Origin: a virus
Length of the DNA stretch: 31,618 nt
IMG/VR virus record: IMGVR_UViG_3300010970_000121
Location: 1 to 31,618 of that record
Reading direction: 5' to 3' (one strand)
Shown here one piece after another: positions 1 to 31,618 of this stretch (its first letter is position 1; each line of letters begins with the position of its first letter). Made by a program: the position numbers and the translations under genes. The notes under the pieces were generated by a model. That model ran no database searches and had not been told where the DNA came from. It worked only from the letters and a program-made list of their open reading frames with translations.

Positions 1-368
1 CAGGCTGGCCCAGGTGCGCCCAGGTGCGCCCAGGCTGGCCCAGGCGGTGCCCAGGCTGGCCCAGGTGCGCCCAGGTGCGCCCAGGCTGGCCCAGGCGGTG
101 CCCAGGCTGGCCCAGGTGCGCCCAGGTGCGCCCAGGCTGGCCCAGGCGGTGCCCAGGCTGGCCCAGGTGCGCCCAGGTGCGCCCAGGCTGGCCCAGGCGG
201 TGCCCAGGTGCGCCCAGGTGCGCCCAGGTGCGCCCAGGTGCGCTTAGGCTGGCCCAGGCGGTGCCCAGGCTGGCCCAGGTGCGCCTAGGTGCGCTTAGGC
301 TGGCCCAGGCGGTGCCCAGGTGCGCTTAGGCTGGCCCAGGCTGGCCTAGGCTGGCCCAGGCGGTGCCC
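1..368. repeat. GC-rich tandem repeat of 10-11 bp units in a 51-bp higher-order period
   Basis: Three related unit types alternate: CAGGCTGGCC, CAGGTGCGCC and CAGGCGGTGCC. Positions 1-51, 52-102, 103-153 and 154-204 are four exact copies of a 51-bp block made of five units (10+10+10+10+11). After 204 the order decays, with C-to-T changes at unit edges (CTTAGG, CCTAGG), and the array ends near 368. Because 51 is a multiple of three, several frames stay open, but none starts with ATG and the peptides are pure repeat, so I treat it as non-coding. It touches the window edge, so its full length is unknown. It could be a binding or packaging array, or partly an assembly product. Confidence 0.9.
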
Positions 369-556
369 GAGTGCACCAGGGAGTCGTAGGCGTTCGGGAG
401 ATGATAGGCGATTCTGATACGACCGACGGCCAAAAATGCTTACCAAAAAGCGCAATATAGGCCCAAAAAACCCTCTACCCCTTACGTCGGCTTTTGAAAA
501 AAAAAATTTGCCTCAATTTTTTAAAGCCCGCCAGAAATTTGGACGACCTTTTTTTC
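369..556. other. Intergenic stretch without recognisable gene
   Basis: I see no supported ORF on either strand. The stretch is AT-rich with homopolymer A and T runs (roughly 497-507 and 519-524) and holds a distant inverted repeat, CCGACG at 423-428 and CGTCGG at 485-490. The sharp drop in GC next to the GC-rich array and near the DnaA boxes would suit an unwinding region, but that is inference. Confidence 0.5.
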
Positions 557-736
557 TCAATCCGCCATCAGACGAAATCTGATGATCTCCATCGCGTCCT
601 TCAAATCCCGCCGTGATTGTTGCATCGCATCGCTTTGCTCCTTCATCCGCCAGTAAGCGTCCTCCGCGAACCGCGCCAGGTTCTCATGACTCCATGCGGC
701 GAAGTTTGGGCCGTCCGTTTTTTCCATCTTTCCCAT
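557..736 (-). CDS. Small conserved-looking phage protein of unknown function (59 aa)
   Basis: This reading frame is too short for a 60-residue cut-off. It runs from ATG at 736 to TGA at 557 and gives a charged, mostly helical 59-residue protein beginning MGKMEKTDG, with AAWSHENLARFAEDAYWRMK in the middle and ending FRLMAD. An AAGGA Shine-Dalgarno lies about 7 bases upstream of the ATG. Trp, Tyr, Phe and regularly spaced charged residues suggest an amphipathic helix protein rather than random sequence. It reads leftward like the primase, lying beyond the primase stop with the DnaA-box region between them. I cannot assign a function. The opposing + strand frame through 613-978 is rejected in its favour. 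Confidence 0.72.
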   Translation of the reverse strand: MGKMEKTDGPNFAAWSHENLARFAEDAYWRMKEQSDAMQQSRRDLKDAMEIIRFRLMAD

Positions 737-766
737 TTTTCAATCCTTACATCAATCTTACAAAGC

Positions 767-955
767 CTGTGGATAACTTTTTATCCCCTGAATCCCAATT
801 CAATACGGAAATAGCCCACAACTTAACCGTAACGCGTAACACACCCTATAGGTGTGTGTTACGTTACGTTACGTTTTTCGTTGTTTTGTCGCAACGTAAC
901 AATTACGCCGCGTTACGGTTACGTTACGGCGTTACGGTGGATAACCTGTGGATAA
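767..955. other. Putative replication origin with DnaA boxes
   Basis: Two exact copies of CTGTGGATAA (the reverse complement of the strong DnaA box TTATCCACAG) lie at 767-776 and 946-955. A one-mismatch copy, CGGTGGATAA, lies at 935-944 directly beside the second. Between them sits a dense cluster of GTTACG/CGTAAC elements and a hairpin. An AT-rich stretch lies at about 470-560. The primase-helicase gene starts its stop codon at 956, right at the edge. DnaA box, iteron-like repeats, AT-rich DNA and an adjacent replication gene are the usual parts of a theta-type origin. No experimental proof is possible from sequence alone. Confidence 0.6.
827..936. repeat. Iteron-like cluster of GTTACG / CGTAAC repeats with hairpin
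   Basis: Overlapping GTTACG hexamers run at 858-873 (three in tandem, 5-bp step) and at 912-917, 918-923, 923-928 and 931-936. Inverted copies, CGTAAC, occur at 828-833, 835-840 and 895-900. GTAACACAC at 836-844 and GTGTGTTAC at 854-862 form a perfect 9-bp inverted repeat with a 9-base loop. One further GTTACG lies at 3185-3191, in the control region ahead of the early operon. A phage protein binding this motif could link replication and transcription; the binder is unknown. Confidence 0.7.
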
Positions 956-2959
956 CTATCGCTTTTTCTTGTCCATGATCAAAGAACTGGCCCAAGCTCC
1001 GTCTTCAATCACCCACCCATGTTCATGGGGGGCAATGAGATTTCCGACCAGCAAACTACCCACCGTCTTGCCAGTAGGCTTGACGTATTGATCGGCTGAA
1101 GTGGAGCTTAATGCAAAATTTTCCATCAGGTATGACTTCAATCCAGATCGAGAAACATAGGGTTTACCCTCACGCTCTTCTGCTGCCGTAGACCACCAAG
1201 CATTGGCAAACTTCTTTTGGTTCTCCGCAATTTGTCCGTCTTTTTTCACAGGTGCGGCTGGAGCATCCTCTTGCACAAGCACCGCGCTGGTGACCTGGAC
1301 GCCATCCTCATCGAACCAGCCTGGAATCTCCACGCTCTTCAAGCTGGCGTGAAGTGGTGCTGCCATCTCGGCGTCTTTGGACTTGCGCTGGACGATCTGC
1401 ATGGGTGTATCGCCCTTGGCTGGGACAATGCTGATCTCGATGTCCAAGGCGCCCTTCCAGGCACTCGATCCACGCGCCCGGTGCTGGGCTTCATCTGAGT
1501 TGCCGGTGTGGTGAACCAAGATCACCGAGCATTTGAATTTGATCATCAATGCTGCACATGCATCTAGCATCGTCTTGGCGTCTTGTGAACTGTTCTCATC
1601 ACCTACCAAGAATCGGTGCAGAGTATCAATCACGAGTACATCAGGAATTATGTCAAGGGCTGCAATGCTGTCTATGACGCGTTTTAGACCTCCGATCGTG
1701 TTCAGATCACAACCATCTTTTGACAGCCACATTTGCAACTTGGATGCCTTGTTGTAGTGCTTCCAAGCTGCTATGCGTCCACGCAATCCTTGATGGCCTT
1801 CACCGGCCAGGTACACGATCTTGGCGGGTTTGACCTTGTGGCCCATCCAGTCGTCCATGCCAGACCCCATGCGCAGGCACCAATCAAGCACTGCGAAGGT
1901 TTTGCCACCGCCGGAAGGGCCATGCACCATGATCAGGGCTTCTTGCTGAATCCAGTTCTTCACAAACCATTTGATGGGGGCTGGCTGGGCGCAGAAATCG
2001 TCGGCTGGGACAAGCCATTCGATCTTTGGCGGGTTGAGGAGTAGGTTCAGGTCGTTGCCCGCCTGGGCATAGTCATTGGCGTCCCCAAGGGTCGGTGGCA
2101 TGACCATGCGAACGCCATACTTCGCTGACGCCTGCTCGGCATACTTCTGACCCACGCCTGACGCATCATGGTCGGCCACAATAACCATGTCTGGGTAGAG
2201 GGTGTGCAATGTCGCGACCACTGGCACGATGTTGCTGGCGCTGTAGGCCACCACGCAAGGGCGCCCGGTAATCTCATGGATGGTCGCTGCGGTGGCGAAT
2301 CCCTCGGCCACATAGAGCGGGCCTGGTTCTTCCGTGTTGCCAATGATGTTGAACTTGCCGCCCGTGGCCCCGCCCGGGTGATAAAGCTTGCCGCCCTCAT
2401 TGTCGATGTACTGGAGCGTGGACAGAACGCCGTCCTCATCGTAGAGTGGCACCACCAGCCTGCCATCACCTGTTACCCGGGCGCCATTTGGCTTGATGCC
2501 TTTGCGGGCCAGGTATGGATGCTCTGGTGAGGCGCCTGTGCAACCCGTCCAAATGGTGTCCACCGTATTGGCAGCTGCCTCTTGGCTTTTCTTCTTGTCC
2601 GCATCGCGCAAGGTGCGTGCCTCATTGGTGCGCCGAGCGATGGCCATCTCATCTGCCTGGGTCAACTCTCGGCCCATCTCGGCTTTGAATGACACCTCGA
2701 CGCCTGCACGCCAGCAGCCAAATCTACCAGCCGGAACGCCATCACCAAACACCACATACCAGCCAGGCTTGTCAGTGTGACCGCCTTCGCCCTTGGTGTT
2801 CGATCGGAACCTGTGCAGAGCGCCGTCAAGAAAGATCTTCTCTGGTGGTGTGATGCCAATCTCCAGCATGGCGCTGCGAAGCTGATCCTCTGGCGAGGCG
2901 ACTGGTTTGGGTGCTGGTGGTGACCATGCGCCACCAAAAATGGATGTGAGATCAGCCAC
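956..2959 (-). CDS. Primase-helicase: Toprim domain plus RepA/RecA-like ATPase
   Basis: The protein has 667 residues. Residues about 150-300 look like a Toprim-type primase core, with PLYVAEGFATA at 214-224 giving the conserved acidic residue and VADHDASG at 261-268 the DxD-type motif. Residues about 315-540 are a RepA/AAA_25-like hexameric helicase ATPase: Walker A GPSGGGKT at 347-354, Walker B VLVID at 441-445 and LVHHTGNS at 481-488. The C-terminus (about 600-667) looks like a small helical domain and ends KKKR. The start is GTG at 2959, overlapping the end of the upstream HTH gene by 8 bases, with AAGG about 7 bases ahead. It probably unwinds and primes the phage origin that lies just past its stop codon. 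Family-level confidence is high; the exact helicase direction is not visible. Confidence 0.9.
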   Translation of the reverse strand: MADLTSIFGGAWSPPAPKPVASPEDQLRSAMLEIGITPPEKIFLDGALHRFRSNTKGEGGHTDKPGWYVVFGDGVPAGRFGCWRAGVEVSFKAEMGRELTQADEMAIARRTNEARTLRDADKKKSQEAAANTVDTIWTGCTGASPEHPYLARKGIKPNGARVTGDGRLVVPLYDEDGVLSTLQYIDNEGGKLYHPGGATGGKFNIIGNTEEPGPLYVAEGFATAATIHEITGRPCVVAYSASNIVPVVATLHTLYPDMVIVADHDASGVGQKYAEQASAKYGVRMVMPPTLGDANDYAQAGNDLNLLLNPPKIEWLVPADDFCAQPAPIKWFVKNWIQQEALIMVHGPSGGGKTFAVLDWCLRMGSGMDDWMGHKVKPAKIVYLAGEGHQGLRGRIAAWKHYNKASKLQMWLSKDGCDLNTIGGLKRVIDSIAALDIIPDVLVIDTLHRFLVGDENSSQDAKTMLDACAALMIKFKCSVILVHHTGNSDEAQHRARGSSAWKGALDIEISIVPAKGDTPMQIVQRKSKDAEMAAPLHASLKSVEIPGWFDEDGVQVTSAVLVQEDAPAAPVKKDGQIAENQKKFANAWWSTAAEEREGKPYVSRSGLKSYLMENFALSSTSADQYVKPTGKTVGSLLVGNLIAPHEHGWVIEDGAWASSLIMDKKKR

Positions 2960-3137
2960 GGATTACCTTTCTGCTTTGCAAATAGTCACTGAGCTTTTGC
3001 ATGACGTTGTATGTAGGGTTTGCACCTAGATCATCACGTATCTGACGGATGGTGTTGTAGTGCAGTCCAGTGGCTTCAGCTACCTTGCGAGGCATCCTAT
3101 CTTTAAGAGCTTCACGTACTTCTTCAAGACTCATCAT
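2952..3137 (-). CDS. Small helix-turn-helix regulator (Cro/XRE-like)
   Basis: This 61-residue protein has a helix-turn-helix in its N-terminal half: MPRKVAEATGLHYNTIRQI reads as helix 2, turn, recognition helix. A C-terminal helix, QKLSDYLQSRK, follows, in the size range of Cro-type repressors. There are two possible ATG codons in a row, with AAGGTGA ahead. It is divergently placed to the early operon start at 3236 and overlaps the primase gene by 8 bases, so one leftward transcript would carry both. Position and fold suggest it binds the 3138-3235 intergenic region and controls early transcription and itself. Target sites are inferred, not seen. Confidence 0.8.
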   Translation of the reverse strand: MMSLEEVREALKDRMPRKVAEATGLHYNTIRQIRDDLGANPTYNVMQKLSDYLQSRKVIRG

Positions 3138-3155
3138 TTTTTTTCACCTTTTTTG

Positions 3156-3183
3156 TTGCGATGTGCAAATTGTACGATAGAAT
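3156..3183 (+). promoter_or_regulatory. Probable early rightward promoter
   Basis: TTGCGA at 3156-3161 and TAGAAT at 3178-3183 are separated by 16 bases and resemble -35 and -10 boxes of a sigma70 promoter (4/6 and 5/6 matches). The transcript would start about 45 bases before the Sak4-like gene, whose ATG at 3236 has AAGGAG in front. The short inverted repeat TTGC/GCAA at 3156-3168 overlaps the -35 region and may be an operator for the HTH protein encoded on the other strand. A GTTACG element lies just downstream of the -10 box. Confidence 0.55.
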
Positions 3184-3235
3184 AGCGTTACGCACCGAAC
3201 TGATTTCCAGACGGGTGTGAAAAAAGGAGAGCCAA

Positions 3236-3913
3236 ATGGCTATCAATCTCAAGAGTACGGGCGGTCTTGCCGCCAATGGCGTGAAGGTGCTTGTATATGG
3301 TCAAGCTGGCGCCGGTAAGACTTCATTGCTGAAGACCTTGCCCAACCCCATCGTATTGTCCGCTGAAGGCGGTCTGCTGTCCATCCAGGATGCTGACCTA
3401 CCCTACATCGAGATCAATTCGATGGAGACATTGTTGGAAGCTTACGAGTGGCTGACAACCAGCGAAGAAGCCAAAGAGTACAAGTCGGTTGGCTTGGACT
3501 CCATCAGCGAGATCGCCGAGGTCGTTCTCAACTTCGAGAAGAAGAACAACAAAGATCCACGCGCTGCCTACGGTGCGATGCAAGAGCAGATGGCTGACCT
3601 CATTCGCAACTTCCGCGACATCCCCGGCATGCACGTCTTCATGACTGCCAAGCTGGACAAGTCCAGCGATGAGATGGGTCGTCAACTGTACAGCCCGTCG
3701 ATGCCTGGCAACAAGACCGGCCAGTCGCTGCCCTACTTCTTTGATGAAGTTCTGGCGCTGCGCATTGAAAAAGATGGTGATGGAGTTGTCCAGCGCGCTT
3801 TGATGTGCGAAAGCGATGGCCTGTGGCTTGCTAAAGACCGCAGCGGCAAACTCGGTGCCTGGGAAGCCCCAGACCTTTCAGAAATCATCGCCAAGATCGG
3901 AGGCCGTAAATGA
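3236..3913 (+). CDS. Sak4-like RecA-fold ATPase, phage recombination/annealing protein
   Basis: The 225-residue protein has a single RecA-like P-loop core: Walker A GQAGAGKT at 22-29 and a Walker B-like strand VGLDSIS at 85-91. MTAKLDK at 136-142 sits where the third core strand is expected. Small phage ATPases of this length next to a DUF669 gene are the Sak4 type, which promote single-strand annealing together with their SSB-like partner. It is the first gene of the rightward early operon and its stop overlaps the next ATG (ATGA). I expect it to act in recombination-dependent replication with the nuclease at 5506 and the helicase at 6531. A general nucleotide-binding protein is the alternative. 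Confidence 0.85.
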   Translation: MAINLKSTGGLAANGVKVLVYGQAGAGKTSLLKTLPNPIVLSAEGGLLSIQDADLPYIEINSMETLLEAYEWLTTSEEAKEYKSVGLDSISEIAEVVLNFEKKNNKDPRAAYGAMQEQMADLIRNFRDIPGMHVFMTAKLDKSSDEMGRQLYSPSMPGNKTGQSLPYFFDEVLALRIEKDGDGVVQRALMCESDGLWLAKDRSGKLGAWEAPDLSEIIAKIGGRK

Positions 3914-4161
3914 ACCACGAAAAGCCAGCATTCCCAGTCAACTTCGCCAACGACACGGAGTGGGACATGGAAGATCCAATTGGATACAACATCCCGCCAT
4001 TCTCAAACAACCAGTACATGGGAATCACAAAACGTGATTACTTTGCCGCCAAAGCAATGCAGGCAGATCTTGTTGGTTACGAGGGCAGTTGCTGGGAACG
4101 AGTTGCAAAACAAGCTTACGAAATGGCTGACGCAATGATCATGGAGTCCAACGATGATTAA
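3910..4161 (+). CDS. Conserved phage protein of unknown function (83 aa)
   Basis: The protein is acidic, with an extended N-terminus rich in Pro and Asn (about 1-38) and a helical second half. MGITKRDYFAAKAMQ at 37-51 and AYEMADAMI at 69-77 resemble a small family common in phage early regions, where the helical KRDYFAA..MQ segment is followed by an A..AD.MI helix. No enzymatic motif is visible. It is coupled by ATGA to the Sak4-like gene before it and overlaps the next gene by 8 bases, so it is probably made in step with the recombination proteins. Confidence 0.75.
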   Translation: MNHEKPAFPVNFANDTEWDMEDPIGYNIPPFSNNQYMGITKRDYFAAKAMQADLVGYEGSCWERVAKQAYEMADAMIMESNDD

Positions 4162-4540
4162 AGAACCATCACTCGCCCAACAATGGGAAGTCGCCAAATC
4201 AACCGAAGCGGAGTGGACTCAGCGCCGCCGCAAGATTGAAGACCAATTGGTGAAGCAGCTTGAGATTCCAGAAAACCTGGACGGCACAAAAAATGTTGAG
4301 CTTGGCGAGTACAAGATCAAGATCGAAGGCCGCATCAACAAAAAGATCAACAGCGACAAGCTGCAAGAGCTTGCTGTCGAAGCTGGTCTTGAAGATCACC
4401 TGTCCAGTCTATTCCGCTGGAAACCCGAAATCAATGCAACTGCCTGGAAAGCTGCCGACCCGTCGCTGACCAATCATTTGCTTGGTGCAATCACGTCCAC
4501 ACCTGGACGCCCTTCGTTCTCCGTTACAAAGAAAGACTGA
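4154..4540 (+). CDS. Conserved phage recombination-module protein of unknown function (128 aa)
   Basis: Highly charged, with a helical N-terminus (about 1-45), then a beta-hairpin-like ELGEYKIKIEGRINKKINSD region at 51-70 and a segment with LFRWKPEIN at 86-94 near the end. No catalytic motif is recognisable. The position between the Sak4-like ATPase and DUF669 is where such phages often keep a small conserved accessory protein, so a role in ssDNA handling is plausible but not shown. It overlaps the preceding gene by 8 bases. Five bases separate its stop from the next ATG. Confidence 0.72.
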   Translation: MIKEPSLAQQWEVAKSTEAEWTQRRRKIEDQLVKQLEIPENLDGTKNVELGEYKIKIEGRINKKINSDKLQELAVEAGLEDHLSSLFRWKPEINATAWKAADPSLTNHLLGAITSTPGRPSFSVTKKD

Positions 4541-4545
4541 AAATC

Positions 4546-5031
4546 ATGGCATTCCTAGACCAAACCTTCGAGGCAGACAGCCTCCCCGTTGGAAACACAA
4601 GCTACGGCGCAATCCCTGCTGGCTGGTACAACGCCACCATCCAGAAAGCCGAACTGAAGCCTACCAAGGCTGGCAATGGCCGACTCATTGGCCTGCGCCT
4701 GGCCATCACTGGCCCGACCCATCAAGGCCGGGTGGTGTTCTGCAACCTGAACATCAACAACCCCAACCCCCAGGCCGAAGAGATCGGACGCCAGCAGCTG
4801 GGTGAGATCATGCGTGCAATTGGCCTGGCCCGAGTTGGCGACACCGACGAATTGGTAGGCGGCATGTTGTCGGTCAAGTTGACGCTCAAGAACGACGACC
4901 AGGAAAACGATGTCAAGGGCTTCAAAGCCGTTGGTGGTTCGCTTCCAAAGGCAATTCCATCCTCCATGCCTGCACCAGCAGCATCTCAATCCGCACCTGC
5001 AAAGGCTGCACCACCCTGGGCCAAAAAATGA
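4546..5031 (+). CDS. DUF669-family protein, probable ssDNA-binding partner of Sak4
   Basis: The 161 residues fit DUF669. PAGWYNATIQKAELKPTKAG at 25-44 is an OB-like first hairpin, followed by a strand-rich core (residues about 48-75 and 105-130) and a low-complexity tail rich in Pro, Ala and Ser (about 136-157) ending PPWAKK. Known DUF669 proteins are encoded beside Sak4 or other annealing proteins and behave as SSB-like proteins. Here the gene sits three genes after Sak4 and before the nuclease and helicase. The flexible tail resembles that of bacterial SSBs, though the acidic tip is absent. Confidence 0.85.
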   Translation: MAFLDQTFEADSLPVGNTSYGAIPAGWYNATIQKAELKPTKAGNGRLIGLRLAITGPTHQGRVVFCNLNINNPNPQAEEIGRQQLGEIMRAIGLARVGDTDELVGGMLSVKLTLKNDDQENDVKGFKAVGGSLPKAIPSSMPAPAASQSAPAKAAPPWAKK

Positions 5032-5333
5032 GTACCTACGCAGAACTGGAAATGAAGATTGTGCAATGGGCGGAAGCCCGCAAGATCATTCCGAACAGCA
5101 CGCCATCAACGCAGTTGTTGAAGGCAGTGAGCGAGATTGGTGAGTTGGCTGATGCCACCATCAAGGATGATCGCTTGAAAATCCTTGACGGCGTGGGTGA
5201 TGTGATGGTGTGCCTGATCAATTACTGCGCACTCCAGGACATCAGCTTGGTAACCTGCATGGACATTGCCTACGATGAGATCAAAGATCGTAAAGGCACA
5301 CTTATGCCAAACGGCGTTTTTGTAAAGGCATAG
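5028..5333 (+). CDS. MazG-like nucleotide pyrophosphohydrolase (101 aa)
   Basis: All-alpha MazG-like fold. SEIGELAD at 35-42 supplies the first E-x-x-E motif (E36, E39), and the second helix has LDGVGDVMV with D54 and D58 in the metal-binding position. NYCALQDISLVTCMDIAYDE at 65-84 forms the following helices, and the C-terminal KDRKG..PNGVF is typical of phage MazG-like proteins. The family hydrolyses (d)NTPs to monophosphate plus pyrophosphate, possibly cleaning the nucleotide pool or lowering ppGpp. The gene overlaps DUF669 by ATGA and is followed by a 172-base gap with RNA-like structure. Confidence 0.85.
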   Translation: MSTYAELEMKIVQWAEARKIIPNSTPSTQLLKAVSEIGELADATIKDDRLKILDGVGDVMVCLINYCALQDISLVTCMDIAYDEIKDRKGTLMPNGVFVKA

Positions 5334-5344
5334 TTTACAGTTTT

Positions 5345-5428
5345 GGGGGGATGCGTACTCCATGATCTTCATGCTCTGTGTCACCATGAAGGCTTAATGA
5401 GGCAAGTCCCCCCACCTTTTTCGGGGGA
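5345..5428 (+). ncRNA. Candidate structured RNA leader with alternative pairing
   Basis: In the 172-base gap before the nuclease gene, several helices fit together. GGGGGGA at 5345-5351 can pair with TCCCCCC at 5407-5413 and would enclose CTTCATG/CATGAAG (5367-5373 with 5385-5391, perfect, 11-base loop) and a short GCTT/AGGC stem (5392-5395 with 5400-5403). The same C-tract can instead pair with GGGGGA at 5423-5428 as a local hairpin. Two mutually exclusive partners for one strand is the design of attenuators and riboswitch-like leaders. No Rfam class is recognised, and no T-run follows, so action could be on translation. Confidence 0.4.
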
Positions 5429-5505
5429 AAGCGGATGCTGTCGGCGTGCCGAAAGGGTTTCGTCCAACAGTGCAGCGAGTACCCCACCTTAATACAGGAC
5501 AAGAT

Positions 5506-6537
5506 ATGAAAATCCCAGATCCAACAACACCCGTGGTCACCATCGCCACGTTGATTGACGAGGCGCATCAAAAGCGCCAGGAAAAGCCCCGCCCACACCT
5601 TGGCTGCTCTACCCTTGGTCACTCATGTGATCGTTGGCTCTGGCTGTCATTCCGCTGGGCCGTGGTCGAGAAATTCCCAGGTCGAATCCTGCGACTGTTC
5701 CGCCGTGGTCACCATGAGGAAAATTTCATTGTGTCCGATCTGCGCTCTGCTGGCGTTGATATCCGAGACACGACCGGCGCCCAGAGCCGGGTTGACTTTG
5801 GCACGCACGTTTCAGGCTCGATTGATGGCGTGATTCATTCTGGTGTGCCGGGCGCCGAGAAGGGCAAGCACATCGCCGAGTTCAAGACTCACGCCAAGAA
5901 GTCGTTTGATGCTGTGGTCAAAGAGGGCGTTGAGAAGTCCAAGTGGATGCACTACGTCCAGATGCAGGTCTACATGCTCGGATCCAAAATCGACCGGGCG
6001 CTGTACCTGGCGGTCTGCAAGGATGACGACCGCATCTACACCGAGCGAGTGCGCCTGGACAAAGAACTGGCCCAGAAATTTGTTGACCGCGGTCATCGCA
6101 TTGCCCTGACAGATCGACTGCCCGAGCCTATGAGCGCCGACCCGACATGGTACGAGTGCATGTATTGCCCAGGCCATGATTTCTGCTTTGGCAGCAAGAC
6201 CACCAAGGAAGTGAACTGCCGCACATGCGCCAACGCAACCGCCCTGAGTGACAGCACCTGGCACTGCTCCTTGTGGGATGACCTGATACCTATTGATGCC
6301 CAGAGAACCGGCTGTGAATCGCATGTCGTGCATCCAGATCTGGTGCCTTGGCAGCGCATCGACAGTCCAATTGAATGGGTCGCCAAATATCGCATCGGAA
6401 AGAAGGAAGTCATGAACGGTGAGCCTGGGCCTGATGTGTACTCATCCAAAGAGTTGCTGGCGAATCCCGAAGCCTGCGGCCAGCCCCACAACTTCATCAA
6501 CAAGATGCGTAGCGAATTTGGTGGCCGACTATGCTGA
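5506..6537 (+). CDS. PD-(D/E)XK exonuclease, RecB/Cas4-like with Cys cluster
   Basis: I chose ATG at 5506 because AGGAC lies about 8 bases ahead; the in-frame ATG at 5446 lies within the structured gap and lacks a clear site. The 343-residue protein carries the nuclease core: STLGH...R at 35-43, RGHHEEN at 67-73, D107 in SGSIDGV, E125-F-K127, and the Q-x-x-x-Y motif Q152-Y156. After it come many Cys (C218, C221, C227, C238, C241, C254, C270), suggestive of an Fe-S or zinc site like that of Cas4/AddB nucleases. It would resect DNA ends to make ssDNA for the Sak4/DUF669 pair. It overlaps the helicase start by 7 bases. Confidence 0.85.
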   Translation: MKIPDPTTPVVTIATLIDEAHQKRQEKPRPHLGCSTLGHSCDRWLWLSFRWAVVEKFPGRILRLFRRGHHEENFIVSDLRSAGVDIRDTTGAQSRVDFGTHVSGSIDGVIHSGVPGAEKGKHIAEFKTHAKKSFDAVVKEGVEKSKWMHYVQMQVYMLGSKIDRALYLAVCKDDDRIYTERVRLDKELAQKFVDRGHRIALTDRLPEPMSADPTWYECMYCPGHDFCFGSKTTKEVNCRTCANATALSDSTWHCSLWDDLIPIDAQRTGCESHVVHPDLVPWQRIDSPIEWVAKYRIGKKEVMNGEPGPDVYSSKELLANPEACGQPHNFINKMRSEFGGRLC

Positions 6538-8114
6538 GAGACTACCAACAAAAAGCCATAAATGACCTCTACAAGTGGTTCGAGGAGGGCAACGAGGGCA
6601 ACCCATGCATGGTACTGCCTACAGGCTCAGGAAAGAGCCATATCGTGGCTGCGCTGTGCAAGGATGCCTTGCAGAACTGGCCCGAGACTCAGGTGCTGAT
6701 GCTGACCCACGTCAAGGAACTGATCGAGCAGAACGCCGAGAAGATGCGCCTGCATTGGCCTGGCGCCCCGATGGGGATTTACAGCGCCAGTATGCGGAGC
6801 AAAGAACTGGGCCAGCCCATCACCTTTGCTGGCATCCAGTCAGTCCACAAACGCGCCAAAGAGATCGGCCACATCGACCTGGTCATCATTGACGAGTGCC
6901 ATCTGGTCAGCCACAAGAACGAGGGCGGCTACCGGAAGCTGCTCGGCGACCTGCTGGAGATCAACCCGGCCATGCGGGTGATCGGTCTAACGGCCACGCC
7001 CTATCGCTTGGGGCATGGTCTGATCACCGACAAGCCTGCGCTGTTTGATGGCCTGATTGAGTCCATCACGATCCCTGAACTGATCTTCAAGGGCTTCCTG
7101 GCTACCTTGCGTTCCAAGGTCACCAAGTCGAAGCTGAACGTCGAGGGCGTCCACAAGCGTGGTGGTGAGTACATCGAGTCAGAACTTCAAGATGCCGTGG
7201 ACACCTACGATCAGAACCACGCAGTTGTGCGCGAGGTCATCTCACTGGCCGGAGATAGAAAAGCATGGCTGTTTTTCTGCACTGGCGTCGATCATGCCCA
7301 GCACGTTGCCCAGGCATTGCGCGATCAAGGCATCGCGGCAGACTGTGTGACCGGCGAGACTCCAAAAAAGCAGCGAGAGGAAATGCTCAGGGCATTCAAG
7401 GCCGGTGAATTGCGGGCGCTCACCAACGCCAATGTGCTGACCACCGGGTTTGATTACCCTGACATCGACCTGATCGCCATGATGCGGCCCACCATGAGCG
7501 CCAGCCTGTATGTGCAGATGGGCGGGCGTGGCCTGCGACCCAAGTCACACACCGATCACTGCCTGGTGCTGGACTTTGCCGGGGTGGTCGCAACGCATGG
7601 GCCAATCACCGCTGTGCAGCCGCCGAAAAAGGGTGGCGAGGGCAATGGCGAAGCGCCAGTGAAGGTGTGCGACAACTGCGGTGAACTTTGCGCGATCTCG
7701 GTGTCTGTGTGCCCCGCCTGCGGTACAGCATTCCCAGCGCCAGAGGTGAGCAAGATGGTGCTGCGCAACGACGACATCATGGGCTTGGAAGGCACCGACC
7801 TGGAAGTCACCGCCTGGAGCTGGCGCAGGCACACCAGCAGGGCGAGCGGCAAAGACATGCTGGCCGTGACCTATTACGGCGCTCTGAGCGATACGCCAAT
7901 CACTGAGTACCTTACGGTGCTTCATGATGGTTATGCAGCCGATAAGGCCATGCGCTTATTGCTGACAATGGCGAATTCTGGCGGCGTTTCGCTTGTCGGG
8001 ATTGAGGGGCTTGAGGCCATCGCCGACAAGATGAATAGCGCCCAGGCACCAAGCCTGGTTGAGTTCAAAAAGGACGGGAAGTTTTACCGTGTAATCAAAA
8101 GGAGTTGGGAATGA
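6531..8114 (+). CDS. Superfamily 2 DEAD/H-box helicase with zinc ribbon
   Basis: The 527-residue protein has the full SF2 set: LRDYQQKAI at 2-10 (Q-like motif), Walker A PTGSGKS at 30-36, DECH at 121-124, TAT at 154-156, TTGFDYPDIDL at 304-314 and QMGGRGLRP at 329-337 (motif VI). A four-Cys zinc ribbon (C380, C383, C394, C397) follows the helicase core. The C-terminal ~110 residues are probably a DNA-binding accessory region. Similar phage helicases support replication and recombination fork remodelling. It overlaps the nuclease by 7 bases and the next small gene by ATGA, so the pair is likely made together as a resection unit. Confidence 0.92.
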   Translation: MLRDYQQKAINDLYKWFEEGNEGNPCMVLPTGSGKSHIVAALCKDALQNWPETQVLMLTHVKELIEQNAEKMRLHWPGAPMGIYSASMRSKELGQPITFAGIQSVHKRAKEIGHIDLVIIDECHLVSHKNEGGYRKLLGDLLEINPAMRVIGLTATPYRLGHGLITDKPALFDGLIESITIPELIFKGFLATLRSKVTKSKLNVEGVHKRGGEYIESELQDAVDTYDQNHAVVREVISLAGDRKAWLFFCTGVDHAQHVAQALRDQGIAADCVTGETPKKQREEMLRAFKAGELRALTNANVLTTGFDYPDIDLIAMMRPTMSASLYVQMGGRGLRPKSHTDHCLVLDFAGVVATHGPITAVQPPKKGGEGNGEAPVKVCDNCGELCAISVSVCPACGTAFPAPEVSKMVLRNDDIMGLEGTDLEVTAWSWRRHTSRASGKDMLAVTYYGALSDTPITEYLTVLHDGYAADKAMRLLLTMANSGGVSLVGIEGLEAIADKMNSAQAPSLVEFKKDGKFYRVIKRSWE

Positions 8115-8302
8115 GACATCCAGAGCCAGATAGTGTGACAAATTTCAAAAGGATGGTAGCTATTGGCCCGCCAAGATGCTGCCATACCTGTGAGTTCTAT
8201 GATGTCAATGGAACCTGCGTTGTGTTCTTCATGGAGCCGCCAAAAGAGTTCGCGGAAACGCATGGTGAGTGTGGCGACTACGAAAGAGAGGTGCCATTTT
8301 GA
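8111..8302 (+). CDS. Small Cys-rich protein, possible zinc finger (63 aa)
   Basis: ATG at 8111 overlaps the helicase stop (ATGA) and has GGAG about 6 bases upstream; an in-frame TTG two codons earlier is less likely. The product has CCHTCEFYDVNGTC at about 23-36 and a later C near residue 54, a spacing that could bind one metal. This pattern (CxxC, FYD, GxC, then HGxCxDY) is seen in small phage proteins of unknown function. It lies between the helicase and the VRR-NUC nuclease, so a DNA-transaction role is inferred only from place. Confidence 0.75.
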   Translation: MRHPEPDSVTNFKRMVAIGPPRCCHTCEFYDVNGTCVVFFMEPPKEFAETHGECGDYEREVPF

Positions 8303-8634
8303 TCCCCTCAGAACACTTTGAACAAGCCCTGGTCGTGCAGTGGTTCAGACGCACCTACCCAGGCGTTCTGATCCACTCAATCCCCAATGGCGGGGCCAGG
8401 AGCATAACGACCGCTGTGGCCCTGAAGGTGGAGGGCACCGTCAAGGGAATCCCAGATCTTTTTGTGCCAGCCTGGCGACTCTGGATCGAGATGAAACGAG
8501 TCAAGGGCGGCGTCTTGAGTCCAGAACAGAAAGAAATTATTGCGTACCTAGAACGTGTGAAATACTGTGTTATAGTGGGAAAAGGTGCTGAGGATGCAAA
8601 GCAGCAAATCATCGCCTACCACTCAACTTTATAG
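8299..8634 (+). CDS. VRR-NUC domain nuclease
   Basis: The gene most likely starts with TTG at 8299, in a TTGA overlap with the previous stop and with GAGAGG about 7 bases ahead; the in-frame ATG at 8269 would create a 34-base overlap. The 111-residue protein shows the VRR-NUC pattern: SIPNGG at 27-32, GTVKGIPDL at 46-54 (D53), LWIEMKR at 61-67 (E64, K66) and a Q at 77. Stand-alone VRR-NUC proteins of phages cut branched or Holliday-like DNA. It could resolve recombination intermediates before packaging, in line with the recombination proteins upstream. Confidence 0.88.
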   Translation: MIPSEHFEQALVVQWFRRTYPGVLIHSIPNGGARSITTAVALKVEGTVKGIPDLFVPAWRLWIEMKRVKGGVLSPEQKEIIAYLERVKYCVIVGKGAEDAKQQIIAYHSTL

Positions 8635-8643
8635 GACAAAACA

Positions 8644-8877
8644 ATGGCAATTCGCATTTATGTTGTCACCGACAACGAAACCAAAAACCAGCGCCTGATT
8701 CGCGCTGCCAATCGCGCTGAAGCTGTACGCTTTGCTTCTCGCACTCGCTTCAGCGTCGAGGCCGCAAGCCAAGATGACCTGGTTGCTTTGCTTCCAAATG
8801 GTGTGAAAATTGAAGTCTCCAAGACCGACTTGGACACCAAACCTTTGTTCAAAGATGAAGCCGCTTCAGCCGTCTAA
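8644..8877 (+). CDS. Conserved small phage protein, unknown function (77 aa)
   Basis: It begins MAIRIYVVTDNETKNQRLIR, reading as a beta strand then helix, followed by AANRAEAVRFASRTRF. The pattern of a short strand, an Arg/Ala-rich helix and a second strand is typical of small phage proteins that modulate responses to nucleic acid, but no family is recognised. AGGAC lies about 6 bases before the ATG, and the gap from the VRR-NUC gene is 9 bases. The next gene overlaps it by 23 bases in another frame. Confidence 0.7.
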   Translation: MAIRIYVVTDNETKNQRLIRAANRAEAVRFASRTRFSVEAASQDDLVALLPNGVKIEVSKTDLDTKPLFKDEAASAV

Positions 8878-9019
8878 GGAAGTGAAAGAGCGGTTCATGA
8901 CGATACGGTTGCCCGTGTCTGTCATGGATCAGCTCAAGGTGAGAGCCGAAGCAAACACCCGAACGGTGTCTGGCCAGGCTCTGCTGTACATCAAGCAAGG
9001 TCTTTCACAAAAGTCTTGA
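8855..9019 (+). CDS. Ribbon-helix-helix (Arc/MetJ-like) DNA-binding protein
   Basis: The product is 54 residues from ATG 8855. MTIRLPVSVMDQLKVRAEA at 15-33 is the ribbon strand and first helix, followed by NTRTVSGQALLYIKQGL as second helix: the standard RHH pattern. The ATG at 8898 (in frame, starting MTIRLP) is an alternative start giving 40 residues; the longer form is favoured because SKEVKERF upstream resembles the N-terminal arm of such proteins. RHH dimers bind operators, so it may regulate the accessory array. It is followed at once by a factor-independent terminator. Confidence 0.7.
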   Translation: MKPLQPSKEVKERFMTIRLPVSVMDQLKVRAEANTRTVSGQALLYIKQGLSQKS

Positions 9020-9037
9020 TGTAACGCCTTCAAAATT

Positions 9038-9062
9038 AGATCACTTCTTGTGGTCTTTTTTT
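9038..9062 (+). terminator. Rho-independent terminator after the RHH gene
   Basis: AGATCAC at 9038-9044 pairs with GTGGTCT at 9050-9056 (one G-T wobble, five-base loop TTCTT), and seven T follow (9056-9062). It lies about 20 bases after the RHH stop codon. It should end or weaken the early transcript, splitting the rightward operon into a recombination part and an accessory part. Confidence 0.8.
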
Positions 9063-9072
9063 GACTCAAGTG

Positions 9073-9101
9073 TTGAAACGTGTTTTTTTGTGTGTTAGGA
9101 T
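9073..9101 (+). promoter_or_regulatory. Candidate promoter of the accessory gene array
   Basis: TTGAAA at 9073-9078 and TAGGAT at 9096-9101 are 17 bases apart. They lie straight after the terminator, a logical place to restart transcription. The expected start point falls on or near the ATG at 9108, which would give a leaderless or very short-leader mRNA. AGGA within the same TAGGAT also sits 7 bases before the ATG and may simply be the ribosome site. A second -35-like TTGACT lies at 9061-9066. Confidence 0.45.
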
Positions 9102-9107
9102 CACAGC

Positions 9108-9311
9108 ATGACTTCAAAATTCTTTGGCTACTCTTTCATCGTTCTCGCCCTGTACGGTTTTGTGTCTCACGCAGACCACCAGGATGAGATACAACAGGAA
9201 GCCGACTACTGTTCAATGGTGGCTCTGTGGAAAGCAGACGCATTGAAAAAGATTCCCAAACGGGCCAGGGCAGGTTGGCCCCCATTCAAACCGGAGATCA
9301 CATGCGAGTAA
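9108..9311 (+). CDS. Small exported protein with signal peptide (67 aa)
   Basis: The N-terminus has a Lys, then the hydrophobic stretch FFGYSFIVLALYGFV and a likely cleavage after SHA at residue 22. This leaves a charged mature part of about 45 residues with two Cys (C35, C66) that could form a disulphide in the periplasm. AGGA lies 7 bases before the ATG. It is the first gene after the terminator and overlaps the next gene by 10 bases. Possible roles include superinfection exclusion or host-envelope change; none is shown. Confidence 0.72.
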   Translation: MTSKFFGYSFIVLALYGFVSHADHQDEIQQEADYCSMVALWKADALKKIPKRARAGWPPFKPEITCE

Positions 9312-9451
9312 TCAAATGGATAACGTCTTATTTCGCCGCCTTGTTTAGCCTGGTGGTAGCTGTGGGCCTGCTTGGCTTCACCTTTGGCGCGTGCTTTGGC
9401 GCTGCCCACTACGCTTTCAGGCTGGCCTTTAACACATTGGGTGGATCATGA
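9302..9451 (+). CDS. Small membrane protein (49 aa)
   Basis: The start is ATG at 9302 with GGAG about 5 bases ahead, overlapping the previous gene by 10 bases; an in-frame ATG at 9227 lies inside that gene and is not needed. The sequence MRVIKWITSY is followed by a hydrophobic stretch of about 25 residues (11-37) with several Gly and one Cys, so a single inner-membrane helix or hairpin is expected. It pairs with the exported protein before it, so the two may work together at the envelope. Function unknown. Confidence 0.7.
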   Translation: MRVIKWITSYFAALFSLVVAVGLLGFTFGACFGAAHYAFRLAFNTLGGS

Positions 9452-9543
9452 CCTGGCCCTTCCCACCTTTCCCCACACCGATACCCGTGCAGACCGCACC
9501 GGAAAAGTTCAACCCTGACAACTACGAGGAGTCACCATTTTGA
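9448..9543 (+). CDS. Very short Pro-rich ORF, translationally coupled (31 aa)
   Basis: ATG at 9448 overlaps the membrane-protein stop (ATGA), and its own TGA at 9541-9543 overlaps the next start (TTGA). The product begins MTWPFPPFPTPIPV and ends NYEESPF, with 8 prolines. It has no Shine-Dalgarno of its own apart from coupling. The double overlap fills a gap of about 90 bases between genes exactly, as expected of a real cistron in an operon where nearly all genes touch. It could otherwise be only a coupling leader for the next gene. Confidence 0.55.
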   Translation: MTWPFPPFPTPIPVQTAPEKFNPDNYEESPF

Positions 9544-9818
9544 AACTAGACCACGGCAACCCCAACCTGATGAAAAAAGCAGCAACCCGCGTTAACCCGC
9601 ACTCAAGCTCTTTGTCGTCATTTGTCTCCACCAGCGGAAGCAAGGAGCAAGCAAAGTACCGCACTGGCTTTGTGCCATCAGTCAAAGACCCAAAAGCTGT
9701 ACCGGCGCCCGCAATGAACCTCTGGGAATATCCGGTTTATGTGTCACCAAAGAACGAGTACGTGCGCCCCGGTGCCGATGACCATTTGAAGTTCAAGAGC
9801 GTGGGGAATCTGACATGA
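9540..9818 (+). CDS. Hypothetical phage protein with TTG start (92 aa)
   Basis: TTG at 9540 sits in a TTGA overlap with the preceding 31-residue ORF and has GAGGAG about 9 bases upstream. The protein is rich in Ser, Pro and Lys and predicted mostly disordered for residues about 1-55. A more structured end follows, with NLWEYPVYVSPKNEYVRPGA at 60-79. No domain is recognised. The stop overlaps the next ATG (ATGA). Confidence 0.65.
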   Translation: MKLDHGNPNLMKKAATRVNPHSSSLSSFVSTSGSKEQAKYRTGFVPSVKDPKAVPAPAMNLWEYPVYVSPKNEYVRPGADDHLKFKSVGNLT

Positions 9819-10195
9819 AAGAAGCATTGAAGCTGGCGCTTGATTTGGCGATCATGCACCACAGCGATGATGGGTATGCTGAACTGCGGTCAAAAGTTAG
9901 GCAGCTTGTTAAAGAAGCCTTGGCGCAGCCAGAGCAGGAGCCTGTGGCCTTTGGAATGCTTCGTGCTGACGGTTTAATTCTGGACGTAATTTGCCCAGAT
10001 GAACATGAGAGTTTTGCGGGCGAATACACAATCCCGCTCTACACCACCCCACCAAAGCGCCCGTGGGTAGGGCTGACGGATGAGTTCTGCATTACAAATA
10101 TGGTTGATGTGGGGCACTACAGTTTGCAAATCGTGTTTAAGTCGCGCAAGAACGCTGACGAGTTTAAAGCCGCCTTGAAGGAGAAGAACACATGA
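9815..10195 (+). CDS. Mosaic accessory protein, module family with linkers EALAQPEQEPV and RPWVGLTDE (126 aa)
   Basis: A helical N-terminus (1-33) is followed by the linker EALAQPEQEPV at 34-44, a variable strand-rich middle (45-74) and the second linker YTTPP..RPWVGLTDE at 76-90. A new C-terminal piece then ends FKAALKEKNT. Both linkers return in the next gene with near-identical DNA, so the protein looks assembled from exchangeable modules. Proteins with such linkers recur in environmental phages and have no known role. The gene ends in a junction sequence (AAGGAG..AACACATGA) shared with several neighbours. Confidence 0.78.
   Translation: MKEALKLALDLAIMHHSDDGYAELRSKVRQLVKEALAQPEQEPVAFGMLRADGLILDVICPDEHESFAGEYTIPLYTTPPKRPWVGLTDEFCITNMVDVGHYSLQIVFKSRKNADEFKAALKEKNT
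10057..10084 (+). repeat. 28-bp exact repeat, copy 1 (encodes RPWVGLTDE)
   Basis: The 28 bases here are identical to 10815-10842 and lie in the same reading frame in two neighbouring genes. Similarity extends upstream through the YT(T/A)PP codons. The DNA identity is tighter than needed for the protein, which points to recent duplication or recombination. Confidence 0.9.
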
Positions 10196-10962
10196 AAACG
10201 TGCATCAAATGCGGTAGCCATGCCTTCAACCTATACGCAGAAAAAATTGACCAAGGTGGCTTGTGTGATGTGCATTACTGGCAAGGCAGAGCGCACAGAG
10301 CAGAAGCCTTGGCACAGCCAGAGCAGCCTAGCTTTAACGAGTGGACAAACGCAAAACTAGCGTCACACTACTTCGACCTTTTGAAAGTTGTTGAACGGTA
10401 TGAAAAACATGGCGTAACTTGTCAGACATTTCGACACTTTGTCACCGAGCCTTGTGCTGAATGTAACTGTGTAGCACCCATCACCGCCATCAAAGAAGCC
10501 TTGGCACAGGACGAGCAGGAGCCTTGTGGTGGTTGCGGAGGTTCCGGTTGGGTTCCTCGTGACCCCGACATTGGCACAGACCAAGAATGTTTTGATTGCA
10601 ATGGTTCTGGTGCGCAGCCAGAGCAGGAGCCTGTGGCGTGGATTATTGAATACGAAGTGCGTGCTGGCGGCACGAACAGAGGCTCAAGCCTCAAAAAGTT
10701 TGATTACGTTTGGCATAAATGTAGTTTTGTTTCAGAGGATAAGGATGCCGAATTAGACGCAATTACGTGGCGCAACAGAAAAGAAACGCCCCTCTACACC
10801 GCCCCACCAGCACAGCGCCCGTGGGTAGGGCTGACGGATGAGCCTACATATACGGAACAACAGATCGCCAACGCGTGCTGGGCCGCTGAAATATCGGACA
10901 GCAAATGCGAAAGCCTTTTGATTGCTCTGCAAGAAGCCGAACTGAAAGAACTCAACACATGA
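10192..10962 (+). CDS. Mosaic Cys-rich accessory protein with three linker copies and DnaJ-like zinc motif (256 aa)
   Basis: The N-terminus has CIKC at 4-7 and C25, suggesting a small zinc site. The linker occurs as AEALAQPEQP (38-46), KEALAQDEQEP (101-111) and AQPEQEPV (141-148). Between the last two lies a DnaJ-type pair of zinc-knuckle motifs, CGGCGGSG at 112-119 and CFDCNGSG at 133-140. YTAPP..RPWVGLTDE at 202-217 is the second linker type. The end, LQEAELKELNT, matches the conserved seam of the array. It reads as several modules joined in frame: a chimera rather than one ancient domain. Function unknown. Confidence 0.78.
   Translation: MKTCIKCGSHAFNLYAEKIDQGGLCDVHYWQGRAHRAEALAQPEQPSFNEWTNAKLASHYFDLLKVVERYEKHGVTCQTFRHFVTEPCAECNCVAPITAIKEALAQDEQEPCGGCGGSGWVPRDPDIGTDQECFDCNGSGAQPEQEPVAWIIEYEVRAGGTNRGSSLKKFDYVWHKCSFVSEDKDAELDAITWRNRKETPLYTAPPAQRPWVGLTDEPTYTEQQIANACWAAEISDSKCESLLIALQEAELKELNT
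10815..10842 (+). repeat. 28-bp exact repeat, copy 2 (encodes RPWVGLTDE)
   Basis: Identical to 10057-10084 and in the same frame. A three-base insertion in the codons just upstream separates the two flanks (PPKRP in the first copy, PPAQRP here). Confidence 0.9.
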
Positions 10963-11105
10963 CCCGCGTAGAAGCCTTGGAAATTATCAAACTGCTGTCG
11001 GCGCTTGAGTCGTGGTCGTTCTCGTTGAAGGAGCGACTGCCTACCTACCTGATCGACCAGATAGCTGCATCAATCGAAGTACTAGAGAAAGAGGTGTTGA
11101 AATGA
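10959..11105 (+). CDS. Small helical accessory protein (48 aa)
   Basis: ATG at 10959 follows the conserved AACACATGA seam. The product begins MTRVEALEIIKLLSALESW and is almost wholly alpha-helical with heptad-like hydrophobics, so it may form a dimeric coiled coil or bind a partner. The stop at 11103-11105 overlaps the next ATG. Unlike its neighbours it does not end in Asn-Thr. An in-frame ATG at 10905 lies inside the previous gene and is less likely. Confidence 0.65.
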   Translation: MTRVEALEIIKLLSALESWSFSLKERLPTYLIDQIAASIEVLEKEVLK

Positions 11106-11302
11106 ACGAACGAGACAAAGAGCTTGCAAAGCAGGCTTGCACAGAAAACGATTGGGACACATACGTTCACATAACAAAGTTCGCCGCCCTCATCCGTGCC
11201 GACGAGCGTGAGGCGCTAATCCGCTATTTTGATGGTCACTGGCGCAGCGATTGGTCTGACGGCCAGATCATAGAAGCACTTGAGGCAAGGGGAAACACAT
11301 GA
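11102..11302 (+). CDS. Accessory protein of unknown function (66 aa)
   Basis: ATG at 11102 is in an ATGA overlap. The sequence is charged, with FAALIRADEREALIRYFDGH at about 26-45, an amphipathic helix similar to those in many phage accessory proteins built around an IRADERE segment. It ends LEARGNT at a conserved seam. No catalytic residues stand out. Confidence 0.7.
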   Translation: MNERDKELAKQACTENDWDTYVHITKFAALIRADEREALIRYFDGHWRSDWSDGQIIEALEARGNT

Positions 11303-11508
11303 AACGTATTGACTACTTTTGGCCAAAAGCCGTAACACATATCACTGGAATTATTTTTCTCACTCAACTTGTGACTGAATTTATTAGCACCAGAAAAGAG
11401 GGTTTTGAATGGGTATTGCCAGTGAGCGGAGCACTGTTTGCAGTTGCAATTGCATGGACTTTGTATGCCATGGTGATGAATGCAATCCAAGCAAGGGGAA
11501 ACACATGA
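11299..11508 (+). CDS. Two-helix membrane protein (69 aa)
   Basis: Two hydrophobic stretches, about residues 12-31 and 38-62, are separated by a short charged loop (STRKEGFE). This gives a hairpin with both ends on one side, by the positive-inside rule probably the cytoplasm. It ends IQARGNT and so shares the array's seam on both sides. Small hairpin membrane proteins of phages can serve in exclusion or lysis control, but nothing here decides. It is separate from the lysis cassette on the other strand. Confidence 0.72.
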   Translation: MKRIDYFWPKAVTHITGIIFLTQLVTEFISTRKEGFEWVLPVSGALFAVAIAWTLYAMVMNAIQARGNT

Positions 11509-11654
11509 ACTGGGAGCTTGAAAAAGAACGGGCGCTGTTTGAGGCGGCACTTAAAAATGCGATTGCATGGCAAAACAGGTGTGTTGAACTTTGGGAGATT
11601 ATTGAAATGTTTTGTTTAGACGTCGAAGCCAAACTCAAGGAAAAGAACACATGA
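11505..11654 (+). CDS. Small helical accessory protein (49 aa)
   Basis: ATG at 11505 follows a conserved seam. MNWELEKERALFEAALKNAI is one long amphipathic helix continuing through WQNRCVELWEIIEMF; the end is AKLKEKNT, the seam peptide. The fraction of Glu, Lys and Leu suggests a coiled coil. Nothing indicates a target. Confidence 0.65.
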   Translation: MNWELEKERALFEAALKNAIAWQNRCVELWEIIEMFCLDVEAKLKEKNT

Positions 11655-11842
11655 CCGACTACCTAGCCGGGGGCGCGGAGTTCCTGTACCCGCACGCTGG
11701 CGACCCGCCAGCCCCAGAGAATGTGAAGGTGCTGCTGCTTACCCGTGGCGGCGTCTGTACTACCGGCCACTGGCACCGTGACTGGTGCCTGGGCTGGCTA
11801 CCCCTACCCAAACGCAACATGAAAAAGGAAGATCAAAAGTGA
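11651..11842 (+). CDS. Small accessory protein ending in a WLPLPKR motif (63 aa)
   Basis: From ATG at 11651 the protein has a short variable head (about 1-22) and then VKVLLLTRGGVCTTGHW and WCLGWLPLPKR (45-55). A strand, a TGHW turn and a terminal W.PLP motif resemble the small DUF551-type proteins often found in phage accessory regions. That assignment is by eye and uncertain. The last part, NMKKEDQK, overlaps the next start (GTGA). Confidence 0.65.
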   Translation: MTDYLAGGAEFLYPHAGDPPAPENVKVLLLTRGGVCTTGHWHRDWCLGWLPLPKRNMKKEDQK

Positions 11843-12081
11843 GAAAGTCAAACCAAACCCCGCTGCGCTCCGTGCTAAGAATGTGCGATGACGGGCTTAC
11901 CGTGGCCCAATTAGCCAACCTAACCGGCTTAGATGTGGATGGCATCAACCGGTCTTTAAAGTGTATGCCAGATGCTTACATCGACCGCTGGGAAACTAGT
12001 GAGCGTAGGAAATATTTAAGCGCCGTTTGGTGTGTCGTAGTGCCGCCAGAACATTGCCCTAAACCAGAAAGACTGAAATGA
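11839..12081 (+). CDS. Winged-helix-like DNA-binding protein (80 aa)
   Basis: The start is GTG at 11839 in a GTGA overlap, with AAGGAAG about 8 bases ahead. LTVAQLANLTGLDVDGINRS at 20-39 is a helix-turn-helix with the typical LA..TGL turn; YIDRW and the strands SERRKYLSAVWCVVVPPE follow as a possible wing. Proteins of this size with an N-terminal HTH and a PENCPKP-like end are common in phages and may adjust early or late transcription. There is no evidence for a particular operator. Confidence 0.7.
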   Translation: MRKSNQTPLRSVLRMCDDGLTVAQLANLTGLDVDGINRSLKCMPDAYIDRWETSERRKYLSAVWCVVVPPEHCPKPERLK

Positions 12082-12290
12082 TGCTACCAACCGGAACTGA
12101 ATTGGCTGTTTGCAACGACATCGCAATGCGCCAGGCGATGGGAATCAAGAAGTACGGCACCACCGTGTCTGACAACCCATTGACCAAAGCCCAGTGGCGC
12201 CAGCACCTGTACGAAGAACTGCTGGACGCCGTGATCTACCTCAAGCGAGAGATGCAAGAGGATCAGCGCCAGGCAGACGATCAGAAGTGA
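12078..12290 (+). CDS. MazG-like helical protein, conserved in phages (70 aa)
   Basis: The sequence has KYGTTVSDNPL at 25-35 and WRQHLYEELLDAVIYLKR at 40-57. The second segment, with E-x-x-L-D-A-x-x-Y-L, resembles the EELADALIYL helix of MazG-like or phosphoribosyl-ATP pyrophosphohydrolase proteins, and the KYG..V helix precedes it in many phage relatives. It is shorter than an active MazG unit and may dimerise to complete a site. It is the last rightward gene and its 3' end overlaps the endolysin gene by 10 bases on the opposite strand. Confidence 0.75.
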   Translation: MMLPTGTELAVCNDIAMRQAMGIKKYGTTVSDNPLTKAQWRQHLYEELLDAVIYLKREMQEDQRQADDQK

Positions 12291-12700
12291 CGGGTGCCAG
12301 CCTTGTCAATTATCAAAGCCTGGCGGCGGGGTGGATGATTGGCATGGCTGGGGACGCTGATATGCACCCAGGAATCGAATTCGCGAATGATCTGGTCGTA
12401 GGGTAGCCCAGAGGCCGCCAAGACGCGCACAACCTCATCTGGAGTCATTCCTGGCACCTTGAAGTCGGCTGCGCACCCAAGGCGATGCTGGCTGGTGTCT
12501 TTCGAGCCTACGGCGTCGTTGACTGCCTTGGATCTGAAGGCGCTGTTTATCATGATGGGGCGCATGTCGAGCATGAACTTGACCCGCTCCAACAGTTCCG
12601 CCAGGCGCAGCAGATTGGCTTTTTCCTCATCATTAGGCGTGTTGTCAAACTGCCGGTGCTGGGTGGCCGTCAGTTCGGCGAGTGTGAAGTGAGGTGTCAT
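12281..12700 (-). CDS. Endolysin, peptidase M15 family (VanY/Ply-like)
   Basis: The 139-residue protein has the M15 zinc site: SQHRLGCAADF at 70-80 supplies H72 and D79, and EFDSWVHIS at 107-115 supplies E107 and H113. INSAFRS at 51-57 is the conserved substrate-side segment. Such enzymes cleave peptide cross-links of peptidoglycan (D,D- or L-Ala-D-Glu-type). There is no signal peptide, so a holin must release it. It is the last gene of the leftward late operon and overlaps the holin gene by ATGA and the convergent early operon by 10 bases. Confidence 0.9.
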   Translation of the reverse strand: MTPHFTLAELTATQHRQFDNTPNDEEKANLLRLAELLERVKFMLDMRPIMINSAFRSKAVNDAVGSKDTSQHRLGCAADFKVPGMTPDEVVRVLAASGLPYDQIIREFDSWVHISVPSHANHPPRRQALIIDKAGTRHF

Positions 12701-13191
12701 TTCAGGCCGCCTTTCAAAGCATCAGTTTTGTCCTTGCTGGATTTGCTTGATCCGTAGAAGAAGCTGATGATGGTTGCCACGGCTGTCCCAAGCAAGAAGC
12801 CCAGAATGATGTTGCCAAAGTCCTTGCCGCTGGATGGCACCGTGCCAAACGTGATGGCAAAGAAGTACGCCATTGAGCCGACAGACCAGAACCAGGCGAA
12901 GTTGTAGATGAAGTGCTTGGCGTACTTGTCCTCCTGGTTCAGCGCGACCTCTTGCATGTGGCGGGCCGAGTCACGATCCTGATTCTCAAGCTCGAACTGG
13001 CGCAGGTCTAGTTCAGCGAGTTTTTGTGCCGCTTGGGGATCGCCCGCGATAGCCTTTGCCACTGCGTCCACAGAGTCTGCAACGCCGAATTTGTCAGCGA
13101 TAGCAGAAATCGCAAGACCACCGAGAGGCCCACCAACAGCAGTAGCCACGGCAGGAGCAATACCTTTGAGAAGGTTGAGTAGAGTTTCCAT
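12697..13191 (-). CDS. 3TM holin, GTA-holin type
   Basis: I chose ATG at 13191 (GGAG 5 bases ahead, 2 bases after the upstream stop) over the ATG at 13212. The 164-residue protein has a hydrophobic N-terminus (about 8-32) ending in AISAIADKFG, a charged middle (50-92, with QKLAELDLRQFELEN) and two clear membrane helices at about 95-116 and 125-147. This arrangement is the 3TM holin family described for gene transfer agents and many phages. It would open the inner membrane for the M15 endolysin, whose gene overlaps its stop. Confidence 0.85.
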   Translation of the reverse strand: METLLNLLKGIAPAVATAVGGPLGGLAISAIADKFGVADSVDAVAKAIAGDPQAAQKLAELDLRQFELENQDRDSARHMQEVALNQEDKYAKHFIYNFAWFWSVGSMAYFFAITFGTVPSSGKDFGNIILGFLLGTAVATIISFFYGSSKSSKDKTDALKGGLK

Positions 13192-13192
13192 A

Positions 13193-13675
13193 TCATCTCC
13201 GCATGAAGTCAACGTATTCCATAGTTCCCCAGGCCACCAGCGTGACCACCAAGGCGGCGCAAACGGCCAGCAGGCCCATTGTCACCACGTCCTCGATTTC
13301 CTTGCGCCGTTTGGCTTTTGCATTTTCCATTTCCAGTTCCTCTGCCTTGCGCTTGTGGACGATGTTGTTGCGCTCCATCAGGATCGACTGCCACACGTCG
13401 GCATTGCCTGACCAGATCAGCATCTGCTTCAATTCGTTCTCGGCGTCTTGAAGCTGCTTGGCGTGGATCACAGTCTCAAATGCCTGCGCTGTGTCCGACT
13501 TGCCGAACGTGGCCTTCTTGGGCTGGGACGCCGCCTTGGCGACGACATCCTTGGCCTCAAAGAACTTCATCAGGTCGCCAGACACCGCGCTGATGTCCTT
13601 GCCCATCTTGATCGCCGCCTGGACGCCCTTTATGGCGGCTTGCGCCGTGGCGAAGGCAGTGATCGGATCAATCAT
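13193..13675 (-). CDS. Lysis-cassette protein with C-terminal membrane anchor (160 aa)
   Basis: Residues 1-50 are helical (MIDPITAFATAQAAIKG). A segment FGKSDTAQAFETV follows at about 57-69, then a long charged helix (95-128, rich in Lys and Glu) that may be coiled-coil, and one membrane helix at 129-150, with a short tail. This architecture recurs beside 3TM holins in environmental phages. It could be a spanin substitute, an antiholin or a structural component, and the name should stay general. The gene overlaps the upstream small one by ATGA. Confidence 0.72.
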   Translation of the reverse strand: MIDPITAFATAQAAIKGVQAAIKMGKDISAVSGDLMKFFEAKDVVAKAASQPKKATFGKSDTAQAFETVIHAKQLQDAENELKQMLIWSGNADVWQSILMERNNIVHKRKAEELEMENAKAKRRKEIEDVVTMGLLAVCAALVVTLVAWGTMEYVDFMRR

Positions 13676-13896
13676 TTGTCCACCTTGTTCTCCAAGCGAT
13701 CAAACACCTTGTTCATGATTTCCTTCAGTTCCCGGATGTCTTCGCGGTAGTCTATGCGGCCAACATAATTCATTGGCATGGCCCTGACATCGCTGTCGAG
13801 CCGCTCAATCGACTTAGTGATGCTGTTCAATGTCCAGCCGCCAAAGAAGGACGCCAGAACCACGGCGCCGTTGAAAAGTACTTGGTAGTCCATCAT
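13672..13896 (-). CDS. Small membrane-anchored coiled-coil protein, holin-like (74 aa)
   Basis: One membrane helix near the N-terminus (about 6-24, VLFNGAVVLASFFGGWTLN) is followed by a charged helix with DVRAMPMNYVGRIDYREDI and LKEIMNKVFDRLENK, likely coiled-coil. Such N-terminally anchored proteins of 70-80 residues usually head phage lysis cassettes and may act as accessory holin or regulator. Here it is first of four overlapping lysis genes; the adhesin gene stops 5 bases upstream. Confidence 0.72.
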   Translation of the reverse strand: MMDYQVLFNGAVVLASFFGGWTLNSITKSIERLDSDVRAMPMNYVGRIDYREDIRELKEIMNKVFDRLENKVDK

Positions 13897-13901
13897 TGAT
13901 C

Positions 13902-14912
13902 CTAGTATTCAAAAAGAACGATGCCTTGGCCGCCAGCGCCACCGACGTTGACAAAACCACCACCGCCGCCACCGCCACCATAATTTCTTCCGGCTGATCC
14001 AGCGGCCAAAGAACCAAGACCGCCGCCGCCAAATGTGCTTGAGCCACCACTTCCACCGGGGCCAGCTGAACCATTGATCATCCCGTGTCCACCAGCGCCG
14101 CCGCCGATGATGATAGTGGCACCCGTTCCACTTCCACCGCTTCCTGCGTCAAGGCTTGATCCACCACTGCCGCCTGTTGCGGTTGATGTGGTGATTGATT
14201 GAGTGCCTGAATATATGCTTGAAGTTCCGCCCGCTGCTGCTGCGCTTCCGCCAAGACCAACAGTGGCGATTATTGTGAGTCCCGGCGTTAACCCGGAAAG
14301 CCAAACAACAGATGTTCCGCCGCCACCACCTCCACCGCCAGATAGGCTTGAAAAGTCACCGTTACCACCGCCGCCACCGCCACCGACAATTGTGACCTTC
14401 AGTCTGGTCACGCCTGATGGAATGGTGAATGTTTGAGGCGCTCCTGTGGTTGTGATTGCGGTGCCAAGAAGTGATGGGGCGGCAACAATTGCCCAAGTTG
14501 GTGTCCCAGCGCCTGCACTCGTCAGGACTTGGCCCGCTGTGCCTGCTGCTGTTGCCGCCATTGCGCTACCAGTCCCAACAATAACCGATCCGGCCACTGG
14601 TGTAGCGGTTGAATTGGTGCCGCCATTTGCAAGGCCGAGCGTTCCATTCACATGGGTCGTCAAGCCCACTTTGCCGTAGCTGGGGGCCGCTGAGACACCA
14701 CCAGAAATCAGCACGTTGCCGGTGGCAATGTCAGGCAGTTTGGCAATGGCTGTGGCGCCACTGGCATACAAAAGATCGCCCACCGCATAAGAAGCCAGGC
14801 CAGTCCCGCCATTGGCCGGTGGAACAGCACCAACAAGGCCGTCGGTAGCATCAAGCTGCCCCGCCGTGTTCAGGTTGTTCGCAAGTTGTGATAGGTTGTA
14901 GCTTTGTGTCAT
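13902..14912 (-). CDS. Glycine-rich tail adhesin / receptor-binding protein
   Basis: The 336-residue protein has a fibre-like N-half with GGTG-type repeats (PPANGGTGLASY at 31-42, LANGGTNS at 94-101). After a strand, RLKVTIVGGGG (170-180), comes a region of about 160 residues very rich in Gly and Ser, with runs of up to eight Gly, ending GGQGIVLFEY. Poly-Gly sandwich domains occur in phage adhesins (such as T-even gp38), where loops between glycine helices bind the receptor. It directly follows the tail tip gene J with no spacing, the usual place for a host-range protein. Confidence 0.82.
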   Translation of the reverse strand: MTQSYNLSQLANNLNTAGQLDATDGLVGAVPPANGGTGLASYAVGDLLYASGATAIAKLPDIATGNVLISGGVSAAPSYGKVGLTTHVNGTLGLANGGTNSTATPVAGSVIVGTGSAMAATAAGTAGQVLTSAGAGTPTWAIVAAPSLLGTAITTTGAPQTFTIPSGVTRLKVTIVGGGGGGGNGDFSSLSGGGGGGGGTSVVWLSGLTPGLTIIATVGLGGSAAAAGGTSSIYSGTQSITTSTATGGSGGSSLDAGSGGSGTGATIIIGGGAGGHGMINGSAGPGGSGGSSTFGGGGLGSLAAGSAGRNYGGGGGGGGFVNVGGAGGQGIVLFEY

Positions 14913-17900
14913 TTAGGCTGCTCCGTCGCGGGCAAAAGTTTGTTGATTGATAAGTGTCGAACTTGTCGGGAACGCAGTGGAAAGAATCCAATTTGTCGCT
15001 GTTGCCGTGTAATCGTAGCCAGAACCTTTGGCAAGCAAAACACCGTTTGCATAAAGCTCCATTGACAATGGATTGCTTGCGTAAGTATATGCCAATTGAC
15101 CAGCAACAGAGTAGGCAACAGTGTTAATGATGTTGGAGCATGGAACACCAAGATTGTTTTGATTCCACTGGATAAGCGTGAAATTTCCAGTGACGGTAGC
15201 CGGGAATCCGGTGATTGATCCACCAACAATATCGTAATCAATTTCATTGAACTGCGAACCATTTACAAATATTTCCTCATACCCATTATTTACCGCCCAA
15301 GTTGTTGGCGTAAGGCTGGAAGCAGAAGTCACAGTTTGCGTGTACCGACTCCAAGGGCGATAGGTTGTGCCAGCCGCGCGGTAGCGATAGATGCTCAATC
15401 CAGCCGTTGCACCGGCAATCGTCGTGGTGAATGTGATGACCTTGGTGGTCGTGTTGATCGACTGCACGGTGTAGGTCGTTGGCGTTCCAGTGTTTGCAAA
15501 GCAAAGCAAGTTGCCCACTTCAATAGTTTGAAATGGCGCGTCTGTGTATGTGACTGTATTGGTCGTGCTGGATGCAATCGTGATGTTGTTTGGCTCATAA
15601 TAATCTGCGGTGCTGACGGCGCGTGCGTTGATAAAAATCAACACTTCACCAGCAAAGCATGGATTTACCAAAGTCACTGTAAATGCGGACTCGTTGTACT
15701 CTGTGGTGTCAAGCAAAACGCCAGACCGGAACACAAGAATATTTCCAACGGTGTGACTTATGGAAAAAAGAATTTGCCCAGCAGTGGCAGTGGTGACCGT
15801 CTCCGTGTAATAGAAAGCATCAGGCGAAGCGAATCCAATCACGCGACCGTAGATGTCAATCGTCAACGTGGAGACAGCGGCTGTTTTGGAATAGACGCCC
15901 GCACCAAAGTTCAGGAACTGAGCCAAAGACACGACCATGTTTCCGGTCGTGTTGTTCGTCACGTTCAGCAAGCCATCGGCACTGCTTACAGATGTTGTTC
16001 CCGTGGTCGTCAGTTGACCTGTTCTGGCATCAAGATCAATCGAGTTGATTCCGTCGGGCAATCCAGACCAAATCGTTGCGTCATAGACAGAAGTGAGCGT
16101 TGGCACAAAAGCGGCTGTTGAATTTGCTTGTGCAGCAGTTCCAACATCAAAGCTGAATTTGCGGTTGCTTCGATTTGAAAATAACAAATAGTTCAAAGGC
16201 TCAACCGAACCAAAAGCCGTTGAAGCGAGATACCAAGCGTAGTCCGACGGATTGGTGCTTCCGGTGGTCGTTGGCGTGTTTTGTAGGCCGTAGTACGTCA
16301 GGCCACGAGGGCTGCTGCTGAAGCCGGTGCCGGTAATGCTGCTGGCATAGCGCACGTTGATGTAGCGATCAACATACTGGAAGGTCGTGGGGCGCCATTG
16401 AAGCACCGTGGACGCGGCAGAGAAATTGCTTTTGCCCAAGCCATTCACCATCTGCGCAAAGAAGTACCAGTCGCCCTGGGCGAGGTTGGTCAATGTCACC
16501 AGGCCCATGCTGGCGCTGGGTGTGTATGGGTTGCCGTTTGAATTAATGGCCGTGGTGCCAGCAAAGATCCGCTGCGCCGCGCTTGGGTTGGAGTAGGCGC
16601 TGTACCAAACCTCCGCGTATTGAACAATGCCCGCGCTGGAAGCCGTCACAGACAGGTTAATTGATGGCGTGGCGGCACTTGGCGACGAGCTTAGTACCAC
16701 TGGGGAGGTCAAGGTGCCAAAGTTCAAGGGATTGCCGATTCCGGTGTTTGGCGCTGGCGTGAACTGGGTCACGTTCACATCGTCGTAGACCGTGGAATTG
16801 AACTCCATCAAGGACAGCGCGGTGGTGATAGAGCCGTCGTCGTTAAATTCCTCCACCACCTGGCCGATGCGGAATAGTTTTGCGACCCAGCCGTAGTTGC
16901 CATTGGTCAGTGTCACGATGTCTCCAGCCTCAAGCTGAAGGCCGACGTAGTTGACTTTGCATTTGATCTGCAAGTCTTCGCGGGCGCCTTCCAAAAAGCG
17001 ATTGGCAAGGTACTGAGCGCGCACCGAGTTGTTCACCAGAGGCAACGCAATTGATTGCTTGTTCACCGGCTCGTTGGGGTACAGCAAAGATGGATTAATG
17101 ACGGCCAAGTTGTACGTGGCTGTGATAAATGAATCCTGCTGGGTGCCGTCTACGAATTTGACTTCAGCGATGTTGTAGCTGCTTGCAATATCAATTGGCG
17201 TCACCTGGATTGATGAGATGATATTTGAGTCGGTCAAGTCCATCGCCACGGTGTAGGTGGGTTGCTGAACAACGACACTCCAAAGGCCGAGAATTTCGTT
17301 GTAGCGCAGCAAACAGTCACAGCAAGAAGCCATGATCTGCAAGTTGTTCATGATGGTCTGATTGGTGTCAATGACGCCATCAAAACGGAATCGAGTTTGC
17401 ACAGAAGTGCCGCCGCTATATGGTGTGTACGCCATCAATTCGCTGGAATAAACATCAAGCGCATCCAATGACGCTGTATCAACACCAGCCAATGGGATTG
17501 CAGCGCCATAGGTGGTCGATGTCAAATAGTCCAAGAAGCAATCGCCGGGCGAACTGCGGCTGTTGGTCAGTTGGAATTTCGTTGGCTGCAATCCTGTCAG
17601 GCTTGCATTCTGGTTGTAAGTGATCTTGACAATTGCAAATGCGCAATCGGTCATCAGTTTGTTGGCGTCCCACTGATAAACCAGAGCCGGGTCTTGCATG
17701 ACTGCGATAGCAGTAGAAGATGAATTGGCCGGGGACGACGAGCCATTGCTGTACAAATAAATGCTCAGGTATCCGCTCACAGTCGTATCAGTCAATCCGG
17801 TTGATTGATCTAAAAGACCAGTCACCTTGTATTGATCTGTCGGATCAAACACGCATTTCTTGCCGCCAAAGAACACATCGCCAAATGTGATGGTGTCAGG

Positions 17901-18215
17901 ACTTTGCGTGCATTCAGAAAGCGCCAGTACGTAGTACATCACCTGGTTGTTGGTGGTGATGCTCAAGTCAACTACAGCGCCACCCACCCATCCCGTTCCA
18001 TAAACCACCGGCAGCTTATTGTCAGACGCTGGTGGCTGCTGTTGCGGGTTACCGGGATTAATGGAGTTCAGGCTGGCGTTATCAATACTGGGAGCAAACG
18101 CTTTGCTGATGATTGAAGAGGCAACGATATTTACAGCAAAAGCCACGGCAAAATACGCTGCTGTTCCAACCGCAGCAGCACCGAGAATATACCCAGCAAT
18201 AATTGATCCGACCAT
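14913..18215 (-). CDS. Tail tip / host-specificity protein, lambda J-like
   Basis: The N-terminus (about 1-40) is a Gly/Ala-rich hydrophobic helix pair. KLPVVYGTGWVGGAVVDL at about 67-84 opens a J-like tip domain (about 60-480), with QVMYYVLALSECT and later LQLEAGDIVTLTNGNYGW. Fibronectin-like and beta-rich modules follow. The last 280 residues hold three similar beta units: NILVFRSGVLL near 825, EEIFVNGSQF near 980 and MELYANGVLL near 1052. The protein would form the trimeric tail tip that contacts the host. AAGGA precedes its ATG by 6 bases, and TAATG links it to the GNAT gene upstream. Confidence 0.85.
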   Translation of the reverse strand: MVGSIIAGYILGAAAVGTAAYFAVAFAVNIVASSIISKAFAPSIDNASLNSINPGNPQQQPPASDNKLPVVYGTGWVGGAVVDLSITTNNQVMYYVLALSECTQSPDTITFGDVFFGGKKCVFDPTDQYKVTGLLDQSTGLTDTTVSGYLSIYLYSNGSSSPANSSSTAIAVMQDPALVYQWDANKLMTDCAFAIVKITYNQNASLTGLQPTKFQLTNSRSSPGDCFLDYLTSTTYGAAIPLAGVDTASLDALDVYSSELMAYTPYSGGTSVQTRFRFDGVIDTNQTIMNNLQIMASCCDCLLRYNEILGLWSVVVQQPTYTVAMDLTDSNIISSIQVTPIDIASSYNIAEVKFVDGTQQDSFITATYNLAVINPSLLYPNEPVNKQSIALPLVNNSVRAQYLANRFLEGAREDLQIKCKVNYVGLQLEAGDIVTLTNGNYGWVAKLFRIGQVVEEFNDDGSITTALSLMEFNSTVYDDVNVTQFTPAPNTGIGNPLNFGTLTSPVVLSSSPSAATPSINLSVTASSAGIVQYAEVWYSAYSNPSAAQRIFAGTTAINSNGNPYTPSASMGLVTLTNLAQGDWYFFAQMVNGLGKSNFSAASTVLQWRPTTFQYVDRYINVRYASSITGTGFSSSPRGLTYYGLQNTPTTTGSTNPSDYAWYLASTAFGSVEPLNYLLFSNRSNRKFSFDVGTAAQANSTAAFVPTLTSVYDATIWSGLPDGINSIDLDARTGQLTTTGTTSVSSADGLLNVTNNTTGNMVVSLAQFLNFGAGVYSKTAAVSTLTIDIYGRVIGFASPDAFYYTETVTTATAGQILFSISHTVGNILVFRSGVLLDTTEYNESAFTVTLVNPCFAGEVLIFINARAVSTADYYEPNNITIASSTTNTVTYTDAPFQTIEVGNLLCFANTGTPTTYTVQSINTTTKVITFTTTIAGATAGLSIYRYRAAGTTYRPWSRYTQTVTSASSLTPTTWAVNNGYEEIFVNGSQFNEIDYDIVGGSITGFPATVTGNFTLIQWNQNNLGVPCSNIINTVAYSVAGQLAYTYASNPLSMELYANGVLLAKGSGYDYTATATNWILSTAFPTSSTLINQQTFARDGAA

Positions 18216-18664
18216 TACAATTCCTTGAAATATGTTTTTTGCATCAATCGGTATCCGCGCTTCTCATAGTTGATTTTTGGCGAATCCGCAATGACTGATG
18301 AGCAAATTATCTGAATGCGTCCATTATCCAACAAGTCCTGCGCCAGGACATCAAATTCCTTCCAAAGCCTGCCACCCGTAGTGCCACCACGATGCTCTGG
18401 CATCACCCACCAGGCCAATTCGTGCAGTTCGTAGACTGATGGACACCAGACATTCTGAATGACCATAGCGGCAATGAATCCACGATACAGGTCGTCAATC
18501 AAAATGAATCCGCGCCCAGCCATCAGGCTTGTCAACAAGGATTCGATATGCGCCTGGTCGTGCAGGCTAGAGTCCTTCAAAGTCTCCATTGGAGCCTCTG
18601 CCACATAACCACGCATCATGCCCACGAGCGCAGGCATATCAAATGGCGTGGCTTTGCGAATCAT
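18215..18664 (-). CDS. GNAT-family N-acetyltransferase within the tail module
   Basis: The start is ATG at 18664 (ATGA overlap with the preceding tail gene); an upstream in-frame start lies inside that gene. The 149-residue product has MIRKATPFDMPALVGMM as the first strand and helix, WWVMPEHRGGTTGGRLWKEF at 85-104 as the acetyl-CoA-binding motif A (R-x-x-x-x-G-G type), and YEKRGYRL at 133-140 as motif B. Its substrate is not visible. Acetyltransferases recur at this place in siphophage tail operons, suggesting modification of a tail or host protein during assembly or entry; this is inference. Confidence 0.85.
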   Translation of the reverse strand: MIRKATPFDMPALVGMMRGYVAEAPMETLKDSSLHDQAHIESLLTSLMAGRGFILIDDLYRGFIAAMVIQNVWCPSVYELHELAWWVMPEHRGGTTGGRLWKEFDVLAQDLLDNGRIQIICSSVIADSPKINYEKRGYRLMQKTYFKEL

Positions 18665-19338
18665 GGCGTCTTGCCAAAGGCGTAATTGATGGTGGAAATG
18701 TAGTTCACCCGGTTCATGGATGTATCTCCAGGCGTTATGGACTGCCATGCGTTGTCGTTGGTGTACCGGCCTGCTGTGCGGTTTTGAAGCACCAGTTGGA
18801 AGCTGGACGCGCTGATCGTAACCACGCCCACATAGGCCCGAGCTTCTTCCATCCACTGCTCTGAAATTGAGAACGAGTTGACGTAGCCACTGAAGTATTT
18901 GTAGACGCCAGTTCCAGCACTGGCTGATGTCCAATTTATTTCGGAAAAGTATGTGTTAATCCACGGTACTTGATTTCCAATGCTGTTTATCCAAGGCACA
19001 GTAACTGAAGTAATCAGTTCATTGTTGCTGTCAAAGAAGCCATGCCAAAGATCAATAGACGAGCCTTTGATCTTGGAGTTAAGCACGAGGCCGAGCATGG
19101 CTGTATCCACGCCCACCAAAGTGACGGTGGTTTCGTTTGCCGTGCTTTTGATGTCTCGCTGGACGCTGTTCACCTTTACCAACTGCCCGAGCGCAGTAAA
19201 TGGCGTGTCAGAGATTGATGGAACGGTAATCGGCGCCGGGGTCGTCGCAAAGTAGTAGGTGCCGTCCTGCATCCCAAGCCGAAAGAAATCGGCATAGCGA
19301 ATGACGTTGGTGTCTTGGACTGGGCCGATTACATTCAC
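18661..19338 (-). CDS. Minor tail protein, likely distal tail / baseplate component
   Basis: The start is GTG at 19338 in a GTGA overlap, with GGAGG about 7 bases ahead; longer frames reading into the gene before it are not needed. The 225-residue protein is beta-rich: FFRLGMQDGTYYFATTPAPITV near the start, then SIDLWHGFFDSNNE near the middle, and FSGYVNSFSISEQW with LQNRTAGRYTN near the end. A YT/GR-type end with KV..GR resembles DUF2163-like baseplate proteins that follow the tape measure gene, but this is by eye. Its neighbours are tail genes on both sides. Confidence 0.72.
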   Translation of the reverse strand: MNVIGPVQDTNVIRYADFFRLGMQDGTYYFATTPAPITVPSISDTPFTALGQLVKVNSVQRDIKSTANETTVTLVGVDTAMLGLVLNSKIKGSSIDLWHGFFDSNNELITSVTVPWINSIGNQVPWINTYFSEINWTSASAGTGVYKYFSGYVNSFSISEQWMEEARAYVGVVTISASSFQLVLQNRTAGRYTNDNAWQSITPGDTSMNRVNYISTINYAFGKTP

Positions 19339-20018
19339 AGGATCACCTCCATCGCGGAGAATGCGCCATCCCACGAAATGAAGCTGTCGTTGGTGATTGG
19401 CACCAAGTTGTATGTCGGGTAATCCTTTGCCACCACGCAAAAGGTGACGCCGGTGTAACTTGACCCACCAAGCGCCGTGGTTGTGCCGTACTGGCCGATT
19501 ACAGCCCCTACAGGCGACGAAACGGTCGTGAGTACAGAACGATGCACCGGGATGTCCACGGTGGCAGCAACGCCCCGCAAAACGTCTGCCGTGGCTATGT
19601 ATGCGTAGCGGTCGATCTGGATGAAGTCGCCAGCGCGCACAACGTACTCTCCAGCGGTCACAGTGCCGGGGAAGCTACCAAGGACAATGGTTTTGCCAGT
19701 CGTGGTGGTCTGGATTTGACAGGCAATGATTTCTGCTGGCGTCATCTGACCGCCATAAGCAATGTAATTGACCCAGCCGGTAGAACCGAAGTTCAGGTAT
19801 TGCTCGTTAATACGGTCTGCCACGCGCAATGCGGACAGCACAGCCTTGTTCTGCGAGTACAACAAATAGTTGTTTGGCTTCATGGTGAACATGAAGGGCT
19901 GACTCGTCAGAATTTCAGATGTGCTAATCCGCATATTGCGGGACATCATCTGGCCTGCAAATTTGTGGTCGTTAATCCCGACCGTTTCGGCAACCGAAAG
20001 AATAGTTTGCAGGCTCAT
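19335..20018 (-). CDS. Minor tail protein (227 aa)
   Basis: Residues 20-60 contain GQMMSRNMRISTSEILTSQP; later parts (about 90-200) are beta-rich with GKTIVLGSFPGTVTAGEYVV and HRSVLTTVSSPVGAVIG. No catalytic residues are seen. Its place between the fibre block and the J-type tip points to a structural part of the tail end, comparable with lambda gpM/gpL in order but not recognisably homologous. The stop overlaps the next GTG (GTGA). Confidence 0.7.
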   Translation of the reverse strand: MSLQTILSVAETVGINDHKFAGQMMSRNMRISTSEILTSQPFMFTMKPNNYLLYSQNKAVLSALRVADRINEQYLNFGSTGWVNYIAYGGQMTPAEIIACQIQTTTTGKTIVLGSFPGTVTAGEYVVRAGDFIQIDRYAYIATADVLRGVAATVDIPVHRSVLTTVSSPVGAVIGQYGTTTALGGSSYTGVTFCVVAKDYPTYNLVPITNDSFISWDGAFSAMEVIL

Positions 20019-20023
20019 GATTT

Positions 20024-20254
20024 TTAGTCCGTTCCGCCGAGTGCTTCAACATCTTGCACAATCAGCGCATTTTTCAGCAGCGTCAAAAACGAGTCTTTGC
20101 CGACCTGAAGTTGTTGCAGTTGAAATTGGGTTGAATTGATTTTGCGATCAAGGTCAATGGTGTGGTTCAAGAAAAGAACCTGCTGCTCGGTGAAGGTGTT
20201 TGCGTCGTGCTCAACGCCGTCGATAGTTACGATCTGGGGCTTTTTGTTTTCCAT
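20024..20254 (-). CDS. Small coiled-coil protein in the tail module (76 aa)
   Basis: QIVTIDGVEHDANTFTEQQV at 7-26 forms a short beta hairpin (I-D-G-V type) followed by a helix, and NHTIDLDRKINSTQFQLQQL continues as a heptad-like coil. This pattern of an IDGVE.DA...T..Q head with a LDRKI helix is frequent in small phage tail-module proteins. AGGA lies about 8 bases ahead. It is probably an assembly factor or fibre chaperone; function unknown. Confidence 0.7.
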   Translation of the reverse strand: MENKKPQIVTIDGVEHDANTFTEQQVLFLNHTIDLDRKINSTQFQLQQLQVGKDSFLTLLKNALIVQDVEALGGTD

Positions 20255-20274
20255 TTCGTTTTCCTTTTCAAAGT

Positions 20275-20296
20275 GCTGCCAGAGTCGGGTGGCAGC
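20275..20296. terminator. Strong intercistronic hairpin without T-run
   Basis: GCTGCCA at 20275-20281 pairs perfectly with TGGCAGC at 20290-20296 around an eight-base loop. It lies in the 53-base gap between the 107-aa gene and the coiled-coil gene. No T-run follows on the leftward strand, so it more probably slows decay or tunes expression downstream of the fibre genes than fully terminates. Confidence 0.5.
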
Positions 20297-20307
20297 TTCC
20301 CGTTAAC

Positions 20308-20631
20308 TTAGGCCGTCCAAGGCAGTGGGGGAGTCACCACCGTTGGGTTGATTTGACCATCAATCTGGCTCTGCACAGCGGCTTCCGTAGCGGTCTGGTC
20401 AACGCCATTGGCCCAAATCCAACCCAGCACCTGAGCTTGAGTCAAGTCGGCAAAGGGCGTGAAGGCAGCGCCGGAGGGCGCAGGCACGGAGCAGGTCGAG
20501 TAGACGCTGGCGCTGTAGGTGTCTTGCACGCCGGAGCAAGTCCAGTGTACGGTAAAGACCACATCGGTTTCGCTGCCCACGGTGGGGTAGCAATCAAGAG
20601 CGCTCACGCTCCAAAGTATAGTTGCGGTCAT
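20308..20631 (-). CDS. Small beta-rich tail-fibre-associated protein (107 aa)
   Basis: ATG at 20631 (AAGGA about 7 bases ahead) is preferred over an upstream in-frame codon inside the fibre gene. The product has TVHWTCSGVQDTYSASVYST (a strand pair) at about 32-51, then FTPFADLTQAQVLGWIWANG at 62-81 and a Pro-rich end TPPLPW. The order W...G.YSASVY, F.PF.LT..VL.W, and terminal P.PW resembles the DUF7936 group of small phage proteins found beside tail fibres. That assignment is from memory and moderate. It lies directly after the S74 fibre. Confidence 0.68.
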   Translation of the reverse strand: MTATILWSVSALDCYPTVGSETDVVFTVHWTCSGVQDTYSASVYSTCSVPAPSGAAFTPFADLTQAQVLGWIWANGVDQTATEAAVQSQIDGQINPTVVTPPLPWTA

Positions 20632-20647
20632 GATATTTCCTTTAAGG

Positions 20648-22609
20648 TTAGATGCCTGCGGCTGCAAGGCGTTTACGGAGGTCTTGGATTTCCTTGACCA
20701 GCATGGGTACGAGTTTGGAGTAGTCCACCGCCATCATTTCTTCTGGGTTGGTGGGTTGGTGTACTGCCTCTGGGGCCACGGTAACTAGCTCTTGGGCAAC
20801 AAAGCCATAGCGCTGGTGTGAGCCGTCAGATTTCCAGTCGTATTGGCGTACCTTGATTGCATCAATTAAATCCGATGCAGGCGCGGCGTCTTGGATGTTT
20901 TCCTTTAGGCGCTGGTCAGAAGTGGTGTTAAACAGCGTTGCAGTCCCGTTAGAAGTAACTGAACCAACTTCTACTCCACCAGAGTTTACGAAAGAAATTT
21001 GTTTTGCTGAAGTTGCTCCTGTTGCAACATCACTAGCAAGCAACAAACCTATGGAACTTGCACCTGTTGCTTGAATTGTTTGACCAATTTTGCCCGATGC
21101 ACCTTGGACTGATAATCTTTCACCCACAGCATATAAAGCTGCTGTAGTCCCCACCAACAAGTTGCCACTGGCGTCTATGCGGGCGCGTTCTGAGCCAGAT
21201 GTACTGAACACAATTGGGTAAGCGCCACCATGAAACAGGTTTAAGGAATATGCTCCGCCCAAGCCGCCACCGCTGCTGTCCAACCCAATGTAAGCTGTGC
21301 CGCCAGTGTTCACCAACTGAATAAGAGTGGAGTTTGTTCCAGTTGTGGCAGTCTGACGAATACGAGGAGCAACCTGAGAAATATCCAGTGCAAAAGAAGG
21401 CGAAGTAGTCCCAATGCCCAAGTTGCCACTGGCGTCCAGCGTCATTGCTTGGGAAAATACTGGGTCAGTTCCTGCTACTTGCGCGGAGGTGCTGCGGAAC
21501 CACTGGTGTTGACCGCTGACCTGACGATAAAAAGACGCAGGATTAGATGTTAGATACGAGTATCCACCGTAGAGGTTGTGGCATAAATCAGTGACTCCGG
21601 CGTTGTAACTTGTCAGAGCAGCATACGGGCCTACTTGTAATGCTTTTGCTCCACCCAGTGTCCAAGCACTAGGAGTAACCCCCAGCCCAAGGTTGCCGGA
21701 GGAGTCTAGGCGCATTTCATTGCCAGCTACCGTAAACCTAAGTCCTGTAGTACCGTCTCGCTCCATGCCTGCCCAATACGCATTTCCGCCATAACCAAAG
21801 AATAATCCAGCAGCATTTGCGTCGGGTACGTTGAAAGAAATAACAGCGTTTGCGCTTGAGGTAAATCCTGCAACTGCATTTCCTGCAAGGGCGTTAGTGG
21901 TCGTCCCAGTGCTAACGTGCAATTTAGCCCCCGGCGAACTCGTCCCAATGCCCAAACCTGTGGAGGTGAGGCGCATACCTTCGGCAGAAGAGGCGTAAAA
22001 GCGTTGTGATGCCGTTCCAAAGATTGTCAGATCGTCACTTGTTCCGCCGTTAATACCGCTGTCAGTACCAATAGTCCATTTGTTTACGCCATTGCGCTGA
22101 AACTGAATATAAGAGCCATAAGAAGACGCGTCGCTTCCGTTAAGTTTTAATACAGAATTATTAGTACCAGAACCACCAACTCCCGAAACCAAACTGCCAG
22201 CTCCATCAAACGTCAGCGCAGACCCCGTGGTCAGCACCTTGGAGCCGTTCAAGTAAGCAACGCCGTTGGCTGTGCCGCCATTGAGTGTCACCGTGCTGGA
22301 GGTGGTGAGCGTAGTGAAAGCGCCGGTGTTGGCTGTGGTGGCTCCTACGGTGCCGTTCAGCGCGCCAGCAAAGCGTGTGCTGGATAAGATGGTGCCGTCA
22401 AAGGTCAATACAGAGCCGCTAGTCAGCACCTTGGACGCATTTAGGTAAGGGACGCCATTGACAGTTCCCGTTGACAAGGTAACCGCGCCAGTAAACGATA
22501 TCGCCGTGCTGGTGATTGAATAAGCGGCATCGTAGTACGCAAAGTTTGCGTCCAGATTGGCAAGAGGGATTGCGCTGGTCGCGGCTGCAAATGTATTTGG
22601 GACTGCCAT
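20648..22609 (-). CDS. Tail fibre with C-terminal S74 intramolecular chaperone
   Basis: The 653-residue protein opens with MAVPNTFAAATSAIPLANLD, a short attachment end, then repeats of the beta type common in fibres (VNGVPYLNASKVLTSGSVLTFDGT-like pieces twice, LGIGTSSP twice, LDASGNLG or similar several times). The last 93 residues are a peptidase S74 domain: TTSDQRLKENI with the Ser564-Lys569 catalytic dyad, YGFVAQEL, MAVDYSKLVPMLVKEI and a terminal coil. S74 domains fold the trimeric fibre and cut themselves off. The gene sits between the tape measure and minor tail genes, an unusual position for a fibre. Confidence 0.9.
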   Translation of the reverse strand: MAVPNTFAAATSAIPLANLDANFAYYDAAYSITSTAISFTGAVTLSTGTVNGVPYLNASKVLTSGSVLTFDGTILSSTRFAGALNGTVGATTANTGAFTTLTTSSTVTLNGGTANGVAYLNGSKVLTTGSALTFDGAGSLVSGVGGSGTNNSVLKLNGSDASSYGSYIQFQRNGVNKWTIGTDSGINGGTSDDLTIFGTASQRFYASSAEGMRLTSTGLGIGTSSPGAKLHVSTGTTTNALAGNAVAGFTSSANAVISFNVPDANAAGLFFGYGGNAYWAGMERDGTTGLRFTVAGNEMRLDSSGNLGLGVTPSAWTLGGAKALQVGPYAALTSYNAGVTDLCHNLYGGYSYLTSNPASFYRQVSGQHQWFRSTSAQVAGTDPVFSQAMTLDASGNLGIGTTSPSFALDISQVAPRIRQTATTGTNSTLIQLVNTGGTAYIGLDSSGGGLGGAYSLNLFHGGAYPIVFSTSGSERARIDASGNLLVGTTAALYAVGERLSVQGASGKIGQTIQATGASSIGLLLASDVATGATSAKQISFVNSGGVEVGSVTSNGTATLFNTTSDQRLKENIQDAAPASDLIDAIKVRQYDWKSDGSHQRYGFVAQELVTVAPEAVHQPTNPEEMMAVDYSKLVPMLVKEIQDLRKRLAAAGI

Positions 22610-22618
22610 ATTTTTTCC

Positions 22619-25075
22619 TTAACGAGACATCGGGACACTACGATTGGCGGATTGGTACGTTGCCCAAACTGCCTGCTTGTTTTTAGCCAGAAACTGCACA
22701 CCGCTTTGGGTGTCGATGGCGCTCATGTTGGCGATGTATGGGCCATTGTAATTGATGGTCGGGCCGGTGTCATTGCTGCCAAGCATGTGATTTGGGATGA
22801 TTGTTCCAGCCGTTTTTGGCACGAACAACTCTGGCCCACGCTCACCGACCATTGAAGGGACGCCAACTGGTGGATCGCCACCGTCGGCAAAATAGCCACC
22901 ACCTGGAGCCATCGTCGCAGCATTGCCAACACTTCCGATTCCAGCGCCAGCGAAAAGACTTTTGCCAATTCCGAAAAGCCCCAACATCTGTTGCTTGGCA
23001 TAAAACAGCATCATCTGCTTGATGGCGTTTCTGATGAAGTCTTCAAACGATTTACCACCAGCATTGACAAAGTTGTCAATGGCATCCGTCATGTTTGTCC
23101 AGACAATGTCATTTACAGCTTGCAAATTCTTGAGGCTATCCGCAAGCTCAACATTCATTTGGGCGGCATTTTTCATGGCCTCGGCTTTGTCGTTCCATGC
23201 TTTCAAAGCCATTTCATTGCCATTTGCCTCAAGCAAGTTTTTCGTCATTTGCTCTTGGTACTTCGCCTCAATCTCCGCCAGCTTGACCTGCTTCTCGCTC
23301 ATGCCGACAGTCTTGATCTGGGCTTCGAGCTTGTCTTTCTCGGCGTTGGCTGTGGCGATGGATGCGTCAAGGATGTTGGTGTACACGCCCTGGCGCTCAA
23401 GAATTTTGCCAGTTTCTTCGTCTGCAACCTTCTGGCGCGCAAACCGCTCTGCCTGGGCGGCGTCTACAGCTTTGTTGATACGTTTCTGGTTGAAGTCATC
23501 TATCTTCGTCAAGTAGCTAAGAGCTTCTATATCAAACTCAGCCAAATAAATTTGACGACGTTGACTTTGAAAGTCCTTGTCTTTGGTTGCAATGTCAAGC
23601 AGATAGTTCGCATGCATGTCTTCCCGAGTCTTGCTTGACTCAAGATAGATCTTCTCCTCATCGTCGGCAACAGCCATTCGATTGGCGTAATCCAATGCAC
23701 GCATCGCGTCATTGACGTTTTTCTGGCGGGCCAGCGCGGCATCAACACCACCAGAATCACCGTACCTTTTAATGGCGCCCTTTTGGCCTTCCATTCTTGC
23801 TGATTCTTCCTCTGCACTGACAAGAGTGGCAATCAGCTTCTTCTTCTGTTCTTCCAGGCGGCTTAATTCGTCTGCATAAGCCTTGACGTTTTCATCTTTA
23901 TCACCGAGCAATGGGCGTGCCTTTGGCGCACCTTTGGCGGTCACCAAATTAATTTGCTCTTGGATTTTCCGGATCTGTTCTGGAATGGTGTCTGGCTTGC
24001 CAATATCCTTTACAGCCGCCCAAAAGTTTCCCCAGAATTTTGTACTGGCATCAAGGGCTTGATCCAAGTACCCAAGCTCAATCTTTGTCTTGTTGAAACT
24101 TTCGTTCAGCAAGTCACTGGTGTAGATAATTGATTCTTGCCTTTTGCCCTGCTTGTCAAGTGCCTCGATGTGCTTGTATTGTTCAAGCGTCAAAAAGTTG
24201 TATTGGTCGTTCAGCTTTCTGGCGCTCGACGCCGTTCCGTCAAGAGCAGGAATAAGTTTCGCGGCAGCTTCACTCGCAGTCAATCCGCTCAACTCAGAGA
24301 ATTTCTGGATGGTCTTGGAAACGGAATCAAAGGTCTTGTTGGTAAACTGACCTGAGCCAATCATGGAGTTCAGGATTTCTTTGGCGTCGCCAATAGATGC
24401 CCTGGACGTGCTTGCAATGGTGGTCGCCATCACGCCAAACTCATCCACCGTGACTTTGGAATAGTTGCCGGTCAGGATGATGGAGTTGGTCAGGGCGTCA
24501 AATTCTTTGCGGCCTTGATATGCCCCAAAAGCCGCAGCGCCAATAGCTGCTCCGACAGCAATCATTCCGCCAGTGACGCTGAACACGATTGGGCCAAGCA
24601 CTCGGAACATGTTGCCCAGGCCACCCATCTGATCCTTCAACTGACCACCCTGCTGGATGGCGGCAATCATCACGCTTTGGCCCGAAGCGATCTGAGTGAA
24701 GAAGTCGGTCGTCTGGTACATCAGACCTTGCTTCTGCCAGGCTGTGAGGCCACCAGCGGCCTTGTGGGCGCCCGCAGCCACCTGGTCATAGGCAGCGGCC
24801 TGCGCCAGCAGTTGATTCTTCATTTCGTCGGTAGCCGACCGAAATTTGCCCTGGCTGATTTCACGCTCGATGAGTTGAACCTTGGTCAAGGTCTTGCCAT
24901 AGTCATCCGTGGCATTCTTCAGAGCAATGATCTCACCGGCAGCGGCGTTTGTATCCCGCTTGATCGCCTGACCTAGCTTTTTGTTTTCCTGAATTGCTTT
25001 GTCAATTGATGCGGTGAACTCAGCTGTGTCCAAGCCAAGAACAACGCCAAGTCGCGCAATGTTATTTGAAGCCAT
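22619..25075 (-). CDS. Tape measure protein, lambda family
   Basis: The 818-residue protein starts MASNNIARLGVVLGLDTAEF. A hallmark lambda-type segment, SGQSVMIAAIQQGGQLKDQM, spans 131-150, and a hydrophobic stretch (159-186) suits membrane passage of the tail end. Most of the rest is alpha-helical (about 190-680). The C-terminus carries the phage conserved GGYFADGGDPPVGVPSMVGE and PELFVPKTAGTIIPN. By the usual ratio of about 1.5 angstrom per residue, a tail of the order of 120 nm is expected (estimate). Its start overlaps the gp10-like gene by one base, after AAGGAAG. Confidence 0.93.
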   Translation of the reverse strand: MASNNIARLGVVLGLDTAEFTASIDKAIQENKKLGQAIKRDTNAAAGEIIALKNATDDYGKTLTKVQLIEREISQGKFRSATDEMKNQLLAQAAAYDQVAAGAHKAAGGLTAWQKQGLMYQTTDFFTQIASGQSVMIAAIQQGGQLKDQMGGLGNMFRVLGPIVFSVTGGMIAVGAAIGAAAFGAYQGRKEFDALTNSIILTGNYSKVTVDEFGVMATTIASTSRASIGDAKEILNSMIGSGQFTNKTFDSVSKTIQKFSELSGLTASEAAAKLIPALDGTASSARKLNDQYNFLTLEQYKHIEALDKQGKRQESIIYTSDLLNESFNKTKIELGYLDQALDASTKFWGNFWAAVKDIGKPDTIPEQIRKIQEQINLVTAKGAPKARPLLGDKDENVKAYADELSRLEEQKKKLIATLVSAEEESARMEGQKGAIKRYGDSGGVDAALARQKNVNDAMRALDYANRMAVADDEEKIYLESSKTREDMHANYLLDIATKDKDFQSQRRQIYLAEFDIEALSYLTKIDDFNQKRINKAVDAAQAERFARQKVADEETGKILERQGVYTNILDASIATANAEKDKLEAQIKTVGMSEKQVKLAEIEAKYQEQMTKNLLEANGNEMALKAWNDKAEAMKNAAQMNVELADSLKNLQAVNDIVWTNMTDAIDNFVNAGGKSFEDFIRNAIKQMMLFYAKQQMLGLFGIGKSLFAGAGIGSVGNAATMAPGGGYFADGGDPPVGVPSMVGERGPELFVPKTAGTIIPNHMLGSNDTGPTINYNGPYIANMSAIDTQSGVQFLAKNKQAVWATYQSANRSVPMSR

Positions 25076-25563
25076 TATTTCTTCCTTCTTCTGGACAATT
25101 TAAGCGCGTATTCTGGGATGATGGTTGCAAGCCTGGTCTTGAGTATTCCAAGAACCGCATCTGAATTTGAGTCCAAGGCTGGCCGCAAAAATGGACGCAT
25201 TGGCATTTTAGCCGTTCCAAATTCATTCGCCAGTGACACCGCGCTTCTCTTGGATGAAACTATAGCGATGACCGCATCAGACTCATTTACGAAGTAGGAT
25301 TTTTTGTCCCGCTCATTTGGGATTCTGTAATCCGTGCGGATGGTGTCCCGCATGTGGATTTTTTCAGTGTTGTTCTCGTCGTAAGCTGCCATTGCCTTCG
25401 CAGCTTGCTCAACAGGCTGCATGGCGTCACGAGCCGCCAGCGCAAGCGTTCTGCGGGCCAGCGTGTCTGCCCGAAAGCCCTGCGCCATAGCCTTCAACTG
25501 CTCCTCAAACTCAGCGAAGCCTTCCAGCTTGATCGTCCTATTGTTTGGGATGTAGTCGGCCAC
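25075..25563 (-). CDS. HK97 gp10-like (lambda Z-like) neck/tail completion protein
   Basis: The 162-residue protein has the family signature: a helical first half with AMAQGFRADTLARRTLALAA (25-44) and, near 114-130, EFGTAKMPMRPFLRPAL, followed by a long helix. Proteins of this family sit at the head-tail junction or complete the tail. In most genomes the gene lies between connectors and tail tube; here it lies between the chaperone and tape measure genes. TAATG links it to the tape measure. Confidence 0.82.
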   Translation of the reverse strand: MADYIPNNRTIKLEGFAEFEEQLKAMAQGFRADTLARRTLALAARDAMQPVEQAAKAMAAYDENNTEKIHMRDTIRTDYRIPNERDKKSYFVNESDAVIAIVSSKRSAVSLANEFGTAKMPMRPFLRPALDSNSDAVLGILKTRLATIIPEYALKLSRRRKK

Positions 25564-25564
25564 T

Positions 25565-25912
25565 TTACTCTTTCAGAAATTCCTTCGATTCTGGTCGTGA
25601 CAACATGAACGAAAGCAATTGATTTTGAACCTCAACCCTTTGACCCTCCTCGCTCGGAGGTGGAATAATGTATTCGTGCATCGAGGGAAGCACTTGTTTT
25701 ATCGTATACGGAGAAGTCACCGGCTGCTTGAGTTTCGCATTCAAGTTCCCGGTAGTCAAGCAACTGAGCGCGAGCAAAATTGCTTTGTTTCCAATGAACC
25801 CATCACTCAGCAATATCTCAATATTTCTGAAATCCTCAGAGTCAATTTCATCAGGACACCCACCGTGGGCCAGGATATATGCCCTGGTCTGTGCATGAGT
25901 GTCCTGGATTAG
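25565..25912 (-). CDS. Tail assembly chaperone T extension, reached by -1 frameshift
   Basis: This frame has no plausible start of its own (a TTG at 25813 has no ribosome site), but it is open right back into the end of the preceding gene. After the slippery A AAA AAC at 25918-25912 a -1 shift reads on as KKLIQDTHAQTRAYILAHGG and continues for 115 residues to the stop at 25565. The fused product (about 266 residues) matches the G-GT arrangement upstream of a tape measure gene. GT proteins coat the tape measure during tail assembly and leave the virion. Confidence 0.85.
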   Translation of the reverse strand, partial: LIQDTHAQTRAYILAHGGCPDEIDSEDFRNIEILLSDGFIGNKAILLALSCLTTGNLNAKLKQPVTSPYTIKQVLPSMHEYIIPPPSEEGQRVEVQNQLLSFMLSRPESKEFLKE

Positions 25913-25918
25913 TTTTTT
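25870..25918 (-). promoter_or_regulatory. Programmed -1 frameshift site with downstream stem
   Basis: On the leftward strand the heptamer A AAA AAC (25918-25912) is in the canonical X XXY YYZ phase, followed at once by the TAA stop of the short product. Four bases beyond that point begins CCAGGA (25907-25902), complementary to TCCTGG (25875-25870), a 6-bp stem with a 26-base loop. A second, competing CCAGG lies in the loop, so a pseudoknot or alternative stem is possible. Spacing of stem to slippery site is in the usual stimulatory range. Confidence 0.8.
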
Positions 25919-26364
25919 CGAGCGTCCTTGTAGCCTGGTTGAATTGCCTCAGAGATTTTCTCCAGCAACTCCATCTGAACCTGAGTCGGCCATTCTTCTT
26001 CAATCTCTTCGTAGGTGATGTCGTCCAGCGAGCCTTCCACAGGCACCAGCAGCTTGACATACTCAACAATCTTAGCTTCCATCATGCTGACCGTCCTCAC
26101 CAGGTCACGCAAGGAGCGGCCATCTACCACCACATCGTCGTCCTTGATTTCCACGCCGCTGATTGAAGGGTCGGCAATGAATGGCGCCACCATCTTTTTG
26201 TAGCGGGCCTCTGCCTTGTCCTTGTCAACCTCGCTGACGCGGGCCTGAATGCTTTCAAGTTCTTTGGACAGCGGCACACGAACTTTGAAGTCGTGGTCAC
26301 CCAAGGTGAAGGTCTTGATGCGGAGGGATTTGGAATCGCCAAATGCGTTGCCGAGCTTGCTCAT
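25909..26364 (-). CDS. Tail assembly chaperone G
   Basis: The 151-residue short product ends with GYKDARKN immediately after the slippery site. The sequence reads MSKLGNAFGDSKSLRIKTFT, then KVRVPLSKELESIQARVSE, and a helical C-half with SLRDLVRTVSMMEAKIVEYV and PTQVQMELLEKI. Acidic, mainly helical, ending in a slippery A-run and lying two genes upstream of the tape measure: all traits of the G-type chaperone. Short and long forms together solubilise the tape measure and recruit the tail tube protein. Confidence 0.85.
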   Translation of the reverse strand: MSKLGNAFGDSKSLRIKTFTLGDHDFKVRVPLSKELESIQARVSEVDKDKAEARYKKMVAPFIADPSISGVEIKDDDVVVDGRSLRDLVRTVSMMEAKIVEYVKLLVPVEGSLDDITYEEIEEEWPTQVQMELLEKISEAIQPGYKDARKN

Positions 26365-26367
26365 GTT

Positions 26368-26595
26368 TTATCCTTTGATTATCTTGTTGAAAATTTCTTG
26401 ATTGAGTGTCAGTGCATACGCAACCACTTCACTTGGAGACATGTGGTGTGCGTGATTTTTGGCAATCTCGTGGGCCAGTGTAACCGCAGTCATTCGCTGC
26501 TGCATGAAGCCAAACCAGTCCTTACGCGATTCGGCCTGCTTAGACAGGAATCCGAGCAAGTCGCTGGTGTTCTGTATTGTCGTTTGTTGTGTCAT
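26368..26595 (-). CDS. Small tail-module protein of unknown function (75 aa)
   Basis: Two helices are visible: SDLLGFLSKQAESRKDWFGF at 11-30 and PSEVVAYALTLNQEIFNKII at 54-73, the latter a common ending in small phage proteins next to chaperone genes. ATG at 26595 overlaps the previous stop (ATGA). No metal or catalytic site is seen. Transcribed between the major tail proteins and chaperone G, it may be an assembly factor. Confidence 0.7.
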   Translation of the reverse strand: MTQQTTIQNTSDLLGFLSKQAESRKDWFGFMQQRMTAVTLAHEIAKNHAHHMSPSEVVAYALTLNQEIFNKIIKG

Positions 26596-26978
26596 TTGAG
26601 TGTGAGCAGATAAAGTGTGCTGTCGATCAATAAAGCAATTTCATCAATGATGTTCTGAAGCTCTGAATCCTGCGGAAAGCCATCGGCCACACGCAGAGTT
26701 GCAACCTCATCCTTGAGATACATGAGATAGTCTTCAGGCTCTGTCGGCAAATCGAAGCCAGGCACATAGGAAACGCGATTGGCATACTTGCCCTGGTACG
26801 CCTCAATAAATCCGTCCACGAGGTCGCCAATGGCCGAATAGAAGGCTTTCAGGGCCATGTGTTGGGCATGACTGCGTGTTGCCAGATGCAACATGTGCGC
26901 GCCGGTGACGCTGTGCAAAATGCAGGTAGAAAATTCGCCAACTGGGTTGGCCTGAGATTGTTCTACGCTGAATTTCAT
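26592..26978 (-). CDS. Ferritin-like/DUF5856-type helical protein (128 aa)
   Basis: LATRSHAQHMALKAFYSAIG at 32-51 and the following DLVDGFIEAYQGKYA (52-66) are a long helix with His, Glu and Asp in positions like a four-helix-bundle protein. A region YLMYLKDEVATLRVAD follows, then ELQNIIDEIALLIDSTLYLL at 106-125. The pattern H..H.AL..FY..I.DLVD....AYQGKY is typical of a phage family that I associate with DUF5856, moderate confidence. Nothing proves metal binding. Located within the tail block, linked by ATGA on both sides. Confidence 0.7.
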   Translation of the reverse strand: MKFSVEQSQANPVGEFSTCILHSVTGAHMLHLATRSHAQHMALKAFYSAIGDLVDGFIEAYQGKYANRVSYVPGFDLPTEPEDYLMYLKDEVATLRVADGFPQDSELQNIIDEIALLIDSTLYLLTLK

Positions 26979-27178
26979 GATTTGGCTTTTTTGCTCACAA
27001 CCACCACAGGGTTGTATTTCGCCAGCAAGCGCAATGCGACACCCTGGGCCGAATCGGCGTCAGCGATCAACAATGCGGCAGCAACTTCGTTGGCATCAAC
27101 CACTGAAAACCTGGCGATTAGATCCAAGTCTCCAGCGGCTGAAACCAACCCCTCAACCACTTGGTCGAGGGTTTCCAT
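26975..27178 (-). CDS. Small hypothetical tail-module protein (67 aa)
   Basis: ATG at 27178 (TAATG overlap with the tail tube gene) is chosen; an in-frame codon 18 residues earlier lies inside that gene. The product has METLDQVVEGLVSAAGDLDL, then RFSVVDANEVAAALLIADAD and VALRLLAKYNPVVVV, and ends KKAKS. Alternating helices and a final strand give no clear family. It may be a small assembly or regulatory protein. Confidence 0.62.
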   Translation of the reverse strand: METLDQVVEGLVSAAGDLDLIARFSVVDANEVAAALLIADADSAQGVALRLLAKYNPVVVVSKKAKS

Positions 27179-27696
27179 TACGTGTTGCTCCAGCCGTACT
27201 GACCACCGCGAGGGTGTACGGTGAACACGCATTTGGCTTCAGCACCAGGTTGAGCATCAATCTGGAACTGGCTCACGCGGCCATTGAACGCATAGGCAAT
27301 CGTGCTGGCACCGCTGACAGCGGCAACAACGAAGGTGCGGTCAATGATGCCGCTGATGGCGTCACCACGAATCAAGAGCAAACCGGCATCCGAAGGATTC
27401 CAGGCGGCAGTGATGGTCATGCTGGTGGGAGCTGACTGAACCGGCACCTTGTCCGATTGACGGGCGCCTGCGACACCGAACGAGGCCACTGCGTCGTCTT
27501 GACCAAAGGCTGGGACTGCTTCCACGTTCAGCGCGGTGCCTGCTGCGCCAGTGCCGTTTGCCACGGTGCCGACGATGGTGGCGACTTGAGCCGCCCAGAC
27601 CGACAAGTTGGCGGTCGAGAGAGCAGAGGGCGTAGCGCCCGACTGCATCCACATTGAGGCACTAAAGCCTGGGAGAATAACTGCTGGTGCTGCCAT
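27178..27696 (-). CDS. Major tail protein paralog 2
   Basis: The 172-residue protein aligns along nearly its whole length with the neighbouring gene at 27710-28204. Shared blocks are ILPGFSASM, VPAFGQDDAVASF, RQSDK, QSAPTSMTIT.AWNPSD, DRTFVVAA, and GRVSQFQIDAQPGAEAKCV. It differs by a short expansion near residues 38-55 (VATIVGTVANGTGAAGTA). Its size and position between the tail terminator and the chaperones mark it as a tail tube protein. AGGAG precedes the ATG. Two tube genes in tandem is an unusual situation. Confidence 0.8.
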   Translation of the reverse strand: MAAPAVILPGFSASMWMQSGATPSALSTANLSVWAAQVATIVGTVANGTGAAGTALNVEAVPAFGQDDAVASFGVAGARQSDKVPVQSAPTSMTITAAWNPSDAGLLLIRGDAISGIIDRTFVVAAVSGASTIAYAFNGRVSQFQIDAQPGAEAKCVFTVHPRGGQYGWSNT

Positions 27697-27709
27697 GATT
27701 TGCTCCTAA

Positions 27710-28204
27710 TTAAGCGTTGTTAGACCAACCGTACAGGTTGCCACGGGGGTGGATCGTATATACGCACTTGGCTTCTGCGCCAGGTTGTGCGTCGATTTGG
27801 AATTGCGACACGCGACCAATGAAGGCGTAATAAACGATGTTGGTGCCATCAGTGGCCGCAACCACAAAGGTACGATCAACGGTGCCGGTATATGCGTCCG
27901 TGCGAAGCAACAAAGTCACCGTATCAGAAGGATTCCATGCCGATGTGATAGTCATCGAGGTTGGAGCCGACTGAGCGGGGATTTTGTCTGATTGACGCGA
28001 ACCAGCAACCGAGAAGGATGCGACGGCATCATCTTGACCAAAAGCTGGAATTGCCTCAATGTTCATCAGATTGCCAGAAACAGCAATTGCGGAAACACTT
28101 GCAACGAGCGACAGTTGGGCCAGGGTCAGGACGGTAGGCGAAGCCAATGGCTGGGCATACATCGAGGCGCTAAAGCCGGGGAGAATTTTATTGGGTAAAG
28201 CCAT
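27710..28204 (-). CDS. Major tail (tube) protein paralog 1
   Basis: The 164-residue protein begins MALPNKILPGFSASMYAQP and has the same domain as its neighbour, with YYAFIGRVSQFQIDAQPGAE and YTIHPRGNLYGWSN at the end. It has an AAGGA ribosome site and follows the tail terminator in transcription order. Tube proteins of this length form stacked hexamers around the tape measure. Which of the two paralogs is the main subunit cannot be told from sequence alone; the first-transcribed one may be more abundant. Confidence 0.82.
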   Translation of the reverse strand: MALPNKILPGFSASMYAQPLASPTVLTLAQLSLVASVSAIAVSGNLMNIEAIPAFGQDDAVASFSVAGSRQSDKIPAQSAPTSMTITSAWNPSDTVTLLLRTDAYTGTVDRTFVVAATDGTNIVYYAFIGRVSQFQIDAQPGAEAKCVYTIHPRGNLYGWSNNA

Positions 28205-28238
28205 TTTACATTTCCTTCAAAGAGTGGTACGGATTATC

Positions 28239-28658
28239 TTATGTTGGGATGTCCAATGTGCAATCCAAAAATACCTGCGCCAACTTGTTTTCGTTGTCAT
28301 AGGAATTATAAAGCCACTGCACATCCGCTTTTGAAATCTGGAATCCATCAGTAGCACCGCCAAAGAGGCCAGCGTAACCATGAAGTGATTGCAAAATCTG
28401 ATTCGATATTGTAAATCCATCCTCAATCACTTGTGTGAAGATTGAAATTTGGATCACAGGTCGATCAATACCTTTGTTGGCCTGGTTGCCGCCAGTGTAG
28501 ACCGGCTGGTGGACATTGCGCAACATCCAGGTGATGAACTTGGGCTGAGTGGCAAAGTTCCGGTTGAAAGCGGCATACACCGGCACGGGCGTGACAATGC
28601 TTGCCAGTTGATACTGGATCGCCTTTGCATACTGAACCGGATTTTGTTGTGTTGCCAT
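28239..28658 (-). CDS. Tail terminator / tail completion protein (139 aa)
   Basis: NPVQYAKAIQYQLASIVTPV at 6-25 forms the N-terminal helix, then DRPVIQISIFTQ (a central strand) and DGFTISNQILQSLHGYAG, ending FLDCTLDIPT. The order and pattern (helix, strand with Q.S..T, helix, strand pair) resemble tail terminator proteins of the lambda gpU or HK97 gp-type class (DUF3168-like). Located between the head closure and tail tube genes, as expected. Assignment is by position and fold impression. Confidence 0.65.
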   Translation of the reverse strand: MATQQNPVQYAKAIQYQLASIVTPVPVYAAFNRNFATQPKFITWMLRNVHQPVYTGGNQANKGIDRPVIQISIFTQVIEDGFTISNQILQSLHGYAGLFGGATDGFQISKADVQWLYNSYDNENKLAQVFLDCTLDIPT

Positions 28659-29002
28659 TAAACCGCCGTCACAGGATCATTTCGAACGCACAAAAACGAT
28701 GCCGACATACGGTCATCTGCTTCGCGCACATTGTCGATTCGCCAGTCAAAACCGCGCCAAGTAATCGAGTACAAGTTCTGATTGTCAACGATGGTCTTTA
28801 TGTTGGGTGTGTAGTTCAACGTAAATTCAACGACATCAGAATAAACCCGGTACTTGTCCGTGATTTTCACATTGTTTGCGACAGCATGAACCCGGCCACG
28901 AGTTGTGAACCACACAGCCTGGGTCGTGCTCTGCTCACCAAAGGTCGACTGACCAAAGGTGAGGTTGTTGATCGCTAGATTCTCGAACCGTGCAATTGCC
29001 AT
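28658..29002 (-). CDS. Head closure / head-tail joining protein (114 aa)
   Basis: Mostly beta: RFENLAINNLTFGQSTFGEQ at 5-24, VWFTTRGRVHAVANNVKITD, VVEFTLNYTPN and YSITWRGFDWRIDNVREADD near 79-98 followed by a last strand. The W.G.DWRIDNVREADD end is like SPP1 gp16-type head-tail adaptor proteins, which cap the connector. Overlaps the terminator gene by one base (TAATG) and directly abuts the connector gene. Confidence 0.7.
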   Translation of the reverse strand: MAIARFENLAINNLTFGQSTFGEQSTTQAVWFTTRGRVHAVANNVKITDKYRVYSDVVEFTLNYTPNIKTIVDNQNLYSITWRGFDWRIDNVREADDRMSASFLCVRNDPVTAV

Positions 29003-29749
29003 TTACATCACCAAAGGTTTGTAAGGGCGAAGTAAGGTGGCAACACCAAACGGAATGTCGTGCAATTTCCGTTCAGTCGTGTTGCTGCGATTGTTGTACA
29101 GGTGAGTGAGCAACAAAAGACCAGCTTGCTTGATGACAGGGTATGCCGACAAAGGGTTTGCCACGGTCGAGTAGTCAATGAATATTGGAGCAGTCATGCT
29201 CGTGTTCATGCCTGAGTCAGTCCACCCAATAGTCTGAAGAAAGTTGTTAATCCAAACCTCTGGAGTTGTTGGAATAAGAGCCGTGTTCAGTGGCAAGGTA
29301 TTGATGATGACCTTGTTTCCAGATGGATCGTAGTAGTAGCTGTCGGGATCTACCGTGATCGCAATAGGAGGAAAATCATTGCTCCAATACCGAAGTGCGC
29401 TGATTGTGACTCCAGGCAAAGCTGAGTCGACATTCTGACTTACTTCAGGCAGATCAATGCAGATTGGCGATGCCGCAAGACTTTCCACCCCATACCAAAC
29501 ACGATATGTGATGGGGAAAATTGACATCCCAAGATAATCCTCAATCGCTTGGCGAACTGCCAATTCAAGCATGGCAAGATAGCTGTCCTGACTGGTATCG
29601 CCAAACAAGTTGAGTTGATTGGTGATTTCAGTTTCGGTCAGCCATGCCGTGCTGTTGTCACGCGAAAGCTGCTCAACCTTGATGTAGCTGAACGGATTTC
29701 GCGTGCTTGCCCCGAAGGGCAACGCTGATGGATTGCTATCTGCTGCCAT
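29003..29749 (-). CDS. Head-tail connector, HK97 gp6-like (248 aa)
   Basis: The first 100 residues include WLTETEITNQLNLFGD at 36-51 and SYLAMLELAVRQAIEDYLGM (56-75), a pair of helices typical of gp6-like adaptors that sit under the portal. The following part (about 80-200) is a beta-rich insertion with TYRVWYGVESLAASPICIDL, longer than usual for the family. The C-terminus returns to helix (VIKQAGLLLLTHLYNNRSNT). It lies 3 bases from the capsid gene end, the expected position. The insertion may decorate the connector. Confidence 0.75.
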   Translation of the reverse strand: MAADSNPSALPFGASTRNPFSYIKVEQLSRDNSTAWLTETEITNQLNLFGDTSQDSYLAMLELAVRQAIEDYLGMSIFPITYRVWYGVESLAASPICIDLPEVSQNVDSALPGVTISALRYWSNDFPPIAITVDPDSYYYDPSGNKVIINTLPLNTALIPTTPEVWINNFLQTIGWTDSGMNTSMTAPIFIDYSTVANPLSAYPVIKQAGLLLLTHLYNNRSNTTERKLHDIPFGVATLLRPYKPLVM

Positions 29750-29752
29750 TGA

Positions 29753-30793
29753 TTACGTCTCGATCAAGCGAACGCCAGCAAACGGGTCTCGCACGGAACT
29801 GACCATACGCTTCTCTGCGTACAGAGTAACGAAGCCGGGGGTCGTTTGTTCCATTGCTTGAACAGTCATTTCTTCAACATCGCAGATATTGAGGAATCGA
29901 GGCCAGTTTGCCAGGTACACGGGGATTGCTCCGTCTGTACCGGTTGCGTCAAGGTAGGGATTCGGGATGACGGGGAAGCCAAGGATGTTGACTGCCGGGC
30001 CTTCGCCAAGCTCACCAGTTTCCACCAAGGAATAGCCGCCAGCGCCGTGAGCGTATTGACGGATTGCGCTGATGTAGCTGGGGTGCATTTGCCATGCGGT
30101 GCCGGGGATGTTCCAGTATTGAGGTGGCAACGCTGCCGCCATTTCAGCCAGAGATTCGTAGTCCACAGACGTGTGGATATGACCAACGGTAGCCAGGGTG
30201 TGCAAACCATTGGTGATGCTGGTTCCAGACGTTCCGAAGGCCGCTGTAGCGCCCGCAGCGCCAGGGTAGCTGTTCAGGCCACGCAAGCCGTCAGTGCCGC
30301 CAGTGGTCGTGGTGGTAGTTCCAGCCTGGTCATCGTTCAGGCCCATTGAGGCGCCTTCGATAGCCGCAAATTCCATCATCAGGTCTTCGACCAATTCGGA
30401 CTCAAGTCCATTGATGTCTGACATGGCTGCCGTGCGGATCGGCAACTGAGCCGTGATCACGCGAGTGGGCAATTGCCAGATCGTGGTGTTGGTGCCGGGC
30501 GTGCCGCTGTTGGGGGTAAACGTGTAGCCCCAAGGGTTTGTTTGGTTGGCCGCATTACCGGTCTTGGCAACAAATTGGGCGCTAGAGCCGTCAACTTTTT
30601 TCTGCCGAGCATAAACACGGAATGGGTTTGCATAACGCAGTGCAGCGAATGCGTCATCGAAATAGGTCTTGCCGCCTTGACCATCGCCGCTACCACCCAA
30701 CGAGGCTGCTTCGCGTAAATCAATAGTGACTTTTTCTCCGGTTTCCAGAGTTTGCTTAATGCCGTCGAGGATTTTTTCGGTAATGGTTTTCAT
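29753..30793 (-). CDS. Major capsid protein (HK97-like), paralog 1
   Basis: I use ATG at 30793 with GGAAG ahead; a TTG four codons upstream is less likely. The 346-residue protein has a short charged N-terminus (1-30), a segment QGGKTYFDDAFAALRYANPF near 39-58, AMSDINGLESELVEDLMMEF (about 124-142) forming the spine helix, a Gly/Thr-rich stretch with TDGLRGLNSYPG, and the end TLYAEKRMVSSVRDPFAGVR. This is the pattern of HK97-fold capsid proteins without a scaffold delta domain. Another homologous capsid gene lies just upstream. Confidence 0.85.
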   Translation of the reverse strand: MKTITEKILDGIKQTLETGEKVTIDLREAASLGGSGDGQGGKTYFDDAFAALRYANPFRVYARQKKVDGSSAQFVAKTGNAANQTNPWGYTFTPNSGTPGTNTTIWQLPTRVITAQLPIRTAAMSDINGLESELVEDLMMEFAAIEGASMGLNDDQAGTTTTTTGGTDGLRGLNSYPGAAGATAAFGTSGTSITNGLHTLATVGHIHTSVDYESLAEMAAALPPQYWNIPGTAWQMHPSYISAIRQYAHGAGGYSLVETGELGEGPAVNILGFPVIPNPYLDATGTDGAIPVYLANWPRFLNICDVEEMTVQAMEQTTPGFVTLYAEKRMVSSVRDPFAGVRLIET

Positions 30794-30822
30794 GGTTTCT
30801 TCCAAGTTAGTTTCACCAATAA

Positions 30823-30840
30823 GAGGGGCCGAAGCCCCCC
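30823..30840. terminator. UUCG-loop hairpin between the two capsid genes
   Basis: On the leftward strand GGGGGGC, TTCG and GCCCCTC form a 7-bp stem (one G-T pair) closed by the very stable UUCG tetraloop, followed by TTATTGG rather than a full T-run. It lies in the 62-base gap between the capsid paralogs. It could part-terminate transcription or protect the upstream message, so setting the ratio of the two capsid proteins. Confidence 0.6.
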
Positions 30841-30855
30841 TTAAAGTATCTGCAA

Positions 30856-31618
30856 TTAAGCAGCAGCAGTGCCGGTCGAGCGGTAACGCACCAGGGCGTT
30901 AGGATCGCGCACCGAAGTTGCCAGACGCTTCTCACCGTAGAAGGTGATGTAGCCAGGCAGGGTTTGGTCATAGCGACGCATCACCATGTTCAGGCGGTCG
31001 ATAATCGTGTGACCACGAGTCCAGTCGCCGAAGAACATTGGGTACTTGCTCACAGTGCCAGCGGCGCCGGTAGCCAATTGGCTTGGTGCGTCCAGGTACT
31101 TGTTGACCACCACGTCGAAGCCCAACAGTTGACCGACGATACCATTGACCGACAGAGATTCAACAGAGTTGAAAATCGGACGACCGTTGGTGTCTTGCAG
31201 ACCACGGATGGCTTGCAACAGGATCGGGCTGACCATGAAGCGGGCGCTTTCAGTCCAGTACTGTTGAGGCAAAGCGTAGATCGTGTTGATCACGTCTTTG
31301 TACTGGATGTTGTTCGCGCCAACGGTGTTCGCATTGGTGGTCAACTGGTCGTAGGTTGCCAGGCTGTGCAAGCCAGTCGTGGAACCAGTACCGGAAGTAC
31401 CAAATGCGGGAGTGGAGGTCGTGCCGCCAGCGTAGGTTGCGTTTGAGCCAGGGTACTGATTCAAGCCACGCAGACCATCAGCGCCACCAGTGGTAACGGA
31501 AGAACCGGTGCCAGTTTGGTCGTTGTTGGAAATCATGGATTGAGCTTCAGACTGGGCAAACTCAGCCAGCATGTCGTCAACGATGTTGGCTTCCAGGCCG
31601 TCGATGTCGTCCAGAGCC
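30856..31618 (-). CDS. Major capsid protein paralog 2 (5' end outside the window)
   Basis: The 253 visible residues start within the gene at ALDDIDGLEANIVDDMLAEF, which matches the equivalent helix of the neighbouring capsid protein (MSDINGLESELVEDLMMEF). Shared features continue: GGADGLRGLNQYPG, AFGTSGTGSTTGLHSLATYD, ALPQQYW, LLGFDVVVNKYLDA and FYGEKRLATSVRDPNALVRY, ending STGTAAA. The frame stays open to 31618. Its N-terminal ~130 residues lie beyond the edge. Because it is transcribed first, it may be the main capsid subunit, with 29753-30793 as the variant. Confidence 0.85.
   Translation of the reverse strand, partial: ALDDIDGLEANIVDDMLAEFAQSEAQSMISNNDQTGTGSSVTTGGADGLRGLNQYPGSNATYAGGTTSTPAFGTSGTGSTTGLHSLATYDQLTTNANTVGANNIQYKDVINTIYALPQQYWTESARFMVSPILLQAIRGLQDTNGRPIFNSVESLSVNGIVGQLLGFDVVVNKYLDAPSQLATGAAGTVSKYPMFFGDWTRGHTIIDRLNMVMRRYDQTLPGYITFYGEKRLATSVRDPNALVRYRSTGTAAA

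Follow-up and report, generated by a model that had tools for sequence, protein, structure and literature searches.

A recurrent DNA-conserved seam at coupled gene junctions in phage accessory arrays, a likely joint of gene gain and loss

The window analysed here is an entire IMG/VR virus record (IMGVR_UViG_3300010970_000121, 31,618 bp). It contains an array of small accessory genes on the + strand, and five of the junctions of this array carry a short repeated sequence, which we call the seam. The genes and seams of the array are as follows.

9815..10195, + strand: array gene 1, 126 aa, with PEQEPVA / RPWVGLTDE modules and C-terminus ALKEKNT; relatives in L260-L339
10178..10195, + strand: seam 1, AAGGAGAAGAACACATGA, KE-type; overlaps the start of gene 2 at 10192
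10192..10962, + strand: array gene 2, 256 aa, with a cysteine-rich middle, PEQEPVA / RPWVGLTDE modules and C-terminus ELKELNT
10945..10962, + strand: seam 2, AAAGAACTCAACACATGA; overlaps the start of gene 3 at 10959; weak ribosome site
10959..11105, + strand: array gene 3, 48 aa, MTRVEALEIIKLLSALESW; a seam at its start and another kind of junction (TTGAAATGA) at its end
11102..11302, + strand: array gene 4, 66 aa, ADEREA-type, C-terminus EARGNT; missing from L358
11286..11302, + strand: seam 3, CAAGGGGAAACACATGA, ARGNT type
11299..11508, + strand: array gene 5, 69 aa, hydrophobic, C-terminus NAIQARGNT; missing from L358
11492..11508, + strand: seam 4, CAAGGGGAAACACATGA, exactly the same as seam 3
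11505..11654, + strand: array gene 6, 49 aa, C-terminus VEAKLKEKNT; missing from L358
11637..11654, + strand: seam 5, AAGGAAAAGAACACATGA; overlaps the start of gene 7 at 11651
11651..11842, + strand: array gene 7, 63 aa, ending in a GTGA-type junction; its L358 homologue directly follows gene 3

Array gene 5 gave a sub-threshold match to Phage_holin_2. The core of the seam, AACACATGA, occurs in five exact copies, all on the + strand (10187-10195, 10954-10962, 11294-11302, 11500-11508 and 11646-11654), and no further copy was found elsewhere in the 31,618 bp. By chance 0.59 copies are expected, and the maximum in any of 100 shuffles was 3. Simple chance is therefore ruled out as the source of the copies, both by these shuffles and by a permuted-spacer control. 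In every copy, TGA closes one ORF and the overlapping ATG opens the next. An AAGG-type ribosome site lies just 5' of four of the five copies (AAGGAGAAG, AAGGGGA twice, and AAGGAAAAG), and the seam ending at 10962 has only a weak one, AAAGAACTC. The C-termini encoded at the five seams are, in order, KEKNT, KELNT, ARGNT, ARGNT and KEKNT. Two seam haplotypes are thus present in the window, (EAK)LKE(K/L)NT and (AI)(R/Q/E)ARGNT. The 12 nt before the ATG are identical between the starts at 11299 and 11505 (12/12) and nearly so between those at 10192 and 11651 (11/12). A sequence-only reading of this DNA had proposed that one constant seam with a near-identical ribosome site joins five neighbouring genes with unrelated bodies. 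The positions, the overlap of stop and start and the shared C-termini were confirmed, and the AAGG site holds for four junctions only. The run of genes is not unbroken, because the gene at 10959-11105 ends unseamed (VLEKEVLK, junction TTGAAATGA), and the two haplotypes take the place of one constant seam. The bodies are not all unrelated either, since genes 1 and 2 are homologous and have the PEQEPVA and RPWVGLTDE modules in common (blastp E 2e-7); the rest share only about the last 10 residues.

Outside the window, the seam is widespread among freshwater phages that otherwise differ. Pattern scans of IMG/VR found AAGGRRAANAACACATGA in at least 120 stretches and CAAGGGGAAACACATGA in at least 119. 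The permuted-spacer control, CAAGGGGACAACAATGA, gave 19 matches, some of which belong to yet another seam dialect (ARGQQ): in L245, L247 and L253, CAAGGGGACAACAATGA occurs twice, 209 bp apart. We also sampled 1380 ORF/ORF junctions from loci chosen for proteins similar to gene 1, irrespective of the seam. In this sample, the 5-mer that most often precedes ATGA is AACAC (90/1380, with a runner-up at 24), a count to which the query family's own tail contributes. In 154 protein-chosen loci, AACAC accounts for 18% of 748 coupled junctions. It precedes 107 of 699 coupled ATGA starts (15%) and only 2 of 873 ATGC/ATGG/ATGT starts, which rules out a general start-site preference. The seam is therefore not scattered over random junctions throughout the genome, as AACAC is restricted to coupled junctions with ATGA. 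Among whole seam-phage records, the seam pattern is present in 25 of 29 and a reversed control in 1. Loci picked by the seam pattern were left out of the main rate comparisons, including the real-gene junction control given below.

The seam is conserved as DNA rather than as peptide. The exact 30-mer GAAGCCAAACTCAAGGAGAAGAACACATGA is found in at least 120 IMG/VR stretches, whereas eight synonymous versions of it, assembled from common codons, are found together in 15. Among tails that read EAKLKEKNT, 22 of 32 have the identical 30-mer. In EAKLKE.NT tails, Leu is encoded by CTC in 76% (background 8%) and Ala by GCC in 95% (background 26%). When seams were aligned with one per upstream cluster, conservation extended about 30 nt upstream and was absent past the ATGA. 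The identical 30 bases, the biased Leu and Ala codons and the rarity of synonymous versions therefore indicate that the seam is inherited or maintained as DNA. These data bear on the idea that the seam peptide (LKEKNT or ARGNT) has a function in the protein, for example as a tag or degron. The same C-terminal residues do end many proteins, as such a function would have it, but it is the codons that are conserved, and the tail changes with the array (ARGQA, DGDA, RGKT) within one protein family. Furthermore, AACAC is rare before other in-frame NTGA stops (17 vs 188). We thus regard a function of the peptide as very improbable.

The genes that flank the seam vary while the seam is kept. Around the 421 distinct seams, genes of 213 upstream clusters meet genes of 255 downstream clusters in 348 different pairings, and 94 genes run from seam to seam. 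Fifty-one downstream families follow upstream genes that are unrelated to one another, and both settings have the seam. Conservation of the seam is thus not a by-product of the same genes always lying in the same order; gene order varies. The shared tail might nevertheless be the homologous C-terminus of one or two modular families (WVGLTDEE...EAKLKEKNT and EREACA...AIRARGNT), with the genes being paralogous. A WVGLT-type body precedes 146 of 227 KE.NT seams, an EREAC-type body, defined by a loose motif, precedes 104 of 119 RGNT seams, and the window itself has a homologous pair in genes 1 and 2. The partner contig carries the seam at 0.85 where it has a homologue of the upstream gene, as expected of paralogues; where only the downstream gene is shared, it does so at 0.36, against a base rate of 0.25. 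The seam therefore acts as the 3' end of the gene that it closes, and it mostly travels with the upstream gene, whose 3' end contains it. On the other hand, 81 KE.NT and 15 RGNT seams lie under bodies that lack these motifs, and gene 5 is hydrophobic and has relatives elsewhere that bear other tails. Paralogy alone would not hold synonymous sites identical in widely diverged bodies. We consider common descent of the tails improbable as the whole explanation.

Homology between contigs tends to break at the seam. DNA homology between contigs usually sets in 0-30 nt ahead of the seam ATG and stops 0-10 nt past it. Within 10 nt after the seam ATG there are 1022 alignment ends, far above most neighbouring bins, although BLAST-based breakpoints somewhat favour conserved islands and alignment ends there are partly expected from the alignment itself. 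At least one homology switch was seen at 88 of 98 seams and at 195 of 294 other junctions. A first comparison (82% vs 50%) made seams appear as special breakpoints, and this was lost when the control was restricted to junctions of real genes with homologues required for both flanking genes. Under that control, seams have a switch/(switch+span) ratio of 0.95, and the other coupled junctions have one of 0.94. This equality favours a second explanation, namely that the seam is a translation-coupling element under selection, an optimal re-initiation site, and that illegitimate recombination occurs anywhere while joins at gene ends survive. The presence of a ribosome site in nearly every seam and of ATGA in all of them agrees with it. 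Two of the observations given above speak against translation coupling: synonymous Ala and Leu positions upstream of the ribosome site are also conserved, and AACAC is almost absent at uncoupled starts.

Gain and loss of genes exactly at seams, which the sequence-only reading had proposed to look for, was seen in related contig pairs. The members of such pairs differ by exactly seam-to-seam DNA, and one seam remains in the shorter contig. Four pairs are given here.

L389/L393: 155 nt, one gene, between matching seams
L335/L362: 674 nt, one gene, between matching seams
L411/L406: 152 nt, one gene, between matching seams
L186/L164: 248 nt, one gene, between matching seams

Since complete genes are thus found or missing precisely from one seam to the next, the seams resemble joints held in common at which genes are added, dropped or swapped. 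A related event is found in L358, where gene 3 is followed directly by gene 7 and genes 4-6 (11102-11654) are absent. The ends of this event do not match, because its left end is a TTGAA junction and not a seam. In L361, the homologues of window genes 3 and 4 are separated by about 1.2 kb that holds several other ORFs (window 11102 compared with L361/L313). AACAC stands at both ends of 9 of 55 cassette indels, against 4.7 expected from locus-matched pairs (p 0.023), an excess of about twofold. The 15 nt before the two ATGs of cassette indels have a similarity of 8.07 against 6.51 expected (p < 0.0005). The excess of matching seams at cassette indel ends is thus real but moderate. In the other 46 of the 55, at least one end is without AACAC, and such a majority of non-matching ends is what translation coupling with illegitimate recombination would give.

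The seam also has local dialects. In 14 other contigs, the relatives of gene 5 have the tails ARGTT, ARGQA, ARGNT, RGKT, DGDA and others. The seam before these genes equals the seam after them in 10 of 15 contigs, including the window, where 2.9 are expected (p < 5e-5). Seam-to-seam insertion would give such matching dialects on both sides of the same gene, and so would joint transfer of a block. Across all junctions, the within-genome dialect effect is only 1.5-2.2 fold. That arrays differ in dialect (NT, QA, KT, DA), each repeated locally, is a further point against translation coupling.

DNA-conserved motifs are present inside the genes as well.

9917..9949, + strand: internal connector in gene 1, GCCTTGGCGCAGCCAGAGCAGGAGCCTGTGGCC (ALAQPEQEPVA), conserved as DNA
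10058..10084, + strand: internal connector in gene 1, CGCCCGTGGGTAGGGCTGACGGATGAG (RPWVGLTDE), conserved as DNA
10816..10842, + strand: internal RPWVGLTDE connector in gene 2, 27 nt identical to the gene 1 copy

Another site with a motif of the ALAQPEQEPVA / RPWVGLTDE kind, also conserved as DNA, lies at 10612-10638. In ALAQPEQEPV across contigs, the first Ala is GCC in 42/46 and the second is GCA in 42/46. WVGLTDEE prefers the codons GGG, CTG and ACG, and EREACA is likewise conserved as DNA. Inter-contig homology also begins and ends at these internal motifs, which is partly expected at any conserved island. The internal motifs suggest that parts of genes are shuffled as well as whole genes. 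Since BLAST breakpoints favour conserved islands, we take the breakpoint, cassette-indel and internal-motif homology results as supporting and not decisive. The internal motifs have no start-site role and are conserved as DNA all the same, which weakens a purely translational explanation. With the evidence of both kinds taken together, we judge translation coupling as the sole basis of the seam to be unlikely, though clearly the strongest of the alternatives.

The window encodes candidate functions for such recombination.

3236..3913, + strand: Sak4-like ssDNA annealing protein, candidate recombinase (PHROG 124, E 1.5e-59; Pfam AAA_24)
4546..5031, + strand: DUF669 / phage SSB (Pfam DUF669; PHROG 6015 SSB, E 2.5e-27)
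5446..6537, + strand: Cas4-domain exonuclease (PHROG 1990, E 7e-95)

A VRR-NUC nuclease is also encoded. Sak4 of HK620 anneals single strands, and its DUF669 SSB stimulates annealing (PMC5928155). Sak4 was found in 5 of 33 seam-phage records, two of these weak, and no RecT was found in 29; these records thus gave no recombinase in common. Sak4 as a common cause is accordingly unsupported. A family A DNA polymerase is present in 12 of 29 seam-phage records, and DSL-LC05 has a family B polymerase. Thus, the seam is common to phages with different replication and recombination genes. Among 84,980 species genomes, the longer KE-type seam was found in only two contigs (L340 and L341), from a Rhodoferax MAG and a betaproteobacterial MAG. 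This suggests rarely integrated phages of Burkholderiales. The lake phages DSL-LC04/05 carry near copies of the seam. The host group is a guess, because it is drawn from two MAG contigs and the near copies in lake phages. Two features of the window lie outside the array. At 14-330, a repeated Arg/Pro/Gly-rich unit can be read in two frames and is a probable tandem repeat at this end of the contig. On the - strand, the ORFs at 29753-30805 and 30856-31572 are alike near their C-termini (TTPGFVTLYAEKR / QTLPGYITFYGEKR, SVRDP) and could be a duplicated head-protein gene; the former has a weak match to a major head protein family.

From these results, we favour the reading that the seams are short boundary sequences that promote recombination and at the same time serve as coupled start sites, and we hold it to be probable, with some reserve. 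In this model, a seam of about 18-30 nt at the 3' end of each small accessory gene plays three roles at once: it encodes the last 6-10 residues, provides the ribosome site of the next gene, and forms the ATGA stop/start joint. Seam DNA has been copied from one gene to another and from one phage to another. A pair of seams, in the same array or in co-infecting phages, would then offer enough identity for annealing-type or slippage recombination, and this would add, delete or swap whole genes with the coupled reading frame intact. Seam identity would drive the events, and a phage annealase, here the Sak4-SSB-exonuclease set, may perform them. The seam is likely a recombination joint, with support that is statistical and moderate, and it should be seen as a contributor to the mosaicism of the array and not as its sole cause. 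The cassette system that the sequence-only reading had envisaged is thus borne out in the varied flanks and in the gain and loss at seams; it is tempered by the other coupled junctions, which are equal breakpoints, by the seam following its upstream gene, and by precedents for the idea. More tentatively, and with more doubt than confidence, freshwater phages with different replication machinery may have in common an assembly grammar of a few DNA-conserved connectors, terminal (GAAGCCAAACTCAAGGAGAAGAACACATGA, GCCATCCGAGCAAGGGGAAACACATGA) and internal (ALAQPEQEPVA, RPWVGLTDEE, EREACA), by which genes and gene parts are recombined in frame.

Several known systems resemble the seam in part. T4-type mobile regulatory cassettes are repeated promoter/stem-loop elements between genes and have been proposed to mediate modular shuffling. 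The seam implies no promoter. With integron-like gene cassettes the sole likeness is a joint at each gene's 3' end, and the genes searched against Pfam and PHROG included no integrase. In the ninR region of lambda, tightly packed small genes are joined by ATGA beside recombination functions (Kroger & Hobom 1982, as cited in PMC8022706). At most 8 of 12 nt before the ATG are alike at ninR junctions, whereas two pairs in the window reach 12/12 and 11/12. Start Associated Sequences (SAS) of Cluster K mycobacteriophages are short repeats at many unrelated gene starts of one genome that overlap the ribosome site; their extended form is subcluster-specific, and they were named as possible targets of homologous recombination (PMC3203893). 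SAS have inverted repeats and precede the starts, in many cases within fairly large gaps between genes, whereas the seam lies at overlapping ATGA junctions and encodes a shared C-terminus. The seam, AAGG(n)AACACATGA within the upstream ORF, does not correspond to the 13 bp SAS consensus GGGATAGGAGCCC.

The closest precedents are boundary sequences. PMC3029335 cites Susskind & Botstein 1978 and Clark et al. 2001 for the proposal that homologous recombination acts on short conserved sequences at the boundaries of lambdoid genes or modules. The seam is like them, as far as they are described there, in being a short DNA repeated at boundaries and proposed to shuffle modules by homologous recombination. 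It shows three properties of a boundary sequence, namely near-identical DNA at several boundaries, varied flanks, and genes that are gained, lost or swapped from one copy of the repeat to another. It differs from the lambdoid sequences in that it lies inside coding sequence and joins a C-terminus, a ribosome site and a start, and in that it occurs up to seven times per array with identical DNA across phages with different replication genes. In Cluster I mycobacteriophages, the DNA for the C-terminal 18 residues is common to the neighbouring genes 67 and 68 of Island3, and one gene was gained or lost between repeats of about 50 bp, which was called the first mycobacteriophage example (PMC3029335). 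The Island3 event is of the same type as the seam-to-seam indels; Island3 is a single case, whereas the seam recurs in at least a hundred contigs. The sequence-only reading knew of no published scheme of gene stacking by recombination of this sort; the boundary-sequence idea is already published in PMC3029335 and, by its account, in the work cited there. The literature searched contained no description of the seam's scale and form. In summary, the class of mechanism is known for other phages and the large scale of the seam appears to be new. Found in at least a hundred contigs, with several dialects, with motifs of its kind inside genes and with pairs of contigs that differ cleanly by a gene, the seam offers a natural system for separating boundary-driven from illegitimate recombination, and a simple means to locate exchangeable accessory genes in metagenomes.
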